Source of the DNA: Bacteroidota bacterium
GTDB taxonomy: Bacteria; Bacteroidota; Ignavibacteria; Palsa-1295
Assembly: GCA_018266755.1 (NCBI GenBank)
Contig: JAFDZW010000005.1
Location: 558,001-622,000, forward strand
Length of the DNA: 64,000 nucleotides
Direction of reading: 5' to 3'
Both the position numbers and the translations under genes were made by a program. Every line of letters starts with the position of its first letter. Within the stretch, counting starts at the first letter, position 1. The notes beneath the pieces are model-generated. The model did no database searches, was not told where the DNA came from, and was given only the letters and a program-made list of their open reading frames with translations. Shown here in pieces: positions 1 through 64,000 of this stretch.

Positions 1-233
1 TTCTTCTTCTCGATCTTCTTCTTGTCGCCCTTCAGCTTATCCTTTTTCTTCTCGGTTATCTTCTTCTCAACTTTCTTGTCGTCGTGGTCCTTCTTGGCCT
101 TTGCCTTTTGCTCCGTTTTGCCGGCAGCAGGCTTCTTGTCCTTCGTTGCGTCATCGGCGAAGGAACGCGTTGCCGGTGCGATCGCGGCGCCCAGCATGAA
201 CAGGGCGAGCAACAGTCTGAGTGCAGTTCTCAT
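1..233 (-). CDS. Lysine-rich secreted protein, 3' end outside window
   Basis: Reads leftward from ATG at 233 and runs off the left edge. The first 26 residues form a Sec signal peptide (MRTALRLLLALFMLGAA then a small-residue cleavage zone ending SFA). What follows is almost only Lys, Glu, Asp and Ala, with many KK and EKK runs and no recognisable domain, so the visible part is probably a disordered exported polypeptide. It lies downstream of frr on the same strand with a 53-nt gap and no obvious terminator between them. Function unknown; the missing C-terminus could carry a domain. Confidence 0.7.
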   Translation of the reverse strand, partial: MRTALRLLLALFMLGAAIAPATRSFADDATKDKKPAAGKTEQKAKAKKDHDDKKVEKKITEKKKDKLKGDKKKIEKK

Positions 234-286
234 AGTGGTGGATCTGGTTTTGTGAATGTTAGGATAGTTATGCAAACAACATACGC

Positions 287-850
287 TTAGACGGCCATCA
301 CTTCCTTCTCTTTCGTGGCAACAATGGCATCGATATCCTTGACTTTTCCGTCTGTCTTTTTCTGGACGTCGTCTTCCGCGCGCTTGCGGTCGTCCTCTGA
401 AAAATGCTCCGCCTTTTCAGCTTTCTTGAGGTGCTCCATGGCATCGCGGCGGACGTTCCGGATCGACACCTTCGATTCCTCGCCGAGCTTCTTGACGAGC
501 TTCACGATCTCTTTGCGGCGTTCTTCGGTCAGCGGCGGCATCGGGACTCGGATCATCGTTCCGTCATTCGATGGCGTCAGGCCGAGGTTCGCAGCCATGA
601 TCGCTTTCTCGATCGCGCCCATCAAGCCCTTATCCCATGCCTGGATTGCAATGGTGTGCGCATCCGGCGTCGTGACGTTGGCGACCTGATTCAGGGCCAT
701 TGGCGAGCCGTAGGCATCGACACGGACGGTGTCGAGAAGCGCCGTCGAAGCACGCCCGGTGCGGATTTTAGACAACTCGTGCACAAAACTTTCGACCGCC
801 TTCGTCATGCGGACTTCACAATCGTGTAAGATCTCTTTTGTCGTATTCAT
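287..850 (-). CDS. frr: Ribosome recycling factor
   Basis: 187 residues, the normal RRF length. RRF acts with EF-G to split post-termination ribosomes. Family signatures seen: KIRTGRAS near residue 29, the NQVANVTTPDAHT stretch, and the long C-terminal helix with VRRDAMEHLKK. ATG at 850 gives the full-length N-terminus. It sits 42 nt downstream of pyrH; pyrH-frr is a very common bacterial pair, so the two are probably co-transcribed. Confidence 0.97.
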   Translation of the reverse strand: MNTTKEILHDCEVRMTKAVESFVHELSKIRTGRASTALLDTVRVDAYGSPMALNQVANVTTPDAHTIAIQAWDKGLMGAIEKAIMAANLGLTPSNDGTMIRVPMPPLTEERRKEIVKLVKKLGEESKVSIRNVRRDAMEHLKKAEKAEHFSEDDRKRAEDDVQKKTDGKVKDIDAIVATKEKEVMAV

Positions 851-892
851 ACCGTAATAACTTGGTCGTTGGAACGCGGAATTCGCGTCGGC

Positions 893-1612
893 CTACATAA
901 CAACTTTTGAGCCAACTCCGTCCTCTGTAAGTACACGAAGCAAATTCCCACGATCGTTCATATTAAAGACGACAATGGGCAGCCCGTTTTCCTGGCAGAG
1001 CGTGATCGCCGTCATATCCATCACGCGCAGCCCCTTCTGCAACATCTCGGCGTAGGTGATCTGTGGGATCAAATTTGCGTTCGGGTTCTTCTCCGGGTCG
1101 GAATCGTAGATGCCGTTGACACGTGTTCCCTTGAGCACGACATCCGCATCGATCTCGGACGCGCGTAGCGCGGCTGCGGTATCGGTCGTGAAGTACGGGT
1201 TGCCGGTGCCGGAGCCGAAGATGACGATGCGACCTTTCTCGAGGTGCCGAATGGCCCGGCGTCGGATGAACGGCTCGGCGATCTGTGTCATCGTGATTGC
1301 CGAGATGAGTCGGGTGTAAATCCCTTTTGCCTCAAGGGCGTTCTGTAATGCGAGGCAGTTGATCATCGTGGCGAGCATCCCCATGTAGTCGCCTTGTACT
1401 TTCTGCACCCCATCGACGCTGCCCTCGACGCCTCGGTAGATATTCCCGCCACCGACGACAACGGCGATCTGCACGCCGAGCGCATGGGTTGCGATAATCT
1501 CCTCCGAGAACTGGTTGATCACCGCTGGGTCGATGCCGAACTCGCGTTCGCCCATCAACGATTCACCGGAGAGCTTGAGCAGGATGCGCTTGTATTTTGG
1601 CGTTTGCGACAT
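893..1612 (-). CDS. pyrH: UMP kinase
   Basis: 239 residues from ATG at 1612. Phosphorylates UMP to UDP in pyrimidine nucleotide synthesis; forms hexamers. Seen: the N-terminal phosphate loop [12 protein letters not shown], the [10 protein letters not shown] loop, and [17 protein letters not shown] near the UMP/ATP site. The reading frame is open further upstream to 1693, but that would overlap the divergent gene at 1669 and add residues the family lacks, so the ATG at 1612 is preferred. Followed by frr on the same strand. Confidence 0.96.
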
Positions 1613-1668
1613 AACAATTGGATATCCGACACGTACGAACTGCAAAAATACGGTAATTTGCACTCCTG

Positions 1669-2733
1669 ATGACTGACATCCGCTTCCTGCCATACGAACG
1701 AGCCCACGAAATCGCAGCCGACGAGTTGATCGTCTGCGACTGCTACTACCATCGCGGGCTTAACCTCACACACCTCTACAGCGAACGTGTCCCGCCACCC
1801 TATCGCGCGAACACGAGCACCGAGACAGGGCTGAACTGGCTCGCAGACAAACGCAGCAACAAACCCGGCGCAACGGCACACTACGTCACCTGCAATCATT
1901 GGGATATCGATGGCATGCTCTCGGTCTGGTCTGTGCTGAATCCAGACCTTGCGCTCGCGAACCGCGAGCTGCTCGTCGCGGCTGCGCATCTCGGCGACTT
2001 TCGCGAGTTCGATCATCGCAGCGCACTCAGCCTCGATGCACTGAAGCTCTGCTGCATTCTCAATCGTGTCGAAGCCGACGAGTTCTGCCTGCCATTTGGC
2101 GACCTCAACGATGCGACGATGGAGTTCGAGGTCTCGGCACAGAAGTTTGAATACTTCCTTCCCCGCTTCGCCGACTGGCTTCGCGATCTCGATGCGTTCG
2201 AACCACTCTGGAGACCGGAATACGACGACGTGATGCGCGACATCGCGGCCATTGAGGCGGGCGAGGTCGCGATCGACGAGATCGCTGCCCCTGCGATCAG
2301 TGTGGTCAAGACCAACCGTCCGCTGCATTACTATGCGATCTTCTCACATGTGCGAGGCGGAGCGGTACTGACCGAAATCAGTGAACCGCACTACATCGAA
2401 TTCGAGTACCGATACGAGACTGCTGTTGGCCGCAATGACAAGACGGTCATGGAGCGATGCGATCTCTCGGACGTTGCAACTGCGCTCAACCGCAACGAGA
2501 GCGCACCGGGAGTCCGCTGGGTCTTCGACAACATCAACGAAGGAGGCTCGATGCTTCGGCCTGAGTATTCGAACAAGCCTCTGAGCCGCGAGGACCGCTA
2601 CCAGAGCCTGGGGTATCGTCTTAAGAACGGACTTGCCCCCTCGACGACGATCGACGCCTCCGCTGTTCTCAAGCTGATCGTGCAGGAGTACGAAAAACAA
2701 AAGGAGCGTACACCGTCGGTGTACGCTCCTTGA
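1669..2733 (+). CDS. DUF6687-like protein
   Basis: 354 residues, soluble, no signal peptide. The stretch [20 protein letters not shown] (around residues 72-91) resembles the N-H-x-D-x-DG-x-x-S-V motif I associate with the DUF6687 family and recalls the D-x-DG phosphoesterase motif of DHH proteins. A metal-dependent hydrolase role is possible but is inference. Divergent from pyrH (57-nt shared promoter region) and convergent with tsf. Its last ten codons contain the hairpin that terminates tsf transcription on the other strand. Confidence 0.75.
2691..2731 (-). terminator. Intrinsic terminator of tsf, inside the convergent CDS
   Basis: On the minus strand, a 12-bp perfect stem (GGAGCGTACACC with its complement, 3-nt loop) is followed by TTTTGTTTTTC. 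The DNA also encodes the last residues ([10 protein letters not shown]) of the plus-strand gene, so the stem is constrained both as RNA and as protein-coding DNA. Confidence 0.9.
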
Positions 2734-2753
2734 AATAGAAGTTCGATTCGAAC

Positions 2754-3626
2754 TTACGCGGCTGCTTCTGTGGTATGGTGATGTCCCTCACCGAGCTGCA
2801 TGCGAACGTAACCGGTGACGGTCACGCCGTTGCCGGCTTCCTTCAAGAGATCGGTGATCGTCTTGGAAGCGTCTTTGATGAAGCTCTGCTCGAGGAGCGT
2901 ATTCTCCTGATAGAACTTATCCATCTTGCCGCCGAGGATCTTCTCGATGATCTCGTCCTTCTTGCCCTCGTTCTTGAGCTGGGTACGGAAGATGTCCATC
3001 TCCTTCTCAATCGTCGTGGCATCGACGGCAGAGCGGTCGAGCGCAAGGGGGTTCATCGCAGCGACCTGCATCGCGATGTCGCGGCCGAGCGGCAAGCCCT
3101 TCTCAGGGTCGATGCCCTTGAGGGCAACAAGCACGCCGAGCTTTGCACCGGGGTGAATGTAGCTGGCCACAACGCCGTCCTTCGTGTCGACGAGTTCGAA
3201 CCGACGTGCTTCGATCTTCTCGCCGATACGACCGGTCTGCTCACCAACACCTTCGGCGATGCTGATACCGTTCGACATCTTCGTCATCAGGAATTCCTCG
3301 TGCGAGTTCGGGCTGGCCGTGAGTGCGGCATTCGCCACATCCTGTGCGAACGCGACGAACGACTCGTTGCGAGCGACGAAGTCGGTCTCGGAATTCACTT
3401 CGGCGATCACGGCCTTGGACTTATCGTCGCTGACGGCTGTGACGATCACGCCTTCTTTTGCGACGCGGTCGGCGCGCTTGGCGGCGCTGGCAGCACCCTT
3501 CTTGCGAAGGATCTCGATCGCCTGCTCTTCGTTACCGTTCGCCTCTTCGAGGGCTTTCTTACAATCGGCCATACCTGCGCCGGTACGGTCGCGCAATTTC
3601 TTTACTAATTCTGCTGAGATTGCCAT
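2754..3626 (-). CDS. tsf: Elongation factor Ts
   Basis: 290 residues. Nucleotide exchange factor for EF-Tu. The N-terminal UBA-like part with the LRDRTGAGMADCKKAL signature and the SETDFVARN motif, whose TDFV residues contact the EF-Tu G domain, are both present. ATG at 3626. Lies downstream of rpsB as in most bacteria, but a strong hairpin terminator separates the two genes, so tsf expression depends on readthrough or an own promoter in the 112-nt gap. Confidence 0.97.
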   Translation of the reverse strand: MAISAELVKKLRDRTGAGMADCKKALEEANGNEEQAIEILRKKGAASAAKRADRVAKEGVIVTAVSDDKSKAVIAEVNSETDFVARNESFVAFAQDVANAALTASPNSHEEFLMTKMSNGISIAEGVGEQTGRIGEKIEARRFELVDTKDGVVASYIHPGAKLGVLVALKGIDPEKGLPLGRDIAMQVAAMNPLALDRSAVDATTIEKEMDIFRTQLKNEGKKDEIIEKILGGKMDKFYQENTLLEQSFIKDASKTITDLLKEAGNGVTVTGYVRMQLGEGHHHTTEAAA

Positions 3627-3675
3627 GATGGTATCCTTGTATTATTAAACTCGTGTGTGATTTTGCTATGAGGAG

Positions 3676-3712
3676 CAAAAACGGCGAGCAGTCATTAAAG
3701 AAGGCTCGCCGT
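3676..3712 (-). terminator. Terminator or attenuator between rpsB and tsf
   Basis: Minus strand: stem ACGGCGAGC/GCTCGCCGT around a 14-nt loop, followed by TTTTTGC. It sits in the 112-nt gap after rpsB, so it should end or reduce transcription into tsf. Confidence 0.8.
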
Positions 3713-3738
3713 CCGCGGAGATCGATGTACGTTCCGGC

Positions 3739-4515
3739 TTAGCCTTGGACAGCAGCGGTTTCTTCGATCTCGTCGATGTCGGCTTCCTTCTGAGCCATTT
3801 CCTTCGACGCGCCTTCATCGAGCCGCTTGACTTTTGCTGCGGCGCGACCGGAATTGATCGCATCGGCAAAGGCATGGATGAAGAGCTGGACGGAACGAAG
3901 CGCATCGTCGTTCGCCGGGATCGGATAATCGACGAGATCCGGATCGACGTTCGTATCGACGAGTGCGAAAATCGGAATGCCGAGTGTACGGGCTTCCTTC
4001 ACTGCGATGTGCTCCTTCTTGATGTCGATGATGATCATCGCACCCGGAAGTCCGCGCATGTCGGCGATACCGCCGAGCGTGCCGTTGAGCTTCTCGTGCT
4101 CGCGAGAGAACAGGAGCTGTTCCTTCTTGGTGTAATTCTCGATCGAGCCATCCTCTTCCCACTTTTCAAGGTCGCGCAGACGCTTGATGGACTTGCGGAT
4201 AGTCGTAAAATTGGTGAGCATACCGCCCGGCCAGCGATCGGTCGCAAAGTGCTGACCGCAACGCTCGGCTTCTTCCTTCACTGCGCCACGGAGCTGCTTC
4301 TTGGTTGCAACGAAGAGGAAGCGCTTGCCTTCGGCAGCCATCTTCTCGGCGGCATTGAGCGCCTCTTCGGCAAGTTGCTGCGACTTGTTGAGGTCGATGA
4401 TGTGGATGCCGTTGCGCTCCATGAAGATGTACGGCTTCATCTTCGGATTCCAGCGACGGGTCAAATGCCCGAAATGCGCACCGGCGGCGAGCAGGTCTTC
4501 TAACTTGATTCTCAT
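3739..4515 (-). CDS. rpsB: 30S ribosomal protein uS2
   Basis: 258 residues starting MRIKLEDLLAAGAHFGH, with the typical S2 signatures FGHLTRRWNPKMKPYIF near the start and the PGAMIIIDIKKE and EARTLGIPIFALVDTN stretches. The C-terminal tail (KEADIDEIEETAAVQG) is acidic and variable, as usual. First gene of an rpsB-tsf unit; the 172-nt gap to rpsI upstream probably holds the promoter. Confidence 0.97.
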   Translation of the reverse strand: MRIKLEDLLAAGAHFGHLTRRWNPKMKPYIFMERNGIHIIDLNKSQQLAEEALNAAEKMAAEGKRFLFVATKKQLRGAVKEEAERCGQHFATDRWPGGMLTNFTTIRKSIKRLRDLEKWEEDGSIENYTKKEQLLFSREHEKLNGTLGGIADMRGLPGAMIIIDIKKEHIAVKEARTLGIPIFALVDTNVDPDLVDYPIPANDDALRSVQLFIHAFADAINSGRAAAKVKRLDEGASKEMAQKEADIDEIEETAAVQG

Positions 4516-4687
4516 TGTGTTGGTTGGTTTGATCTCTATACCCTTCTCGTCGGATCACACGCAACGCGTGACCAGAGCCGACTCAAGCGAAGAGCATATA
4601 TGGTATTAATTCTGCCCGGAGCAACCGGTGGTCGATGCTTGGAATAACGCCAATCATCAACAACCGGCCACCCCGAACACACTTGCG

Positions 4688-5095
4688 TTAGCGCTTCGAG
4701 AACTGGAATCTCTTACGCGCTTTCGGACGTCCGTACTTCTTGCGTTCGACCATACGCGGATCGCGCGTCATGAGGTCTTCCTTACGAAGCACGGGCTTAA
4801 ATTCTGCGTTGATCTCGACGAGCGAGCGGGCGATCGCCAGACGCACTGCGCCGGCCTGGCCGCTGGTGCCGCCACCCATCACATTTGCCGTGACGCTATA
4901 GCTGCCGAACTGACCGGTAGCCTTCAGCGGACGAACGACATCCTCACGGTGAATCGGGTTCGCGAAATACCGCTCAAACTCTTTTCCGTTGACCGAGATA
5001 TTCATCGGCTTGCCGTCGGAGACCGGAGTGAGGTGGACACGTGCGACCGCGTTCTTGCGGCGGCCGACATTGATCGATGCGTGGTGCTTTGCCAT
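4688..5095 (-). CDS. rpsI: 30S ribosomal protein uS9
   Basis: 135 residues. Contains [14 protein letters not shown] and ends [11 protein letters not shown]: the conserved basic tail with terminal SKR that reaches towards P-site tRNA. ATG at 5095, 17 nt after the rplM stop, so the two form the usual rplM-rpsI operon. Confidence 0.97.
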
Positions 5096-5112
5096 AGGTT
5101 CGGTCTAACGAG

Positions 5113-5571
5113 TTATGCGATCTTCAACGTCTTGGGTTGCTGTGCAGCATGCGGGTGCTCTGCGCCAGCGTACACTTTCAACTTCATGCCGGTGCGACGA
5201 CCGAGCGAATTCTTCGGGAGCATGCCCTTCACGGCAAGCTCGACGATGCGGTCCGGATGGGTCGAACGCATGTCTTTGAACTTCGTGAAGCGTGCGCCAC
5301 CCGGATAGAGTGTATTGTGGTAGTACTCTTTCTGGTCTTCGCGCTTACCGGTAAGGCGAATCTTGTCGGCGTTGATCACGACAACAAAATCACCGGTATC
5401 GGTATGCGGGGTGAACTGCGGCTTGTGCTTGCCGCGAAGGACGCTCGCAACCTTGGTTGCAAGGCGGCCGACTGTTTGACCTTCTGCATCGACAATATAC
5501 CAGTCGCGCTTGACTTCGCCTTCCTTGGCGGAGTAGGTCTTTAGCGCATAAGTGTTCGTTTTCTTCGACAC
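5113..5571 (-). CDS. rplM: 50S ribosomal protein uL13
   Basis: 152 residues from a GTG start at 5571, preceded by GGAG seven bases upstream. This start gives the typical L13 N-terminus ([15 protein letters not shown] then [18 protein letters not shown]). The open frame extends to 5637, but the extra 22 residues fall in the leader hairpin region and are not L13-like. Also seen: [15 protein letters not shown]-type core and the [13 protein letters not shown] motif. First gene of rplM-rpsI. Confidence 0.95.
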
Positions 5572-5583
5572 GTTCGTTCTCCA

Positions 5584-5620
5584 GAAAAAAAGTACGGAAA
5601 CCCCTCCGTTCTCGGACGGA
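5584..5620 (-). promoter_or_regulatory. Candidate attenuator leader of rplM-rpsI
   Basis: Between 5620 and the rplM start the minus strand reads TCCGT, then ACGGA, then TCCGT, then seven T. The middle ACGGA (5605-5609) can pair with either flanking TCCGT. Pairing with the downstream copy (5594-5598) makes a terminator-like hairpin before the T run; pairing with the upstream copy (5616-5620) would prevent it. The stems are only 5 bp, so this is a hypothesis. Confidence 0.4.
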
Positions 5621-5703
5621 TTTAGAGCACGGTACAAAGCGATTTTTTTACGGGATAGTTCCTAAATACCCTGATTTCGTAGTTGTTATGGCTATATCCG
5701 CCC

Positions 5704-6519
5704 CTATTTGGCCCGAAGCCCTCGCTGACGCAACGCTTCGTAAAGGAACACCCCTTGGGCAACCGCAACATTAAGAGAGTCAATAGATTGCGGCATGGGT
5801 AGCGTGACTTCTCCCTCACACTCGGCTATTACAGATGGTTGTACACCGTACCCCTCGGAGCCGAAAACAAGGCCAATATCGCCACCGAGCGGCGTTTCCC
5901 GGAGGTCCGATGCAGAAGTAGATAATGTAGTAGCGTAGGTGCGAACTCCGTGATCGCGCAGGGTATGTACGCTTGCTGCCAGCTCCGGTACCATGACGGT
6001 CGGAAGGTGGAAGATCGCTCCCATCGAGACCCGAACAGACCGGCGATTCCAGGGGCTCACACTTTTGCGATCGACAATGATTGCGGTTGCCCCCATTGCC
6101 AATGCCGTTCGGTAGATGGCCCCCATGTTCTCCGCGTCTGCGATCTGGTCGAGCAGAACATAGAGATGCGGATGGGGTGCGAGGGCGATCAAACCCGAAA
6201 GATCCGGCGAAGTCGGGATGCGAGCGCTCGCCATAATCCCCTGGTGCAACGGAAATCCGACGATTCGCTCCATCTCGGCTTTCGAGCCCAGTAGCACACG
6301 AATCTCCTCCGATTGACGATGCGATTCGATCAGCGATCGTTTCAGGTCGAAGTGCTCCGGCGTCAGATAGATCGAGTCGATATGAAATGTCGATTCGAGA
6401 AGTCGGGATACGACCTTCTCGCCTTCGGCAATAAAGTGATCTTGTTGTTGCGAAGAACGAAGATCGGAGTACCGAGCAACGTCGTCACTGCTCGGCTCGC
6501 GAACGAGATGCAAGTGCAT
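5704..6519 (-). CDS. TrmH/SpoU-family RNA 2'-O-methyltransferase
   Basis: 271 residues from ATG at 6519; an upstream in-frame start at 6549 would add ten hydrophobic residues not expected in the family. The C-terminal SPOUT domain shows all three signatures: ENMGAIYRTALAMGA (motif 1), GLVFGSEGYGV (motif 2) and LPMPQSIDSLNVAVAQGVFL (motif 3, knot and SAM site). The N-terminal RSSQQQDHFIAEGEKVV region resembles the substrate-binding domain of rRNA methylases of this type. Target nucleoside (23S rRNA or tRNA) cannot be told from sequence. Confidence 0.9.
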   Translation of the reverse strand: MHLHLVREPSSDDVARYSDLRSSQQQDHFIAEGEKVVSRLLESTFHIDSIYLTPEHFDLKRSLIESHRQSEEIRVLLGSKAEMERIVGFPLHQGIMASARIPTSPDLSGLIALAPHPHLYVLLDQIADAENMGAIYRTALAMGATAIIVDRKSVSPWNRRSVRVSMGAIFHLPTVMVPELAASVHTLRDHGVRTYATTLSTSASDLRETPLGGDIGLVFGSEGYGVQPSVIAECEGEVTLPMPQSIDSLNVAVAQGVFLYEALRQRGLRAK

Positions 6520-6600
6520 GGGCACACAAGTAAAAACGACGGCAAGCAAGGCGATCGGCCATACTTGCCCTCAGCAAAGCAATTACGGGGAAGGAATTGA

Positions 6601-6831
6601 TCAGCGGACAACGAGCGAGAGACGCTCGCGGTGAGCTCCGCTATGTAATAGAACAGTATACACTCCTGATGTGATTCCTCTCAGATCGAGCGTCGGATTC
6701 GCTCCGCGTATGTTCGTCTGCAATACCGTTCGTCCGAGCATATCGATAACAGACACGACATACTGCTCGTCGCTAAGCCCGGTAAGCGTCGTACTCACGC
6801 TGGCAGGATTCGGATTCGCCGCAATCGGGCT
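6601..6831 (-). pseudogene. Frameshifted T9SS C-terminal sorting domain
   Basis: 76 residues starting SPIAANPNPAS and containing VVSVIDMLGRTVLQTN and GVYTVLL, ending LSLVVR: the beta-sandwich type A sorting domain used by the type IX secretion system. It lies directly after, and one reading frame off from, the dehydrogenase-like gene ending at 6830: that frame stops at a TAG whose last two bases begin the first Ser codon of this domain. The domain was clearly its C-terminus. There is no start codon or RBS of its own. A 1-nt insertion (mutation or sequencing error) explains the split. Confidence 0.85.
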
Positions 6832-8053
6832 ATGTTCCGGATTGGGGTACTTCTACCCCGTCGAGCCCAGTACGAATGATCTCGAAGATATGATCCGGAA
6901 CCCAGTCGATGCTCCATACATTACTCGTCGAAACAAACACTCTTCCGTCGGGCGATATGCACACATCACGAAGCCTACCCGCAAGCTCGCCGGTGTCGGA
7001 GGGGGTAGTCCGCAGGCGGAGGTTGTACCGATTCTGTTGTACGACAGTACGATGGGAATCGTCGAGTTTCAAATGCCACAGGCTTTCGTCCTTCAGGGTC
7101 ATCAGTAAGATTGAGTTCTTCCACTCCGGAATTCTATCCGAATTGTAGTATTCGATGCCGCACACGGCAAGCGTCGGTGTCCAGGCAGCAACCGGCTCGA
7201 CGACATTCGAGTCTGCACAGAATGTCATCTCCTCCGGTTTATCGCAAAAGCCCTCCACCGACGGCCAGCCGTAGTTTCGTCCTCGCTCGATGATATTAAA
7301 TTCGTCATCGTTCGCAGGACCGTGTTCACTCTCATATAATGTGCCGTCGGGTCCGAACCACAATCCTTGCGGATTGCGATGCCCTTTCGTCCATACTCTG
7401 CTTCCTGGCCAAGGATTGTCGTCGGGAATGCTTCCATCAAGGTTGATGCGCAGAATTTTGCCGTTGATGCTGGAATCCTGTTGTGCCAAGCCCGGATCGA
7501 AATACGTCTCGCCCGTCGTGATATATAACTTACGGTCAGGCCCCACCAAGACGCGAGAGCCATTGTGCGCACTATATGCACGTATATGGTCGACATACGT
7601 GATCCGGTCCACCAATGTATCGTGTGAAGATGCCAACGCGGCGATCGAATCATGGCGAACCCGATAGCGAACTACTTTCTCGAAGTATAGTACGGTATCC
7701 TTCACCGATGTAGAATCGGCATACGTGTAATCAATGAAGACATACGGTGAGTCGGGAAAATCAGGATGGAAGTCGAACCCAAGCATTCCTAACTCGCCGA
7801 GTGAATACACTTCCGATTCGGCCAGCAACACATGTCGCTCTCCGGTTTCCGGATTCACCCGATTGAACCTCCCGGCTCGTTCGGTAAACCAGATCCAATT
7901 GTCCTTTCCCCATCGGATCTCCCACGGACAGTTCAGTGAATTAGCAACTTCACGAGTCTTGTAGGAGATGATCTGAGACCGGACAGAACCGATGTCACAA
8001 CAGCATACCATGCATCCGATTGCGATGCCCAACAGATACAGCGTGCGATTCAT
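6830..8053 (-). CDS. Secreted PQQ-type sugar/sorbosone dehydrogenase-like protein, frameshifted at 3' end
   Basis: 407 residues from ATG at 8053, which gives a clean signal peptide (MNRTLYLLGIAIGCMVCCC). Six-bladed beta-propeller of the glucose/sorbosone dehydrogenase family: WEIRWGKDNWIWFTERAGR, LGFDFHPDFP, HNGSRVLVGPDRKLYITTGE, GHRNPQGLWFGPDGTLYESEHG and NYGWPSVEG are seen. Members oxidise sugars or other alcohols with PQQ; many Bacteroidota homologues have no proven cofactor. The protein stops at GVEVPQSGT just before the T9SS sorting domain, which continues in the other frame. As read, it would be exported to the periplasm but not sorted to the surface. Confidence 0.85.
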   Translation of the reverse strand: MNRTLYLLGIAIGCMVCCCDIGSVRSQIISYKTREVANSLNCPWEIRWGKDNWIWFTERAGRFNRVNPETGERHVLLAESEVYSLGELGMLGFDFHPDFPDSPYVFIDYTYADSTSVKDTVLYFEKVVRYRVRHDSIAALASSHDTLVDRITYVDHIRAYSAHNGSRVLVGPDRKLYITTGETYFDPGLAQQDSSINGKILRINLDGSIPDDNPWPGSRVWTKGHRNPQGLWFGPDGTLYESEHGPANDDEFNIIERGRNYGWPSVEGFCDKPEEMTFCADSNVVEPVAAWTPTLAVCGIEYYNSDRIPEWKNSILLMTLKDESLWHLKLDDSHRTVVQQNRYNLRLRTTPSDTGELAGRLRDVCISPDGRVFVSTSNVWSIDWVPDHIFEIIRTGLDGVEVPQSGT

Positions 8054-8206
8054 ATCGTAGCAGAGATGATCAATCAGACAATAGACACGCTGTGCCGTTC
8101 TTCGAGTGGGGTAAGAGTAGGGCAAGAGTTCGAGCCCTGAAGTAGCTATCCCGCGTGGTCCGTCAGTAATTCATCGCATAAGTGCAACTCTCGCACCAAT
8201 GCCCAA

Positions 8207-8214
8207 CAAATATA
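8207..8214 (-). promoter_or_regulatory. Bacteroidota-type -10 element TATATTTG
   Basis: TATATTTG on the minus strand about 150 nt upstream of the secreted dehydrogenase start. It matches the TAnnTTTG consensus of the Bacteroidota housekeeping sigma factor. No convincing -33 partner at the usual distance. Confidence 0.35.
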
Positions 8215-8260
8215 CCACCGAGAACAGGAGCCAATCCGCAAACAGATTGGCGCCAATATA

Positions 8261-10033
8261 TCATCGAACAGCTATCTTCAATTCGGCAAGCTGCCGTGGA
8301 TCGATCGTCGAAGGGCAATCCTCCATCAAGCCTTGCATCGACGTCGTTTTCGGGAAGGCGATCACATCGCGGATATTGTCGGTGCCTGCGCAGAGCATGG
8401 TGATACGATCGATGCCAAGTGCCATGCCGCCATGCGGCGGAGCGCCGTAGCGGAATGCATTCAGCATGAATCCAAACTTCTTCTCTTTCTCTTCTTCGCT
8501 GAGTCCGAGCATGTCGAATACTTCTGACTGCAATGCGCGGTCGTGGATACGGATCGAGCCGGAGCCGAGTTCATACCCGTTGACAACGATATCGTATGCG
8601 CGTGCTCTGATCGCCGCGAGGTCGTCCGTCTTGTTTTGCCAATCTTCGACGACCGGAGATGTGAAGGGATGGTGCATCGCGTTGTACTGCCCCGACTCTT
8701 CGTCGAGCTCGAACATCGGGAAGTTCAGCACCCACAGTGGCGCAAAGACGAACTGCTTGCCATCGAGGAGGTTGAGTCGCTTTGCGATTTCGATGCGAAG
8801 CGCACCAAGGATTGTGTATGCACGGCTCCACTTCTCGTGGCATGCAATGAGCGCGAGATCGCCGACCTTCATGTCGCATGCTTCCGCGATTTCTGTGTGA
8901 ATCTCGGGCGAGAGAAATTTTTTCGCACTCGAATCGACGCCTTCTGCTGTCTTCTTGAGCCACACCAATCCGCCGGCACCGTATGTCTTCGCGATCTCGG
9001 TCATCTCGTCGATCTGCTTGCGGCTCCACGCAGCGCCGCCCGGCACGACCACAGCGCCGATCGTGCCCTGCTTCTTTTTCAGGACATCGTTGAAGACCTT
9101 AAACTCCGTGCGACCGCGAAGACGCTCGGTGAGCGTTGCAATCTCGACTTCGTAGCGAAGGTCCGGCTTATCGGAGCCGAAACGCTCCATCACCTCTTTG
9201 TACGAGTAGCGCTGGAATGGCGGCAGTTCGAGACCGACATCAGTCCAAACCTTTCGCAAGCAGTGTTCCATAACGTCATAGACCATCTCCTCATCCGGAA
9301 AGCTCATCTCGACGTCGAGCTGCGTGAACTCGGGCTGTCGGTCTGCGCGGAGATCCTCGTCGCGAAAACATTTGACGATCTGGAAGTAGCGATCCATTCC
9401 GGCGACCATGAGGATCTGCTTATAGATCTGCGGTGATTGCGGGAGAGCATAGAATTCGCCTGGATGGATGCGGCTCGGCACCAGAAAATCGCGCGCGCCT
9501 TCCGGCGTTGCTTTCATGAGCATCGGCGTTTCGATCTCGACGAAGCCGCGTGAGTCGAAATGATCGCGGATCGACTTCGTGACCCGATGGCGAATCAGCA
9601 AATTGCGCTGCAGCTTCGGGCGCCGAAGATCGAGGTAACGATACTTCAATCGCAGATCTTCATTTGCTTTGACCTCGTCCTCGATCACGAACGGCGGCAC
9701 TTCGGCCTCGTTGAGCACAACGATCGAACTGACCAGTATCTCCACTTCGCCGGTCGCGATCTTCGGGTTCGGGTTCGACCGCTTGCGAAGCGTGCCTTCG
9801 ATGCTGACGACAAATTCACTGCGCAGCCCCTTGCCTTCCTCATAGAGGAACATCGTCTCCGGTGTCGGTTCAACGACACACTGCACGACTCCAAACCGGT
9901 CTCGGACGTCGAAGAAGAGCAGGCTGCCCAGATCGCGATGCGAGTTGATCCAGCCGTTGACGACGATACGAGTTCCGACGAGCGACGCATCGACTGCGCC
10001 TGCATAATGGGTTCTTTGCGGAGTATGCGACAT
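8261..10033 (-). CDS. aspS: Aspartyl-tRNA synthetase
   Basis: 590 residues from ATG at 10033 (MSHTPQRTHYAG). Class II synthetase: N-terminal OB anticodon-binding domain (VNGWINSHRDLGSLLFFDVRD), motif 2 with FRDEDLRADRQPEFTQLD, a bacterial GAD insertion domain in the middle (residues about 280-420), and motif 3 GMALGIDRITML near the C-terminus. Length and insertion match the bacterial type; discriminating versus non-discriminating forms cannot be told. Stands alone between a secreted dehydrogenase and a DUF3052 gene. Confidence 0.97.
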   Translation of the reverse strand: MSHTPQRTHYAGAVDASLVGTRIVVNGWINSHRDLGSLLFFDVRDRFGVVQCVVEPTPETMFLYEEGKGLRSEFVVSIEGTLRKRSNPNPKIATGEVEILVSSIVVLNEAEVPPFVIEDEVKANEDLRLKYRYLDLRRPKLQRNLLIRHRVTKSIRDHFDSRGFVEIETPMLMKATPEGARDFLVPSRIHPGEFYALPQSPQIYKQILMVAGMDRYFQIVKCFRDEDLRADRQPEFTQLDVEMSFPDEEMVYDVMEHCLRKVWTDVGLELPPFQRYSYKEVMERFGSDKPDLRYEVEIATLTERLRGRTEFKVFNDVLKKKQGTIGAVVVPGGAAWSRKQIDEMTEIAKTYGAGGLVWLKKTAEGVDSSAKKFLSPEIHTEIAEACDMKVGDLALIACHEKWSRAYTILGALRIEIAKRLNLLDGKQFVFAPLWVLNFPMFELDEESGQYNAMHHPFTSPVVEDWQNKTDDLAAIRARAYDIVVNGYELGSGSIRIHDRALQSEVFDMLGLSEEEKEKKFGFMLNAFRYGAPPHGGMALGIDRITMLCAGTDNIRDVIAFPKTTSMQGLMEDCPSTIDPRQLAELKIAVR

Positions 10034-10090
10034 ATGCTGTAGTCTTGAAGCGTTGGCAACAACCACGCTTACTGTTTAAGTTTAATATTG

Positions 10091-10492
10091 TTAACGATCC
10101 TTCAGACGACGGACGAACTTCAGGCCAGACCATCGTTCGTCGATCGCGCAGACCTTGACGTCAACCAAGCCTGCATCGAGCCCGACGCGGCGCACTATGT
10201 TTTCGTCGAGATCGGTCTTCATCTTCGATGCCTTTTTCGGCCAACCGATCCAGAGCATCCCATTGACCACGAGCGCATCGGCCAGAGATGCGAACCTCGA
10301 ATGCAACTTCGATGCCGAATCGGTAAAGTACAAGACGAAGTCGAGCTCACCTCTGAGCTGTTTGAGCTGGTGTACTTCGGGCAGTTCGCCAAGTGTATCG
10401 CTGAAATCATGCGGTGCGCCGAGGATGCAGAGCCGCATCCCCTGTTTGATCCCCAGCTTCGTTACGAGCGGCGTACCGGAATAGCCTGCCAT
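10091..10492 (-). CDS. DUF3052 family protein
   Basis: 133 residues, cytoplasmic. Begins MAGYSGTPLVTKLGIKQGMR and contains the GMLWIGWPKKASK stretch typical of DUF3052. The fold is unassigned as far as I know; members are often noted near small-molecule or antibiotic-resistance genes but without proven role. It lies 57 nt upstream of aspS on the same strand, so co-transcription with aspS is plausible. Confidence 0.85.
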   Translation of the reverse strand: MAGYSGTPLVTKLGIKQGMRLCILGAPHDFSDTLGELPEVHQLKQLRGELDFVLYFTDSASKLHSRFASLADALVVNGMLWIGWPKKASKMKTDLDENIVRRVGLDAGLVDVKVCAIDERWSGLKFVRRLKDR

Positions 10493-10674
10493 AGCGTCTT
10501 CTATCTAAGTGTTACAACACAGTCCGTCACGACCAGCAACCGTAACGAACCTTGTCTTCGGAATTCAGTACCGTGTACCAGACATCGCAGTCGTTGCCCG
10601 ATCAACGCACGAATCGTGCGTTGCGGCGGATGGCATACTTCTTGCAGCCATCCATACGACAAACCGAACTCACC

Positions 10675-11178
10675 ATGATCTGGTGGATAATCGCCTTCGT
10701 TCTGCTCGGGCTCCTGACGTTCATCGTCGCGGCGCCGATCTCGCTGGAGATCGATTCCGTCCGTCGCAGGTATCGTATTGCGATCGGAGGGATAGTCTCG
10801 CTTCGCGTTGTGCTCGTCGAATCGCAGCTCATACTTCGGTTGCGTGTCTTCGGGTTGCCGATCGACATCGAACCATCGATGCCAAAACGAAAGCCCACTG
10901 CTGCAAAAACCAGAGTACCGAAGCAAAAGAAACGGTTGCACCTGTCCCCTTCGGACATTGTCCGCAAAGTGCGACAATTCCCAACGGCATTCGACCTCAC
11001 CCGTTTCGAGCTTGACCTCGACACCGGCGACTTCGCACTCAATGCGATACTCTTCCCGATCGCGTATCGTCTTTCGGACGGTGCACGTCGGATACAGCTC
11101 AATTTTCAGGGTACCTCGACCCTTCGCATGCGGCTCGTAACGACAAGCAGCCGGATCGCTGCCGCATTGCTAACCTAA
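10675..11178 (+). CDS. DUF2953-like (YtfI-type) membrane-anchored protein
   Basis: 167 residues from ATG at 10675. One N-terminal transmembrane helix (MIWWIIAFVLLGLLTFIVAA) followed by a beta-rich soluble part, a Lys-rich linker, and a C-terminal part containing FELDLDTGDFALNAILFPIAY, which resembles the C-terminal stretch of DUF2953 proteins. In Bacillus, ytfI (DUF2953) lies next to ytfJ; here too the next gene, 25 nt downstream, is YtfJ/GerW-like. The pairing is the main support; sequence likeness alone is modest. Confidence 0.65.
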   Translation: MIWWIIAFVLLGLLTFIVAAPISLEIDSVRRRYRIAIGGIVSLRVVLVESQLILRLRVFGLPIDIEPSMPKRKPTAAKTRVPKQKKRLHLSPSDIVRKVRQFPTAFDLTRFELDLDTGDFALNAILFPIAYRLSDGARRIQLNFQGTSTLRMRLVTTSSRIAAALLT

Positions 11179-11203
11179 CATCCAACTCAGCACTATTACG
11201 ACA

Positions 11204-11587
11204 ATGAACGAGCACTTTGATGATGTCATCTCCAAGTTGGCCGACTTCCTCAAGGAAGAGGGTCAAACCAAAACCGTCGTCGGCGAAGAATTTCGACTCG
11301 GCGAATTCTCCTGCGTTCCGGTCATCCGCCTCGGCATTGGCTTCGGCTTCGGACGCGGCGAAGGCGAGGGCGACAACGCCAAGTCCGGCAAAGGAAAAGG
11401 CGAAGGCGGCGGCGGTGCAGGCGGCACCGGCATCGAACCGCTTGGCTTCCTCGTCACACGAGGCGACCATATCCAGTTCATTTCAACCCACGCCACAAAA
11501 GGCCTCAGTGTGCTTTTCGAGAAAGCTCCCGATCTGCTTGCCAAGTACTTCGAAACCAAGGAGCCGGAAGTAGCACACACTGCATAA
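11204..11587 (+). CDS. GerW/YtfJ family protein
   Basis: 127 residues, no membrane segment. The core EFRLGEFSCVPVIRLGIGFGFGRGEGEG, a Gly/Lys-rich low-complexity loop (residues about 55-80) and the closing GFLVTRGDHIQFISTH match the Spore_YtfJ family. In Bacillus the homologue is needed for normal spore germination, but the family also occurs in non-sporulating bacteria, where its role is unknown. Likely in an operon with the upstream DUF2953-like gene; a hairpin follows 13 nt after the stop. Confidence 0.85.
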   Translation: MNEHFDDVISKLADFLKEEGQTKTVVGEEFRLGEFSCVPVIRLGIGFGFGRGEGEGDNAKSGKGKGEGGGGAGGTGIEPLGFLVTRGDHIQFISTHATKGLSVLFEKAPDLLAKYFETKEPEVAHTA

Positions 11588-11600
11588 CCTCCCAAAATGT

Positions 11601-11634
11601 CGAAGAGCCGGACGATCACTCGCCCGGCTCTTCG
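11601..11634. terminator. Shared hairpin terminator between convergent gerW-like gene and rplA
   Basis: Stem CGAAGAGCCGG/CCGGCTCTTCG (11 bp) with a 12-nt loop. Weak T-rich tail on the minus side (ACATTTTGG) and none on the plus side, so it may work in both directions but not strongly. Confidence 0.7.
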
Positions 11635-11661
11635 CATATAGCCTTTGGTTGAAGCTACAGC

Positions 11662-12363
11662 TTAGCCGTGCGCCTTGAGCGCTTCGGTGGTATCGATGCG
11701 GACCGACGGTCCCATCGTCGTCGAGATTACGACGCCCTTCAAGTAGTGGCCTTTCGCACTCGCCGGCTTCGCGCGAAGAATCGTGGCGATGAACGTGTTG
11801 ACGTTATCCGCCAACTTCGCTGCATCGAACGACGCCTTGCCGACCGTCGAGTGAACATTGCCCTGCTTGTCGACGCGGAATTCGATCTTACCCGCCTTCA
11901 CTTCTTTGACCGCCGTCGCGACATCCTGCGTCACCGTACCCGACTTCGGGTTCGGCATCAGGCCGCGGGGTCCGAGCACACGACCGAGCTTACCAAGCTC
12001 GCCCATGACTTCCGGTGTTGCAACGATCACGTCCGTGCCCGTCCAACCGCCCTTGATCTTCTCAAGGATCGTCTCGAAACCGACTTCATCGGCGCCCGCT
12101 GCTTTCGCTGCGGCTTCCTGGTTCTTCGTCACGACCGTCACGTGCACCGTCTTACCGATACCGTGCGGCAGAGCGACCGTACCACGGATGGCCTGGTCGG
12201 CCTTACGAGGATCGACGCCGAGGTTCAAGGCGATATCGACTGACTCGTCGAACTTCGCCGACGCCAGCTCTTTCACCTTCTTGACTGCTTCGGTGACCGG
12301 CAACGACTTGATGCCGTCGGTCTTCTTCTTCAAATTGATGTAACGCTTTCCGTGCTGTGCCAT
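11662..12363 (-). CDS. rplA: 50S ribosomal protein uL1
   Basis: 233 residues. L1 signatures seen: DESVDIALNLGVDPRKADQ, the RGTVALPHGIGK stretch, and GRVLGPRGLMPNPKSGTV. Starts 4 nt after rplK. It is followed by a hairpin rather than by rplJ-rplL, so the usual L11 operon continuation is missing. Confidence 0.97.
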   Translation of the reverse strand: MAQHGKRYINLKKKTDGIKSLPVTEAVKKVKELASAKFDESVDIALNLGVDPRKADQAIRGTVALPHGIGKTVHVTVVTKNQEAAAKAAGADEVGFETILEKIKGGWTGTDVIVATPEVMGELGKLGRVLGPRGLMPNPKSGTVTQDVATAVKEVKAGKIEFRVDKQGNVHSTVGKASFDAAKLADNVNTFIATILRAKPASAKGHYLKGVVISTTMGPSVRIDTTEALKAHG

Positions 12364-12367
12364 GGTC

Positions 12368-12793
12368 TTATCCCTCCACTGTTAAGCCCATCGAGCGGGC
12401 GGTACCTGCGACCATGCTCATTGCAGTCTCGATCGACGCTGCATTGAGATCCGGCATCTTCAATTCGGCGATCTCGCGGACCTGAGCCGAAGTGACCTTG
12501 CCAACCTTCGAACGGTTCGACTCTTTCGAACCCTTCTCGAGCTTCGCTGCCTTGAGCAAGAGCACCGCAGCCGGCGGCGTCTTGGTGACGAACGTGAAGC
12601 TCTTATCGGAATACACAGTGATCACGACCGGCGTGATCATGCCGTCGGCCTTCGCCGTCTTTGCGTTGAACTGCTTGCAGAACTCCATGATGTTCACGCC
12701 CTTTTGGCCAAGGGCGGGACCAACCGGCGGAGCCGGAGTGGCCTTACCACCCGGGATCTGCAGCTTGATGTAACCCGTTATTTTCTTTGCCAT
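12368..12793 (-). CDS. rplK: 50S ribosomal protein uL11
   Basis: 141 residues with the [21 protein letters not shown]-terminal signature and the C-terminal rRNA-binding TARSMGL end. Pairs with rplA. Upstream there is no secE-nusG in this window but a repeat-rich stretch and an unrelated lipoprotein gene, so the promoter should lie within about 120 nt upstream. Confidence 0.97.
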
Positions 12794-12916
12794 TGCAGTA
12801 GTTTGTTTAGTGGTTCAGGCGTCGCCCCAAAGGCCGACTCCCACGTTTTTCGAGCCCGATATAAACGGTTTTTAACCCAAAAAGTTCGAAGTTTTGGCCC
12901 TTGCTTACCCCAAGAC

Positions 12917-13047
12917 GTCATTCTGAGCAAAGCGAAGAATCCCTTAAGGATCGTACGAACGATCCGTCCGCCCCTCCCCAAAACCAAAAGCACTTCTACT
13001 AAAGCCAGTAGGACGGACTCTCAGTCCGTCCCCTTTCGCACACGACC
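12917..13047. repeat. Intergenic repeat, type A copy 1
   Basis: Starts GTCATTCTGAGCAAAGCGAA, goes through a TTAAGGATCG block and a variable middle, and ends with the palindrome GGACGGACT-CTC-AGTCCGTCC (13011-13031) and CCTTTCGCACAC. The 5' motif is a repeat I recall from many unrelated bacterial genomes. Matches 13973-14102 closely. Confidence 0.9.
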
Positions 13048-13148
13048 GAGTCAGTCGTCGCACCCCAAACCCCGCCCACGAATGAATTCGTGGGCTCACA
13101 CCTGTGGCAGTGCTCCGCACGCTGGGTTCGCGATGACTCAACCACGGC
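13048..13148. repeat. Spacer with a perfect palindrome between repeats A1 and B1
   Basis: Non-coding. Contains CCCACGAATGAATTCGTGGG (13075-13094), a hairpin, then a stretch with CTCACACCTGTGGCAGTGC and GCGATGACTC. It may be a third repeat family, but it occurs once here. Confidence 0.5.
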
Positions 13149-13245
13149 GTCATTCTGAGCAACGCAAAGAATCCCTGCGGCGGAGCCATTCGAATAATCA
13201 ACCCAGTAGGACGGACTCTCAGTCCGTCCCCTTTCGCACACCACG
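13149..13245. repeat. Intergenic repeat, type B copy 1
   Basis: Same ends as type A (GTCATTCTGAGC start; GGACGGACT palindrome at 13209-13229; CTTTCGCACACCAC end) but a shorter middle with GCGGCGGAGCCATTCGAA. Matches 13875-13970. Confidence 0.9.
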
Positions 13246-13267
13246 AAACTACCCGCCTCTCCCCTCC

Positions 13268-13726
13268 TTAGCGCTGCCGAATCAACAACCGACTCCCGAG
13301 GAGATCCGGCATATCGCCGTATGGATTGAGGGACATCGTGTCTTGCGTGATGAGGTTCACGCGGTACGGCTGGCTCAATTGGCTGACCGGAGTAACCGTA
13401 CGTTCGAAGTAATAATACTTGTCATTATGATTGCGAAACTTCATCCGCCCATCGTCACTGAAGTTGGAATCAGTAACCCCGAACCGCATGAACCTGTCCG
13501 ACCCGATCTGAAGATAGTGTATATAGTTAATCTTCACCGAATCATTCACACTTGCGGGAGTATCGACAACATTGAGCATTTTCCAAACGCCTTGCAGTTG
13601 CTCGAATCCGTCAGATTCCGGCGCCGTGCTGCATCCCACCGCGAAGACTGCCGCTGTGAGCAAAACACTGAATATCAAATCATGTGCGGAGGGTAAACGG
13701 AATACATTTCGACCGACTTGCTTCAT
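13268..13726 (-). CDS. Small lipoprotein of unknown function
   Basis: 152 residues from ATG at 13726 (MKQVGRNVFRL); an upstream in-frame start at 13759 is possible. The hydrophobic stretch FSVLLTAAVFAVGC ends in a lipobox-like cysteine, so the protein should be lipidated. The mature part has FEQLQGVWKMLNV, lipocalin-like in feel (LxGxW near the start), then beta-rich sequence with YLQIGSDRFMRFG. I do not recognise a family; a lipocalin-like fold is inference. Flanked on both sides by repeat pairs in mirror order. Confidence 0.7.
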   Translation of the reverse strand: MKQVGRNVFRLPSAHDLIFSVLLTAAVFAVGCSTAPESDGFEQLQGVWKMLNVVDTPASVNDSVKINYIHYLQIGSDRFMRFGVTDSNFSDDGRMKFRNHNDKYYYFERTVTPVSQLSQPYRVNLITQDTMSLNPYGDMPDLLGSRLLIRQR

Positions 13727-13874
13727 ACTCGAGTTGTTGAATGATGAATAGACATACAATTGTATAGCACTACCACCTCGTTCCGACGCCGACCTGACAA
13801 CTTGGTGAATTCCACTTCATCGCACCCCATCCCGAACCCGCCCCTCCCGAACCCCACCCGTCATCAACCCACCA

Positions 13875-13970
13875 GTCATTCTGAGCAAAGCGAAGAATCC
13901 CTTCGGCGGAGCCATTCGAACCATCAAGCCAGTAGGACGGACTCTCAGTCCGTCTCCTTTCGCACACCAC
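13875..13970. repeat. Intergenic repeat, type B copy 2
   Basis: Near-identical to 13149-13245. The palindrome is at 13935-13955, with the last base changed from C to T, weakening the end of the stem. Confidence 0.9.
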
Positions 13971-13972
13971 CC

Positions 13973-14102
13973 GTCATTCTGAGCAAAGCGAAGAATCCCT
14001 TAAGGATCGAACGAAAAATCAGACCGCCCCTCCCCATGACCAAAAGCACCTCTATTACAGCCAGTAGGACGGACTCTCAGTCCGTCCCCTTTCGCACACC
14101 AC
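13973..14102. repeat. Intergenic repeat, type A copy 2
   Basis: Near-identical to 12917-13047 and directly abutting B2. Palindrome at 14067-14087. Ends about 30 nt before the -10 element of the next gene. Confidence 0.9.
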
Positions 14103-14131
14103 GATTCCCAACTCCGCCACCCGCCGCAACT

Positions 14132-14139
14132 TATATTTG
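14132..14139 (+). promoter_or_regulatory. -10 element TATATTTG, probably leaderless
   Basis: TATATTTG ends 6 nt before the ATG at 14146, so the start site should fall at or next to the start codon. No Shine-Dalgarno is present. No clear -33 element; the upstream DNA is the end of repeat A2. Confidence 0.5.
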
Positions 14140-14145
14140 TACCAC

Positions 14146-14400
14146 ATGACTCCTTTTAAGCAGACATACAGTGAGGTCGCCGATCTCGTCCGGCAATTCG
14201 AAGAAATCGAAGCACACGATCTGTCCCTGAAGGTTGGACAAACGTTTAACGCCATGAAGCGCCTCGCCGCTACGCGCAGCGACGCGGAACGCACCCAGCT
14301 CGAACGCAAATCCCACTACCTCGACGCGGAGATCGACAAGTTGGTGTACCAACTGTACGGGTTGAACGAGGAGATCAGAATTATGGATGGGAGGGAATAG
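14146..14400 (+). CDS. Orphan C-terminal tail of an N6-adenine DNA methyltransferase
   Basis: 84 residues from ATG at 14146. The C-terminal half (RTQLERKSHYLDAEIDKLVY then QLYGLNEEIRIMDG) matches the end of many type II/IIG N6-adenine methyltransferases, where a coiled-coil is followed by IDxLVYxLYGLTEEEIxIVE. None of the catalytic domain (NPPY) is present. It is an open frame with its own promoter-like element, so it may still be translated, but it is best read as a gene remnant. Two further decayed copies of the same tail occur at 15352 and 16288. Confidence 0.65.
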   Translation: MTPFKQTYSEVADLVRQFEEIEAHDLSLKVGQTFNAMKRLAATRSDAERTQLERKSHYLDAEIDKLVYQLYGLNEEIRIMDGRE

Positions 14401-14401
14401 A

Positions 14402-15310
14402 ATGCTACCTGGGCACCACGCCTCATTTTACAAAAACTACGCAAAAAACTACTTTAGAATAAAGGCTTCGCTTCTCAGGCATGAGTGGGAAGCATCTGAG
14501 GCTTTCTTCGCGGGTCTGGAGAACCTTCGTGTCGACGGGACTGAAGCCGCGACGTGTCTGAAACTTGAGATCCGAGGTGTATTCTTTCAAGCAATAGAGA
14601 CTTTGTTTGAGCTGATTTTCGCTCTCGAATCGGGCAACGACGCCAATATCTGGCAATCATTGGTGGATGCCCCTTGGTCGAAGAATTATGCAAGGATTCA
14701 AGCATTTTCTGAAGGAAGAGATGGATTCTTGGACAAGAAACTCAGCTTTCCTGGCAACGATGCGGACTCGTTGTTCGAGCCAACATTTCTTCAGTATGTC
14801 TTCTTTTTTATTTATGTGCCTGACCTTCCAGATGACGGATTCCAGAAGACTCTCAGTTTCATCCGAGAGTTTCTTGTCGTTGCTGCTCGCGAGTTTTCCG
14901 ATAGAGATGACTACAATGCGTACAAGCATGGACTGCGTTTGTTCCCTACGATTGTTGGAATGAATTTAAGTAATTCGCTCGCCACGGTTGATCTCGATTT
15001 CGGAGACACATACACGATCTTGAGACAGAATGACCCGTACACGCACTATATCAAGACCTTTGACATTGACCGCGACTTGCGGATGATTAATGTGTGCGGT
15101 GAATTGATTTCCAATATTATTAACTTCCGCAAATTTTTCTTCTTTCCAGATACTGGCTATGCCGGGTATTATTATTACGCTGACGAAGACGTGAGTCAGG
15201 TAACTAGCCCAAACTTGAAGGCGGCAAACATATCGTTCTCAGTAACACCCGTCTTTCGGGAACAGAATGAAACGCGTAGCGGAGAGCCGAATGTATCCAA
15301 TGTTGGTTGA
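14402..15310 (+). CDS. Unknown 302-residue protein in accessory island
   Basis: Begins just after the stop of the methyltransferase-tail ORF (ATG at 14402). Lower GC than its neighbours, rich in Phe, Tyr and Asn, no signal peptide, mostly helical. One segment, DDYNAYKHGLRLFP (residues about 180-193), has the Asn...Lys-His look of HEPN-type domains, but the canonical R-x4-6-H spacing is not met, so HEPN is only a suggestion. It lies between two copies of the methyltransferase tail, as a cassette would. A defence role is inferred from context only. Confidence 0.6.
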   Translation: MLPGHHASFYKNYAKNYFRIKASLLRHEWEASEAFFAGLENLRVDGTEAATCLKLEIRGVFFQAIETLFELIFALESGNDANIWQSLVDAPWSKNYARIQAFSEGRDGFLDKKLSFPGNDADSLFEPTFLQYVFFFIYVPDLPDDGFQKTLSFIREFLVVAAREFSDRDDYNAYKHGLRLFPTIVGMNLSNSLATVDLDFGDTYTILRQNDPYTHYIKTFDIDRDLRMINVCGELISNIINFRKFFFFPDTGYAGYYYYADEDVSQVTSPNLKAANISFSVTPVFREQNETRSGEPNVSNVG

Positions 15311-15351
15311 GAGTTGACTTCCGTGCGAGGCGAGAGCGAGGATGTAAGCCG

Positions 15352-15475
15352 AGGGCGCAAACGCGACCACCTCGACGCCGAGACCTCGACAAGCTAGCGT
15401 ACCAACTGTATGGGCCCCGCCCCTTCGGTACCTCAGGGCAGGCTACGGAGGAGATTGAGATTGTGGGGAGGGGGG
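15352..15475 (+). pseudogene. Decayed methyltransferase tail, copy 2
   Basis: DNA matches the LDAEIDKLVYQLYG segment of copy 1, with GAGACCTCGAC replacing GAGATCGAC (2-nt insertion, frame broken), an in-frame TAG, and about 25-29 extra bases between the YG codons and the GAGGAGATT end. Copy 3 shares both changes. Confidence 0.7.
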
Positions 15476-15517
15476 AAATCAGTGAACTTTCGATGAATTG
15501 CCAATTGTTCATTTTTC

Positions 15518-15805
15518 ATGTTACAGATAGATCAGAGCACACAGCGCGACGGGTACACCTTTAGTTTGAATCCGCGGAGCAAGCAGAACCTTCGCGACAA
15601 AGAGCCGAACATCCAGCCCCTCCCACGTGTCTTTATAGCGTTCGATACCGCGAGTGATTTTCAACGAGAACGCGGCGACTTATATGAACAGATAGCAGAA
15701 CTTCTTACACGGCTGAGTGAATCGGAGTTGAGGGAAAAATTCGGGGGATACGAGATTGTCGATCCGGTGACTGGTCAACTCCTCTTCTCCCGTCCAAATG
15801 CCTGA
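15518..15805 (+). CDS. Small unknown protein paired with a nuclease-like gene
   Basis: 95 residues, ATG at 15518. Contains PRVFIAFDTASDFQRERGDL and a helical C-terminus LYEQIAELLTRLSESELREK. No family recognised. It overlaps the next gene by 8 nt, the arrangement expected of a two-gene unit such as toxin-antitoxin or effector-immunity pairs, which is inference from layout alone. It lies between methyltransferase tail copies 2 and 3. Confidence 0.6.
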   Translation: MLQIDQSTQRDGYTFSLNPRSKQNLRDKEPNIQPLPRVFIAFDTASDFQRERGDLYEQIAELLTRLSESELREKFGGYEIVDPVTGQLLFSRPNA

Positions 15806-16280
15806 CCGACGATCGCTGTTCATCGGTCGCAGCGGTGAATTGGCGGTACTATCCGAACTCTTATCTCGTGGGTACAACGCTGCGACACCAGAGATCGATG
15901 CAGGTGAAGACGTCTTCGTAATAGAAGATGGTAAAGAGGGATACTGGCCTGTCCAGGTTAAGACGGCGACCGCCGCCGAGCGCACTGATGGTTCGTGTAG
16001 CGCTCAGTTCAATTTCCGAAAAGATCAATTGGTGACGACGCCAAACGTTGAACTGACCTATATCCTTGCGTTGCGTCGCAATAAGCAGTGGTTGAGTTTC
16101 CTGATCATCCCTCGCGCAACACTGTATGAGCTGTTCCAATTAGGCAAACTTGGGCAACAAAATGGAGACCAGCTGACATGGTCGGTTATGTATGACGGCA
16201 CGAGCCGTACTTGTCAGAGTGCCGATTTGAGCATGTTCGAATCCGATTGGGAAACCCTCTGGCCCGATCTTCTGAACTAG
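15798..16280 (+). CDS. PD-(D/E)XK nuclease-like protein
   Basis: 160 residues. The pattern G-E14-LAVLSELLSRGY, then G-E-D38-VFVI, then Q53-V-K55-T is the core of a PD-(D/E)XK fold of the kind found in small restriction-like and Holliday-resolvase-like proteins (G-x-D-x(12-16)-QVKT). Expected activity is metal-dependent DNA cleavage; the Q-x-K variant is common in the superfamily. Overlaps the preceding 95-residue gene. The C-terminus ends just before methyltransferase tail copy 3. Confidence 0.7.
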   Translation: MPDRRSLFIGRSGELAVLSELLSRGYNAATPEIDAGEDVFVIEDGKEGYWPVQVKTATAAERTDGSCSAQFNFRKDQLVTTPNVELTYILALRRNKQWLSFLIIPRATLYELFQLGKLGQQNGDQLTWSVMYDGTSRTCQSADLSMFESDWETLWPDLLN

Positions 16281-16287
16281 CACGTCA

Positions 16288-16436
16288 GTGCGCGCAGCGA
16301 CGCGGAACGTACCCAACTCGCACACAACTGCGACTACCTCGACGCCGAGACCTCGACAAGCTGGTGTACCAACTCTACGGGCTAACCATTCTATGCTCTG
16401 GGCAAATTCTCTGGAGGAGAATAAAATTGTGGAGGG
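16288..16436 (+). pseudogene. Decayed methyltransferase tail, copy 3
   Basis: Shares CGCAGCGACGCGGAACG with copy 1 at its start and the GAGACCTCGACAAG 2-nt insertion plus the extra block with CTCTGGGCA with copy 2. No open frame. Begins about 10 nt after the nuclease-like gene stop. Confidence 0.7.
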
Positions 16437-16464
16437 GCGTGGATTGAATGCCCCTTCCCCCCTA

Positions 16465-16494
16465 CCCCTTCCCGTAACGGGAAGGGGATTTTAT
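16465..16494 (+). terminator. Intrinsic terminator after the accessory cassettes
   Basis: Stem CCCCTTCCCG/CGGGAAGGGG with a TAA loop, followed by ATTTTATTTC. Strong; it should end plus-strand transcripts coming from the nuclease-like gene. Between here and 16720 I see no gene. Confidence 0.85.
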
Positions 16495-16639
16495 TTCTTT
16501 GCTAACGCCTGATGCTTTTATAGTCTTACTCTTCAACCGGCGTAAGCAAAGACAATAATAAGCCATACCGTTACGGGAGGGTTGGGGAGGGACTTTCGGC
16601 AGCCGGTATGCCCCGCGATGAACTGACATCTTCGATCTT

Positions 16640-16661
16640 GAGACGCGCATTTGCGCGTCTC
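16640..16661. repeat. Short palindrome
   Basis: GAGACGCGCA-TT-TGCGCGTCTC, a perfect hairpin of the REP-like kind seen between genes in many bacteria. Only one copy in this window. No gene around it. Confidence 0.6.
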
Positions 16662-16725
16662 TACAAGGCCTATTCCCTACTCAGGTGCTCGTAATATTAA
16701 ATCTCAAGAATAAGGAGTTAGCATA

Positions 16726-16756
16726 TTGACAAAAGAGACATATTTCCGTATATTTG
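16726..16756 (+). promoter_or_regulatory. Strong promoter, TTGACA-17-TATATTTG
   Basis: TTGACA at 16726-16731, a 17-nt spacer, and TATATTTG at 16749-16756. Best promoter-like sequence in the window. It drives a very short unit that ends at a hairpin about 45 nt later. Confidence 0.7.
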
Positions 16757-16759
16757 TGA

Positions 16760-16830
16760 CATGAACAATGCGCCCCCGCTCGGGAGACAGATCGTCAGAA
16801 AAACGTCCGCTTCGGCGGACGTTTGTGTTT
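16760..16830 (+). ncRNA. Candidate short RNA or leader peptide unit
   Basis: About 65 nt between the promoter and a hairpin terminator (stem ACGTCCGC/GCGGACGT at 16803-16822, TTCG loop, extended by AA/TT, then GTGTTT). An ATG at 16761 could start a peptide (MNNAPPLGRQIVRK...) that reads on through the hairpin. The unit could be a small RNA, or a regulated leader of the membrane-protein gene at 17049. Confidence 0.4.
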
Positions 16831-17048
16831 GGGGAAGTTCGGGGACTGTGCAATATTATATCGTTTAATTCTAATGATTTAGACATACCTCTTTTCAAAT
16901 TCCGGCTCACGGTGCACACGGCACGGCGATGGGTGCGGGGCGCCCCGTGAGGTGCAGGCGTGCAGTGGGCGGTCGGTGGCATGTGAAAATGGGAGCATTG
17001 ATTACCGAGCGGATTTTGTTGAGACTCGTCAGAAAGGAGTCTGCTCCG

Positions 17049-17948
17049 ATGAGATCTTCTCACGCTGTCGCCTCTCCCCCCGCCTCCGGCAAACGCCACA
17101 ATCTGTTCGTGCTTGCGTTCAAGCACTTCCCCGAGAAATTCGCCATCGTGACGGTGAGCCTATCATTCTTATCCGCCCCGTTGCTCTACGACCGGTTCGT
17201 GCGCGATGGCATCGAGTCCGTCTTCGAGCGCATCCTTCTGACGGGTTGTGTAGTGGTTCTCTTTCCGTTGCTCGCATTGTACCTGGTGATGCTCGCGCGG
17301 TCGGCACGCATCCGCCACCGCCTCGAACGCGACGAGGACATACGGATGACGTCGATGTCGCAGGAGATGGATGTGCTCCGAGCACAAGAAGTGAAAGACG
17401 AGCAGGAGGTCCTTGCCCTGGAACATCGGGTGCAGGAAGGCGTGACAGCCAGTGATGTGAAGAACAAGATCGAAGACATGCGCTGGGAGTCGCTCAACGA
17501 ACGCTTGGGAGTGCAGGAACAAGGTGAGCAGTTGCGCACCGACGAATCAGCGGCCCGACACGCGGCTCAGGAAGTGACCGACACCAAAGCCAGCGATGTA
17601 CGCAGACGGTCGGACGCGCTCAACGAGACCCGCTGGGCCGAACTCTTCGGACGGCTCAACGCGATCGAGGAAGAACATCGTAAGGAGCGCGAGCGCCGAG
17701 CCGCGCGGCCGAAGACGGATACACGGTCGTCCGAGATCCCGACCGAGGAGGAGCTGAAACATCAGTACCTGACGCTCTACCAGCGCTACATCAAGCATTC
17801 TCCCGGCAAGCACGACTCGGGCACCATCGACGAGATCTCGACGTCGATCCCCGAATCGTGGCTGAAGGATCAGCCGGAGATCGCCTCGAATCCGAATCTG
17901 TTCGTCTGGCTGCGGCAGCACAACGAGCGGCACCTGCCAATCTATTAA
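17049..17948 (+). CDS. Membrane protein with long cytoplasmic coiled coil
   Basis: 299 residues from ATG at 17049, which has AAGGAG nine or ten bases upstream; the open frame reaches back to 16929 without RBS. Two transmembrane helices (residues about 28-50 and 60-85), then a long charged heptad-like region (about 95-215) with repeats such as WESLNERLGVQEQ and WAELFGRLNAIEE, and a C-terminal domain ending WLRQHNERHLPIY. No family recognised. The 212 nt upstream contain no other gene besides the short promoter-terminator unit. Confidence 0.75.
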   Translation: MRSSHAVASPPASGKRHNLFVLAFKHFPEKFAIVTVSLSFLSAPLLYDRFVRDGIESVFERILLTGCVVVLFPLLALYLVMLARSARIRHRLERDEDIRMTSMSQEMDVLRAQEVKDEQEVLALEHRVQEGVTASDVKNKIEDMRWESLNERLGVQEQGEQLRTDESAARHAAQEVTDTKASDVRRRSDALNETRWAELFGRLNAIEEEHRKERERRAARPKTDTRSSEIPTEEELKHQYLTLYQRYIKHSPGKHDSGTIDEISTSIPESWLKDQPEIASNPNLFVWLRQHNERHLPIY

Positions 17949-18188
17949 AGAGTCCGACGACGGTATGGTACTCAGACATCGGTCGTTCGAGCATTCGTTT
18001 GTCGGCATCGCGGGTGGTCCCCGGAAGCGGACGGAGTGGTGGGTGTGGTGTGATGATGTTGTGCTGAAGATACTAAATACTGTATTTTTCGCGAACTTTG
18101 GGGGACTTGTCGGCGTTTTCAGTGGGCTTTTCGAGGAGTGCGCCCGTTACGGGTGAATAACCTCGTTTTCTAAAAGGAATTACGCGAT

Positions 18189-18398
18189 ATGGCAAAGCAA
18201 CAGACATTCGGCGATAAAACGAAGAAGCAGTCGGTCGAGAAGATCGAGTTCGTGCCGCAGCTCGGCAAGAAGGCGAAGCTCGTTCCTGTACGTTTCATCG
18301 GCATCTCGAAGAAGGCCGGTACGAACGGGTATGTGTTCGAGGACCGCATTGCGCGTTTGGCCGAGCCCGAAGGCGGCGGAGACGCGATCATCGTCTGA
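18189..18398 (+). CDS. Small basic protein of unknown function upstream of rpsR-rpmB
   Basis: 69 residues, MAKQQTFGDKTKKQSVEKIE..., basic N-terminal half, then VRFIGISKKAGTNGYVFEDR, which looks like a small beta-barrel. Lies 30 nt before rpsR, in the place rpsF or ssb often occupies, but is neither. Co-transcription with two ribosomal protein genes suggests a translation-related role; I cannot name the family. Confidence 0.75.
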   Translation: MAKQQTFGDKTKKQSVEKIEFVPQLGKKAKLVPVRFIGISKKAGTNGYVFEDRIARLAEPEGGGDAIIV

Positions 18399-18428
18399 TT
18401 ACCCGCAATACGATTTTAATCAGGACCA

Positions 18429-18740
18429 ATGGCACCAATCAAGAAAACAACAGGACCGGGCTCGGCACAGGGCCGTCCGGGACAAGGCGGTCGCGGCCAG
18501 CAGGGCAACAACAAGCGCGACCCGAATAAGAAGAAGGTCGATCCGCTGAAGCTTCGCGGCATTACGTATCTCGATTATCGGGATATCCGAATCCTCGAGC
18601 GTTTCATCAACGATCGCGGCAAGATCCTGCCGAACCGCATCACGGGCGTGAGTGCCAAGGGGCAGCGCACGATCGAGCGTTCGATCAAGCATGCACGTCA
18701 CCTTGCACTGCTGCCGTTCGTCGCAGCGGGCATGAAATAA
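18429..18740 (+). CDS. rpsR: 30S ribosomal protein bS18
   Basis: 103 residues. Conserved part is YLDYRDIRILERFINDRGKI then LPNRITGVSAKGQRTIERSI and ending RHLALLPFVAAGMK. The N-terminal 35 residues are a Gly/Lys/Gln-rich extension longer than in E. coli S18 (75 residues). Followed at 18 nt by rpmB. Confidence 0.95.
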   Translation: MAPIKKTTGPGSAQGRPGQGGRGQQGNNKRDPNKKKVDPLKLRGITYLDYRDIRILERFINDRGKILPNRITGVSAKGQRTIERSIKHARHLALLPFVAAGMK

Positions 18741-18758
18741 GTTGAAAGGATAACGACC

Positions 18759-18983
18759 ATGGCACGAGTTTGTGAATTGACGGGCGTTCGCCCAAAGGCC
18801 GGTAACCACGTATCGCACGCGGTTAACCGCACGAAGACCCGTTTCCTTCCGAACCTTCAGACCAAGCGCGTCTGGGATCCGGAGACGGGCCGATTCATCA
18901 CGATCAAGGCAACGGCGCGCGCATTGCGTACGCTCGACAAGAAGGGCTTTGCAGCCTTCAAAAAGTCGACCGTCAGCCGCTGA
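18759..18983 (+). CDS. rpmB: 50S ribosomal protein bL28
   Basis: 74 residues; MARVCELTGVRPKAGNHVSH, then TRFLPNLQTKRVWDPETGRF and RALRTLDKKGF. One Cys of the zinc-ribbon L28 type remains (C5), so this is the zinc-free form. GAAAGGA lies ahead of the ATG. Confidence 0.95.
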   Translation: MARVCELTGVRPKAGNHVSHAVNRTKTRFLPNLQTKRVWDPETGRFITIKATARALRTLDKKGFAAFKKSTVSR

Positions 18984-19002
18984 TCGCGCTTCGAATCTTT
19001 GA

Positions 19003-19040
19003 AAGTCGCTCCTCGTACACGGGGAGCGACTTTTGCATTT
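19003..19040 (+). terminator. Terminator after rpmB
   Basis: Stem AAGTCGCTCC/GGAGCGACTT with a 10-nt loop, then TTGCATTTT. It ends 2 nt before the ATG of the next gene, so the glycosyltransferase gene depends on readthrough or starts translation right at the hairpin tail. Confidence 0.8.
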
Positions 19041-19041
19041 T

Positions 19042-20151
19042 ATGGGACGAACACGGAGCAGCCAACTTCTCAAAGACGCCGAGATCGCCATACGGCGAGC
19101 ATTTATCCGTTGGCTCTCGTCTCGCTCGGAGCCCGAACAGCCGGGCCTCCCGCTCGAACTCGGCGAGACACCGACGATCCTCTTCCTGCGCCAGGATCGC
19201 CTCGGCGATGCCATCATTACAACTCCCCTGCTCGTCGCAATGCGCCGCCGCTATCCGCATGCGAAGTTCATCGTGCTCCTCGGAGAGAACAATAAGGACA
19301 TCGCTCCGCTGCTACCGATCGAAGCCGAGATTGTCATCTATCGCAAGCGGCCGCTGGAAGACATCGAGATGCTTCGGAAACTTCGCCGTCGCACGATCGA
19401 CGTAGTCGTCGATCTGATGGATAATCCGTCGGCGACATCGTCGATGCTCATTGCCGCGATCGGGGCAAGATATTCGGTCGGCGTCGAAAAAGATAATGCA
19501 CCGGTTTACAATATCAGAGTGCCGCTGATCGACCGGGGCAAGTACCATATCACCCGGCGGATCGCCGAGCTGCTTCGACCGTTCGGTATCGATCCGGAGA
19601 CAGTCGACCTGAAAGCGGTCTTGCGAGGCCTGAACGTACAACCGGTTGCCGGCCGCTTCGGATTGAACATCAGTGCCGGTCACCCCGACCGTGAGATGCT
19701 GACCTCGACGTTCGCAGGCGTCGCTAAGGCGATCCGTGAGCATGAATGGGCAAACGAAGTAATATTGATGTTCCATCCACGCGACAAGGCTCGGGCTGAA
19801 GCTATCGCAGCGGAAGCCGGTACGGGTGGCGTGACGCTCGGGCCGGTCACCAAGAGCTTTCGGGAATTCGCCGAGTTACTCGGCACATGCAAAGTGGTCA
19901 TTACGCCGGATACGTCGGCAGTGCACGTCTGTTCGGCGCTCGGCATCCCTGTTGTCGCCGCGTATATGCCCATGCCGCCGACGCTGCATTATTGGACGCC
20001 GGTCGGTGTTGATTTCGAGATGATCGTACCCAACGCACGCGACCTTACTACTCTGCCGCCGGAGCCGATCATCTCGGCCATCGCGACGCTCGTCGGCCGG
20101 TTGCATCACGCCGTGACCACTACCACTAACTCCCCGGCATATGTGGCGTAA
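19042..20151 (+). CDS. GT9 (heptosyltransferase-like) glycosyltransferase 1
   Basis: 369 residues from ATG at 19042; a TTG at 19033 is in frame but overlaps the terminator. GT-B fold: LFLRQDRLGDAIITTPLLVA near residue 50, the Rossmann-type donor half with VVITPDTSAVHVCSALGIPV (the D-T/S-x-x-x-H-x-A motif). Members transfer heptose or other sugars from ADP-sugars onto lipid A core. Overlaps the start of the ABC exporter by 11 nt; together with the second GT9 gene this looks like a lipopolysaccharide core unit. Confidence 0.92.
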   Translation: MGRTRSSQLLKDAEIAIRRAFIRWLSSRSEPEQPGLPLELGETPTILFLRQDRLGDAIITTPLLVAMRRRYPHAKFIVLLGENNKDIAPLLPIEAEIVIYRKRPLEDIEMLRKLRRRTIDVVVDLMDNPSATSSMLIAAIGARYSVGVEKDNAPVYNIRVPLIDRGKYHITRRIAELLRPFGIDPETVDLKAVLRGLNVQPVAGRFGLNISAGHPDREMLTSTFAGVAKAIREHEWANEVILMFHPRDKARAEAIAAEAGTGGVTLGPVTKSFREFAELLGTCKVVITPDTSAVHVCSALGIPVVAAYMPMPPTLHYWTPVGVDFEMIVPNARDLTTLPPEPIISAIATLVGRLHHAVTTTTNSPAYVA

Positions 20152-21985
20152 TTACCGACGGCTGCTGCCATTCGCAAAGCCATTCCGCGGCCGCTTCGCA
20201 TTTGCGGTCGTATTTAATCTGCTGACGGCGGCAGCGACGACGCTCGTCTTCACCGCGTTGATGCCGGCGATGGCAGTGGTACTCGGCGAGACGTCGCCAA
20301 CCCAGGGCATGCCCGGCGCCAGTGTCGCCGTCAAGAGCGAGATTCTGCAGTCGTTCAAAGAGTATTTCATGAGAGGGTCGCGGACCGACGCCCTGCTGCG
20401 GGTCTGTGTATTCATCTTTATCACCTACCTTCTCAAGAACATCTTCCAGTATACTGCAAACTACTTCATGTCGCTCGTCGAAGGCGGCATGAGCAAACGC
20501 TTGCGCGATACGGTCTTCGATAAGCTCACGAGCCTTTCGATCGACTACTTCTACGACCGGAAGATGGGGCATCTTCTTGTGAGGGTGACTGACGATGTCG
20601 GTGTCGTGAATGGCATGCTTACATCAAGCATGACGACTTCGGTTCGAGAGCCGTTGCAGATCCTCTCGTTTCTCTACATCCTGCTCTCGACGAACGTCCA
20701 GTTAACGCTCGCTGCATTTGCGGCGGCAGCGGCGAGCCTCTTGCTCATTAATGTAATCGGCAAGTCGCTCAAACGATACGCGCACAAGGTGCAGGAAAAG
20801 GTCGGTGGGTTTATCGGCGTCGCACAGGAGACAATTGCTGCGATCAAAGTAGTGAAGTCGTTCGGTATGGAGAAGTACGAGTCTGCCCGCTTCCGCGAGG
20901 AAACGCAAAAGCATTACAAGTACTCGCGCCGACTGACTCGCATCCGTCAACTCATTTCGCCGATGAACGAGATGATTGCGATTATCGGCTTCATTACAAT
21001 TCTCTGGGTCGGTGGTAACCAGGTGTTCGCGAAGCAGATGAACGGCAGCGAGGTGATGTTCTTCCTGATCATCATGATCCAGCTCATGCAGCCGGTTCGT
21101 GCTCTTTCGGAAGTTGTCGGTAAACTACACGAAGGTTCGGCGGCTTCGGAGAACATCTTTACGGTACTCGATGCAGTGCCGTCAGTCAAGCCGGGCACCC
21201 TCCCAGCCCCGAGCGCTCATACGTCTCCGATCGTCTTCGAGAACGTTTCGTTTCAATATCGCAACAGTACGGATCATGCACTCGACGGTATTTCGCTCGA
21301 AGTGCGACCGAACGAAGTACTCGCGCTTGTCGGCCCGAGCGGCGCGGGGAAAACGACGTTCGTCGATCTCTTGGCTCGCTTTTACGATCCCACCGGCGGT
21401 CGTATCCTGCTCGAAGGAAACAATCTCAAAGAGTATGACCTCGATTCATTGCGTAAGCTCTATGGGATCGTCACACAGGACACCGTCCTCTTTCACGACA
21501 CAATCTACAATAATATTGCCTATGGCAATAAGAGCGCAACGCGTGAAATGGTCGAGGCAGCCGCAAGAGCCGCAAACGCGCACGACTTTATCGTTGCCTC
21601 CCCGGGCGGATACGACACCATGGTCGGTGACCGAGGCGTTCGCCTGAGCGGCGGTCAGCGTCAGCGTATTGCCATCGCTCGCGCCTTGTTGAAAGATCCC
21701 CCCATCCTCGTCTTCGACGAAGCCACCAGCGCACTCGATACGGAGAATGAGATGCTCGTACAGGAAGCGATCGAACGTCTGCTCAAAGAACGCACTGCCG
21801 TCGTGATCGCCCATCGTCTTTCAACGATTCAGAACGCGGATCGTATCGCCGTTTTCGATTCCGGAAAGATCGTCGAGATGGGTACGCACGAAGAGTTGCT
21901 GGCGAACCCGGACGGCGTCTACTACCGTCTGTATAACATCCAAATGCGAGCCGCATCCGAAGGCCTCGTGAACATCCAACCGTAA
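20141..21985 (+). CDS. MsbA-like ABC exporter (fused TMD-NBD)
   Basis: 614 residues. N-terminal six-helix exporter domain (about 1-330) then nucleotide-binding domain with Walker A GPSGAGKTT (about 399-407), Q-loop TQDTVLF, signature LSGGQRQRIAIARAL (about 501), Walker B ILVFDEATSALD (about 522) and switch His in VIAHRLST. Half-transporter that should work as a homodimer and, by its place between two GT9 genes, most likely flips lipid A-core or a related lipid. Drug export cannot be excluded. Confidence 0.9.
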   Translation: MWRNYRRLLPFAKPFRGRFAFAVVFNLLTAAATTLVFTALMPAMAVVLGETSPTQGMPGASVAVKSEILQSFKEYFMRGSRTDALLRVCVFIFITYLLKNIFQYTANYFMSLVEGGMSKRLRDTVFDKLTSLSIDYFYDRKMGHLLVRVTDDVGVVNGMLTSSMTTSVREPLQILSFLYILLSTNVQLTLAAFAAAAASLLLINVIGKSLKRYAHKVQEKVGGFIGVAQETIAAIKVVKSFGMEKYESARFREETQKHYKYSRRLTRIRQLISPMNEMIAIIGFITILWVGGNQVFAKQMNGSEVMFFLIIMIQLMQPVRALSEVVGKLHEGSAASENIFTVLDAVPSVKPGTLPAPSAHTSPIVFENVSFQYRNSTDHALDGISLEVRPNEVLALVGPSGAGKTTFVDLLARFYDPTGGRILLEGNNLKEYDLDSLRKLYGIVTQDTVLFHDTIYNNIAYGNKSATREMVEAAARAANAHDFIVASPGGYDTMVGDRGVRLSGGQRQRIAIARALLKDPPILVFDEATSALDTENEMLVQEAIERLLKERTAVVIAHRLSTIQNADRIAVFDSGKIVEMGTHEELLANPDGVYYRLYNIQMRAASEGLVNIQP

Positions 21986-21997
21986 GTTGTCTCTCGG

Positions 21998-23263
21998 ATG
22001 ACAGCGAAGAAGCAAACGTATCTCTACAAGCCGCAGAAGGAGTATGTCCAAAAGCCATGGCATAAGCTACTGATCGGACGCATCGAAAAGTATAATAAGA
22101 TGCTGACGCTTCGGCTCCTCGGCAAATGGCTTCGGATCAAACGACTCAACGCTCCGATGCCACTCGATCAGGTTCGCAGCGTCCTGTTTATTCGCTATGA
22201 TGCGCTTGGAGATATGATTGTAACGACACCGCTCTGGCGACTGCTTAAGCGACTCAAGCCGTCGATCAAGATTGGGGTAGCAGGAAGTTACAAGAACCTC
22301 GATATCCTGCGCTCAGATAACGACATCGATGTTACGTACGACTATTCCGCCGGGTCACTCGCGGAGATCAAAAAGCGTGCAAGAGCTGCGGGGGAGGAAG
22401 ATTGGGATGTCGTACTTATGTGTAACTTCAACCAGAAGACGCGCAACTCCGTCATTGCCCGTCGCTCCACGAGGCATGGCGTAACCGCCACGGTCGGATC
22501 TGAAAACAAGGAAGGACATCAAGCCCTTTTTTCAACGCTTGTGGCTCTCCCCGAAACCGAGCGGCCGATGCTTATGACCGAGCAATTGCAGTACTTGCTG
22601 CGCTCAGTCATCGCAATTCCCACAGGTGCCTATGAACGTCCGACAATCAAAATCGACCCGGCAACGGAGCGTGCAACCGTGGTGCGCATCGCCGCACTGC
22701 TCGAATCCGAGCAATGCTCGAAATACGTGATCGTCAATACCGATTCACCTGCGTTCAAAAAATGGGGACTCGGAAATAATATTGCCCTCGCCGAACACAT
22801 CGCCACAACGCATCATGATGTCGTGGTCGTGCTTACTGCGTTGCCGGAGAACGGGAAAGAGATAGAAGAGGCCATAACATCGCTTGGCACTCCACGCATC
22901 CATTACGTACAGACCTCGGATATTCACGAAATGTGTACGCTTATCCGTCATTCATCGCTCGTAGTCACGCCCGATACATCGATCGTTCATTTGGCGAGCG
23001 CCGAATCGAAGCCGGTTGTTGCATTTTACCTTGCCGCCGGCGAATGGCTCCCATTTGGGATCCCTGCGGAGATATTTCTTCCGTCGAAAGGCGATGCGAT
23101 CGCGACGATTCCCTTCCCCCTTGTCTGTGACGGTGTGGATCGGATGATGGCGTCACTTACCAACGAATTAGTAGCACACCAACGTATTACCTGGACCGAC
23201 AGGCCAAGCGAGTTCGAAATTATTACGCTGAATCCTACCGCAAATACAGGGGCGCAGGCGTAA
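21998..23263 (+). CDS. GT9 (heptosyltransferase-like) glycosyltransferase 2
   Basis: 421 residues. Starts with a basic segment, then VLFIRYDALGDMIVTTPLWR and LVVTPDTSIVHLASAESKPV, the same two GT9 signatures as the gene at 19042, to which it is a distant paralogue. Twelve nt after the ABC exporter stop, so in the same operon. Its last 29 bp overlap the 3' end of the convergent site-2 protease gene. Confidence 0.9.
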   Translation: MTAKKQTYLYKPQKEYVQKPWHKLLIGRIEKYNKMLTLRLLGKWLRIKRLNAPMPLDQVRSVLFIRYDALGDMIVTTPLWRLLKRLKPSIKIGVAGSYKNLDILRSDNDIDVTYDYSAGSLAEIKKRARAAGEEDWDVVLMCNFNQKTRNSVIARRSTRHGVTATVGSENKEGHQALFSTLVALPETERPMLMTEQLQYLLRSVIAIPTGAYERPTIKIDPATERATVVRIAALLESEQCSKYVIVNTDSPAFKKWGLGNNIALAEHIATTHHDVVVVLTALPENGKEIEEAITSLGTPRIHYVQTSDIHEMCTLIRHSSLVVTPDTSIVHLASAESKPVVAFYLAAGEWLPFGIPAEIFLPSKGDAIATIPFPLVCDGVDRMMASLTNELVAHQRITWTDRPSEFEIITLNPTANTGAQA

Positions 23264-24227
23264 AGCAGAGGCCGAAGATCACAAAGCAGAATACTCCGAT
23301 CGCGATACGCTTCCCATCAAGCGGTGATTCGTCCATCGTTACCGGATGACGGAAACGGATCACAACGAGAATCATGATTACCCAGGCCGCCCATGTCGAT
23401 CCTCCATTGATCGCAATTCGCTCAAGCCATGGCATTGATGCAGTCATTGACATCGGCAGCAAGCCCAGCGCCAACTCGGGTAATGAAAGTGCAGCGAGTA
23501 CGCACACCACTGTGATGCCAACGATCCTATGGATGCGTGGTGAGAATAACCCATACGTAGTGTGTCCGCCGTCAAGCTGACCTACGGGCAGAAGATTTAG
23601 CGATGTAACGAACAGTCCGAACCATCCCGCACATAACAACGGATAATGATACATCTCCGTCATCGGCGGTATGTACGATCCAGCAGGGGCAAAGACTTTC
23701 TCCATGAACTGATAGAGCAGTGTTTTACCGAATGCAAGGTCGCCACCGGCGGGAAGTGATACCTTCGGATATCCCGGATGGATGTGTTGCAAAAACTCGA
23801 TTCCCGGCAGGGTCAGAAATCCGACGGCAAGCAACACCAAACACACGATAAACCCTGCGATTGGCCCTGCGACACCGATATCAAAAATGACCTTTCTGCT
23901 CGGCAGCTTACTCCGAGTACGGATGACGGCCCCGAAGGTGCCGAAATTCGGCATAATGCCCATCGCCGCACCGGGGAATGGGATGTAAAACGGCAGTGTC
24001 GCATCGACCCCGTGTCGACGTGCAGCGATAAAATGACCGAACTCATGCGCCGACAAGAATAGCAGCAGCGCAAGCGAGTATTGCAACCCGTAGCCGATAT
24101 TTTCCAGATCATTGGGATCATGGCCACTCCAGGCAACGCCGGCAAGCGTGGTCGTGAAGAGCGTAAATACGAACAATCCGATGTGCAGCCAGAGCCGCTG
24201 TTTGCCAAGAAAGGTAGAAATGCTCAC
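23235..24227 (-). CDS. Site-2 protease family (M50) membrane metalloprotease
   Basis: 330 residues, GTG start at 24227. Multi-pass membrane protein with zinc motif HEFGH (61-65) in a transmembrane helix and the third ligand motif NLLPVGQLDGG (about 216-226). Such proteases cut membrane-embedded anti-sigma factors or leftover signal peptides. No PDZ domain is seen between the two motifs, so it is the short type rather than RseP-like. Overlaps the end of the convergent GT9 gene by 29 bp. Confidence 0.9.
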   Translation of the reverse strand: MSISTFLGKQRLWLHIGLFVFTLFTTTLAGVAWSGHDPNDLENIGYGLQYSLALLLFLSAHEFGHFIAARRHGVDATLPFYIPFPGAAMGIMPNFGTFGAVIRTRSKLPSRKVIFDIGVAGPIAGFIVCLVLLAVGFLTLPGIEFLQHIHPGYPKVSLPAGGDLAFGKTLLYQFMEKVFAPAGSYIPPMTEMYHYPLLCAGWFGLFVTSLNLLPVGQLDGGHTTYGLFSPRIHRIVGITVVCVLAALSLPELALGLLPMSMTASMPWLERIAINGGSTWAAWVIMILVVIRFRHPVTMDESPLDGKRIAIGVFCFVIFGLCFTPAPLYLR

Positions 24228-24242
24228 GAACGGTAGTACGTG

Positions 24243-25109
24243 TTAGTTACCGAGAAGATTCTTTCCAAGCCGTATGCCCACTTCAACACCACTCTCCTTG
24301 CGATCGCCCTTCACGCCGTATCGCGTATAGCCACTATGGTACTCACCGTACACATCAAGCGCTGCGTTCCCTTTTCCTCCTGCGAACCTCGCAACAAGCG
24401 CGGCGGCAGGCATCGGGGCGTATGCTCCGGCACAATCAGAAAGCGACAGAAACAATTGATTCTCATCATGAGCGCCGAAACGAAGCGGGACAAATTCCAT
24501 CGATGCAAGAAATTGCACGGGAGCCTCGACAATTGTCACCTGGTGAAAGACCCACCGTGCACCGATCGTACCCCGAAACACGAACGAACGCCCCCATGAC
24601 CACTCCCCAAGCGACGTTTCAAGAGAGACAAATTCCCTGCTATATCTGCTGCTCGATCCCCCCACAATACTATCTTTCACCCCGTCAACCCAGTGCGAGG
24701 AAATATGGCTAATACGAGCACGCATCGGGTATACGAGATCTCCGACACGGATTGGGAATATACTATAGAGACCGAAGAAGTAATCCGCGGTTTCGACTGG
24801 AAACCGAAAATCACTGAGAGATTTGAGACCACTCCAGATCAGGCATTCTGCGCCAATGGATGTCTCGCCGATGAGAAGCGTTCGCCCCCCGAACCCAGCC
24901 TCGAGCCGCAGATAGTGCGGGTTAGCATCATAGACTGTTCCAAAACGATTTGGCTCGAGAAACGAGCCGAACATTGGGGTCCACTCGCCGAGCGTACTTG
25001 TGGCTGCAATACTTGACGAATCGGGTGTCTTGGCAGAAGGTTGTGCGAGTGTACTGCTGCCGAGAATGCAGATTAGCACACACATGGTGATGAGCGGTAG
25101 GAATTTCAC
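24243..25109 (-). CDS. DUF1207-like outer membrane or periplasmic protein
   Basis: About 288 residues from a GTG at 25109 that gives a signal peptide (VKFLPLITMCVLICILGSSTLAQ); ATG at 25085 or the open frame up to 25190 are alternatives. Beta-rich with RARISHISSHWVDG, like the H-x-S-S-H stretch of DUF1207 proteins, and ends with alternating beta strands (VEVGIRLGKNLLGN). Probably a beta-barrel. Ends 15 nt before the site-2 protease start, so they are likely co-transcribed. Confidence 0.65.
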   Translation of the reverse strand: MKFLPLITMCVLICILGSSTLAQPSAKTPDSSSIAATSTLGEWTPMFGSFLEPNRFGTVYDANPHYLRLEAGFGGRTLLIGETSIGAECLIWSGLKSLSDFRFPVETADYFFGLYSIFPIRVGDLVYPMRARISHISSHWVDGVKDSIVGGSSSRYSREFVSLETSLGEWSWGRSFVFRGTIGARWVFHQVTIVEAPVQFLASMEFVPLRFGAHDENQLFLSLSDCAGAYAPMPAAALVARFAGGKGNAALDVYGEYHSGYTRYGVKGDRKESGVEVGIRLGKNLLGN

Positions 25110-25170
25110 GGCCTGTATAAACAAAAAACATCCGCAACGGTGCGGGTAAATTACGATATAGATACTATCT

Positions 25171-25214
25171 AAAAAAGCAGGGCTCTCCATTCCCGTAGTG
25201 GAATGGAGAGCCCC
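25171..25214 (-). terminator. Strong terminator of the repeat-protein gene
   Basis: Minus strand: stem GGGCTCTCCATTCC and its complement (14 bp, 6-nt loop), then TGCTTTTTTAG. Follows the stop at 25252. Confidence 0.92.
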
Positions 25215-25251
25215 ACAAACCTTGTGAACTCTCTTTCTCGACTCGTTTGAG

Positions 25252-27732
25252 TTAGTTTGTTACATCAGCAGTATGGACGCGTGCAACCCAGCGTACTGTG
25301 CCCGGCACACCTGCGAAATCCTGTACCTGAATGCGAAGCGTGGTACCCACGGCAATCAAGGTGACCGCTCCTGTACCAAAGCCATTCACATACGTCGTAA
25401 CGGGCGAACTGGCGATCGTGACGACCGCGCCCGAACGTGTTGCATTTCCTTCGACAATATAGGATGCCGAGTTGCCAAATCCACCTGTTGCATCACGTGC
25501 GGTGACAAGGATACGGAAAGTAATGCTCTGATTGGGAGCAAGGCTCAGCTCAGTTCCAGCACCATCAAGTGCCAGATTCTTGATCGGGTTGGCTGCATCG
25601 GTAGTCGTACGTTCAACGTACATTGACGTCTGAGCATCACCCTGAGCGGCAAATCCGCCAGCCGAATGTGCAACTTGACCGTACTGCCAGCTCTGCGCCA
25701 TGAATCCTGATGCAACCGAATAGGTAGCACCGAGCACCGTCTGGTTCGCAGCACCGCCGACAATGGTCGAAACATCACCGTCAGCATTATTTCCACGTCC
25801 GCCACCAATTACAGCATGCGACGCATTGGCCGTTGTAACGTTTCCGCGACCGCCGCCGATAAACGAGTGCATCATTGTCGCGGTATTCGCCTCACCACCT
25901 GCGACGGTGGTACCGTCACCAAGTGCCTGGTTATTGTCGCCACCACCGACGGTTTGCGTGATATCTGCAGGATTTCCATTACCGGCACGATTCATACGCC
26001 CACCGCCAACCGTTGCGAACTGACCATCGACAATGTTGCTTTGTCCACCGCTGATCGTCCCATGGTTTGCACCGACGGTAGTTGTGTTGCTCAATCCACC
26101 GCCGATAAATGAATGCATGTCGTTCGCCGTATTGCCTTCGCCACCGGCGATCGTCGCCCCGTCGCCAAGTGCCTTGTTATTATCGCCGCCGCCAACGGTT
26201 TGCGTGATGTTACCGGCAATACCATTGCCTGCACGGTTCATGCGCCCGCCGCCGACCGTACCGAACTGACCATCAACAATATTGTTTTGGCCGCCGCCGA
26301 TCGTCGCGTGGTTTGCACCGACATTCGTCGTGTTGCCGATACCACCGCCGATAGAGGAGTGTGTATCGTTTGCCGTATTGCCTTCACCGCCAGCGATCGT
26401 CGTTCCGTCGCCAAGCGCTTGGTTATTATCACCGCCACCGACGGTTTGTGTAATGTTCGCCCCGATACCGTTACCGGCACGGTTCATCCGACCGCCGCCA
26501 ACGACAGCAAAATTACCATCGGTGATATTTCCTTGACCGCCGCCGATCGCAGAATGCGTCGCACCGGGATTTGTCATATTGCCAAAACCGCCGCCGATAT
26601 ACGAGTGCATATCCGTAGCCGTATTTCCTTCACCACCGCAGATCGCCGTCCCGTCACCTAAGGCCTGGTTATTCTCACCACCACCAACAGTCTGGGTGAT
26701 GCCGGGGCCGCCGACTATACCGGCAGTGTTATTCTTTCCACCACCGACGATCGCCCAGTCGTTGATCGCACGGTTACCATCGCCGCCGCCGACCGTCGTT
26801 TCGGTACCGATTGCTTTGTTTGGCCCTGCAGCACCGGCACAATCGATGCCGCCACCGCCGACAAACGAACCGCATCCGCTCGCGACGTTATTGCCGCCGC
26901 CGCCGATCGTCGCATAGATACCGGAAGCGGTGTTCCCTGTGCCGCCTCCAATGAATGTGAAATCGGCCGTGTTTGTATTGGCCTGTCCTCCTCCAATCGT
27001 GGAGAAATTCAGTGGTGCAGCGCCATTAAGAGTAGTGTTGGCCGCACCACCTCCGATGAAGTTGGTATTGCCCGGTCCGCCGCCGTCATTGTTCGTCCCG
27101 ATCGGATTGAACGCGATACCTTGCGCATGTGCAGTACCGATGCCTGAAGCACCTGAGATACCGACAGAGAGGCTATTCGTCATATCGTCGTACTTCAGAT
27201 CGATCCCATCACCGCTGCGCAGGTTCAACGCGCCGCCTTTGGTGGTGATCGTCGTACCATTGACGCTGATACTCCCGACGTAATCGGTCGCCAGCTTCTT
27301 GGCCGTGATCGAATTGTCAGCGACATTCAACGCATAGGGTACTGAGGCAAGTGGAGTCAGCGGGCGAAGTTCTTCGCCGCTGCCGACCGTGACGCCAAGC
27401 CAAAGCTGCTTATCGAGCATACTGAGCTTCGGTAATGCCGATGAGCCGCTGCCAAGCTGCACGGAGAAAACCCCGCCCTGTACGTGCGCTGTGTACGAAT
27501 CTCTCCAAATGAAGTTCGACCCGTTCGGATCGACGTAGAGTGTCGTGGTGATGGCGTAGTCGCCGTCGGGGACGTGTTGCCCGTTCGACGAATTGAGCAC
27601 ACCTTGATATGTGATCGTGGGAGATGCCACGGCGGATGTCGCTGGGGTCTGCGCGTTAACGGTGCCGGCAAACAGCATCGCCGCAACAACCAGCAAAGCA
27701 CATCCACGAGTGATGGTAGTTCTGGTATTCAT
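25252..27732 (-). CDS. Large secreted head-repeat protein with phage-fibre-like C-terminus
   Basis: 826 residues. Signal peptide MNTRTTITRGCALLVVAAML...NAQ. Residues about 35-130 (ITYQGVLN, VPDGDYAITTTLYV, GGVFSVQLG) form an N-terminal domain common in FCB surface proteins. From about 215 to 680 the chain is built from short GGG-x-x-N-x-A turns, as in trimeric adhesin heads, including four 82-residue units. The end (QVAHSAGGFAAQGDAQTSMY, VERTTTD) resembles C-terminal domains of phage tail fibres. Probably a trimeric surface or fibre protein. No T9SS domain or YadA anchor is visible. It lies beside the prophage and may be part of it. Confidence 0.75.
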   Translation of the reverse strand: MNTRTTITRGCALLVVAAMLFAGTVNAQTPATSAVASPTITYQGVLNSSNGQHVPDGDYAITTTLYVDPNGSNFIWRDSYTAHVQGGVFSVQLGSGSSALPKLSMLDKQLWLGVTVGSGEELRPLTPLASVPYALNVADNSITAKKLATDYVGSISVNGTTITTKGGALNLRSGDGIDLKYDDMTNSLSVGISGASGIGTAHAQGIAFNPIGTNNDGGGPGNTNFIGGGAANTTLNGAAPLNFSTIGGGQANTNTADFTFIGGGTGNTASGIYATIGGGGNNVASGCGSFVGGGGIDCAGAAGPNKAIGTETTVGGGDGNRAINDWAIVGGGKNNTAGIVGGPGITQTVGGGENNQALGDGTAICGGEGNTATDMHSYIGGGFGNMTNPGATHSAIGGGQGNITDGNFAVVGGGRMNRAGNGIGANITQTVGGGDNNQALGDGTTIAGGEGNTANDTHSSIGGGIGNTTNVGANHATIGGGQNNIVDGQFGTVGGGRMNRAGNGIAGNITQTVGGGDNNKALGDGATIAGGEGNTANDMHSFIGGGLSNTTTVGANHGTISGGQSNIVDGQFATVGGGRMNRAGNGNPADITQTVGGGDNNQALGDGTTVAGGEANTATMMHSFIGGGRGNVTTANASHAVIGGGRGNNADGDVSTIVGGAANQTVLGATYSVASGFMAQSWQYGQVAHSAGGFAAQGDAQTSMYVERTTTDAANPIKNLALDGAGTELSLAPNQSITFRILVTARDATGGFGNSASYIVEGNATRSGAVVTIASSPVTTYVNGFGTGAVTLIAVGTTLRIQVQDFAGVPGTVRWVARVHTADVTN
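25790..26710 (-). repeat. Four tandem in-frame repeats of about 246 bp
   Basis: Each unit runs ITQTVGGG, NNQALGDG, GGEGNTA, MHSxIGGG, IGGGQxNI, VGGGRMNRAGNG. The ITQTVGGG codons recur near 26700, 26450, 26205 and 25960. High similarity of the two central units suggests recent duplication, and copy number may vary between strains. Confidence 0.85.
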
Positions 27733-28159
27733 GATTATTAACGTTGGTAAGTTAATCTGTTAATTGATAAAGAAACGAGAAGCATACAGCACGTGCATGA
27801 GTGGATGCACGACTGTATGAATGCAATATAAACCGTCGCATGAAATTTTCGCCCCTCAAAAACCTCACGAAACTGTATAGAATGAAGATTTAATAAGTCG
27901 ATCGGCAAATTAAACCTGAATCAGACCTTTTTGCGAGCAACCAATTACTAAACAACTACCATCAAATAGAAACACCCGTCATGCAGACATGACGGGTGTT
28001 GTGTTCCACAGCTCCTGAGGTAGTAGTCTCGGAGTTCATTTTGAAGCAGAAATGCCGCTTTTTGGTATTGGAATCGCGGTTATTGGGTCAACGTCAGGTG
28101 CCGTTTTGTACCGTGTTCGGGGACAGAGCAGGGACAGAAATCGATCTGTAATCGCTCTA
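27733..28159. other. 427-bp stretch without a gene, between repeat protein and lipoprotein operon
   Basis: Contains an imperfect hairpin in the 5' leader of the repeat protein (27785-27817, core GTGCAT/ATGCAC), an AT-rich zone with a TATATTG near 27835 that could be its promoter, and a perfect hairpin (27971-28000, AACACCCGTCATG stem). 28036-28159 contains nothing I recognise. The left end of the prophage could lie here. Confidence 0.5.
27971..28000 (-). terminator. Hairpin, probable terminator of the 28.2-29.2 kb genes
   Basis: Perfect 13-bp stem AACACCCGTCATG/CATGACGGGTGTT with a 4-nt loop. On the minus strand it is followed by TCTATTTG, a weak T tract. Confidence 0.6.
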
Positions 28160-28420
28160 TTACGGATTACAGGCACCACTTGCGTCGGGCGTATAGCCTG
28201 CATTGATCGCTTCCTGCCGAGTGCTGAATGTGATCCAGTTCGATCCGGTCCCAACGTATCGGCAATTCGGTAGATGGAATACCTTTGTGGACTTGTTGCC
28301 ATAGTATGAAACCGTACCGTTTCCATTCGAGCCGTTATCGGTGTTCGTGGTGGATGAGCACCCGCCAACTACAGCTCCGAGTAGAATACCGAATGCGAAG
28401 ATTCTGAGTGACTTTCTCAT
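28160..28420 (-). CDS. Small lipoprotein with Ada-type zinc-binding-like domain
   Basis: 86 residues. Lipobox in GILLGAVVGGC, then a Ser/Asn linker, then GNKSTKVFHLPNCRYVG, FSTRQEAINAGYTP and CNP. The x-KVFHxPxC...A...GYxPC pattern is the small domain shared with the metal-binding part of Ada and often attached to secreted nucleases; here it stands alone on a lipid anchor. Overlaps the upstream gene by 4 nt (ATGA). Confidence 0.75.
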   Translation of the reverse strand: MRKSLRIFAFGILLGAVVGGCSSTTNTDNGSNGNGTVSYYGNKSTKVFHLPNCRYVGTGSNWITFSTRQEAINAGYTPDASGACNP

Positions 28421-28629
28421 CGGGGAGCCCTCCGCTTATGTGCGCTCACGACAGTGCCGTCCTTGCGCTTATACGATCGAACCGAAACGGTCTTATTCCC
28501 TTTTGACTTCGAGCTCGAATGGTACGATGAATGACTTCGACCGGAGCTCCGATGACCACCGCGGGCCGGAGAAAGAAGAGGCGGTAGCATCATCAATGCT
28601 ACCAACAATGCAATGATTGTCTTTTTCAT
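28417..28629 (-). CDS. Small secreted basic Ser-rich peptide
   Basis: 70 residues. Signal peptide MKKTIIALLVALMMLPPLLS, then a Ser/His/Lys-rich segment and VRSYKRKDGTVVSAHKRRAP, a motif often found in short exported proteins with a KRKDGTxVxxHxR core. Translationally coupled to the next lipoprotein by an ATGA overlap. Confidence 0.7.
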   Translation of the reverse strand: MKKTIIALLVALMMLPPLLSPARGGHRSSGRSHSSYHSSSKSKGNKTVSVRSYKRKDGTVVSAHKRRAPR

Positions 28630-28656
28630 GGATGAATTAGGTTGATGAATGACACT

Positions 28657-29229
28657 CTATTGGATAATGAGCACCGGGTGTACCTCTACGCCGTTCACGG
28701 CCACTCCACGCTGCCCATGGATGAAGTCAAAGAACCGAACGCCTCGCACCGTGACGGCGACGTCGCACGTCTTGAACGAGCTCGTTGGATTGCCGACATG
28801 GTCCTTGATCCATTGCGCGGCCGTCGCATACTGTCCTGCATGCGATGTGCGGTTCGCCGGTGAACACGTAGCCGACGGGATCTCGGCGATCATAGTCTGG
28901 CCCGAGTCGTCTTGCAGCACCAGGTGAAGATCTCCATCATCCTCCCGCTTGTACGACGTGAGGTGCGCGCTAACCTCTATGACGTCACGCTCGATCTGCA
29001 GGCGCGAGTCCGGACTTGTGGGTTTCGGTATTGCGATCTCAGCTGCAACTGTGCTCGGGTGAATCGTAGCGAAGTCTATGAGCGACGTATCGGCATCGGC
29101 CAGACTCTTCACATGCCATCGTTCGGTACCGCATTCGGCGGTGTCCGTTGGCTGGGTTGTGGTTTGCGTTGCGCTCGAGCAGGATAATAGCGCGGCGATG
29201 ACGATTGCAATGGGGAGCATTGATCTCAT
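28657..29229 (-). CDS. Lipoprotein with OB-like domain
   Basis: 190 residues. Lipobox IAALLSC at the start. The rest (TERWHVKSLAD, SAHLTSYKREDDGDLHLVLQ, MIAEIPSATC, VTVRGVRFFDFIHGQRGVA, NGVEVHPVL) belongs to a family I have often seen annotated as hypothetical in soil bacteria; the DxHLVLxD and NGxExHPV segments suggest an OB-type beta-barrel. Substrate unknown. A near-match -10 (TATATTCG) lies about 20 nt upstream. Confidence 0.75.
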   Translation of the reverse strand: MRSMLPIAIVIAALLSCSSATQTTTQPTDTAECGTERWHVKSLADADTSLIDFATIHPSTVAAEIAIPKPTSPDSRLQIERDVIEVSAHLTSYKREDDGDLHLVLQDDSGQTMIAEIPSATCSPANRTSHAGQYATAAQWIKDHVGNPTSSFKTCDVAVTVRGVRFFDFIHGQRGVAVNGVEVHPVLIIQ

Positions 29230-29307
29230 AGTTGACTAAGTAACACTACGAATATACAACAATTCTATTCGTATGTTAGCGTCAGGAAGTGGCGGGTGGC
29301 GAAGTAG

Positions 29308-29535
29308 CTATTTTGTCAGCGCAATGATCACGTTCACAACAGCCGAAAACGCGGAAATGCAAGTAGCAACAATCAGCCAGAGAGTCATCTCTTGATTCTC
29401 GCGAGCGAGCCGATCACTTGCCCTCCTATTCAATTCATTCTCCAAGCCGTTGAGATTGTAACCTGCTACGGTCTGCATGTTGGCGTCGATAATCTCCTGA
29501 ATTTCATCGTCCGTCAGTTGCCGTATGCTCTTCAT
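29308..29535 (-). CDS. Small C-terminally anchored membrane protein
   Basis: 75 residues: helical N-terminus IRQLTDDEIQEIIDANMQT, then one transmembrane helix at the end (LWLIVATCISAFSAVVNVII). Tail-anchored topology. No family recognised. Starts with an ATGA overlap on the preceding gene. Confidence 0.6.
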   Translation of the reverse strand: MKSIRQLTDDEIQEIIDANMQTVAGYNLNGLENELNRRASDRLARENQEMTLWLIVATCISAFSAVVNVIIALTK

Positions 29536-29801
29536 ACCGCTTTGAAATATAGCTTCGTGATGTTCTTCTTTTTGAAATAAGCGACTCGCCAGAGCTTCGC
29601 CGGTATCTTCTCCACATCAGTCCCTTCCGGCGATATCGTGTACTCACCCTTGCTGTAATCCATACGCCTGTCCCCGGGCTGACTGATCGTCATGCTTGCG
29701 AACCTCTCAGTGATTGGACGATTCTGGACGGGCCTCGCCATCGTTGCGAAGCTGATCTCTTTGGCGACGGCAAGTGAACCGATATTCGTGCTGTACGTCA
29801 T
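29532..29801 (-). CDS. Unknown small protein
   Basis: 89 residues. FATMARPVQNRPITERF and WRVAYFKKKNITKLYFKAV are its most distinct parts. No membrane segment or family seen. Sits 6 nt after the zinc-ribbon gene and overlaps the next by 4 nt, so it is part of the 31-29 kb operon. Confidence 0.6.
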   Translation of the reverse strand: MTYSTNIGSLAVAKEISFATMARPVQNRPITERFASMTISQPGDRRMDYSKGEYTISPEGTDVEKIPAKLWRVAYFKKKNITKLYFKAV

Positions 29802-29807
29802 GCCCTT

Positions 29808-30113
29808 TCAACCCCCATCCCACCGAAAGGATTCACGGCGATTGTACGCTAACGCTGCTCGGTCTACGAGGTCTGCGAGCTGCTGTAGCGTGTCGAAATC
29901 CACCTCTGCGGAGCGTATCACATTGCGACACATCGCACAGGCCGTGAAGTGGTTCTCGAATGACATTGTCCCCTTGCCCCCGCAGCGAGGACAACGCTCC
30001 ACCGGGTTCACGGTGACGGTGCCGAAGCCCATGATATAGAGCTTGACCGGCTCGGATTCGTAGAATGCCGTTTTCTCGTGGAATCTGAGAACATGGCCGT
30101 TATAGAATGACAT
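29808..30113 (-). CDS. Small zinc-ribbon protein
   Basis: 101 residues. RCPRCGGKGTMSF and FTACAMCRNVI provide two C-x-x-C knuckles (about 17 residues apart), enough for one zinc site of the DnaJ central or rubredoxin kind. The rest is helical (FDTLQQLADLVDRAALAYN). Typical of small phage-borne proteins; function unknown. Confidence 0.7.
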   Translation of the reverse strand: MSFYNGHVLRFHEKTAFYESEPVKLYIMGFGTVTVNPVERCPRCGGKGTMSFENHFTACAMCRNVIRSAEVDFDTLQQLADLVDRAALAYNRRESFRWDGG

Positions 30114-30174
30114 AGGTGCCCCTGATTGAAATTGCTATCAACGAGGCAACCCACAGGCACCAGGTGCCGAGTTC

Positions 30175-30855
30175 CTACGCGGCGACTCGATCGATCAAAT
30201 GCGGGTCTTCGTATCCAGCTCTACCGACCGCTTTATCTACTGCATAGATATCGAGGTAACTCCGATCACATGGATGCAGCATTGATGTCACCATTTCGAG
30301 CGGCGTATCGGGAGCGAGCCACTGTTCTTGTTCATCCGGCGTAACAATCATCGGCATGCGGTCGTGGTAGTCTTTTGTGACCTCGTTCGGATGCGTGGTA
30401 ATAATCGTGCATGTCGTAATTACCTCGCCACCGTCGAGAACGGTTTCACCCCAAAGTCCGGCCAGTGCAATTAACTCGGCATGCGCGGCGTGGAAATAAT
30501 ATGGCTGCTTATCCTTCGCATTGAGTTTTTTCCATTCATAATATCCGGCAACTGGGATAATACAGCGGTGCTTCTTCATGGCCGGGGCATACATCCGGCT
30601 CATGAGGATCTTATCGTCGCGGGCATTGAACGTTGCGAACTTGAAATCCTTGGGGTCACCGATACGAGGCGGCAGCAGACCCCAACGCATCATCCGTGCT
30701 TCGCGGTCACCATTTGGATCCTCGATAATGCCACAGATTCTCGTCGTTGGCGATACATTGTACCGGGCATATTCCTGGATGTCGGCAAACTTCTTCACGC
30801 CATACTCGCGGCTGAGCTGCTCCCGGTCAATAAGCTGAACTACGCGTCCGCACAT
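30175..30855 (-). CDS. SRAP (YedK/HMCES) abasic-site protection protein
   Basis: 226 residues beginning MCGRVV: after Met removal Cys2 forms a thiazolidine crosslink with abasic sites in single-stranded DNA. Other SRAP signatures seen: WGLLPP, the Asn in FATFNARDD, the Glu in GYYEWKK, and the His in YHDRMPMIV. Complete length. Placed in a phage-side operon, it may protect replicating phage or host DNA with abasic sites from cleavage. Confidence 0.93.
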   Translation of the reverse strand: MCGRVVQLIDREQLSREYGVKKFADIQEYARYNVSPTTRICGIIEDPNGDREARMMRWGLLPPRIGDPKDFKFATFNARDDKILMSRMYAPAMKKHRCIIPVAGYYEWKKLNAKDKQPYYFHAAHAELIALAGLWGETVLDGGEVITTCTIITTHPNEVTKDYHDRMPMIVTPDEQEQWLAPDTPLEMVTSMLHPCDRSYLDIYAVDKAVGRAGYEDPHLIDRVAA

Positions 30856-30858
30856 AGC

Positions 30859-31059
30859 TTACTCGGCTTTGAATCCATTCTCAGCGAGAACGCTACGAAT
30901 CGCGTCTTCCGGCATATTGTGTTCATCGAACTGTATCTCGATGTGCTGTTCGTCAACCCGGTCAATGTTGATCTCACCCTCGGATGGTAAGCGTTCGGAT
31001 AGACGGTGCACATCATCGTAGAATGTGGCTTGGTTCGGTATGGCAGCGATAATTATCAT
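30859..31059 (-). CDS. Small unknown protein, first gene of the 31-28 kb operon
   Basis: 66 residues from ATG at 31059 (MIIIAAIPNQATFYDDVHR); an upstream in-frame start at 31086 would place the -10 element inside the coding region. C-terminal part IEIQFDEHNMPEDAIRSVLAENGFKAE looks like a small alpha-beta fold. Ends 3 nt before the SRAP gene. Confidence 0.6.
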   Translation of the reverse strand: MIIIAAIPNQATFYDDVHRLSERLPSEGEINIDRVDEQHIEIQFDEHNMPEDAIRSVLAENGFKAE

Positions 31060-31062
31060 GTA

Positions 31063-31070
31063 CAAATATA
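31063..31070 (-). promoter_or_regulatory. -10 element TATATTTG, probably leaderless
   Basis: TATATTTG on the minus strand ends only 3 nt before the ATG at 31059. The same TATATTTG-to-ATG geometry is seen at 14132 and 16749. Should drive the SRAP operon. Confidence 0.5.
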
Positions 31071-31086
31071 AGAAGCCCACGAACAA

Positions 31087-31437
31087 AAGTTTAGGTGATA
31101 ACTGTCATTCGTGCGCCAGACCGTCGCGGATTGCACTTCTTACTCCAATATAGTGAATGTGCATTTCTCGTGCATAATGTAAAGTAATAGTGCATTTTGG
31201 AATCATATTGTACAGTGATGGCGGCGACTTGGAAGACTTGGAAATCGCGACAGTCTCAATGCGCCCTGAATTTAATTCGTGAAATAAGAACTCATTGAGC
31301 TACAGCAACTTACGGAAGGGTACACATTACTCGTGAAATAAAGAGGCCCGACGCTGTTGAACGTCGGGCCTCGCCACGGGATACAAGCTACTAACACTGG
31401 ATGGTTGGTAGTTGTAGTTGCTGTGAGCGGTGAGAGA
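31087..31437. other. 350-bp regulatory gap between late phage operon and SRAP operon
   Basis: No gene seen. AT-rich, with GTGCAT repeated at about 31158, 31170 and 31190, and two copies of a CGTGAAATAA motif (about 31279 and 31332). The left end holds the SRAP-operon promoter, the right end the late-operon terminator. The repeats could be operators. Confidence 0.5.
31336..31372 (-). terminator. Terminator of the phage late operon
   Basis: Minus strand: stem GAGGCCCGACG/CGTCGGGCCTC (11 bp, 8-nt loop), then TTTATTTC. All late genes from about 58.5 kb down read towards it. Confidence 0.88.
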
Positions 31438-31644
31438 TTAGCCGCTCCGGGTTGAATCGGAGGTAACTCGTTCGAGGATTTCGACGAATGCCTGCTTTCG
31501 AGCCGTGAGGCGTTCGATTGCAAGCTCATCCTGCATGGCATTGCCTTCCGCGCCGCTTGGGTTCGTCAGCGCCGGGGATTCGGCTTTGAGGGCTTCATTG
31601 CAGATCGCAATTTCAGCCCTCAGGTATTCGGATAAATTATCCAT
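31438..31644 (-). CDS. Small coiled-coil phage protein
   Basis: 68 residues, fully helical (YLRAEIAICNEALKAE, ELAIERLTARKQAFVEILE). Last gene of the late operon, just ahead of the terminator. No family recognised. Confidence 0.6.
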   Translation of the reverse strand: MDNLSEYLRAEIAICNEALKAESPALTNPSGAEGNAMQDELAIERLTARKQAFVEILERVTSDSTRSG

Positions 31645-31649
31645 ACTCG

Positions 31650-32030
31650 TTACGCGATCGGCAGGAGTTCGACAATCACCGTGATATCGAGCGCAGTACC
31701 CGAATCGGGGCTCACAACTACCGCCTCGACCTCTTTGCCCGCCTCGATCACGCCCGTGCCATTGACGAGATAGATCACCGGGTTATCCGGGTTGTCGAGG
31801 TTCGAGTAACGTTGGTCGGCAGCAGTGAACGGGATAGTACCCGATGCATAATTCTTACTATCGGCCTGAATGCGAAACAGCATATCGCCGTTCGGAGAGG
31901 TCGCTGTATCGGAGAGTACGGTAACACTTTTCAGAACACAGTCCTGATCGAGCGTACCGAGTGCGGTCGAGCCGTTTGTTGTGCCGGAAATGCCGCGTTT
32001 GACGAGATGGATTGGATTGCTAATGGTCAT
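31650..32030 (-). CDS. Phage beta-rich structural-type protein
   Basis: 126 residues from ATG at 32030 (MTISNPIHLVKRG). Repeats of small residues and beta strands (SVTVLSDTATSPNGDMLFRI, EAVVVSPDSGTALDITVIVE) resemble small decoration or fibre-associated proteins. No signal peptide, unlike the two genes before it. Five nt from the next gene. Confidence 0.6.
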   Translation of the reverse strand: MTISNPIHLVKRGISGTTNGSTALGTLDQDCVLKSVTVLSDTATSPNGDMLFRIQADSKNYASGTIPFTAADQRYSNLDNPDNPVIYLVNGTGVIEAGKEVEAVVVSPDSGTALDITVIVELLPIA

Positions 32031-32043
32031 TGTATTAGATTGA

Positions 32044-32820
32044 TTAGTGAAGTCGTTGTGCAGAAAAAAATGAGTTTGCTCCCACACCGGCCTCGTTGCC
32101 GTCGAGACTCTTCATGCGTAGCGCGAGTGTACCTGCATTTGATCCGTTGCGAATCAAACCTGATACGACATATAGATATGTACTACCAGCCTCAACCGTA
32201 GGTGTGAATGCCGCATCATAGGCGCCTATTCGTTTCACCGATACGGTCGAATTAAGTTGCACGAGCGTTGCGCTGATTGCCGTAGGCGATGTAGGACCGT
32301 TTACAGCCAGCTGACAATTCGTGACATTGACGTTTGCGCCAATAATGATGAATCGGAATTCCCAGACCTCATTCGCGCCGACGGAAAACGTCATGCCCGT
32401 TACATCGACGAAGGAAGTGCTGAACGTCGTTACATCGGCGGTGAGGTAATTACCTGATCCACTCCATGCGGGGATACCTCCGAATACCGATAGTATTTGG
32501 CCCGTAGAGCCTATCCCGAGTTTTGACAGCGTATTCGATGCGGAAGCATAGAGTAGATCGCCGGTCGTGTAGGTTGATTGATTGGTGCCGCCATAGGCTT
32601 CCGAGATTTTAGTCGCATTCCAGATGCCGGTTGTCACCGTGCCAAGCCCCGTAATAGTTGTTGTGGCTGCCCACGACGTGTTCGTGCCGTCCGTCGTGAG
32701 GTACTTACCACTGTTGCCCGTTTGTGAAGGGACGAGTTTCGTGTTCGCCACGCCGGAGACACCCGACGTTTGAGCGAACGATGCGGAAGCAAGCAGAAGA
32801 ATGATCGCGAGGACTTTCAT
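32044..32820 (-). CDS. Tail-fibre-like protein with signal peptide (1)
   Basis: 258 residues from ATG at 32820. N-terminal MKVLAIILLLASASFAQ is a clear Sec signal. Then phage-fibre motifs: GKYLTTDGTNTSW, GLGTVTTGIWNATKISEAYG and LLYASASNTLSKLGIG, followed by a beta-sandwich-like C-terminal half. Fibre repeats of this kind are normal in tail fibres; an export signal is not. Its stop-start junction with the upstream gene is TGATG. Confidence 0.75.
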   Translation of the reverse strand: MKVLAIILLLASASFAQTSGVSGVANTKLVPSQTGNSGKYLTTDGTNTSWAATTTITGLGTVTTGIWNATKISEAYGGTNQSTYTTGDLLYASASNTLSKLGIGSTGQILSVFGGIPAWSGSGNYLTADVTTFSTSFVDVTGMTFSVGANEVWEFRFIIIGANVNVTNCQLAVNGPTSPTAISATLVQLNSTVSVKRIGAYDAAFTPTVEAGSTYLYVVSGLIRNGSNAGTLALRMKSLDGNEAGVGANSFFSAQRLH

Positions 32821-33689
32821 CAATTCACTGTCAGATTACCGGCTGCCGAGACGACATACCAGAGATTATTCGTGCCGTCGTTCTTCTGAAATACAACGTC
32901 GACCGCATCGCCGGAGCCTGTGGACTGGATGTATCCGCCAGTCCCTGCTGTCGTGACCAGAGAACCCCAGTATATCTTTGTCGTTGCGGGCTGTGCGAGT
33001 TTCCATCCTGTGTTCTGTGTGGGATCGACACAGAGCGCTACATGCTGTCCGATCGTGGGGGACGTCGGAAGCGTTACGACGCATCGAGTGGAGGTCTTAT
33101 TCGTGAAGTAGAAGTTGCCCGCCGTTGCGGTTTGATCCGCAGTTATCGTCGAGTACGTGTAACCGCCCGATGGAGCCTGAAACGACGGTGCGGCTGAAGA
33201 GCCGTTCGACGTGAGTACCCACCCTGCGGTTGATAGTCCAGTTGATGCGCTCTGGAATGCTCCGGTTGACGTTGTGCCCGCAAGGACGGGAGCGTAGGCC
33301 GTGAATGAACCCGCACCTGTTCCGCCTTGAGCGACCGTTACGAGTGCGTTATCTGTGAGTATCGTCGCACTGGCGTTCGGAAGCGTGAACGTCTTTTCAG
33401 AAGTCGTCGGGCCGGAGAACTTCGTGAACCCGTTGCCCGTACCTCCATAGCCCGAAGTAATGATCGTCCCGTTCCAGACGCCGGTCGAGATCGTGCCGAG
33501 CGTCGTAATGTTCGCCGAGCCCGCCCACGTCGAAATAGCGGTATTCTCCACGAGATTCAGCGACAGATCGGTCTTGATCTGGGTATAGGTTCGTCCGCCC
33601 AAACCTGTCGTCTGCGCGAACGCAGGCAACGCATCGCAGGATATGAATGCACTCAGAACAGAGAGTAGAAAATAGAGATAGCGTTTCAT
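32820..33689 (-). CDS. Tail-fibre-like protein with signal peptide (2)
   Basis: 289 residues. Signal MKRYLYFLLSVLSAFISCDALPAFAQ, then NITTLGTISTGVWNGTIITS, GYGGTGNGFTKFSGPTT, LPNASATILTDNALVTVAQG and a C-terminal domain (TLPTSPTIGQHVALCVDPTQ, IYWGSLVTTAGTGGYIQ). Paralogous in layout to the next gene. The GVWNGTxI and AQGGTGAGSF motifs are hallmarks of phage tail fibres. Expected to act at the host envelope if the signal is used. Confidence 0.75.
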   Translation of the reverse strand: MKRYLYFLLSVLSAFISCDALPAFAQTTGLGGRTYTQIKTDLSLNLVENTAISTWAGSANITTLGTISTGVWNGTIITSGYGGTGNGFTKFSGPTTSEKTFTLPNASATILTDNALVTVAQGGTGAGSFTAYAPVLAGTTSTGAFQSASTGLSTAGWVLTSNGSSAAPSFQAPSGGYTYSTITADQTATAGNFYFTNKTSTRCVVTLPTSPTIGQHVALCVDPTQNTGWKLAQPATTKIYWGSLVTTAGTGGYIQSTGSGDAVDVVFQKNDGTNNLWYVVSAAGNLTVN

Positions 33690-33691
33690 GG

Positions 33692-34024
33692 TCAGTGTTT
33701 CAGAAGTAAAAGGGTTGTCAGTGATAGTACCACGCCGGCGAGAATACCGATCGCGAGTGTTCGTGGTCGTTGCGCGTCTTCGCGTAGTTGGTTAAAGTGC
33801 TCGAACAGTTCATGGTCGACGATGCGGCGTTCATACACCGAATCAGTTGCCGCATGGAATCGGATCGCATCGGCGTACCGCTCGCGCTGCGACCAGAGCG
33901 ACATCGACAGGACGGCGTTCTCCGTGCGCAGTGCCGCAATCGCCGAATCCTTCGCAACATCAGACGAATCGCACTGTGCAAAGCAGGGTGATACAAAGAG
34001 CAGTATGAATATCAGGATCCTCAT
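33692..34024 (-). CDS. Small exported protein with C-terminal anchor; possible unimolecular spanin
   Basis: 110 residues. N-terminal signal MRILIFILLFVSPCFAQC, a helical middle (SAIAALRTENAVLSMSLWSQ and onward), and a C-terminal transmembrane helix (LAIGILAGVVLSLTTLLLL). A lipidated N-terminus plus C-terminal membrane helix is the u-spanin layout, but the residues before both Cys (SPC, AQC) do not make a good lipobox. Overlaps the upstream gene by 4 nt. Alternative: fibre-associated membrane protein. Confidence 0.55.
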   Translation of the reverse strand: MRILIFILLFVSPCFAQCDSSDVAKDSAIAALRTENAVLSMSLWSQRERYADAIRFHAATDSVYERRIVDHELFEHFNQLREDAQRPRTLAIGILAGVVLSLTTLLLLKH

Positions 34025-34494
34025 GGTATCGTTTGGTATGCGTTCGCCGACAGGACGAGGAAGCGAATGTTGTCCTCGATACAGAGGAGTAGGATATTCC
34101 CGTACCGGTCGCTACTCTCGATCACCGTGGTATTATCATACTCGTTGCCGTTATATTCGACGAACTGCCCGGCACCGATCGTCAGACTCCACCCTCCGAT
34201 CGAACGACCGTAGATGTTTAGCTTCTGCCCGGCAGCGATCGTCGTCGGCAGCGTGAATACGATCCGATGCGCACCGCCGGCATTGCAGAGGTACTCGGTA
34301 TCCGGACTCATGACCGTATCGCTTGCAACGGTCGAGAATGTCAGACCTCCGTCACGGCCATCACGTCCGGCTGGGCCTTGCATTTCGAGGATGACCACCA
34401 ACGTCTCCGTCAGTTGGGAGATCGACACAAGCGGAGCATCGTCGACGAAGATCGTCGGTTGCTCACTCGTGAAGTTGATGATCGTATCTGGCAT
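34021..34494 (-). CDS. Phage protein with short collagen-like segment
   Basis: 157 residues. After an N-terminal 40 residues (TLVVILEMQG) comes GPAGRDGRDGG, a short Gly-X-Y run as often found in phage fibres for trimerisation, then a beta-rich domain (HRIVFTLPTTIAAGQKLNIY, GWSLTIGAGQFVEYNGNEYD). Most likely a fibre or tip-associated trimer. Confidence 0.7.
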   Translation of the reverse strand: MPDTIINFTSEQPTIFVDDAPLVSISQLTETLVVILEMQGPAGRDGRDGGLTFSTVASDTVMSPDTEYLCNAGGAHRIVFTLPTTIAAGQKLNIYGRSIGGWSLTIGAGQFVEYNGNEYDNTTVIESSDRYGNILLLCIEDNIRFLVLSANAYQTIP

Positions 34495-35033
34495 TACTGC
34501 GCGTCGAAAGGAACGTAGGCGTACTTCGTGTCCAAGCCGTTGACATATTTGATTCGGATGTAGTTAGTCCCGCGGCTGAGCTTCGTGCTATCCAGATCGA
34601 ATGAATACGAAAAGCGGAAGCGGTCGAGCGTCGTACCCCAATCCGGTGTGATCGCGATTAGGCTCTCGGCGTCTTTGGATGCATACTGGCACACATCCAC
34701 AGTCACCATAAAGCTCGTAGCGTCGATGCAGGTATAGAACTTCCCTACCTGTCCTGTTGCCGCAATCCCCTGTACGCCATTAAGCGATACGGTCTTCGAG
34801 TCCACAACCGTAATCGTCTGATTGCCGAGCACTGCCGGATTATCAGGTATGCCGACGAGATAGACGTTCTGTCCGGTCGTGAGCTGATGCGGATACTTGA
34901 ACGTGACCTTTGCCGGATTCTCGGCCGTCGTGCCTGTGATCGGGTTAACGCCCGAACCCGGTACGATAAGCTCCGCTGCCAGCTGCCATGTGCCGCTAAG
35001 AGTCTCTCCGAATCGTTTTGTGATGCTTCCCAT
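34494..35033 (-). CDS. Phage structural-type protein downstream of tRNA
   Basis: 179 residues from ATG at 35033 (MGSITKRFGETLSGTWQL). Beta-rich: VTFKYPHQLTTGQNVYLVGI, TITVVDSKTVSLNGVQG and a C-terminal FRFSYSFDLDSTKLSRGTNY. Likely a tail or fibre-associated domain. The frame is open further upstream through the tRNA gene, so the start next to the tRNA 3' end is preferred. TAATG junction with the next gene. Confidence 0.65.
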   Translation of the reverse strand: MGSITKRFGETLSGTWQLAAELIVPGSGVNPITGTTAENPAKVTFKYPHQLTTGQNVYLVGIPDNPAVLGNQTITVVDSKTVSLNGVQGIAATGQVGKFYTCIDATSFMVTVDVCQYASKDAESLIAITPDWGTTLDRFRFSYSFDLDSTKLSRGTNYIRIKYVNGLDTKYAYVPFDAQ

Positions 35034-35036
35034 AAG

Positions 35037-35109
35037 TAACGGGGGAAGGATTTGAACCTTCAACCTTCGGCGTATGAAGCCGACGAGCTACCAATTGCTC
35101 CACCCCGCG
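35037..35109 (-). tRNA. tRNA with CAU anticodon (Met, or Ile2), phage-borne
   Basis: 73 nt fold as a cloverleaf on the minus strand: acceptor CGCGGGG/CCCCGTT (1-72 unpaired, 2-71 G-T), D arm GAGC/GCTC with TTGG loop, anticodon stem TCGGC/GCCGA with loop TTCATAC, T arm GAAGG-TTCAAAT-CCTTC. CCA is not encoded. The 1-72 mismatch recalls initiator tRNA, but the anticodon stem lacks the three G-C pairs of initiators, so elongator Met or lysidine-type Ile are open options. It lies 3 nt ahead of a coding start in the late operon. Confidence 0.88.
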
Positions 35110-35148
35110 AACGATCGACTGCCTGCCTATCGCCCAATCTTTGCCACC

Positions 35149-35475
35149 TCAAGCGGAAGCAGACAGCGACGCCGGCGGACCGCCCGCCGACAAAATCTGA
35201 TCGAGTTTATTTTCGATCGAAGCCATCCGACGTTGCCATAGCAGATTGCGAATGTCGCCGTCGGCTTTCATATCCCGCAAGAACATGCTCAGTGCTTCCG
35301 GCTCTTTGAGACTCTCCGATGTATCGGTTCGCTCAAGCGTGAAATACGATTTGTTCTTGCGAAGCTGTTCAAAGAGGAATTCCGGATCGACGGTGAGCGA
35401 ATGCCGAAGCTCGTCCGCCGTGATGTGCAGACGAGCCGCGAGCCCTTCGTAGTCGATGCGGAAGATGGCGATCAT
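35149..35475 (-). CDS. Small phage protein
   Basis: 108 residues from ATG at 35475 (MIAIFRIDYEGLAARLHITA). Helical, with ADELRHSLTVDPEFLFEQLR and a C-terminal LLWQRRMASIENKLDQIL coiled coil. Unknown. ATGA overlap with the upstream gene; followed by the 38-nt gap before the tRNA. Confidence 0.65.
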   Translation of the reverse strand: MIAIFRIDYEGLAARLHITADELRHSLTVDPEFLFEQLRKNKSYFTLERTDTSESLKEPEALSMFLRDMKADGDIRNLLWQRRMASIENKLDQILSAGGPPASLSASA

Positions 35476-35786
35476 TGACCGACGCCGAGTGCAGACGTAA
35501 TCTCGTCGCCGATCGCGCCCGATAGGATCTCGAGCGTATCGCCCGCGACGTCCGAGCCTTTGGCCTTGGCCGCTTCGACGAATGTCTTGAGTCCGGCGAC
35601 ACCGTCCTTGTAGAGATCGCTCTTCTCGGCGGCCGGCATTTCGGAATCCGACCACACGGCGAGCGTTGCACCGCCGAGTTTGACCATCGCGCCGACTTCC
35701 TCTTCAATGAATGGAAGCGTCTTCTCGGCGGTACGCTTGGCAATCGCAGCGAAGATGCTTTGCAGAAATATGACGATCGGATTCAT
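35472..35786 (-). CDS. Small phage protein with N-terminal hydrophobic helix
   Basis: 104 residues from ATG at 35786, with AAAGGAG upstream. MNPIVIFLQSIFAAIAKRTA could be a weak membrane helix; the rest is amphipathic (VGAMVKLGGATLAVWSD, VAGLKTFVEAAKAKGSDVAG). Position next to the holin-like and endolysin genes suggests lysis or tail-tip function. Not recognised. Confidence 0.65.
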   Translation of the reverse strand: MNPIVIFLQSIFAAIAKRTAEKTLPFIEEEVGAMVKLGGATLAVWSDSEMPAAEKSDLYKDGVAGLKTFVEAAKAKGSDVAGDTLEILSGAIGDEITSALGVGQ

Positions 35787-35787
35787 A

Positions 35788-36492
35788 TTAGTATGCTCCT
35801 TTGGCTGATGAAATAATGGCATCGAGTAGGTCACGCTTGTGGCCGTAGAAGCCACGGGAATAGGTGTCCAGTGAATCACCGGCTCGGGTGGCGTTGATGC
35901 TCCCGTAGAAGTATCCGAGTACTTTGGCATCATTGCCCGTAATACTAGCAAACGCGGAATCGGATGTAGCGTAAAACGAGGAGGAGAACGGAGCCCCCTG
36001 TGCCTTGCCGTCATAGTACTGATGCACTCGGGCCTGTTCGTTCGTCACTGCCTCTTTGGTGAGCTTGCGTGTTCCGCCGCATGCCGCAAGCGCAAATCCG
36101 ATAGCAACAGCAAGCAGGATCGGGACTGTCTTGTTGATCTTTTGCCCGAAGTTCTTATCGAGGAATGCGATTGCCCATTGAAGCGTGTTTTCGTCCTTGT
36201 CGATGAGCGCAATAGCGATCGTCGCACCGCCACTGATGACGAGCCACCATACCGGCGCAAGCGTGAAATGGATCGTGACGCTTAGCAGCCAGACGATGCC
36301 AGGGATGAACGAGGTGATCGTCGCAAATACGGCATCGGCGCTCTTAGCGAAGCCGTTGGTGACGATACCCGTAATACCGATGCCAAGGGCAGACACGGCC
36401 GCCTGGTCGCTGGTGGTAAACGGGATGTTCAGTTGCGGCGCCACTAACGCAAAGAGCGTTACGAGGTAGCCGATGATCTTCGATGCGGTCAT
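35788..36492 (-). CDS. Multi-pass membrane protein, possible holin-related
   Basis: 234 residues from ATG at 36492 (MTASKIIGYLVTLFALVAPQ) with GAAAGGA ahead. Three or four transmembrane helices in the first 130 residues (IVWLLSVTIHFTLAPVWWLV, ILLAVAIGFALAACGG), then a soluble C-terminal part of 100 residues (VHQYYDGKAQGAPFSSSFYA). The cysteine in FALAACGG lies inside a hydrophobic stretch and looks like an internal lipobox, perhaps a trace of an ancestral gene fusion. Follows the endolysin. Confidence 0.65.
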   Translation of the reverse strand: MTASKIIGYLVTLFALVAPQLNIPFTTSDQAAVSALGIGITGIVTNGFAKSADAVFATITSFIPGIVWLLSVTIHFTLAPVWWLVISGGATIAIALIDKDENTLQWAIAFLDKNFGQKINKTVPILLAVAIGFALAACGGTRKLTKEAVTNEQARVHQYYDGKAQGAPFSSSFYATSDSAFASITGNDAKVLGYFYGSINATRAGDSLDTYSRGFYGHKRDLLDAIISSAKGAY

Positions 36493-36511
36493 AGTTGATC
36501 CTTTCTCGTGG

Positions 36512-37066
36512 TTATGATTTTGATTCTCCAAGCAGAAGTGTTTGAAGGTCTTTCACGCGGTTCAGCCATCCGTCGAGGAAGCGTTCGAGCCCACGGTTGC
36601 GGGTGCACAGCTGCGCGTAATGGGCTGAACGGGCACGTAGGAGTGATGCAACGAGCATGTTCTGTCCGAACTCGTCGATCTCGTTGTTCACGGCAACGAT
36701 CGACTTCGGACCGAGAATGCCGTCGGCGTCGACGTCCACAAGGTTCTGCAAGGACCGCACGGCCGCGCCGACGCCGCAGTTCGCGGCGAAGTCGAACAGG
36801 GCCGTTGCGAGCTTGTCGGGAAGCTGATCACAACGGGATGCAATCCAATACGACGCATAGTAAATTGCCCGCAGCTCGTCATCCGTGATCTGACGTACCG
36901 ATTGCTCGGGAAGATTCTGATGAAAGCGCCATGTGGAATAGACCTCCTGCGTGATGCCCTTCATCGTAGCGCCGCCGGGATCCTTCGGGTCGTTCGACCA
37001 TCCGCCTTCCCACTTCAGAGTGAAGGCGAGCGAGTCGAGGAATATCTGAGGATAGGTTAGTGCCAT
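36512..37066 (-). CDS. GH108-type endolysin
   Basis: 184 residues. LKWEGGWSNDPKDPGGATMK (catalytic Glu20 in the E-G-G-x-x-x-D-P-x-D-x-G-G motif) defines the glycoside hydrolase 108 family of phage muramidases. C-terminal half holds ALFDFAANCGVGAAVRSLQN and a peptidoglycan-binding-3-like segment. No signal peptide, so release needs a holin. Overlaps the upstream small membrane protein gene by 10 nt. Confidence 0.92.
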   Translation of the reverse strand: MALTYPQIFLDSLAFTLKWEGGWSNDPKDPGGATMKGITQEVYSTWRFHQNLPEQSVRQITDDELRAIYYASYWIASRCDQLPDKLATALFDFAANCGVGAAVRSLQNLVDVDADGILGPKSIVAVNNEIDEFGQNMLVASLLRARSAHYAQLCTRNRGLERFLDGWLNRVKDLQTLLLGESKS

Positions 37067-37335
37067 GTGCGGCCTTGGCGAAATTCTGCGCGCTGCGCGG
37101 TAGCGATGGTATCGACGCGGGAGTTCGTCGCTGTCAGATCATGCCGCAGGCTGTCGATGCGCGAGTGTGCGGTCTTGATCTGCTTCGGCGCATCCCATAC
37201 TTCATGTACACCCGTCCAGAAAAAGACGAGCATGGTAAAAGCCAGATGCTCGACGATCAAACCGGCAACGCCGATTCCAACGCCTTTCCAAAACCCGCGT
37301 TTGCTGAGAATATAGGAGTCGTTGGTCTTGGTCAT
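37057..37335 (-). CDS. Small membrane protein, candidate holin
   Basis: 92 residues with one strong transmembrane helix (GVGIGVAGLIVEHLAFTMLV, then FFWTGV) and a C-terminal coiled coil (SRIDSLRHDLTATNSRVDTI). Directly before and overlapping the endolysin gene, the classic holin place. Single-helix class III holins have this size. Confidence 0.65.
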   Translation of the reverse strand: MTKTNDSYILSKRGFWKGVGIGVAGLIVEHLAFTMLVFFWTGVHEVWDAPKQIKTAHSRIDSLRHDLTATNSRVDTIATAQRAEFRQGRTWH

Positions 37336-37463
37336 GGACGTTCGCGGATTAGGGTGAACGACGATAGGCCGCGCGTAGCGGTGTGGTGAAGATCGTTGCG
37401 GGATGTGCGGCCATCAGCCGGTCGGCTATGGCTTATATTCAGTTGTAAGTGCAGTGCATCCAT
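37332..37463 (-). CDS. Possible 43-residue coupled ORF
   Basis: MDALHLQLNISHSRPADGRT then RNDLHHTATRGL, ending with an ATGA overlap on the candidate holin start. AAGAAGCGG lies upstream. The overlap is suggestive, but composition gives no support. Part of the 212-nt gap between 37336 and 37547, which otherwise holds nothing recognised. Confidence 0.3.
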   Translation of the reverse strand: MDALHLQLNISHSRPADGRTSRNDLHHTATRGLSSFTLIRERP

Positions 37464-37547
37464 ATCCGCTTCTTGTCGAAGCGTCGGATTGCTCGGTTGT
37501 CACAAGGTAACGAGGTAACCGTCGGAGAGCGTGATAAGGTTCACGCC

Positions 37548-37883
37548 TTAAATTGCATCGGGCGTATAACACAATATCCACTTCGAGCTAAGATACATGA
37601 ATACAAAGTGATAGTGTTTATTCGATACGAGCGTGAATGTTGCGCCGCCCGCCGATACATTTGCTCCCCAAGTCACAGTCTGATTGCCTCCCGTCGCTTT
37701 GGCGTGGAATGCGAGGAATTGCCCGTCAAAGCTGCCGGAAGAAATATCGAGATTCAGTCCGCCGGTAACGGGTACGATATATTGCGTCGTACCGTCTGCC
37801 GGATCGAGTGTGACGTTCGCCGCGTAGTTGATCGACGCGGCTTGATGGTATTTAACACCGAAGTTATCGAGTACAGTTATCAT
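37548..37883 (-). CDS. Small phage structural-type protein
   Basis: 111 residues from ATG at 37883 (MITVLDNFGVKYHQAASINY). Beta-rich with TQYIVPVTGGLNLDISSGSF and WGANVSAGGATFTLVSNKHY, ending in WILCYTPDAI. Resembles small fibre or collar domains that cap surface proteins. ATGA overlap with the giant tail-tip gene. Confidence 0.6.
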   Translation of the reverse strand: MITVLDNFGVKYHQAASINYAANVTLDPADGTTQYIVPVTGGLNLDISSGSFDGQFLAFHAKATGGNQTVTWGANVSAGGATFTLVSNKHYHFVFMYLSSKWILCYTPDAI

Positions 37884-40800
37884 ACGTTTCGCGGACGCCA
37901 ACGACTTGCGTTACCGTCATAGTAAAAGTCTTGGTTCTGGAAAATTCGGATCACGGTTGAAGCGATTCGATTTGCCGTCGTACCTTCAGCCGTATCGTTT
38001 GGCGACCATTTGATGCCTTTGCCGGTATTATCGAGAATATTGAGCTCGTAGCCATCCTCACCGTTCGCAATCCCACACAGATCATAGGGGCCAACACCCG
38101 CAGAAGAGTCTGTCAGAATAATATTGCGGCAGCCCTGAGGATCGAGCCCCGTGATCTTGCTACCGGAAAGATACCCCGCCGCCCAGATATCGATTGTGAG
38201 TATACGTGCATCGATATGACCCATTATATGCAGCGAGCCGGCTCCGTCGAGCCACCATAAGGAAGCGCTGCTGGAATCCTGGCCTTCGATCATCACAGCC
38301 GATGCATCGTCGCCCGAACGCTGACGGAAGATCGACGTCTTGTTCTTTGCCGTGTATTGCACGACCTGATCTGCGCTCGTCGAAAGCAGGAACACGCCCG
38401 TCGGTATTCCGAGCGCCGACGCAAGCGAAGCGACGGTCGTTGCTTGCCATGGCCCCGTGCTGCCGCTAAGGTTTGCGATTACATAACCCGTCGGGGTATT
38501 GACAATCCGGTCAATCGGCATCGCGCCTGCGCCGATCGACCACATTTGCGAACCGTCGCCGACGTCGGATCCCGCGAGCCCGGTTGCCGAATCGATCGAA
38601 TCGGCTGGATATGGGTAGAGCGAAATGATCTGCCAATAATTGGTTTCGAGGTCATATCGACATATGGCCCACCCTCCGGGCTGCACCTTCCCTGCCGTGC
38701 CGTGATAGTTGGCAAGGTCGAATCGCATCCATGCCGACGAGTGCGTATCGTGGTGCTTAATCGTCATCACTTTCGACGTTCCGTTGCGGAACATCACCAG
38801 GCGCGGGGCGACGTTCGATCCGCTTGAACCATAGGACGAATCAATGGCACCTGTCAGGTCGAAGTTATTGGTGGCATTGTAAAACTCTATAACCGAATAG
38901 CCGATACCATTCACATCGACGAGGCCGATCTCGTCAAGTCGTGTTGCCGATGCGACATTGATCTTTGTCTTGTTCAGCGCGAGCGAGTACATCCAGAGAT
39001 CGGTTTCGACACCGTTGGCGGGTGCGGTCTGATTTCGGATATTGTTCGCCGGGTTCACCAATAGAGAATTCTTGCCGCTGCCGACGGACGAACCGCCGCC
39101 GCCGCTTGTACTGCTGCCGATGTTCGATCCACCCACGGATCCCGATGTTCCGCCGTTATCACTAATGATCGTAAGGTCATTAATTACCGACTCATCGGAT
39201 GGAACTTCAACGACCCGGAAGCGCGTCACACCGGTCTTTTCATTGAGGTAGAGTTTTGTAACGCCGAAATATACCGTGCTTCCGTAGCGATTCTTTCCCT
39301 GCAATTTGAAATACTCGAACATTCCAGAGATTTCGCCACTATCGTTACGAAAGCTCTTGACCGTGTATTCCTTTTCGGTCTCATCGATCAGCAACGCATT
39401 TGCCATGATGAGCGCAGTGGAAGACAGGTCGGAGAAATTCTGCTCTCGAATATTCGTTGAATCTTTTGTCAGTCCGCCCGACGTAATCGTCGAACCATCT
39501 TTCAGTTTAAGTGTACCGGAAAATTCTTCATAGACGATATTATATTCACCCGCTTTATCGGTGTGGGTGGCATTATCTGCATCGCCGATATCTCCAATGA
39601 TTGCCTTATCAAAGGCACTCGGCCAGATAGATGGCTCGGGGGATCGTTTGATGTAATCGTACGATCCAATCAACCATCCCTTCGACGGCTGATATAGTAT
39701 TCCTCCGTCCGAATCCGCTTTTTCCTTGAAATAGTATACGCAATCGTGTTGCTCCGAAATATCGACACTATTGTCATAGATAAAATTATCGGCCTTATAA
39801 CCACTGAGCTCCCCCCATTTGCGCGTACCGCCGACATAGGTGAGTTCGATTACATCTTCACCGGTCCTCGGCTTGCGCGGACAATAGACGCCGGTTTCGG
39901 ATCCTCGGTGCTTCACATGAACGCAGGTCTTGGCGAAGTTTCGGTTGAACGTCTTTGGCTTCTGCACGTGGATGGCATTCTGCATCGCCGTCGGGGCCGT
40001 TTCCGTCGTCCTGCCAATGCGTTTGAACTTAAGTTTCGGTTTGCCGAAGTCATCGCCGCTTTGATTGTACCCCCAGAGCATACTGCATCGAAACCGAAGC
40101 GCCTGATCCTTCAGAACGGCGGCATTGCTCATCGACCATTGGTAACCGCCCTGCTTTTCCCACTGGTAAAATCCGTCTCCGGCATAATAGAGATCACCGT
40201 CAGTGGTGAATGTACCTGAACCGTTTATCGGATTACCCGCTCCGTCGGCGAGTGTGAAATGGTAGTCATCAACAATGAGCGCAGTTTTAGTGCCTTGAAG
40301 ATGGATATTTGCGGATGTGTTGCCGCCGACATTCAGCACGAAGACCGGGATACCTGCATATTTGAGTCCATGCGGTTCATCTGTTTCGAAGATAATCGGC
40401 GATGTGTTGGTCGCCCCTACGATCTTACGATGCTCGAGCACCGTACCGCGTTCCGAATCCGCAGCCCATGCGTCGGTCGCTGCGCTTGTCGCACTACCGC
40501 CGTAGCCACCAAAGACCTTGAGGAATTGATATTGCATCGGGTTCACGCCGAACACCACATTATAGTTCAGGTGCATGAAGTCACTCAGCTGCGTGCCTGA
40601 TATTAGTGTCAGCGACCATTCGTCGGATCCGCTTGGCGATGCGAAGCTATGACCATAGGCGTCGCAGACACGTTCGACGTCGGAGGGGTCGAACGTGAAG
40701 CAACTGATATCTGCAATCTTCTGAATGATCGACGTGCGAGTGATGGCGCAGAACCCGAATGGCACTCCGTATGGGTTGACGGGCTTGACGGTATCTGTGA

Positions 40801-41665
40801 ATCCGAGATCGACGCGGTCAAAGAGCTTCACGTCATCGGGATAAGAATATGCAGCAAGATTGGTACGATCGATATCCCCACCGATCGCTTTGAACGATGA
40901 TGTAGGAGTAAGATTGTTCTTCAAGAAATCTACCGTGCCCACTACTCCATTAATACCGAATCCGGTATGAAACTGCTTGCGCTCGCCGTCAACAATGTCC
41001 GAAGCCGTGAAGCCGGGGATCGGGTAGCTCTTAACCTTGCCGGAGTTCGTACCGGTGACGAGCTCGGCAACGACGTGCTGATCGGTACTGCCGAGGCCTG
41101 TCGTTGTCCGGAATGTCCATTCAGAAAGCGTCAGTGCCGAGAAATCACCGGGGCTTTCCATGTAGTACACCTCGTCAGTAATATTACTGAAGTCGATTGA
41201 ACCGCTGTAATATACCGGATTGGTCTTGAATGAGTAGTCGGCATTGATATCCAACCTGCACACCCAATAGCGGGCCTTTGGATCGTTAAAGAAACTGCCA
41301 AGGAACGTCGTGCCGGCTGCCTTGAAATCCATGTCTCCGGTTGGCGCGCCGTTGATCGTTCCGTGAGCCTTGAAACTATCGAACATCGAGAAGTCCCACG
41401 AGAGCGGGACCATATTGCCGTCCTCGTTCGAGCGTTCGATCGCCGTGTCGCCCCAATGAGCTCCGTCGAAATACTGATTCGGGTTGCCGACAATAAGCGT
41501 ATCGTCCGGATGTGTTTCGGGCCATGCATGCGGCGAAGACCGGCCACCGCCAGAGACATTCGACCAGTCGTGGGTACCATCGTCGCGCATCAACCGGAGT
41601 TCGCAAATACCGTCGCTGATCAACAGGCCGCGAAAGACGATGCAATTGGGATTCGGCAGTGGCAT
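37880..41665 (-). CDS. Giant tail-tip or host-recognition protein
   Basis: 1261 residues, downstream of the tape measure gene, where siphoviruses place distal tail, hub and tip genes. N-terminal 600 residues look like a tail-hub/baseplate module (FGVNPMQYQFLKVFGGYGGS, KTFNRNFAKTCVHVKHRG); a Gly/Ser-rich linker near 880 (SGSVGGSNIGSSTSGGGGSS) precedes a C-terminal fibre-type region with beta repeats and NLSGSTGPWQATTVASLASA. Fusion of hub and fibre functions in one chain is inferred from length and position. Confidence 0.75.
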   Translation of the reverse strand: MPLPNPNCIVFRGLLISDGICELRLMRDDGTHDWSNVSGGGRSSPHAWPETHPDDTLIVGNPNQYFDGAHWGDTAIERSNEDGNMVPLSWDFSMFDSFKAHGTINGAPTGDMDFKAAGTTFLGSFFNDPKARYWVCRLDINADYSFKTNPVYYSGSIDFSNITDEVYYMESPGDFSALTLSEWTFRTTTGLGSTDQHVVAELVTGTNSGKVKSYPIPGFTASDIVDGERKQFHTGFGINGVVGTVDFLKNNLTPTSSFKAIGGDIDRTNLAAYSYPDDVKLFDRVDLGFTDTVKPVNPYGVPFGFCAITRTSIIQKIADISCFTFDPSDVERVCDAYGHSFASPSGSDEWSLTLISGTQLSDFMHLNYNVVFGVNPMQYQFLKVFGGYGGSATSAATDAWAADSERGTVLEHRKIVGATNTSPIIFETDEPHGLKYAGIPVFVLNVGGNTSANIHLQGTKTALIVDDYHFTLADGAGNPINGSGTFTTDGDLYYAGDGFYQWEKQGGYQWSMSNAAVLKDQALRFRCSMLWGYNQSGDDFGKPKLKFKRIGRTTETAPTAMQNAIHVQKPKTFNRNFAKTCVHVKHRGSETGVYCPRKPRTGEDVIELTYVGGTRKWGELSGYKADNFIYDNSVDISEQHDCVYYFKEKADSDGGILYQPSKGWLIGSYDYIKRSPEPSIWPSAFDKAIIGDIGDADNATHTDKAGEYNIVYEEFSGTLKLKDGSTITSGGLTKDSTNIREQNFSDLSSTALIMANALLIDETEKEYTVKSFRNDSGEISGMFEYFKLQGKNRYGSTVYFGVTKLYLNEKTGVTRFRVVEVPSDESVINDLTIISDNGGTSGSVGGSNIGSSTSGGGGSSVGSGKNSLLVNPANNIRNQTAPANGVETDLWMYSLALNKTKINVASATRLDEIGLVDVNGIGYSVIEFYNATNNFDLTGAIDSSYGSSGSNVAPRLVMFRNGTSKVMTIKHHDTHSSAWMRFDLANYHGTAGKVQPGGWAICRYDLETNYWQIISLYPYPADSIDSATGLAGSDVGDGSQMWSIGAGAMPIDRIVNTPTGYVIANLSGSTGPWQATTVASLASALGIPTGVFLLSTSADQVVQYTAKNKTSIFRQRSGDDASAVMIEGQDSSSASLWWLDGAGSLHIMGHIDARILTIDIWAAGYLSGSKITGLDPQGCRNIILTDSSAGVGPYDLCGIANGEDGYELNILDNTGKGIKWSPNDTAEGTTANRIASTVIRIFQNQDFYYDGNASRWRPRNV

Positions 41666-44600
41666 TAGTAGTTCGGGAAAGTGTTGTTGATCACTCGATT
41701 CTGTGACGACTTATTGCTCTGACGCATCATATCAGATGGAATGGCGGTATCGCGGCCGTTCGAATATGCCTGATGCAGCGCGTCGAACTTCGACTCCAAC
41801 CGCGAGAAATCGTATCCGCCGCCGCCATGCGAGCCTCCACCTCCGCGCATATAGGCAAGCGATTCTGCATGCGGGATCACGCGATAGCTCGAGCGAGGCT
41901 GCATAATCTCCGGACCGCGTTCGCCGACCCAGAACGGTTGATTCGTTGGTGTGTTATCGGTGCCTTCCGCGAACCCGAACAGGCCGCCAAGAATACTGCT
42001 GGCAATGCCGCCACCGGGGATGAGTGCGAGCATAGACTTCGCAAGACCGCCGACCATCGACGTCGCCGCGGCTTTTTGTTCCGCTGCGCTGTGAGCACCC
42101 ATGAACTGCCGCAGGCCGCGAGCACCCGTGACGGCAGCATCAGCGCCGAATTGTCCGTCTTTACTGTTCGCTGAAGGAGCGGTAGGGGCGCTAGCCTCTT
42201 GCGCCTTGCCTGTCTCCGTAACCTGGGCGGCAGTCTCTTTCGACGATTCACCGAGCGTCTTGAGGTGTTGCGTGGCATCCTTCGCTGCATCTCCGAGGTC
42301 TTTCAGGTGAGTCGGCTCTTCGGCGTACGCACTTTCAATACCAAGGTGAGCTACACGTTCGGCGGACGGCAGCAATTCCGATGCTGCATTAAACTCCGTA
42401 TGGTGAAGGGATCCATGGACCTGGCCCGACGCATAACCAAGCACCGACGGAAGCAACACATTCGCACCGCCGGATAGATAACGCCCCTCCTGAAGTTGGT
42501 CAACACCTTCGTTGATCGAACCAAGGTTCATTAAATTCGAAGCGCCTACCGCTCCGGCACCTGCCGCCTCAAGCCCCTGTATGCCGGTCGTATAACCGAC
42601 CATATTCCCGGCGAAGCGAGGAATAGAGAACCCTTCGTGCCCACTGCCGAGAAACTTGAACAGATCGTCGCGGTTTTGTTCATATCCATGTGCAATCGAC
42701 GGCAGGACGCCGCCTATTCCCTTGTTCATCAATTCGTACCCGCCAACCGCTGTGTTGGCGAATATCTCTGCTATGCCTGCCGGGAATTGCGCGAAAGACT
42801 TACCTACATCGGCCATTCCGACACTTTCGCGTGTTCGCTCCTCGTCACGTTTATCTTCATTGCGCCGACGACGCTCTTCCTGCTTCGCTTTATTGAGCTC
42901 TTTTTGGAATTCCAGTTGACGACGAACAGCTTCTTCTTTTTCCTTCTCACCTTTGGTGAGCTCGGCGGCATCGTCTTTCGATACGTGTGGATAGTTGAGT
43001 ATGTAATCGGGGAAACCCGTGCCGTCCTTGAAGCCTGGCATTCCGGCGGACTGAAACAGGCCGACCATCGAGTTTGGGATGATCGTGCCCGGAACGTGGT
43101 CGATGCGGATCTCCGGGCCTTCCTCGCCAACGAGATACGGTGTGCCTACGGGCGTCGAACCGCCTTTCGCGCGTTTCGGGATATTACCGAGGATACCAAA
43201 GATGGAGTTCAGCGGTCCAAGACCGGGGATGGCACTGAACGGACCGCTATCCGCCGTGTCTGCTTTCTTCGCGAAGAGCGAATCAACTAGCTTTTCAACG
43301 GCCTTGCTCGCCGCAGTTGCTATCGCATTCCGAACGATGGACAGGAACAGATCGGCAAACCAATTCTTCGCGTCTGCCGTCTTCTGCTGCAAGGGCTGAA
43401 AGAACTGCTGCTCGAATGCGCCGAACATCTGCTGACCGGCGCTCTGGGCGATGGACTCGGCTTCCGAATATTGAGCCTTCCACGCCTTATTGAGAATATC
43501 CGCGCGGTCGCTGATATACTTTTTGGCCTTCTCGGTCAGGATCTCTTCCTTGCCATAATATTGATCCTGTTCGCCCTGCCACCGGATTTCAAGCAATGCG
43601 AGTTCGCGCTTGGTATCATCCGTGATGTTTTCGGCTTTGGCGTTGGCGAGCGTCTTTGCATCGTCAAGGCGCTCTTTCTCTTTATCTCGATCAAGCTGCC
43701 GAAGGTGCTCGGCGTCGGATAGATATTGCTTTTCCCATTCCTTTTGTGCGTCGAGAATTGCTTGTCCTCGGCCTTTTTCCAATGCACCGTAGTCCTGACC
43801 GAATTGCTTGGCTGCCGCGATCTCGGCGTCGTAGTAAAATAGCGTCAGCGCGAGTTTGCGCTTGCGGAATTCGCCTTCTTTGTCAATGATACGGTCATCG
43901 TTCTCAATATCCTGACGGGCCATCTCCGTGTAGTGCGCGAGTTGGTCCTCGGACTCTTTGGTCAGCGCATCGTAGCGAGCCTTGGCGATCTGCTCGGGAG
44001 TCTTCTCGGTGCCGGACTTACCGGAAGACGCGGCTGTCGCTTGCGACGGATCGAATGACGACACCTCAGTGAGCGCGTCGTTGTACTTCTTGATCTCGCC
44101 GCCCATGCGCTTAATTTTGTTCTCGAGCGCAGAGAGTAATTGCTCGGACGCCTCTTTTGACAGACCGCTGGTCTGCCCGCTTTGGATGGAGAGCTTCAGC
44201 CGTGCCGCTTGCTGTTCGAGCAGGGTAATGGAGTCACGCTGACCCGAAAGAGCGGCCATAAAATCATCGTTTGCCGCCTTTGCCTTTTCGGCCATCGCGG
44301 CATCCGTGCCAAGGGCGGATGCGTGTACGGTGACAGATCCCGCTGCCCTTTTGGCGGACTCGGCCTGTTGGTCGATAGCGCTTTTGATCCCTAGCTCGGC
44401 CTCTTCCTCCTTCGTGGTTGTACCTAACAGCAGATCGAGACCTACATCGGCCTTTTCCGCCCATTCACCCACGGACCCTATCCATTTGATGGCCAGTTGG
44501 CCTAGCCGCTCGACTTGGTTTTGACGCCGAATCGATTCTCGTTCTAGTGTCCCGTCTGCGGACGCGATGAATTCGGCCTGGCTCTTGACGAGTTGATTCG

Positions 44601-46116
44601 TGCCAGCAATAGCCCGACCAAACAGGTCCTCTTTGGAAGTCGCCTGCTCCAGGTCTTTCACGAGCGCAGGCATTGACATCCGCAGTCTGCCGAACACTTC
44701 CTTGCCTTCATCGCTATACATTCCTTGCGAAATGCCTCGGATGAATCTGTCGGCGGAAATCTCACCCTCAGTACCGGCGGTCTGTTTTTCAATCGCGGCA
44801 GCCGCCTGCACGATTTGCCTATTCTGTTCGCCTACAAAATGACCGGTGAACGCTGCTATCCGCGACAGCTCCTTCCAGTGGGCTTCGGTTATGCCCAATG
44901 TTTTACCGAAGCGTTCGTAATCCTGAATTGTCTGATTTACATTCGCTCTAGCCTGAGCAAACGTCAACCCTGACATTTGATATGCGCCCTGCAATTGTCG
45001 CGTTACCCGTGCGGATTCTTCACCGAGCTTGACGATCTCGCCGGTTGAAAGCCCGATACCCAATGACGATGCTACGCCGATCAGCTTGCCACTGAATTCA
45101 CCTGATAATTGCTGTCCGATCCCAAAAATGGATTTACCGTTCGAGCCCTCCTTCACATTTCGAATGTGCATCAGGGCATCGATCGTCTCCTTCTCGACTT
45201 GCTTGGCGTTAAGGATGGCCTGCTGCGTCTCTTCGTTGTTATCCTGCTTCAGCGCATTGTTAATCGCCTTAGCTTTCTGACGGTGCTCTTCGAGCAGTAC
45301 CTCGATCTTACGAAGCGAAAGACCTTTGAACTGGGCTTCGAGTTCGGACTGACGACGAAGCGACGCCTCTATAGTTGCAGCCGAACGGTCGGTGCCGTCC
45401 TTCTTGACGACGGATCGAGTAATGATGTCTGCCTTTAACGCTGCGAGCTCGCGGTCCCGATGCGCTTTGTTATCGCGCTCCTCATCGGCTATAGTCTTCC
45501 GATTCTGCTCTAGCTCAAGGCGCTCGCGTTCTTTGTAGAAATCAACGAACTGCTTGCTTCGTGGAGGGACCGTCGATCCGCTCGTCAATTCGTCAACGCG
45601 AGCCTTGGCCTGTGCCCGGAGACGTTCACGACGTGAATTCTCTTCCTTCTCGGCTTCCTGTGCACGTCGCTCGCGGTCTTTGGAAAGCTGCGTGTCCCCG
45701 GCAAGGATCTCGGCGTTAGTTTGCTTCTCCGACTGAAGGCGTTTCGCACGAAGATCAGCATCGTGCTTATCCCAAGCCGCATTCATCTGAATGCGCTTCG
45801 CCGTTTCGTCGCTGATAATCTTTGTGACGCCACGTTCATGGATTGCTGACCGTTCGGCGTAAGCCTTCGACCGCTCCTCTACTTTCTTGTAGTACCCGGA
45901 TTCCCATGCCTGCCATGATGCCTCTGCTGTATCCTTATGCGATGCTATGCGCTTGTTATTGTTCTGTTGCTCTTGACGAACAATAGCAACGCCCGAGTCC
46001 TGAAACTTGCGGTTGACGGATTGAATGAGTTCATCGATCTGGCCAAGAAACGCATCGGAGTCCTCGGCCGTGAACCCTAGTCCTATCAGTAAGTTATCGG
46101 AGTCGGTCGTTGCCAT
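41665..46116 (-). CDS. Tail tape measure protein
   Basis: 1483 residues. N-terminal half is charged coiled coil (residues about 30-330), the middle contains helical transmembrane-prone segments, and the C-terminal half shows two copies of the tape-measure module GxxxPVGxPYLVGEEGPEI and NQPFWVGERGPEI. By the usual rule of about 1.5 A per residue, tail length would be near 220 nm. TAATG junction with the next gene. Confidence 0.9.
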   Translation of the reverse strand: MATTDSDNLLIGLGFTAEDSDAFLGQIDELIQSVNRKFQDSGVAIVRQEQQNNNKRIASHKDTAEASWQAWESGYYKKVEERSKAYAERSAIHERGVTKIISDETAKRIQMNAAWDKHDADLRAKRLQSEKQTNAEILAGDTQLSKDRERRAQEAEKEENSRRERLRAQAKARVDELTSGSTVPPRSKQFVDFYKERERLELEQNRKTIADEERDNKAHRDRELAALKADIITRSVVKKDGTDRSAATIEASLRRQSELEAQFKGLSLRKIEVLLEEHRQKAKAINNALKQDNNEETQQAILNAKQVEKETIDALMHIRNVKEGSNGKSIFGIGQQLSGEFSGKLIGVASSLGIGLSTGEIVKLGEESARVTRQLQGAYQMSGLTFAQARANVNQTIQDYERFGKTLGITEAHWKELSRIAAFTGHFVGEQNRQIVQAAAAIEKQTAGTEGEISADRFIRGISQGMYSDEGKEVFGRLRMSMPALVKDLEQATSKEDLFGRAIAGTNQLVKSQAEFIASADGTLERESIRRQNQVERLGQLAIKWIGSVGEWAEKADVGLDLLLGTTTKEEEAELGIKSAIDQQAESAKRAAGSVTVHASALGTDAAMAEKAKAANDDFMAALSGQRDSITLLEQQAARLKLSIQSGQTSGLSKEASEQLLSALENKIKRMGGEIKKYNDALTEVSSFDPSQATAASSGKSGTEKTPEQIAKARYDALTKESEDQLAHYTEMARQDIENDDRIIDKEGEFRKRKLALTLFYYDAEIAAAKQFGQDYGALEKGRGQAILDAQKEWEKQYLSDAEHLRQLDRDKEKERLDDAKTLANAKAENITDDTKRELALLEIRWQGEQDQYYGKEEILTEKAKKYISDRADILNKAWKAQYSEAESIAQSAGQQMFGAFEQQFFQPLQQKTADAKNWFADLFLSIVRNAIATAASKAVEKLVDSLFAKKADTADSGPFSAIPGLGPLNSIFGILGNIPKRAKGGSTPVGTPYLVGEEGPEIRIDHVPGTIIPNSMVGLFQSAGMPGFKDGTGFPDYILNYPHVSKDDAAELTKGEKEKEEAVRRQLEFQKELNKAKQEERRRRNEDKRDEERTRESVGMADVGKSFAQFPAGIAEIFANTAVGGYELMNKGIGGVLPSIAHGYEQNRDDLFKFLGSGHEGFSIPRFAGNMVGYTTGIQGLEAAGAGAVGASNLMNLGSINEGVDQLQEGRYLSGGANVLLPSVLGYASGQVHGSLHHTEFNAASELLPSAERVAHLGIESAYAEEPTHLKDLGDAAKDATQHLKTLGESSKETAAQVTETGKAQEASAPTAPSANSKDGQFGADAAVTGARGLRQFMGAHSAAEQKAAATSMVGGLAKSMLALIPGGGIASSILGGLFGFAEGTDNTPTNQPFWVGERGPEIMQPRSSYRVIPHAESLAYMRGGGGSHGGGGYDFSRLESKFDALHQAYSNGRDTAIPSDMMRQSNKSSQNRVINNTFPNY

Positions 46117-46118
46117 TG

Positions 46119-46449
46119 TCAGAGCGGTTTATTCATATTGTCTTCGACCTTCGAACGGATGCGTTCGGAGATCGCGAGATTCGTAAAGAGTGCAAGCTCT
46201 TCCGGATGCGGATCGATGCTGATCAACTGCCGGAAGGCCGTGAATCCGTCTGCCGCTCCGAAGTATCGGATGTAATGACGGTATCGTTCGGGGACATAAT
46301 CGGTGATGGCTTCGAAGCTTCTGGGCTTTCCGTCGCCGTCGAGTTCGAGCTCTCCTTCACGACCTGCCCATTGTTCTCGGAAGGCTCGGTCGATGGCGTC
46401 TTCGGCGTCCCAATGGGGAGTGGCTTCTCGAAGGTATCGATAAAAAAAT
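46119..46449 (-). CDS. -1 frame extension of the tail assembly chaperone (gpGT-like)
   Basis: Open in the -1 frame from the T7 run to TGA at 46119-46121, 2 nt before the tape measure ATG. It encodes about 107 residues (FYRYLREATPHWDAEDAIDR, GDGKPRSFEAITDYVPERYR, LALFTNLAISERIRSKVEDN) and looks like real protein, unlike the Ser/Pro/Thr-rich tail of the 0 frame. There is no start codon of its own near the beginning. A -1 slip would fuse it to the 137 first residues of the upstream frame to give about 244 residues. Confidence 0.8.
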
Positions 46450-46852
46450 CGCGCACGAGTGCCACCTCCTCCTCCGAGAGCTCATCGACGACCGTGAGCG
46501 GATCCGGTGCGTTGCCGACGGGCGTCACCAATACCGAGACGATGGCCCGGAACAGGTACTCGGGGATGAAGTCACGGTAGTACATTGCCGTCTTTCCGTC
46601 GTCCGTCGGCTTGAGGTACGTGATCTGATAGAGCGCGTACAGGAAGGCGCGATTATCGTCGATCATCGCCGAACGGTTGCCGCTGCCGTTGTCATCTTCG
46701 AGCATGCGGCTCATGTGCACTCTCGCGGCTTTGGAGAGTGCGGCCTTCAGCGCGGCGGCGTAGAATCCGCTATATGCTGAGCGGATCTTATACTGATGAC
46801 CGGCAAGCGTGACGGTCGTGAACTTCGGTGTTGGCTTGGTTTCGGTATTCAT
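46223..46852 (-). CDS. Tail assembly chaperone (gpG-like), 0-frame product
   Basis: 209 residues from ATG at 46852 (MNTETKPTPKFTTVTLAGHQ). Helical body (YAAALKAALSKAARVHMSRM, YALYQITYLKPTDDG, EEEVALVRDFFID) ending at the slippery site; the remaining 72 residues are low complexity. Located between the tail tube gene and the tape measure gene, where chaperones with a frameshifted longer form are found. The two forms coat and deliver the tape measure. Confidence 0.8.
   Translation of the reverse strand: MNTETKPTPKFTTVTLAGHQYKIRSAYSGFYAAALKAALSKAARVHMSRMLEDDNGSGNRSAMIDDNRAFLYALYQITYLKPTDDGKTAMYYRDFIPEYLFRAIVSVLVTPVGNAPDPLTVVDELSEEEVALVRDFFIDTFEKPLPIGTPKTPSTEPSENNGQVVKESSNSTATESPEASKPSPIMSPNDTVITSDTSERQTDSRPSGS
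46441..46448 (-). promoter_or_regulatory. Slippery site for -1 frameshifting
   Basis: Minus strand reads GAT TTT TTT ATC in the 0 frame, i.e. a T-TTT-TTT heptamer. A one-base backward slip leads into the long open frame described above. Same place and direction as the lambda G/GT frameshift. Confidence 0.8.
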
Positions 46853-46924
46853 TGGGCAAAGAAAGAAGTGCGGCGGCAAGCAGACGCTGAGCGCATGCCG
46901 GCCGCCGCATGATGAATGATATGC

Positions 46925-47164
46925 TTAGTTCGCAGCGGTCTCGGCCTTCGGCACGGGAGCGGCTTTCGCTTCCGGCTTGTCCTCGACGTAGTTCTCGGCG
47001 AAGTGATCGTTCGAGTATGCCGTGTCCTGCGGCTTGCCCGGTGCATCGAATACGAGCCAGAAGCCCGGTTCGACGATGAGCGCACCGTGCCCGATGGCCC
47101 TCTTTCCTGTGTGCTGCTCGGCGAGGATGGTCTCGCCGGTCGCCTTGTTGCGATACTTTTTCAT
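46925..47164 (-). CDS. Small phage protein after tail tube
   Basis: 79 residues. MKKYRNKATGETILAEQHTG then a compact domain (FWLVFDAPGKPQDTAYSNDH) and a Lys/Ala/Glu-rich tail. Similar short open frames after the tail tube gene occur in many phages. Role unknown. Two nt from the tail tube stop. Confidence 0.7.
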   Translation of the reverse strand: MKKYRNKATGETILAEQHTGKRAIGHGALIVEPGFWLVFDAPGKPQDTAYSNDHFAENYVEDKPEAKAAPVPKAETAAN

Positions 47165-47166
47165 GG

Positions 47167-48147
47167 TTAGTTCGTCCCCCTGTTTTTAATGGCAAGTGTG
47201 TCTGCGTTCGTTACGCCGATATCGATCGCCTCGGTGGCACCCGACGTCTCGGTGACGTTCAGGCAGGTCTGTCCCTTCACCTCGAAGTCGATGATATGAT
47301 CATCGTCGGCCTTGGTGATGGACATTTTCGACGGGACTGTCGGCAGACTGATCTTTCGACCGTCGGCGAGCGTGGCAAGGATCGCAACGCCGGCACGAGC
47401 GTCGGTCGTCCAGGCCTTGATGTTCGACGCACCGACGGACTTCGACTTGCCCTTGAGGGACCAATCGAACATCGAATGCGTGTATCTGTTGCGGGTGTCC
47501 TTGTCGTATTTGTCCGACGACTTGAGCGTGAAGTTCATGTCGAGCATCGCGCCTTCGAGCGCTGCGCCGGCGGCGTTCGTGAACTGGAACGACTGGAAGT
47601 TGCCCGGTACGTCCGTGGTCAGGTCGTAACCGCCCGCACTCATGCCGATTGTTCCGGTGCCCGCGCCGCCGGTCGTCGCAGCGACAGCATCTGCCATCCA
47701 GTCAAGCTCGTCGTCATTGACCTGACCGCTGAACATGGCTGCGAGCTTCGACATCGTCACGGTGTGCGAGTATTCGAACGCCGGACCGAGGTTCGTCGAA
47801 CCATTCGGTGTTGCGGGCGTGGAGTCGTTGATGAAGTACCAATAGTCGCCGTCGGCCATTTGCAGCTTGGCATCGACCAACCCGTTCTTGATCAGCAGAT
47901 ACAGGTTCAGAAGCATCGGCCAGGTGGCGCGAAACGTCTCGTGACGGACCTCGACATTATGGGCATACGGACGATATGCCTTCTGGAAGTCGTCGTTCGT
48001 CACGCTCTCGGTCTTGAACGACCGGAGATAAGCATGCCCGAGGGACAAAGCCTCCGGGCTTGTGAATGCATTGCCGGTGGGCACGACGAGCAAGCTGTTC
48101 ACTCGCTGAGCGCGTCCGGACTTTAACCCTTGGTGTACTGTAGACAT
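47167..48147 (-). CDS. Major tail tube protein
   Basis: 326 residues. Called by position (before the chaperone and tape measure genes) and by features: beta-rich with FSGQVNDDELDWMADAVAAT and SFQFTNAAGAALEGAMLDMN and a C-terminal Ig-like portion (HIIDFEVKGQTCLNVTETSG). Long for a tube protein (most 150-250), consistent with an added outer domain. Shares one base with the upstream GT9 gene. Confidence 0.75.
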   Translation of the reverse strand: MSTVHQGLKSGRAQRVNSLLVVPTGNAFTSPEALSLGHAYLRSFKTESVTNDDFQKAYRPYAHNVEVRHETFRATWPMLLNLYLLIKNGLVDAKLQMADGDYWYFINDSTPATPNGSTNLGPAFEYSHTVTMSKLAAMFSGQVNDDELDWMADAVAATTGGAGTGTIGMSAGGYDLTTDVPGNFQSFQFTNAAGAALEGAMLDMNFTLKSSDKYDKDTRNRYTHSMFDWSLKGKSKSVGASNIKAWTTDARAGVAILATLADGRKISLPTVPSKMSITKADDDHIIDFEVKGQTCLNVTETSGATEAIDIGVTNADTLAIKNRGTN

Positions 48148-49079
48148 TAGCTCTCCTTGTTAGTTAGAAATATGGAAAAACTCGTAAGCAACTCATCGGG
48201 CTTGGCGTCGATCATGCAGCGCGAGTAGTCATCGCAGCGACCGCCCTGATTCCACCCGCGTGAATACCGCTTCGAGCATGGAGCCGTGCAGCCCTTATCG
48301 TTCGGCGCGGACAGCACGACCATGCGCGGCCCACTTGAATACCGGTCATATTGACCGAGGATCGTGAAGGGATCGGAAGGACCGAAGACCGCGAACGTCG
48401 GCACATTAAGGGCCATCGCGACATGAACGATGCCGGTATCGACGCAAAAGACACCACGCGCATTGCCGACTGTCGAAATCAGTTCGGGGAGTGATCCAAA
48501 CATCGTCTGCCCTGCCCCGAGCCAGACCACGCCGTATTCGCGATTGAGACGGCGGTGAATGTATCCGGCAGAGGCCAGGTCGCGCTCGGGCGACGAGGCG
48601 GTCGGCGCATAGATCACCGCGCGTTCATCAATCGATTCATCCACAGCGAAGCCGAGCGCCGTCGGATAGTCAAACGACGGGGGGGCCGTGATGCCGAAAA
48701 ACGATGCGAACAGGTCGGTGAAATTCGTTAAGCCTGCACCGTCAGCCGCGATCTTCTCGTCGAGCGACCATTCGCAGAGCCAGTAGACCGAGCCGAATGT
48801 CGTGAGCGAGTCTTCCGTGAGACCAGGACGAATATTTTCTGCCGGAATGAATTCGCAGCCCGCACGCTCATAAAGCTCTTGCACGAATGGAGTCGCATAG
48901 ACAGTGAGTTCGTAGCCAAGACGTCGGAGTTCATAGATCACGGGCAACGACGCGATGTGATCGCCAAGGCCCACCCACAGATTGTCGTGGCGGGCCATCA
49001 GCAGCAATAGGCGATTCGGATCGCCCGAACCGTCGAAACGGCTGACCTGCCTGCCCGGCGATGTGTAATTCGGCGTCAT
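48147..49079 (-). CDS. GT9-type glycosyltransferase inside phage tail genes
   Basis: 310 residues. GT-B features of family 9: GLGDHIASLPVIYELRRLGY near residue 37 and VFCVDTGIVHVAMALNVPTF then AVFGPSDP. C-terminal Cys pattern GCTAPCSKRY..GGRCDDYSRC resembles bacterial GT9 proteins. It is coupled to its neighbours (1-nt and 4-nt overlaps), so it belongs to the late operon. Possible targets: virion proteins, or host lipopolysaccharide to block superinfection. Distant relative of the two chromosomal GT9 genes. Confidence 0.85.
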   Translation of the reverse strand: MTPNYTSPGRQVSRFDGSGDPNRLLLLMARHDNLWVGLGDHIASLPVIYELRRLGYELTVYATPFVQELYERAGCEFIPAENIRPGLTEDSLTTFGSVYWLCEWSLDEKIAADGAGLTNFTDLFASFFGITAPPSFDYPTALGFAVDESIDERAVIYAPTASSPERDLASAGYIHRRLNREYGVVWLGAGQTMFGSLPELISTVGNARGVFCVDTGIVHVAMALNVPTFAVFGPSDPFTILGQYDRYSSGPRMVVLSAPNDKGCTAPCSKRYSRGWNQGGRCDDYSRCMIDAKPDELLTSFSIFLTNKES

Positions 49080-49690
49080 GCGTCCTTCCAGTCCTGCGGT
49101 GTGCTGAAATACGTTCGGACCTTCATTGTCACGATCACCGAGAAGTAGTTCTTACCGAGTTGGCGCTCACCGCCACGCACCGTCGGCAGCGTGTTCGACA
49201 TGCGGACACGCCATGCGACCTTGTTCAGGAACTCCCAACGACGGTTTAATACCGCATGCGGAAGGCCGTCGTTATTGTATTTGTTTGCGACCATCGGATG
49301 AAACAGCGCCATCATGCACTGCCGGAAATGCGCATTACGGACCTTCTCGAAGTCCTTCACACCATCGGGACCGTTGTTGTATAGGAATACCGCCAGAACG
49401 TCATTCACCGTCGTGTCCATGAACGTTTCGATCGCGGTAATGTCGGACAGCATCTCTGCCGTAAATAGCCTGCACGTCGGCGTACCGGCTGGATCCGGGG
49501 ATTCGCTGACCGCACGCTCGAGTGCGACCGACCAACCGCGGCCGACGTCAACAAGCATCGGGCGACCGTTGAGATCTTTCGCGCCGCCGAGTGCTTCAAT
49601 CGCGTCGTCGACGAAATCGTCGACCGGATTCTGCTCGAGGCCAATCAGTTCGCCGTTCTGGTACCAGTCGGATAACTGCAACATGCTCAT
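49076..49690 (-). CDS. Tail terminator/completion-type protein
   Basis: 204 residues, ATG at 49690 (or 49684). Contains VFLYNNGPDGVKDFEKVRNA and WRVRMSNTLPTVRGGERQLG. Position between the neck protein and the tail tube suggests tail terminator. Longer than typical (about 130). Function assigned by position only. ATGA overlap with GT9. Confidence 0.55.
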   Translation of the reverse strand: MSMLQLSDWYQNGELIGLEQNPVDDFVDDAIEALGGAKDLNGRPMLVDVGRGWSVALERAVSESPDPAGTPTCRLFTAEMLSDITAIETFMDTTVNDVLAVFLYNNGPDGVKDFEKVRNAHFRQCMMALFHPMVANKYNNDGLPHAVLNRRWEFLNKVAWRVRMSNTLPTVRGGERQLGKNYFSVIVTMKVRTYFSTPQDWKDA

Positions 49691-50112
49691 GCCGCGATCT
49701 CCTTTTTGATAGCCTGGACGACAGCTTGCTTGACGGCAGACCGATTCGCGGGATTAAGGCCGATATGCTTACGTCGGCTCGTGAGGCCTTTGGCGATGTC
49801 TTCAAAGTCAGCCCCCGGACGTAAGAGCGCCGTGCCGTCGTTGGTATTGACTTCGAATGACTCTTTGTAGCTTCCGGTGCGATAGAGATCTGGCGGGTCG
49901 CCGCGATAGCCCTTACGCTCGCGACCATAGATTCGGTAGATTGGTGTATACTGTTCGAACGGCTGACCGTCCACATCCAGGCCACGGCTATTTGCGTCCC
50001 AGATCAGCTCGCGGGATTTCTCCGCTGCCGTCGTGACGCCGGTCGTCCGAAGCGCTTCGTTCGCTCTCGCGAGCTTCGTCCGGATTGCCGTTGTATCGAT
50101 GCGTAGGATCAT
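49687..50112 (-). CDS. Neck/virion morphogenesis protein (HK97 gp10-like)
   Basis: 141 residues from ATG at 50112 (MILRIDTTAIRTKLARANEA). SRELIWDANSRG, then LYRTGSYKESFEVNTNDGTA and a C-terminal KHIGLNPANRSAVKQAVVQA, the layout of HK97 gp10-like/phage virion morphogenesis proteins, where the R-T-G-x-L/Y-x-x-S motif is common. Joins head and tail. Confidence 0.7.
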   Translation of the reverse strand: MILRIDTTAIRTKLARANEALRTTGVTTAAEKSRELIWDANSRGLDVDGQPFEQYTPIYRIYGRERKGYRGDPPDLYRTGSYKESFEVNTNDGTALLRPGADFEDIAKGLTSRRKHIGLNPANRSAVKQAVVQAIKKEIAA

Positions 50113-50209
50113 GTACTCTCTCTCTCCCGAATAAAAAGGGGATGCCACCCGTGTGGCAGCACCCCCTCCCCTTGTGACTAACCGAGCCTCGCGACGCGGT
50201 TAAAAATCG

Positions 50210-51079
50210 TTACCAAATCGCGACCCGTCTGCCTACCGGTCGCGCTGCTTCCACCTCGTAGTCGGAGATCACGCCGTCGCCGTCGATATCCCATCGCACG
50301 AGCGAGAAGTCACCGGCGGAGATCCGTTTCTTACCATCGTCACTGAGACGACCGTACTTCGCTTCGTCGTACTTCGCGCTCATCATCGTTTCCACCGTGA
50401 AGCTGAAGCGGTCTCCACGGCCTTCGCGCTCGGTAATCACGCCATCGGCAGCCATGAGCATGAGCGTTGCATAGCATGCGCAGTTGACGAGCACGTCCGG
50501 GTTGTAGATCAGATCCAGCGAGTCCTCGTTCGCTGTCCTGCGCCATACCGGAGCGGCCAGTGTGCCGATGTTACGATAAGCGAATTGATTGTCGATCTGA
50601 TTGGTATCGATCAGGATCGCCCCGGTCTTGGCCGTGTTCGCCAGTGTGCCATTCGTCGGGATGCCTTTATAGCAATAGACATTCGGCTCCGTCGTGACGC
50701 TGCCAGCATCGAAGCCGTTGATAGCACCATAAAAACCGAGATACGCATCCCCGGACGTGCCGCTGCGTTCGTCGAATGGCATCACGAGACGTGCACCGGA
50801 CTGATCGACCGCACGTGCTTGGTCATTGCGTCGGTCGTCGATCTGTTGGCGCATGAATGACATCCATTGCTTCACCGTCTGCGGGAACCGCTTATCGGCT
50901 TCCTTGAGCAGATCGAACTTGAGGATGCGGTTCTTCGCAATGTCGATCTTGCGCTGTGCGTATCCGTTGAAATCATCCGACCCCAGGGATCGGCTCGATA
51001 TGACCTCCATCTGCTCGATCGTGTCGCGAACGTCACTGATCGTGCAGAATTGCTGTTGCGCAAAGGTCTTCTGAGCCAT
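50210..51079 (-). CDS. Head completion-type protein with Ca-binding loop
   Basis: 289 residues. N-terminal helical part, a central DUF1320-like hint (LMLMAADGVITEREGRG), and a C-terminal 12-residue EF-hand loop DIDGDGVISDYE (about 264-275). DUF1320 proteins are head-tail connectors; that link is weak here. The loop has Asp at 1, 3, 5 and Glu at 12, so calcium binding is likely. Between decoration-type and neck genes. Confidence 0.65.
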   Translation of the reverse strand: MAQKTFAQQQFCTISDVRDTIEQMEVISSRSLGSDDFNGYAQRKIDIAKNRILKFDLLKEADKRFPQTVKQWMSFMRQQIDDRRNDQARAVDQSGARLVMPFDERSGTSGDAYLGFYGAINGFDAGSVTTEPNVYCYKGIPTNGTLANTAKTGAILIDTNQIDNQFAYRNIGTLAAPVWRRTANEDSLDLIYNPDVLVNCACYATLMLMAADGVITEREGRGDRFSFTVETMMSAKYDEAKYGRLSDDGKKRISAGDFSLVRWDIDGDGVISDYEVEAARPVGRRVAIW

Positions 51080-51106
51080 ATCCCTGTGATCGAAGTAGAT
51101 ACGGTG

Positions 51107-51610
51107 TTACTGGATCTTCGTCAGGCGCAAGTAGGAACCGCTTCGAAGCGTAGCGACACCCGACGTGTTCTTCTTGTGCTGAATGACGACGTTTCCGGTC
51201 GTCGATCCTACAGTGACGGTGCCATGCATATTGACCCACCCGGTCTGAGAATTAGCGTCATTCCAGGAGTGCCCCGCCGTAGCATCGGCTGTGATCGCGT
51301 CGGAGTTGAATTGCGATACCGTGGTGTCGGTGCCGAAGGCGATCGCTTTGATCGTAGCCCCGCTCGGGATATCAACAGCCAGTGACATTCCGGCTGCTGT
51401 CGTCGACCCGGTATAGAGATACGCGTCGAGCTCCCAAGTCGAATTCGAGTCGACCGCGATCGAGAGCGGCGTAGACTTGAGCCCGGTGGTGGAGTTCGTC
51501 GAATCTGCCGTCAGTACCTTCTGACGGATAGCGTTCTTGGCTACGTGCTGCTGTGCGTGGACGCTCAGAGCCGTAGCGAGCAATGCGAAGAGAATAAGTA
51601 GTCTTTTCAT
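51107..51610 (-). CDS. Exported beta-rich phage protein
   Basis: 167 residues from ATG at 51610, giving a signal peptide MKRLLILFALLATALSVHAQ. Mature part is beta-rich (STWELDAYLYTGSTTAAGMS, GWVNMHGTVTVGSTTGNVVI) and resembles phage fibre or decoration modules. Placed between capsid and connector genes, where an export signal is unexpected. Confidence 0.65.
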   Translation of the reverse strand: MKRLLILFALLATALSVHAQQHVAKNAIRQKVLTADSTNSTTGLKSTPLSIAVDSNSTWELDAYLYTGSTTAAGMSLAVDIPSGATIKAIAFGTDTTVSQFNSDAITADATAGHSWNDANSQTGWVNMHGTVTVGSTTGNVVIQHKKNTSGVATLRSGSYLRLTKIQ

Positions 51611-51612
51611 GG

Positions 51613-52116
51613 TTAGCTGACGGATGAGGTGTCTGGCAACGCATCCCATGATGGGTTGCACGGAGTGTTCGAGGTATTCTGGTACATCGCCGGAGGATCC
51701 GGCGTGACGTAGCAGAGCACTTGGCCTTTGGCCGAGTTACGGTGTGTCGCTTCGACGCCCGCCGTCTGAATGGCGATGGCGATCGTCGGACTCGTCCCAG
51801 AAAGCGAGTTGACGTAGGTCAGTAGATCGACGATCTGTTTTCCCTGTCCGTTCTGGAACGTGATTTTGAAGACCCCGATACCGGACGAGAGCGATATATC
51901 TTCGACGAGTGTATTGCCCGAGCCGTAAACGGTATCGAGAGCAGCTTGCACGTTGGCAAGCAGCGTGAGGTTGGTCGCGCTCCAGGTAATCTGTCCAGTC
52001 GTCCCGGCACTACCGGTCAGCTGAAACGTCCCTGAGGTCGGTGTACCGCCGATCGTGACATACTGCACGCAGTTGGTCCCGTTCGTCGGCGCGGTGGTTG
52101 TCCGTTTGATATTCAT
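51613..52116 (-). CDS. Probable capsid decoration protein
   Basis: 167 residues, no signal. Thr/Gly-rich beta protein (GGTPTSGTFQLTGSAGTTGQ, SSGIGVFKITFQNGQGKQIV). Position after the major capsid gene is usual for head decoration proteins. Two nt before the exported protein gene. Confidence 0.65.
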   Translation of the reverse strand: MNIKRTTTAPTNGTNCVQYVTIGGTPTSGTFQLTGSAGTTGQITWSATNLTLLANVQAALDTVYGSGNTLVEDISLSSGIGVFKITFQNGQGKQIVDLLTYVNSLSGTSPTIAIAIQTAGVEATHRNSAKGQVLCYVTPDPPAMYQNTSNTPCNPSWDALPDTSSVS

Positions 52117-52192
52117 AGTCTTACCTTGTGAATATGTGGTGAAGAGTTAGGGCGGTGATAACCGCCCCTTCTCCTATAGTGACGACCCAGCC

Positions 52193-53446
52193 TTAGCTGA
52201 GAGCGGTGACCTTCGTGAAGGCCTTAACGCGTGTGACCTCGAAGGCCATACGAGCGTGCGCACGAAGCTTGTATGCAAGCTGCGTGAGATCCTTTTCGGA
52301 GCGTTCGAGCACGACATTGAGCCCGCTGCGCATTCCGAGACGCGCGAACATCGCGAAATCACCAACCACAAGCGTGCCGCTGGTGGCGTGTGGCGTTGCA
52401 ACGACCGGGATGCCCCACAGCGTCGACGGACCGGCCTCGCCAGGACGACGGTAGATGTAGTTGCTGTTCGCGTCCTTGATGAGTGTGATAGAGCGCATAT
52501 TGTCGGAGTGCAGAATCCCGAGGTTCGGGTTCGATGCGCCATCGGTCTGACAGAGGACGATTGCACGATAGAAGGCGTCGATGTTAGACTCGGTCTCACC
52601 GTTGTTATCGTTGTTGTCGGTACGGGCAAAATTGCCGATCCCCGAGATGTTGATGATGCCCTTCATCTCGTTCGTGCCAGTGCCCTTGAGGATCTGACGC
52701 TCTGCCTCGAGATCGACGAAGCGCTCGATGCGCTGATCCATGAACGCGCGAAGACCGGGCTGATCTTCAAGCTGCGATTCCGTGATCCGGAACCACGTTC
52801 CGACCGGCGCCGCCGTGACCGTGACCTTATCGGTCTCGAACCCGGACTGCACGAGATCATCGAGTTCGTTGACCTGCGTTCCGGCGTTGTTCTGATACGT
52901 GGTCTCCTGGAAGTACTCGTAGGCGTTCGATGCCATCGGAAACTTCGGCATGTAGTCCATGATCATCGGTGGGTAGATCGGCAGCTCGCTGATCCCCGGC
53001 ACCTGCTCAGGGAACTGCGGCACGTTTGCGATCGTGATGTCCGATCCTGTGGTCTTCATGCCACGATGCTGCCAACCCTTGATCTCCACGACGAGGCCGT
53101 TCTTGCCGATCGTGTTGAAGTCCTTGACGGACTTGTAGGCATCGGAGTCAACGAACGATTGACCGACGCTCTTGAAGCCATTGTTACCGTTCTCGCGGCC
53201 CTGACCTGGAAGGTTCTCCGGCGTGTTCATCGCCCTGAGCTGCTCCTCGTTCTTGATGGTCTTCACCTCGGCATCAATCTTGGAATTGATGTCGGAGCAT
53301 TCACGCTCTAGGGCGTCGAACTGCTCCTTCATGGTCTTCATGGCATCGCCCGAGACCTCCTTTGCACGCATCTTGTCGAGCAAGGACTTCTGCTCGGCGA
53401 CCTTCGTCGAGTACAGGCCCTTCAATTCGGTGATCTGAGTATTCAT
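52193..53446 (-). CDS. Major capsid protein, HK97 fold
   Basis: 417 residues. N-terminal 100-110 residues are a coiled-coil delta domain (MRAKEVSGDAMKTMKEQFDA) to be removed by the protease, then the HK97-type core with WFRITESQLEDQPGLRAFMD, GIINISGIGNFAR and the C-terminal DFAMFARLGMRSGLNVVLER and LAYKLRAHARMAFEVTRVKA. The pattern is typical of phage_capsid family members. Confidence 0.95.
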   Translation of the reverse strand: MNTQITELKGLYSTKVAEQKSLLDKMRAKEVSGDAMKTMKEQFDALERECSDINSKIDAEVKTIKNEEQLRAMNTPENLPGQGRENGNNGFKSVGQSFVDSDAYKSVKDFNTIGKNGLVVEIKGWQHRGMKTTGSDITIANVPQFPEQVPGISELPIYPPMIMDYMPKFPMASNAYEYFQETTYQNNAGTQVNELDDLVQSGFETDKVTVTAAPVGTWFRITESQLEDQPGLRAFMDQRIERFVDLEAERQILKGTGTNEMKGIINISGIGNFARTDNNDNNGETESNIDAFYRAIVLCQTDGASNPNLGILHSDNMRSITLIKDANSNYIYRRPGEAGPSTLWGIPVVATPHATSGTLVVGDFAMFARLGMRSGLNVVLERSEKDLTQLAYKLRAHARMAFEVTRVKAFTKVTALS

Positions 53447-54606
53447 CAGAGTAGTACGGTTTGATGATTGACCTGCTGCTCCATAAGGCGAGCCTCCATA
53501 GCCGCGAGGTCGAGTGTGGTGTCAGTGGATTTGGCACCGGCGTTCTGTCCATCGTCCGCCGGGAGGCCGAGCGCGGACTTGATCTCACTGGCACGTTCGA
53601 TCAGATCCTTGCCGTTGGTTGCGAGTTCATCCGCAAGGGTTGTCAGCTGTTGACGGTTGGCTGCGTTAAACTGCTGCCCCGTCTTCGCTGAGCCCGAAAC
53701 TTGGGTGATGGTGGCCAGACGACCAGCAAGGTTCTTCGTCGTGTCAAGCACGAACTTCACATGATCCTTCAGGGACGCTGCGGTTCGAAGCTCGGGAGCG
53801 GAGAACGTGAGCGACTTTGCCACCTGATACTGTGCCGAGAGTTCGTCCGGATCGAGTGCCAACAGCGCCGCGGCAACCTTCTTGATCTTATCGGCATAGT
53901 CATCGGCACCGATGGCAATCTTCGCGATCTTCTCTTCCACAGTGAGCATGTCAGAGTAGACGATTTCCCACAGACCGCCCCAAAGGAATCGGTCATGGAG
54001 GCTGCAGAGCGCATTGATCGTCAGGCTCTCGGACCAGGTCTCGCCGAGGACAGAGTCCTCACCGTCCATCATTGACTTGAGCGATAGGGACTTCAGCGAC
54101 TTGATCGGGAGCACGGTATTGCGATGCTCGGCCGGTGTCGGTGTGATCGAGGCGTCAAGGCCAAGGGGCCAGCGCTTGATGTGGAAAGACTTACCTACCT
54201 GCTCACGCTCCACGAGGTAGGGAGCGGTACCAGACGACCATCCCATTTTTTTCTGCCCGATGAGCTCGTAGATCTTCGCTTCGTACTCGTCACGGAGATC
54301 AAGCTGGCCTTCGGCCCAGATACCGGCATCGGTCATCGTGAGCGTCGCCTTCATGCCGCCGCCGAGCTTTTTGCGGCCGAGCAACGGATCGAGACCGTGG
54401 TTGTAATACACGGTGGATTTGACCTCGCCGGCAAAGTCGGCGTCGTAGTCGGTAACGGTGTCGAAGTAATCGCGCTCGAGATCGGTATCGCTCTCCGCGC
54501 CGAAGCGCACGAGCATCCCGCCGAAACGGCCGTCGCCGAGCGCTTTGATCTCGCCGCCGATGACCACGAGCGAATCCTCTGCCTGTGCTTGTGTCGGTGT
54601 CTTCAT
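53446..54606 (-). CDS. Prohead protease with long C-terminal extension
   Basis: 386 residues. Herpesvirus-assemblin-like fold with catalytic His70 (VYYNHG) and Ser at 124/125 (MGWSSGT). Typical HK97 proteases have about 200 residues; residues 200-386 (helical, LTVEEKIAKIAIGADDYADK, LDTTKNLAGRLATITQVSGS) are probably a fused scaffold. TGATG junction with the capsid gene. Confidence 0.88.
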   Translation of the reverse strand: MKTPTQAQAEDSLVVIGGEIKALGDGRFGGMLVRFGAESDTDLERDYFDTVTDYDADFAGEVKSTVYYNHGLDPLLGRKKLGGGMKATLTMTDAGIWAEGQLDLRDEYEAKIYELIGQKKMGWSSGTAPYLVEREQVGKSFHIKRWPLGLDASITPTPAEHRNTVLPIKSLKSLSLKSMMDGEDSVLGETWSESLTINALCSLHDRFLWGGLWEIVYSDMLTVEEKIAKIAIGADDYADKIKKVAAALLALDPDELSAQYQVAKSLTFSAPELRTAASLKDHVKFVLDTTKNLAGRLATITQVSGSAKTGQQFNAANRQQLTTLADELATNGKDLIERASEIKSALGLPADDGQNAGAKSTDTTLDLAAMEARLMEQQVNHQTVLL

Positions 54607-56084
54607 TATGCGTTTTCCCTTACGGTGATGGTGCCGGCGAGCGGCGGTACAATGTTCCCTTGCTCATCGACAGCCGGAGGCGGTGCGGGCATGTTGGCAG
54701 GGAAAAACTTCTCTGCTTCGGCGGGGGTGAACCCGAGTGTGATAGCAAAGGCGATGCACTGTTCACGGGTCATACCGAACTTCTCGTTCGCGCCGAGCGC
54801 ATAGTTGTTCATGGCGACGCGTAGCTCACGGACACCTTCGATGTTATCGCGCAGACGGCTCGTAATGACGTTGTCGCTGACCGGATCAAGGCCAAGCTCG
54901 AGACGCAGTTCGTCAAGTGTAATGGCACCGCCTTTATACATCTCGAGATTATAGCGTCCCCAATCTTGCTGTAGCTCGCGGAACGCCTCCATCGACGAGC
55001 GGTCAAGTACAATCTGATAGTCGCCCTTAAACCCGAATCGGTTCTTGAACCCATTGGTGAGCGTCTCGCTGATCATATCGAGGAGAGGTCCGAACGTGCG
55101 GGTATTAAACCGTTTGTCACCCTCCTTCATGTTTTGCAGCGTCGCATTTCGCAATCCTGCAGGCCATTCGAGTACTACGAGCGGAATTCCGAAGACGCGA
55201 GCAACACGGGCCTCAGCTTCGCGCGAGATCGCCTCGGTGTTGAGCTCATCGAAGGTCCCGGAGAAGCTATCGATACCTTCGATGCCTTCGAGGAAGATCA
55301 TATTCCCACGAGTATCACCTGTCGTCTGTTTGATTACATCTTCCTTGATGGCCTTCCGGTCTTCCGGCGCTGGTGCCTCCGTGCCGTCCTTCACGCGGGC
55401 GATCTTGCCACGCATCAAGTCGTTCTTCAGGTAAGCGTATTGAGCGCGTCCGGCTTCGGTGTCGATGTTGATCTCGTTGAAGACCTGCTGGATCGGAGAT
55501 ACTCCCTTGTTGGAATTGTAGGCGCTGCGCGACGGCCATTTGAGGTGAATCACATCGTTCACGCCATAATCGCGATTATCACCCGGGCGCATGGGGTTGC
55601 GATATTTGTAGCCGGAGAGGAATCCACGTTCGTCGTACTTTGGCTGCATGAGTCCGCTATGGTAATTCCATAGCTGCACCACTACCTTGCCGTATTGATT
55701 CGCATTGCGTCCGCCAAGAATGAACGTCTCTCCACCAATTGACAGGTTGGTAATTATCGATAGCTTGAAATCCGATTCCGACTGTTCGGGATTTGGGTTC
55801 TGCAGCAGCTCGCGGATCTGTGGGTATGGGTCTGTCTGTTTCTTGTCCTCGACCGATACCCGGAACTTGGCCTGCGGGAAGGTGAACTGCCAGAAGCTGA
55901 TAGCACCGGCGATTAGAGAGTTGTTCTCATAGCCGTTCGATGCGTTGCGGTCGAACGTCGGAAGATCGGTCTGATAGCGACTCTGATAATATACCCCTAT
56001 CTTCGGCGAGGACACGTTCTCAGCCGGAGCGTCTTGGCTCTTGGACTTGCGGAATGGGGTTGGGATCAGGTCCCGAAGCTTCAT
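54606..56084 (-). CDS. Portal protein, HK97 type
   Basis: 492 residues. YVNNSLIAGAISFW-type start and central VIHLKWPSRSAYNSNKGVSP then QVFNEINIDTEAGRAQYAYL, FSGTFDELNTEAISREAEAR and IPLVVLEWPAGLRNAT are typical of phage_portal family members. Forms the dodecameric DNA channel. TAATG junction with the protease gene. Confidence 0.93.
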   Translation of the reverse strand: MKLRDLIPTPFRKSKSQDAPAENVSSPKIGVYYQSRYQTDLPTFDRNASNGYENNSLIAGAISFWQFTFPQAKFRVSVEDKKQTDPYPQIRELLQNPNPEQSESDFKLSIITNLSIGGETFILGGRNANQYGKVVVQLWNYHSGLMQPKYDERGFLSGYKYRNPMRPGDNRDYGVNDVIHLKWPSRSAYNSNKGVSPIQQVFNEINIDTEAGRAQYAYLKNDLMRGKIARVKDGTEAPAPEDRKAIKEDVIKQTTGDTRGNMIFLEGIEGIDSFSGTFDELNTEAISREAEARVARVFGIPLVVLEWPAGLRNATLQNMKEGDKRFNTRTFGPLLDMISETLTNGFKNRFGFKGDYQIVLDRSSMEAFRELQQDWGRYNLEMYKGGAITLDELRLELGLDPVSDNVITSRLRDNIEGVRELRVAMNNYALGANEKFGMTREQCIAFAITLGFTPAEAEKFFPANMPAPPPAVDEQGNIVPPLAGTITVRENA

Positions 56085-56185
56085 CGTGTGCGAGTGCGCT
56101 TATGCACTGCAAATCACACGAACCGGCGTAGAATTACGATTGTGGCCTATTTGACACCAGGTGACACCCAATGACCCCTAATGAC

Positions 56186-56422
56186 CTACTTGGTATTTGG
56201 ATCTTTTTGGACATCGTAGCACCGGACATAGAGCGTCAGCGCAGCTCCGGCGAACTCCTGCGACACGTCGACGAGACGCTTAGACTTCTCACCTCGGAGG
56301 AACCGTTTCACATACCGCTTTGCCGTTGACGGCGATATCCGTAACTCCCGGGCGTACTCGTACACCGTCATCGTTCGGATGATATACGGAGCCTGAACCG
56401 AAGTCGTGTTCTGCGTTGCCAT
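56186..56422 (-). CDS. Small helix-turn-helix protein between terminase and portal
   Basis: 78 residues. TVYEYARELRISPSTAKRYV is a clear HTH (helix-turn-recognition helix), followed by a short beta-rich end. Fifteen nt after the terminase and 101 nt before the portal gene. Could regulate the late operon or assist packaging; neither is shown. Confidence 0.7.
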   Translation of the reverse strand: MATQNTTSVQAPYIIRTMTVYEYARELRISPSTAKRYVKRFLRGEKSKRLVDVSQEFAGAALTLYVRCYDVQKDPNTK

Positions 56423-56436
56423 GCTTCCCGTACTGC

Positions 56437-57981
56437 TTAAAGAACTCTTACCCTGCGCTTCGTGGCGAGCTTATTGAACGCCCCCGAGCTTGCATCCACC
56501 TGATCCTTGTATTTCCCTTTCGGGAATGACCCCATTTCGTTGATGTAGTCGGTGTTCCACTCGCCTTCGACGATCTTCACGTTACCGGCCATCCACTGCG
56601 ACGAGAACGGACCGGCGCGTGTGACCTTATCGCCTGTCGGGCGTTCGGCATCCACGCTGTAGCCTCGGAGCGATCGGATCAACAGATCGACACTATCACG
56701 GCCCATACTGCCCGGTTCCTGTTCGAGCCAGATCTTAACCTTGCCGCCGAGATAGACACCTGTCTGGGTAACCGTGCCATCGACAGCGGTTGTGGTCTGA
56801 GCAATACCACCGAATCGCTTAGCATCTCGATTCGCCGTTTGCAAGATGTTCGCATCGCGCTGTGCGGCCCCCCACTGTCCACGGACGACGTCGAGCACGT
56901 ACAGGTCCATATTCTTCGCGATCCCCATCAGCACGCCGGCTGTATATGCCCCGCCGCCCTCGGTGAATGCCTTGTCCCAATAGCGGACGAGCGTCAGCTC
57001 ATTCGGCACAGCATCGGCAGAGACGCTCTCAGCCTTCGATGCGGGGAACATGTCGCCTTCGTTCGATACCGGCCGCTGCTGCAGCTGTGCTGCCGCCTGT
57101 GAGCCAAGCGCCTTCTCGAGTGACTTCGCGTCCTCCTCGCTGAATCGCTCCGTGGAGACGAGCTCGCCGATCACCTCGCGCGGATCACTGAACCCGATGG
57201 AGGTGACGTTCTTCTCGCCCTCGTAGCGGAACGGGATCTTGAGGATCTCGAAGCCCAAGTCCAGATCGATGACATACCCGCTGACGTCCATCACGTGGAC
57301 GCGCTGCTGCATGAGGATATGCACATGTGTCTTCGGGTCGTTGTAGCGGCTGAACCACTTGTTCTTGTACCAGAAGTTGGCCGCGATACGATCGGCGGCC
57401 GTCTCCTCGCGCTCCGGGTTGTTTGGATCGTCGCAGATATTGATATCGCCACCTTCACCGACCACAGACGAGCCAACGCCTAGCGATCGCCGGCTGCCGT
57501 GTTGATCGGTCTTGTAGTACTCCTTCGTGTCCTGGTCGGACGCGATCTGGTACAGGTCACCGAAATAGGCTCGGTACTCTGGCGAACGGATGAGGTCACG
57601 GGCTTTCGTGGCGTCACGGAGCGCAAGGCTCTTAGCGAACGATGCCGTGAGGAAGTTGTGCGACGGGTCCTTGGTCCACACCCACGCCGGGAAGAACACG
57701 CTCGTGAGCATGGACTTCAGCGAACGCGGCGGGACGTTGATGATCAGCTTCCGGATCTCCCGACGGTAGCAGGCCTCCAGATGCTCGCAGATCGCACCGA
57801 TGTGCCAGTTATCAATGAACGGCGTCGTCGGCTCGAGCACGTGCCAGAACTGCTTCACGAACTCATGGAGTGTTAGGCTGCCACGCTGCGAGTAGAACTC
57901 TTCTGCGCGGACGAGCCGTAGCAGCTCCTCCTGCTCCTCGGCCGGCATACGATCGAAGTCTATGCCCGAGAGGTCGAACAC
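56437..57981 (-). CDS. Terminase large subunit
   Basis: 514 residues, GTG start at 57981 directly after the small-subunit stop. ATPase part with Walker A-like NVPPRSLKS (82-90) and Walker B DINICDDP (179-186); nuclease part with LVRYWDKAFTEGGGAYTAGV (about 340) and CDxIDxK-like acidic residues further on. Cuts and pumps phage DNA into proheads through the portal. Confidence 0.95.
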   Translation of the reverse strand: MFDLSGIDFDRMPAEEQEELLRLVRAEEFYSQRGSLTLHEFVKQFWHVLEPTTPFIDNWHIGAICEHLEACYRREIRKLIINVPPRSLKSMLTSVFFPAWVWTKDPSHNFLTASFAKSLALRDATKARDLIRSPEYRAYFGDLYQIASDQDTKEYYKTDQHGSRRSLGVGSSVVGEGGDINICDDPNNPEREETAADRIAANFWYKNKWFSRYNDPKTHVHILMQQRVHVMDVSGYVIDLDLGFEILKIPFRYEGEKNVTSIGFSDPREVIGELVSTERFSEEDAKSLEKALGSQAAAQLQQRPVSNEGDMFPASKAESVSADAVPNELTLVRYWDKAFTEGGGAYTAGVLMGIAKNMDLYVLDVVRGQWGAAQRDANILQTANRDAKRFGGIAQTTTAVDGTVTQTGVYLGGKVKIWLEQEPGSMGRDSVDLLIRSLRGYSVDAERPTGDKVTRAGPFSSQWMAGNVKIVEGEWNTDYINEMGSFPKGKYKDQVDASSGAFNKLATKRRVRVL

Positions 57982-58515
57982 CTACTGTGCGTCGGGTGAC
58001 GGTGTATCGGTAGTGGCTGCCGGTGGCGTGTCCTGCTTCGCATACTTCCGGCGCATTTCCTCGAACGCCTGCTTACGGGCTGCATCGGTCGTGAAGTCGC
58101 TCACCTTCTTGCGCTCGATCTCCTTGCGCTCGGGGGCATCGGTGCCGAGGATCTTCGCCTCGCGCTCCATGACCTTCAGGTAGGCACGGAGGTTTTCGGG
58201 GTTCGGCTCACGCACGATCTCGGGCTCCTCTCCGTCCTTGGCCGGTAGGACCTTCTCGGTATATAGCCCGTCGGAGAGGATATCGTATAGCTCCTCACAG
58301 CGTTCGAGCTGACGTGCGCGGACCTCGTCGACGAGCGTGTGGTCGATCATGCTGACCGTGGCGGCCAAGCCCTCACGTTCAAGCTTCAGTACCTCCACGT
58401 GGCTGACACCCATTTTGGCACCTATGCGGCGCAGTGACCACCCCATAGCCCTAAGCATCATGATGTCATTGATCATGGATGCCCGTTTTTCGCCCGTTAT
58501 TGGTGTGCTGAACAT
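57982..58515 (-). CDS. Terminase small subunit-type protein
   Basis: 177 residues. N-terminal HTH (MLRAMGWSLRRIGAKMGVSH) for DNA binding, helical middle, charged C-terminus (TTDAARKQAFEEMRRKYAKQ). Abuts the large subunit gene without a gap. Assigned by HTH and position. Confidence 0.85.
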   Translation of the reverse strand: MFSTPITGEKRASMINDIMMLRAMGWSLRRIGAKMGVSHVEVLKLEREGLAATVSMIDHTLVDEVRARQLERCEELYDILSDGLYTEKVLPAKDGEEPEIVREPNPENLRAYLKVMEREAKILGTDAPERKEIERKKVSDFTTDAARKQAFEEMRRKYAKQDTPPAATTDTPSPDAQ

Positions 58516-58581
58516 CGGTAATCTACAGCGTTAATCGCAATATGATATTTTCGGCACGTTTCAAGCGGCGCTCAGAGCATT

Positions 58582-58824
58582 CTATTGCTCTTTATGTACC
58601 GTCTCGGGTACCCTGAACCCGACAGTCCTGCGCTTTCGGATCGACGCGACTCGGTCGACGATCACGGGGTTACCGGCGGAGTCCTTCGTCTCGACGTACC
58701 GCCAGTTGTCGTAGGCCCGAGTAGCCTGACCCGCCATCACGCGGTTGGCAAATCGGCGCTTGCTCCGCTCCTGCTTGCGGTCCCGAGCTTCCGCCCCCTG
58801 CTTTCGACGTGCTGCCTTACCCAT
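58582..58824 (-). CDS. Small basic phage protein
   Basis: 80 residues from ATG at 58824 (MGKAARRKQGAEARDRKQER). Very basic N-terminus, then AYDNWRYVETKDSAGNPVIV. Could bind nucleic acid. Overlaps the upstream gene by 8 nt. Confidence 0.7.
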   Translation of the reverse strand: MGKAARRKQGAEARDRKQERSKRRFANRVMAGQATRAYDNWRYVETKDSAGNPVIVDRVASIRKRRTVGFRVPETVHKEQ

Positions 58825-59065
58825 GGCTGACCTCCGGCACATAGCCATCGAGATCCGGTACCATCTTCCAGTCGTCACGCCTCGCAAGCTCGATCGGTAC
58901 GGCGTGGGTGTACCCATGTGCGAGCCATTTCCCGTCGGTGACCGAGTATCGACAGTGGCGCATCCAGGCGTCGGATGTCACGTCGTTCGGGTTCAACGCA
59001 TACCCGTCGCAAACGGCCAGCCCACGGTTCGTTACTGCGCTTTTTAGTGATTCGTCGAGGTTCAT
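58817..59065 (-). CDS. Small phage protein of unknown function
   Basis: 82 residues. VTNRGLAVCDGYALNPNDVT, WLAHGYTHAVPIELARR and DWKMVPDLDGYVPE are its notable parts; no family recognised. First gene after the hairpin at 59.1 kb, thus possibly first gene of the packaging operon. Confidence 0.65.
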   Translation of the reverse strand: MNLDESLKSAVTNRGLAVCDGYALNPNDVTSDAWMRHCRYSVTDGKWLAHGYTHAVPIELARRDDWKMVPDLDGYVPEVSHG

Positions 59066-59121
59066 GGCATTGTTAGATTAGAAAGATCGCGCACCAAAAG
59101 GACACCTTTTTACTGTAATGC

Positions 59122-59158
59122 AAAGAGCCCCGGTAGGTTTTGTCCTACCGGGGCTCTT
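59122..59158 (-). terminator. Long hairpin between replication and packaging modules
   Basis: Perfect 15-bp stem AAGAGCCCCGGTAGG/CCTACCGGGGCTCTT with a 6-nt loop, then TTTGC on the minus strand. Separates early replication genes from packaging genes; weak T tract. Confidence 0.7.
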
Positions 59159-59205
59159 ATGAAGCTCCTTAGTTGTGCGATATGGCGGCCGCTTTCGGCG
59201 CATCC

Positions 59206-59382
59206 TCATGTGTACAAATATACCACTATTTCACACAGAAGGTTCAACCGCCATACATTTTTCTCAATATTTTCAGTTGCCGATCGACGTATGGCCTCGG
59301 CCTTGATCCCGGCCCGCGGAAAGTGCTTAGCAACGATTGGCACTGCTTCTTTTAATGTGACGACATCTGGATCGTCCGGCAT
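59206..59382 (-). CDS. 58-residue protein after dnaB
   Basis: ATG at 59382, with AAGAAAGGG about 8 nt upstream. MPDDPDVVTLKEAVPIVAKH then FPRAGIKAEAIRRSATENIE looks like a small helical DNA-binding protein of the excisionase kind. Its stop overlaps another ATG (ATGA), but the frame beginning there runs through the hairpin and is probably not coding. The rest of 59066-59435 holds nothing else. Confidence 0.5.
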   Translation of the reverse strand: MPDDPDVVTLKEAVPIVAKHFPRAGIKAEAIRRSATENIEKNVWRLNLLCEIVVYLYT

Positions 59383-59435
59383 AAGTGGACCCTTTCTTGA
59401 TTAGGAGTGAGTAATACCGGGGATGGCTCCCCGAA

Positions 59436-60896
59436 TTAGAACATGGGAGCTTGCTCGCTCTCGAACTTTGGAATGACGACAAAATCGCCGAACCGACCGG
59501 TATTTGCCTGAAATTTCAGCCGCACGTCGCCGATCGGTCCGTTGCGCTGCTTGGCTATGATGTTCATTGCCGCACCTTCGGTCGGTGCTCCGTCCTCGAA
59601 CTTCTCCTGCCCGTATGTCTCCGGACGGTAGATGAATAGCACGAGATCCGCATCCTGCTCGATGGCACCGGACTCGCGCAGGTCACCGAGATTCGGGCGT
59701 TTGTCAGAGCGGTCCTCAACCTTGCGGTTCAACTGACTCAGCACAATCACAGGAATATCGAGCTCTTTGGCTAGTCCTTTAAGCGAACGAGATATCGTCG
59801 AAATCTCACGCTCGCGCGAATCCATCGGCTGGTTGGCCTCCATCAGTTGCAGGTAGTCGACGACGACGAGACCGATATTCTGCAACTGCTTTAGCCGAAG
59901 ACACTTCGCTCGTAACTGTATCGGAGTGATCCCTGCCGTGTCGTCGATGAAGATCGGCGCCGATGCAACGGTCTTCGCCGCAATGCCCCACATCCGGCGT
60001 TCCTCTTTCGTCATACGGCCTTTGCGGACGTTCATCAGGTCGATACCGCCTTCGGCACAGACCAAGCGTTGCACGAGCTGCACGGCTCCCATTTCAAGCG
60101 AGAAGATCGCTGTCGGTACTCGCTTCTCGGGAGGCGGCACGATCGCCGCACCACGCACATAGGCCAGACCCTCAGCCGTCTTACCTTGCGACGGCCTGGC
60201 GGCTACGATGATCAGATCCGTCTTCTGCCAGCCACCGGTGAGTTCGTCAAGATCCGAAAGCTGTGTCGGAACTCCGGTTACGCCATGCGCCGTATCCTGA
60301 ATCGCTTCGACTAATTTCGTGGTCTCAGCCACAAGCGTACTGATCGGCATCACTTTCTTGCGGTGCGCGATCTCGGTCAACGCACTCGCATCGGTGGCAG
60401 CATCGGCCAGAACCTGCAACGGATCGTGTTCGCCGGACAGTAGTTTCAGCTTCGCGTCCTCGAAGATCAACCCGCCTTCACGCGCCATGTAATGCTCGAG
60501 GATCAGACGCGCATGGTCTTCGACGTTCGCGGTCGTCACCACATTCATCGCGAGTTCGACCAAATACGCCGGCCCGCCGACCTCGCCAAGCTCGCCGCTG
60601 CGGCGTAGCTCTTGCGAGACTGTGAGTTCGTCAACCTTCTGCTGTTGCTCGAATAGCCGGTAACAAGCGCGGTACACCGCCCCGCATGCCGTCGACCAGA
60701 ATGGGCTATCCATCTCCGAGCGCGAGCCGATCAACTGGATCACTTGCTGGCATGCAACGGCATCGCGAAGCATTGATCCGACAACCGACTCCTCGGCTGC
60801 CACGTCGCGCGGCGGCGTCATGTCCTTCGGCGTGATCCGCTCCATCAGCTCGCCGACGGAGAGGAAGCGGTTCTTTTTTGTTTTCTGACGGGTCAT
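59436..60896 (-). CDS. Replicative DNA helicase (DnaB-like)
   Basis: 486 residues. N-terminal DnaB domain (30-140; AAEESVVGSMLRDA), linker, then RecA-type core with Walker A AARPSQGKT (232-240), Walker B IGLVVVDYLQLM, and the SQLNRKVEDRSDKRPNLGDL motif with the LRESGAIEQDADLVLFIYRP stretch. Complete. The usual RPSMGKT is RPSQGKT here. ATGA overlap with the initiator gene. Confidence 0.95.
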   Translation of the reverse strand: MTRQKTKKNRFLSVGELMERITPKDMTPPRDVAAEESVVGSMLRDAVACQQVIQLIGSRSEMDSPFWSTACGAVYRACYRLFEQQQKVDELTVSQELRRSGELGEVGGPAYLVELAMNVVTTANVEDHARLILEHYMAREGGLIFEDAKLKLLSGEHDPLQVLADAATDASALTEIAHRKKVMPISTLVAETTKLVEAIQDTAHGVTGVPTQLSDLDELTGGWQKTDLIIVAARPSQGKTAEGLAYVRGAAIVPPPEKRVPTAIFSLEMGAVQLVQRLVCAEGGIDLMNVRKGRMTKEERRMWGIAAKTVASAPIFIDDTAGITPIQLRAKCLRLKQLQNIGLVVVDYLQLMEANQPMDSREREISTISRSLKGLAKELDIPVIVLSQLNRKVEDRSDKRPNLGDLRESGAIEQDADLVLFIYRPETYGQEKFEDGAPTEGAAMNIIAKQRNGPIGDVRLKFQANTGRFGDFVVIPKFESEQAPMF

Positions 60897-61882
60897 TGTC
60901 CGAGTAACTCTGCTGTGCTTTTCGAGGATTCACTGCGCTGTGAGCGCGGCGGTTTGAACGCTGCAACGGGTATAGCCGGAGCCGGTTGACCGCGCGATTG
61001 CTGCTGCTCTTGGAATCGTTGACCCTTCGGCTTGAGTTTGCCGGCGAGATAATCCCGCAACGACGCCATCGATCGCCAACCCTCGGCCGCGCAGACAAGC
61101 ACGGCATCGCGTATTTGCGGCTCTGGGTAGCTCATGCGCAACGGGGCGAGGATGCGGTTCTCCATCGGCAAAATGCGCGGATCGTCCGGGTGCAGCCACT
61201 CCCCCACGAAATACTCGAGCGACTCGGTGTCGCCGCGTATCGCATGCGTATTTGAACCCACGGCACCACCTGGCGGCCGTGTCGGCAGCGGCGGTGCTTC
61301 CGGCGTGATCTCGGCGAATGTCACCGGCTCACCGACGTCCGGCAAAGTTTTCTCCCCAGACCCCTCTTTCAAAGAGTTATCTTGTTTACCTGTTAATTGG
61401 TTACCCTTCGGAAGGGTCTCGAACCCTTCCGAAGGGTTAGCAAAAACATCCGTTTGTTTATTAGACTTAGCTTTTTTTGGCTTCTTCTTGTAGTTCTGGA
61501 TGATCTCGCCGAACCTCTCCATGAATGCTTCGAAGGCTCGATTACCCGGCTTATTGAGATCGGTGAATTGCTTGTGGAGATGACCATGGAATGAGGGGAG
61601 CGTTTCGGCTTCCTGCTGCTTGGCCATATTCCGAACAAAGACGAGCGACTTATCGTACACGATCAACGTCCGTTCCTCAAGCTCTACGAGCGCCTTGGTG
61701 ACGTCCGATTCCGGGAAGGCAATGTCTCGGCTAATATCGGCGATCGTCGCCCTGTAATAGCCACAGATCGCGCTCTCGCGTGCGGCGCAGAGGTAGACGA
61801 ACACCCACCGAGCGATCCCTGAAAGCTCCTGAATATCCTCATTGCCCCAAATCGCCGTTGTGATGAATCGCTTGCTTGCCAT
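60893..61882 (-). CDS. Phage replication initiator-type protein
   Basis: 329 residues from ATG at 61882 (MASKRFITTAIWGNEDIQEL). N-terminal winged-helix part (ARWVFVYLCAARESAICGYY, ADISRDIAFPESDVTKALVE), a Lys/Asn-rich linker, and a C-terminal helical part with YPEPQIRDAVLVCAAEGWRS. Role by analogy to lambda O / DnaD-like initiators that load DnaB. The linker coding region (61403-61490) contains paired inverted repeats that could be the origin. Confidence 0.75.
   Translation of the reverse strand: MASKRFITTAIWGNEDIQELSGIARWVFVYLCAARESAICGYYRATIADISRDIAFPESDVTKALVELEERTLIVYDKSLVFVRNMAKQQEAETLPSFHGHLHKQFTDLNKPGNRAFEAFMERFGEIIQNYKKKPKKAKSNKQTDVFANPSEGFETLPKGNQLTGKQDNSLKEGSGEKTLPDVGEPVTFAEITPEAPPLPTRPPGGAVGSNTHAIRGDTESLEYFVGEWLHPDDPRILPMENRILAPLRMSYPEPQIRDAVLVCAAEGWRSMASLRDYLAGKLKPKGQRFQEQQQSRGQPAPAIPVAAFKPPRSQRSESSKSTAELLGQ
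61403..61490. other. Candidate phage replication origin inside the initiator gene
   Basis: ACCCTTCGGAAGGGT (61403-61417) and ACCCTTCCGAAGGGT (61424-61438), each almost palindromic and reverse complements of each other, separated by 6 nt, next to an A/T-rich block (61441-61490). Initiator-binding iterons beside an AT-rich unwinding region inside the initiator gene is the lambda origin layout. Confidence 0.5.
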
Positions 61883-61899
61883 AGAAACTCTACCAAAGA

Positions 61900-61986
61900 T
61901 CAATTGTGTATCGAAAGCCTTGAAATCCTATGCCGACACGTCGCTTGCCGGAGCCACGTTCGCAGGGTTGTGAGTGTCTTAGCCAT
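61900..61986 (-). CDS. Possible 28-residue basic ORF
   Basis: MAKTLTTLRTWLRQATCRHR and eight more residues; starts with TAATG overlap on the nuclease gene. Only support is the overlap. It fills most of the 103-nt gap before the initiator gene. Confidence 0.25.
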   Translation of the reverse strand: MAKTLTTLRTWLRQATCRHRISRLSIHN

Positions 61987-62534
61987 TATGCGTTGTCTCC
62001 CTTCGGGGTGAACGGTTCGTAAATTACATCAAGTCCTTTTCTTAGGTGTATCCGTCGCAAAGCAGAGTACATCATTGCCTGCTCTGATTGAATGTCGAAT
62101 TCCTCGAAACAATGCTCCCGCTTCCCGATAGGATTGATAACGGCGCGAGTCCCTTTTTGGCCCACCCAGAGAAGCCCCCACTTATCGGGTAGTTCGTTCG
62201 GTTTTATCAAGCCCCAGCCGCAACAGTACAGGCGGAACCGTCCCATGCCATTCGCAGGGTTCTGACGAAAATGCTTTTTCTTGTCGGCCAAGAAATCTGA
62301 CCGGGATGCCTTGCATTCAATGACTACAGACTTCCAGTTGCCGAAGCCAATCACGTCTGGAATCTCGCCGCTCTGCGTAGCCGCCACCAACTCTCTAAAT
62401 GCTATGCCACAGCCACTTTTCAGTAGCCACCTATAAGCCCGCTCAACAAGTTCGGCGTGCGTAATTTGAAACAGCCTGTCCTCGGCGTTGTCGAGGTCTC
62501 GAATAATTGAATCCACGTATTGCTGTTCGTTCAT
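61986..62534 (-). CDS. PD-(D/E)XK nuclease-like phage protein
   Basis: 182 residues. EIPD60-VIGFGNWKSVVIE73-C-K75-AS is the PD-(D/E)XK core, followed by SDFLADKKKHFRQNPANGMG and RFRLYCCGWGLIKPNELP, a phage family often annotated hypothetical and related to VRR-NUC/MmcB-like nucleases. Likely acts on replicating DNA. ATGA overlap with the DUF551 gene. Confidence 0.8.
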   Translation of the reverse strand: MNEQQYVDSIIRDLDNAEDRLFQITHAELVERAYRWLLKSGCGIAFRELVAATQSGEIPDVIGFGNWKSVVIECKASRSDFLADKKKHFRQNPANGMGRFRLYCCGWGLIKPNELPDKWGLLWVGQKGTRAVINPIGKREHCFEEFDIQSEQAMMYSALRRIHLRKGLDVIYEPFTPKGDNA

Positions 62535-62872
62535 CCTTCGTTGTCTCCCTTCGGGGCTGGTGGTAGGGGCATCCAGTGGGTGACATCGAGATAGCCAAGT
62601 AGCTTTGTTCTACCGCTGTAAAACACGCAATTGCGAATCGAATCGTCGATATATACAGCACTTGAAACCCCGTTCTTACCACGAAGGACGATGCACCACC
62701 GCTCTTCCTTTGGCAACCGCTCCTCAACGCTGATCCACTTCGGCTCCCCCTGCGCCTCCTTGAGTGCGGAGAGAAGGTAGCGGATGTCTGATCTACTCTG
62801 GTAATTGCCGCGAGTATCTTCTTCGCATTCCAGCCTCGCCTCGATCTCCGCTACTCTCTGGTTGTCTGTCAT
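62531..62872 (-). CDS. DUF551 protein (1)
   Basis: 113 residues. KWISVEERLPKEERWCIVLR and DVTHWMPLPPAP frame the DUF551 domain (residues 45-108); an N-terminal helix precedes it (VAEIEARLECEEDTRGNYQS). Common small early protein of phages; function unknown. Confidence 0.85.
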   Translation of the reverse strand: MTDNQRVAEIEARLECEEDTRGNYQSRSDIRYLLSALKEAQGEPKWISVEERLPKEERWCIVLRGKNGVSSAVYIDDSIRNCVFYSGRTKLLGYLDVTHWMPLPPAPKGDNEG

Positions 62873-62875
62873 AGG

Positions 62876-63094
62876 TTAGTCTCGTGCATTCAATAGGTGT
62901 CTCATTGAATTTGCTATCTGTTCGAGCTCATCCACTTCCCGGCTGAGAAGTCCATCGATGTCCTCGAATGGTTGGCCTTCAACCAAAGTCGGATAATCGG
63001 ACCTCTTCTCCCAGACTTGGACGTACTCGTTGCCATCGTATTTAATTTTAACCGTTGTGCGCTTGCCCTTGCGGGTGATTTTTGCTGTTATCAT
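62876..63094 (-). CDS. Small phage early protein
   Basis: 72 residues: ITRKGKRTTVKIKYDGNEYV then DELEQIANSMRHLLNARD. AGGA before the ATG. Not recognised. Confidence 0.65.
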   Translation of the reverse strand: MITAKITRKGKRTTVKIKYDGNEYVQVWEKRSDYPTLVEGQPFEDIDGLLSREVDELEQIANSMRHLLNARD

Positions 63095-63097
63095 CTT

Positions 63098-63169
63098 CTA
63101 TCCTTCCTGTTTAGTGGTTGAAAGTCCGTTGCGGATCGCGGCGGCGCGGTCTAAATAGTCTTGTGTCAT
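63098..63169 (-). CDS. Possible 23-residue coupled ORF
   Basis: MTQDYLDRAAAIRNGLSTTK, ATGA overlap with the DUF551 gene (2). It resembles the first residues of that gene (MTQDWIDAKK), so it could be a duplicated start region. Confidence 0.3.
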   Translation of the reverse strand: MTQDYLDRAAAIRNGLSTTKQEG

Positions 63170-63390
63170 CGTGGTAGTGGTTGCCAGTGAGTGATAGTAT
63201 CAGTGTTGAAGTCGTCGTATAGCATACATTCGCTCCAGTGGGCACCTTGACTGCCAGAATCTTTCGCATTCCACCATATTCCCATACCGACGTAGGAATC
63301 TGTGATGATGAAAGGCACGGTGCTCTTTACAAGAACGACGGCCCCACTCTTCGGTTTGCGTTTCTTCGCATCAATCCAGTCTTGGGTCAT
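63166..63390 (-). CDS. DUF551 protein (2)
   Basis: 74 residues. WIDAKKRKPKSGAVVLVKST ... TDTITHWQPLPR: same start (W-I-x-x-x-x-x-x-P) and end (THWxPLP) as the DUF551 gene at 62531, but without its N-terminal helix. The two are probably distant copies. Confidence 0.8.
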   Translation of the reverse strand: MTQDWIDAKKRKPKSGAVVLVKSTVPFIITDSYVGMGIWWNAKDSGSQGAHWSECMLYDDFNTDTITHWQPLPR

Positions 63391-63782
63391 GCTTCTTTCG
63401 AGGTTAAGTGAGTGAGGGCGGTGTGGAGGTCTGGAGTCTTAACGAGCATCGTGTGGCACATATCAATCGTGTCCGTTGACTGATTCTCGAAACATTCATC
63501 CTCTCGAACCTTCCAAACGCCTTCATCGAATTGAGCCGAACGCCCTACATTATTTTCGTGGTCGTATTTGTCAAGATTGCACTCCCGCAACATCAGCATC
63601 GTCTCATCGACTTCTTCCCACGATTTTCCGACAATCCCATCTGTTGTGGTGACGGTGATGGGGCGAATGGTCATTTCAGAATGATCGCCCCATCCGCCAC
63701 CCATATAAATACCCATTGCCTGCCCGCTGTTGAACGTGACTCTAATAATCCCGTCTTGATCGGTTGCTACGTAAATGTTCAT
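63387..63782 (-). CDS. Unknown phage early protein
   Basis: 131 residues from ATG at 63782 (MNIYVATDQDGIIRVTFNSG), with GGAGGGAG just upstream. The frame is open to 63887, but that would fully overlap the preceding gene. Contains SGQAMGIYMGGGWGDHSEMT and WKVREDECFENQSTDTIDMC. Not recognised. ATGA overlap at both ends. Confidence 0.65.
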   Translation of the reverse strand: MNIYVATDQDGIIRVTFNSGQAMGIYMGGGWGDHSEMTIRPITVTTTDGIVGKSWEEVDETMLMLRECNLDKYDHENNVGRSAQFDEGVWKVREDECFENQSTDTIDMCHTMLVKTPDLHTALTHLTSKEA

Positions 63783-64000
63783 ACTTCTCCCTCCTTCCGT
63801 GTATCGCTCGTGGAGTGCGCTGTTAGTGTCACTTCGTACTTCCCCGGTCGCAACTCGATAGGTTCGCAAGGCTGGTCGTCGTACCAACCGACAACGCTGA
63901 TAGTGCCGTCTTGAAATTGCACCGAGAATTCGTCCGCTTGGTATTCGTCGGGTATCTCACTTTCAAACGGCGTATGCCAAATCTTGTAGTGATCCTCCCA
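63779..64000 (-). CDS. Partial unknown phage protein, 5' end outside window
   Basis: 73 codons plus stop, in frame from the right edge, ending TGA that overlaps the next ATG (ATGA). IWHTPFESEIPDEYQADEFS and QFQDGTISVVGWYDDQPCEP are its most distinct segments. Not recognised. Confidence 0.65.
   Translation of the reverse strand, partial: WEDHYKIWHTPFESEIPDEYQADEFSVQFQDGTISVVGWYDDQPCEPIELRPGKYEVTLTAHSTSDTRKEGEV

Follow-up and report, generated by a model that had tools for sequence, protein, structure and literature searches.

In integrons, each cassette is followed by an attC site, an imperfect palindrome. The loci described here resemble integrons in that a one-direction array of small, promoter-poor genes, each joined to a repeat, lies behind an anchor gene, that the order of these genes is permuted between relatives, and that the cargo is rich in toxin-antitoxin and defence genes. 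However, the repeat in our case is the coding 3′ end of a restriction-modification (RM) gene, referred to below as the tail, where an integron has attC; the anchor is the RM gene where an integron has intI; the tails precede the passenger genes; and no integrase lies near the array of the window, by which we mean the whole 64,000-nucleotide stretch of DNA that was analysed. An integron would be expected to have an integron integrase at the start of the array, and this one begins with a collapsed RM gene instead. The rearrangement of cassettes as units between relatives, also expected of an integron, is found in arrays of Methanothrix.

In polymorphic toxin and CDI loci, cassettes recombine at the 3′ end of the toxin gene, and orphan toxin-immunity cassettes are present (PMC3482391). 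The likeness lies in a single 3′ recombination event that would swap a variable domain together with a linked downstream gene, and in the spare modules downstream. In contrast to those loci, it is the DNA-recognition domain that varies here and the constant C-terminus that repeats, and the spare modules are independent defence or toxin genes. There is no large secreted toxin gene with a variable C-terminal toxin domain, as CDI would demand; the anchor gene encodes an RM enzyme whose C-terminus is constant. At the tvr locus of S. pneumoniae, a type I RM locus is shuffled by a recombinase (PMC6265443). RM specificity is reshuffled there via direct repeats as well, and toxin-antitoxin homologues occur in the locus, but the encoded recombinase acts on hsdS genes, whereas here whole accessory genes shuffle at a type IIG tail and no recombinase was found among the ORFs of the window array by Pfam search. 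In the exchange of recognition domains (TRDs) between RM specificity genes, a variable domain between conserved blocks is swapped, as it is here in the genome pairs G140/G165 and G027/G054 and in Methanothrix. The difference is that in the present loci extra genes behind the right-hand conserved block move too, and extra copies of that block are left. No description of a type IIG-tail cassette arrangement was found in open-access PMC, a search that largely leaves out subscription papers and preprints.

The array in the window

The array lies on contig JAFDZW010000005.1 and occupies approximately 14146-16436 of the + strand. All positions are window coordinates, and its features are as follows.

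14146..14400, + strand: type IIG RM gene collapsed to 84 aa, with codons 1-29 (14146-14232) fused in frame to the last ~55 (14233-14400)
14272..14400, + strand: tail copy 1 in the extent first assigned to it; ends GGATGGGAGGGAATAG, 1 nt ahead of the next ATG
14402..15310, + strand: passenger 1, a 302-aa protein whose function is unknown; accompanies RM genes in relatives
15311..15480, + strand: tail copy 2, decayed; 2-nt insertion and ~29-bp extra block
15518..15805, + strand: passenger 2a, a 95-aa partner protein; 8-nt overlap with the next gene
15798..16280, + strand: passenger 2b, a 160-aa putative PD-(D/E)XK-like nuclease; invariant D34/D38 ... Q53-V54-K55
16281..16436, + strand: tail copy 3, decayed; the same 2-nt insertion as copy 2 and a ~28-bp extra block; ends GTGGAGGGGC

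The RM gene 3′ end is thus present as three direct copies on the + strand, with the 302-aa gene and then the overlapping pair of 95 and 160 aa between them. The initial annotation had claimed three copies of a methyltransferase tail, and both the copies and their identity were upheld. Local alignment gave scores of 65.5 for copies 1 and 3, 55.5 for copies 2 and 3, and 35.5 for copies 1 and 2, far above the shuffle maximum of 15.5-17.5 (500 shuffles each). The repeat aligns along its full length as type IIG coding sequence, PADLOC type IIG RM profiles match the C-terminus of the collapsed gene, and the ~1000-aa Eco57I/TaqI_C enzymes of relatives end in the same tail. Among these relatives, the full-length L014 matches Eco57I at 2e-42, TaqI_C at 9.5e-14 and the PADLOC model REase_MTase_IIG at 1.1e-229 across aa 9-1020. 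It meets the definition of a type IIG RM enzyme of the Eco57I/TaqI_C class, being a single protein of ~1000 aa with both domains and the tail at its end.

Copy 1 had been taken for an open tail of ~120 bp. It is open, but actually longer, the whole ORF 14146-14400 being assigned to the RM gene. In five full-length relatives from the family, residues 1-29 align with the N-terminal start at scores of 47-68 (shuffle maxima 39-52), and residues 37-84 with the last ~45 residues at 111-147. Judged from these alignments, the ORF is a type IIG RM gene after an in-frame loss of ~940 codons, and it doubles as tail copy 1. The full-length enzyme is no longer encoded at the window, where only codons 1-29 and the last ~55 are left. 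Fold prediction for the 84-aa ORF gave helices only, with moderate confidence. As a side observation, aa 6-76 of the collapsed gene are matched at E=2.8e-05 by phrog_5328, a family of 101-aa phage proteins whose function is unknown; phages may carry small tail-like proteins.

Copies 2 and 3 had been said to share both a 2-nt insertion and an extra block of 25-29 bp. The shared insertion (GAGA-CC-TCGAC) stands. The extra blocks lie at the same site, but their mutual alignment score of 7 does not reach the shuffle maximum of 9, and one common inserted sequence is therefore unsupported. Both copies are decayed while the passenger ORFs of the window stay open. Genome searches found no further tail copies in the window's own genome, and there is no Rfam family match in 12500-17000 of the window. 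No tyrosine integrase is encoded within ~700 kb of the array, the nearest PF00589 match being ~700 kb off on the same contig. No empty site was found in the window's family, in which rplK is conserved, the next genes differ and rpsR is on other contigs. Outside the array, two long repeats (131 nt at 92% and 107 nt at 89%) lie between genes at 12916-14102 and are made of 'GTCATTCTGAGCAAAGCGAAGAATCCC' and the palindrome 'GGACGGACTCTCAGTCCGTCC'. A GC-rich inverted repeat followed by T-rich sequence was read by eye at 16446-16500, directly behind tail copy 3, and is possibly the terminator of the array.

Homologues of passenger 1 occur in G019 (L215), flanked by an S-subunit-like gene and an hsdR-like gene of 974 aa, and in G277 (L217), where the homologue adjoins a DNA methyltransferase gene. 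It should be mentioned that the roles of these neighbours were assigned by reading the sequence, without a profile test; on this basis the G019 homologue reads as a member of a type I RM operon. The pair 2a+2b is kept in G007 (L013; 93+165 aa), directly behind an MmeI-type RM gene, and a similar pair of 97+155 aa stands alone in G192 (L214). Passenger 2b matches phrog_5018 (E=3.6e-07), and its D and QxK residues are invariant in an alignment of five homologues. These residues suggest a PD-(D/E)XK nuclease, the fold of which remains unconfirmed: the single-sequence prediction has a pLDDT of 41, the 160-aa protein has no Pfam match at E <= 1, and solved-structure searches with both passenger families returned nothing credible. 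A search of a set of genome contigs gave no relatives of this nuclease. Both modules are sporadic, occurring in 4-5 of 391 genomes, as expected for exchanged accessory genes. No relative was seen to carry both of these modules, so the modules of the window have not been observed in permuted order, and the origin of its own three copies by module exchange is inferred from the analogy with other loci and from the shared 2-nt indel.

Tail recurrence and module exchange in other genomes

Further tails lie downstream of full-length type IIG genes in the window's family. Of 107 loci whose type IIG gene is full-length or cut off by the contig, 32 carry a total of 52 extra copies of the 3′ end, all 52 downstream and none upstream. 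In a set of 46 full-length loci, extra C-terminal copies were present in 13, within ~5.4 kb downstream on the same strand and limited to the last ~20-70 codons; the sole other match to the query was a distant full-gene paralogue (L106). Since this set was mostly picked by tail-score rank, and L108-L110 were added for their known orphan tails, 13/46 is no estimate of prevalence. In a control, the C-terminal 55 aa of type IIG enzymes recur in the next 6 kb for 20 of 65 genes, with all 34 recurrences on the same strand, while neither the N-terminal nor the middle 55 aa recur for any (0/65 each). Of 303 other large ORFs, 20 have recurring C-termini; three of these are truncated type IIG genes, and most of the others are paralogues in tandem or have a C-terminal domain in common. 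With the truncated type IIG genes left out, the comparison of 20/65 type IIG with about 17/300 other genes gives a Fisher p of 1e-7. The 3′ coding end of the type IIG gene, and no other tested part of it, recurs downstream in the same direction.

A pattern-based scan yielded 79 loci spread over many phyla of Bacteria and Archaea, about two dozen of them with multiple tails, all in one direction; the taxa include Chloroflexi, Planctomycetota, Verrucomicrobia, Hydrogenedentes, Smithella, Methanothrix, Methanoculleus, Methanoregula and ANME-1. The initial annotation had named beforehand a search of related genomes for the same tail beside different genes, and such tails exist at large scale. The outcome that would have refuted its idea of exchange, a single intact locus that decayed in place without its flanking genes being exchanged, can be ruled out for these loci as a class. 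In phages, no orphan tails were found, only haloviral type IIG genes. On plasmids there is one clear orphan tail, a 64-aa 'hypothetical protein' of Planktothrix agardhii plasmid p4 (L115, 5068-5259) located directly behind a DNA methyltransferase gene; unannotated haloarchaeal tails were left unresolved. On a plasmid of Haloarcula sp. JP-L23 (L113, CP050016.1 211640-221771), a tyrosine recombinase gene comes after a type IIG tail that is possibly the frameshifted end of the preceding 1298-aa gene. Two loci of one Methanomicrobiales MAG, GL140_5_metabat_83 (L153 and L189), have identical first 138 bp and then different tail-passenger modules, which suggests strain variation or paralogous loci.

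Module exchange is most readily followed in Methanothrix. Four genomes have a common upstream flank at the RM locus, and their RM genes are about 85-88% alike in the methyltransferase part and have the tail in common, but not the recognition domain. Passenger b lies immediately behind the RM gene in two of the loci, and passenger a in the third; the fourth has a then b and has lost the RM body. Written as strings, the modules are c-b-e-a-f-g (G409), b-c (G391), a-b-e (G392), a-f (G393), c-a-d (G404) and a-d (G394), and module b also occurs behind a longer, divergent type IIG gene (1309 versus 1011 aa). The Methanothrix arrays contain 63 homologous blocks with 233 ends, of which 100 fall in or near a tail, compared with 12% of random array positions, and 133 away from tails. 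The blocks are not independent, and the significance of this enrichment is only indicative. The tail preceding a passenger was top-ranked in 8 of 29 cases, so tails do not consistently travel with their passengers; this fits crossovers inside the tails, but fits other histories too. Between arrays, the tails are more divergent than the passengers.

A bounded replacement is seen in an orthologous pair, G140 (L096) and G165 (L109). At this locus, the left flank and methyltransferase core are 90-95% identical and the right flank 86-95%, versus an identity of 0.22-0.24 in the TRD windows. In G165, the RM gene is followed by two additional tails, at least four genes and then a last tail. The G140 tail and flank (4029-5647) match this last orphan tail and its flank (8055-9639) at 86%, and the last tail of G165 is closer to the RM tail of G140 than to the RM tail of G165 itself. 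The new TRD and the passengers consequently lie between the core and the old tail. TRD and passengers differ as one block, bounded by the core and by the tail on the ancestral flank; whether the block was gained in G165 or lost in G140 is not settled. In G027/G054, a recognition domain was exchanged without passengers.

Proposed tail-to-tail recombination and its alternatives

We propose that homologous recombination from tail to tail swaps specificity and stacks passengers, a reading that is inferred without any experiment and to which we assign a probability of about 0.75. The tail, i.e. the last ~60-200 nt of the type IIG RM gene, is a conserved block 3′ of the variable TRD and would thereby lend itself as the right-hand arm in homologous recombination. 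Incoming DNA of the form [TRD - tail - passenger - tail ...] would recombine at the core and at any tail, and in this single step the RM specificity could be switched and defence or toxin genes stacked behind the RM gene. Because each extra tail would offer another place for crossover, arrays could grow, shrink and permute, with recombination between tails also deleting or permuting modules. In the window, the RM gene would have collapsed to codons 1-29 and the tail, with two RM-associated modules remaining between the tails. Ordinary homologous recombination is inferred from the lack of an integrase within ~700 kb of the window array, the variable boundaries and the reassortment of tails and passengers; a recombinase acting in trans is not excluded. 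The variable tail length (60-200 nt) leaves the origin of the first orphan tail unexplained.

The 5′ boundaries of the orphan repeats lie at about -194 to -48 from the stop codon, and the variability of these boundaries indicates that the repeat has no fixed core; the 3′ ends are mostly near the stop. Orphan tails are about 60-200 nt long, and several comprise only the last 20-30 codons. Of 85 orphans, 54 are intact, many with their own ATG at a conserved Met (MLATK...), and 31 are not. An ATGA overlap, with the start of the following gene at exactly -4, occurs behind 11 of the 24 intact orphans that have a neighbour, and behind 14 of 51 RM genes. The last codons of the tail encode I-V-E-G, often as GTG GAG GG, a Shine-Dalgarno-like run, although GGAGG in the last 24 nt is not clearly commoner in coupled tails (19/35 IIG, 8/21 orphan) than in uncoupled ones (26/69, 8/33). 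These codons could supply a passenger with a Shine-Dalgarno-like site and ATGA coupling, which may hold passengers to the tail; considering the 31 orphans that are not intact, not every tail can serve as such a leader. In some cases (L076, L110), no gene separates the orphan from the RM gene. In L110 (4130-6400) and in L187, a strong palindrome (AAAGATTCCATCCCGACAAGTCGGGATGGAATCTTT) alternates with the tail fragments, several of which have no gene between them.

Integrative elements at tRNA genes restore the gene with an element-borne copy of its end. By the same token, site-specific mobile elements could insert at the type IIG 3′ end with an end copy that restores the gene, the arrays being tandem insertions. 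Such elements would account for insertions that are always behind the 3′ end, in the same orientation and with the gene left intact, and a tyrosine recombinase gene does follow a type IIG tail on the one Haloarcula plasmid. We nevertheless consider them unlikely, as neither an element-borne recombinase nor a fixed att core is in evidence: the boundaries vary over the range given above with no common core, no recombinase lies at or near the window array, and the 25 Pfam families found most often among 72 passengers include no integrase. Many modules hold only one or two small genes, and the TRD is exchanged along with the modules.

C-terminal fragments of Rpn proteins are translated separately (PMC10327210). 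The orphan tails could likewise be genes in their own right, kept by selection and encoding proteins of ~50 aa that regulate the RM enzyme or the passengers. The predicted helical structure, at its moderate confidence, and the intact orphans with their own ATG and coupling to neighbours would suit such a role, which is made improbable by the 31 orphans that are not intact, the several reduced to 20-30 codons, the decay of window copies 2 and 3 beside open passenger ORFs, and the greater divergence of tails than of passengers. Hardly any credence is left for decay in place, by which the tails would be remnants of deleted whole type IIG duplicates, with defence-island genes lying between them by chance. 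Window copy 1 is itself a deletion remnant of a full gene, and L146 lacks the RM body seen in L140 and L156; yet remnants never exceed the last ~70 codons, no other part of the gene recurs, passengers are permuted at the tails, and G140/G165 represents one bounded replacement.

Recombination between tails, our preferred reading, can be extended to the statement that type IIG genes in Bacteria and Archaea are integrase-free cassette platforms, whose 3′ coding end serves as the site of recombination and also as translational leader, and at which host recombination switches specificity and loads or reorders anti-phage and toxin genes in one step. We see even chances for this broader statement. 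If true, it would provide a route for gathering and reshuffling small defence genes without integrases or transposases, with the RM gene end as the cassette joint, and would join two events usually studied apart, a change of restriction specificity and the gain of accessory defence genes. The growth of defence islands would become testable at a defined locus. Direct copies of the type IIG 3′ end are a simple searchable signature for unannotated defence and toxin genes in many phyla.

Passenger cargo

Many modules consist of one or two small genes, and 102 of 124 ORFs between tails are oriented in the direction of the RM gene. Passengers with a family match are mostly of defence or toxin type, with TIR, DUF4062, AbiGi, GmrSD-HNH, GxxExxY PD-(D/E)XK, DUF559 nucleases and DUF4258 among the families, as well as PIN, ParE/YafQ, Mrr, RhuM, AlbA_2, CAP12-type TIR, HEPN and AbiJ. 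Many others have no family match, and a few are ordinary (subtilase, flavodoxin-like and one transposase). An ORF behind an orphan tail in L078 (4853-5164), without a Pfam match, resembles a REP-associated transposase by sequence guess, and has relatives among the ORFs that follow other type IIG genes (L092, L103, L171).

Follow-up and report, generated by a model that had tools for sequence, protein, structure and literature searches.

Tail assembly chaperones of tailed phages

In the G/GT system of phage lambda, the slippery heptamer is G_GGA_AAG. The system is located just before the tape measure gene, the shift is in the −1 direction, and the two products that arise at a canonical heptamer have a common N-terminal part (PMC5009743). 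The binding partner of the G part is the tape measure protein, and that of the T part is the tube subunit (PMC5009743). Frameshifting as a strategy for tail assembly chaperones persists even where sequence similarity is very low (PMC5009743; PMC10274946), and collections of other dsDNA tailed phages (the Xu et al. 2004 set and the SEA-PHAGES set) illustrate the same gene order and general strategy.

Here we describe a prophage locus of a Chlorobiota-type bacterium in a stretch of DNA of 64,000 nucleotides, referred to as the window in its full length. It is like lambda G/GT in position, direction, common N-terminal part and use of a canonical heptamer, and like the Xu and SEA-PHAGES sets in gene order and strategy. 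Unlike lambda, its heptamer is T_TTT_TTT and there is no detectable sequence relation to G/GT. With high confidence, we consider the best explanation of the locus to be a two-product tail assembly chaperone made by lambda G/GT-like −1 programmed ribosomal frameshifting at T_TTT_TTT. The protein family of this chaperone is not recognised by the libraries searched, and the predicted −1 frameshift adds to a known mechanism one more case that the sequence comparisons support well. The lambda G/GT arrangement would then persist in Chlorobiota-class prophages without detectable sequence relation to known chaperones. These prophages would gain both an annotatable chaperone and a frameshift; the libraries searched gave no match for their tube and chaperone proteins.

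Gene order at the locus

Direct reading of the sequence places the 0-frame gene between a tail-tube-like gene and the tape measure gene, on the minus strand (46223..46852); it opens with an ATG at 46852, and its stop codon ends at 46223. Its putative gpG-like short product has 209 aa, comprising a 137-residue N-terminal part and a 72-residue tail rich in S/T/P/E. The tape measure gene (41665..46116, minus strand, 1483 aa) has its ATG at 46116, and the chaperone gene is directly upstream. The tape measure protein matches PHROG 5062 (tail length tape measure, E 3.2e-6) and, weakly, the tape measure of phage P19250A. On the other side, a 326-aa protein (47167..48147, minus strand) is probably the major tail tube protein; because it has no PHROG or Pfam tail match, we infer this identity from its position and its conservation beside the chaperone in relatives. 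A small gene between the tube-like gene and the chaperone (MKKYRNKATG..., 46925..47161, minus strand) is recorded as an ORF alone. The prophage itself spans about 32000-62500 of the window (minus strand), and encodes HK97-type capsid and portal proteins (PHROG 10, 2662).

The chaperone has no match to a Pfam or PHROG family, and no sequence match in the PDB. Neither it nor the tube protein has a match in the viral collections searched: scans of IMG/VR, whether by single proteins or by the alignments A1, A2 and A3, gave no relative, nor did tblastn against the INPHARED phages. AlphaFold models of the putative chaperone are poor (pLDDT 51 and 53), and a Foldseek search with the N-terminal model gave a best E of 0.87, no more than a pLDDT of 51 would lead one to expect.

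Frame transition at a slippery heptamer

The minus strand reads GAT TTT TTT in the frame of the short product, so that the T7 run at 46448-46442 is in frame as T_TTT_TTT (46442..46448), exactly where the initial annotation had proposed a frameshift; all of its coordinates proved right. Past the heptamer, the 0 frame continues for 72 codons, rich in S/T/P, to the stop ending at 46223. After a slip, the −1 frame runs for 107 codons (46119..46442, minus strand, 107 aa and stop) and closes with a TGA whose last base, 46119, is separated from the tape measure ATG by 2 nt; it would form the gpT-like part of a long product. The predicted fusion has 244 aa, the last 107 residues of which are from the −1 frame. 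Within the 85 codons over which both frames are open in the window, the T7 run is the sole in-frame X_XXY_YYZ heptamer. Such in-frame sites (Y = A or T) occur at 7 of 7247 positions in neighbouring genes.

Several measures bear on whether the −1 frame is protein coding. Its codon use scores 0.199 log-odds per codon, compared with −0.244 (SD 0.078) for the −1 frames of neighbouring genes and 0.241 (SD 0.076) for their true frames. The −1 frame in the window is thus like a real gene in its codon use, more than expected by chance, and the earlier description of a protein-like frame of 107 residues ending 2 nt before the tape measure start agrees with this. When the protein of the 0-frame tail was held fixed and synonymous codons were drawn, the probability of the −1 frame staying open across the overlap was P = 0.03 in the window, and P = 0.05, 0.02, and 0.006 in three relatives. 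Open length alone is weak evidence, because 10 of the 298 open runs in the −1 frames of other genes are also at least 85 codons long.

Relatives and conservation of the junction

Three diverged relatives were found by profile searches in genomes of the same bacterial class. The tube-like neighbour (47167-48147) matched a relative in Chlorobiota bacterium MAG-306 (G043, JAEUSP010000061.1), and a profile built from this pair of tube proteins led on to G012, a genome of the same family, and G001, one of the same genus. A downstream gene of the same architecture is located beside the tube protein in all three genomes. Among GTDB contigs, alignment A1 found none and alignment A2 found MAG-306 alone. 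A profile of the four fusion sequences recovers the two halves in all four genomes, which supplied its own training sequences, so that this match restates the result and does not extend it; the 221 genomes searched yielded no other member. A tape measure match in G467 was dropped, since by eye it is antisense to an apparent 2-isopropylmalate synthase ORF. One relative, locus L015 from the genome of the same genus, has by eye a similar-looking short ORF in the same place as the small gene of the window. It also has, unlike the window, an extra 140-aa ORF without a Pfam match (2464-2886, plus strand) between chaperone and tape measure.

An in-frame slippery heptamer is present at the same aligned position in all four phages: T_TTT_TTT in the window, T_TTT_TTC in L006 from MAG-306 (first base 847), and A_AAT_TTT in both L014 (6815) and L015 (2053). 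The only other heptamer in the four overlaps is CCCCCCG in L006, which is of an unfavourable type. The comparison with homologous phages that had been suggested for this locus therefore finds a canonical heptamer kept at the same point, and none of the three relatives lacks a slippery run. At each of the four sites two adjacent tRNAs could re-pair after moving back by one base, and this is the property that they have in common, rather than a long homopolymer. This distinction is important when considering slippage by RNA polymerase on the T7 run, which would give a mixed mRNA and a frame change that is not ribosomal. The homopolymer in the window would suit such slippage, and UUUUUUU and AAAAAAA are avoided in all frames of E. 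coli genes, possibly for this cause (PMC4066793). However, AAATTTT and TTTTTTC are poor sites for polymerase slipping, yet keep tandem tRNA re-pairing, and the heptamer is in frame in four of four phages. Ribosomal slippage is favoured because re-pairing, and not a long homopolymer, is the common property, and a transcriptional origin seems very unlikely.

The same comparison addresses the suggestion that a single fused gene was split by an indel, whether by a homopolymer error in sequencing or assembly or by a genuine mutation as the prophage decays. A T7 homopolymer is the error-prone kind of site, and the prophage of the window comes from a draft assembly in 11 contigs. Against this, three other assemblies change to the −1 frame at the identical point with different heptamers, two of them without a long homopolymer. 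Furthermore, the virion genes nearby are intact, and the 0-frame tail is open and biased in composition in all four phages. Because four independent assemblies are involved, we regard an indel as highly improbable.

The shifted-frame protein is also conserved. The extensions have 107, 122, 97, and 134 aa (window, L006, L014, and L015, respectively), with a [YH]-[IV]-P-x-x-Y segment and a C-terminal part in common. Pairs of extensions give BLASTP E values of 6e-7 to 1e-3 in five of six cases, the other being L006-L014 at 0.09, and on this basis the four extensions are judged homologous. The fusions from the window and L006 give a single BLASTP alignment across the junction (E = 1e-8), in which VALVRDFF|YRYLRE is aligned with NAVADFF|LRDGRE. 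The N-terminal part of the 0-frame gene in the window can be aligned with the relatives, whereas the 0-frame tails cannot be, their best BLASTP match among the four phages being 0.15. The pattern that would have contradicted the initial annotation, a conserved 0-frame tail beside a −1 frame that is not conserved, is thus the reverse of that found.

The extension was said to have no start codon of its own, and this holds in all four phages, where the −1 frame has no ATG, GTG, or TTG in the first 177-243 nt counted from where the heptamer starts; the earliest in the window is a TTG, 222 nt past that point. A separate −1 gene with its own start, expressed by reinitiation or from an internal site, is disfavoured because of this gap and seems, like an indel, highly improbable: two separate tail assembly chaperone genes are annotated in some phage genomes (PMC10274946), but here conserved sequence starts well before any start codon and the alignment crosses the junction.

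Proposed mechanism

The gene order, the −1 transition, and the presence of the heptamer in four of four phages support the lambda G/GT-like reading of position, direction, and outcome that was originally put forward. Under programmed ribosomal frameshifting, most ribosomes would stay in the 0 frame and make the 209-aa gpG-like protein. We infer the slippage itself, its rate, and the binding roles of the products: a minority of ribosomes, through tandem tRNA re-pairing on T_TTT_TTT (46448-46442), would move back by one base and make the 244-aa gpGT-like fusion that ends in the 107 residues of the −1 frame. By analogy with lambda, the N-terminal part common to both products may coat the tape measure protein, and the −1 extension may recruit tail tube subunits. 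One point against the proposal is that in E. coli the ribosome shifts far less readily on U_UUU_UUU than on A_AAA_AAG (PMC5009743), although in lambda itself low-level shifting suffices.

Possible stimulators of slippage were considered on both sides of the heptamer. Folding of the 75 nt of downstream RNA gave free energies with z scores, relative to mononucleotide shuffles, of +1.0 in the window and +1.3, −1.7, and −2.6 in the relatives, and no conserved stimulatory RNA structure 3′ of the heptamer was found among the four phages. Upstream in the window, GGAGGAGGAGGT (approx. 46464..46475, minus strand) is located about 15-16 nt from the heptamer, and the 3′ end of the host 16S rRNA has CACCTCCTTT. 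The GGAGG here is a possible internal Shine-Dalgarno stimulator in the window, with a long spacing; the motif is not conserved in the relatives.

A long dual-coded overlap

The one unusual trait of this family is the length of DNA that is read in two frames. The stretch that lies past the heptamer and closes with the 0-frame stop codon measures 219 nt in the window (46223..46441, minus strand), and 231, 126, and 213 nt in the relatives, unlike published averages from slippery site to in-frame stop of 36 nt in the Xu set and 26 nt in the SEA-PHAGES set (PMC10274946). Predictors tuned to short overlaps would miss such an arrangement. For example, one test set held 43 frameshifts in which the slippery site was >51 nt from the in-frame stop, and PRFect recovered only 2 of them (PMC10274946).

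The initial annotation described the 0-frame tail as low-complexity Ser/Pro/Thr. The composition is as described, but an excess of S/T/P/E residues means that the tail is probably not a mere leftover. In the four phages, the 0-frame tails have S/T/P/E contents of 57, 50, 37, and 50%, and are mostly poor in Arg. Compared with synonymous redraws of the −1 protein, the excess has z = 4.35, 2.99, 2.08, and 2.26, respectively, while the same measure in 174 windows of neighbouring genes has a mean of −0.11, an SD of 1.32, and a maximum of 3.38. Selection appears to act on the composition of the 0-frame tail and not on its sequence, because the excess occurs in the overlap and the measure is negative in all four phages for the part of the extension beyond the 0-frame stop. 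This is suggestive only, because the test was chosen after the data had been seen and used four sequences that are related to one another, the codon usage of the window serving to score three of these. A tentative reading, to which we would give somewhat less than an even chance, is that selection maintains the 0-frame tail as a disordered C-terminal segment, rich in S/T/P/E and with a role of its own, for example in solubility or in release from the tape measure, encoded atop the putative tube-recruiting −1 domain.

Other features of the prophages

The surrounding genes include some further points of interest. A gene for a PF01075 glycosyltransferase of family 9 (heptosyltransferase-like) is located in the virion block in the window (48147-49079, minus strand), in L007 (6946-7941, minus strand), and in L014 (8163-8750, minus strand). 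It is present in all three phages whose sequence covers that side of the virion block. The MAG-306 relative has a gene with a methyltransferase domain (PF13489; L007 2944-3597, minus strand) in the region of tail and head joining. In the window, a probable endolysin with a glycosyl hydrolase 108 domain and a peptidoglycan-binding domain is encoded at 36512-37066 (minus strand).
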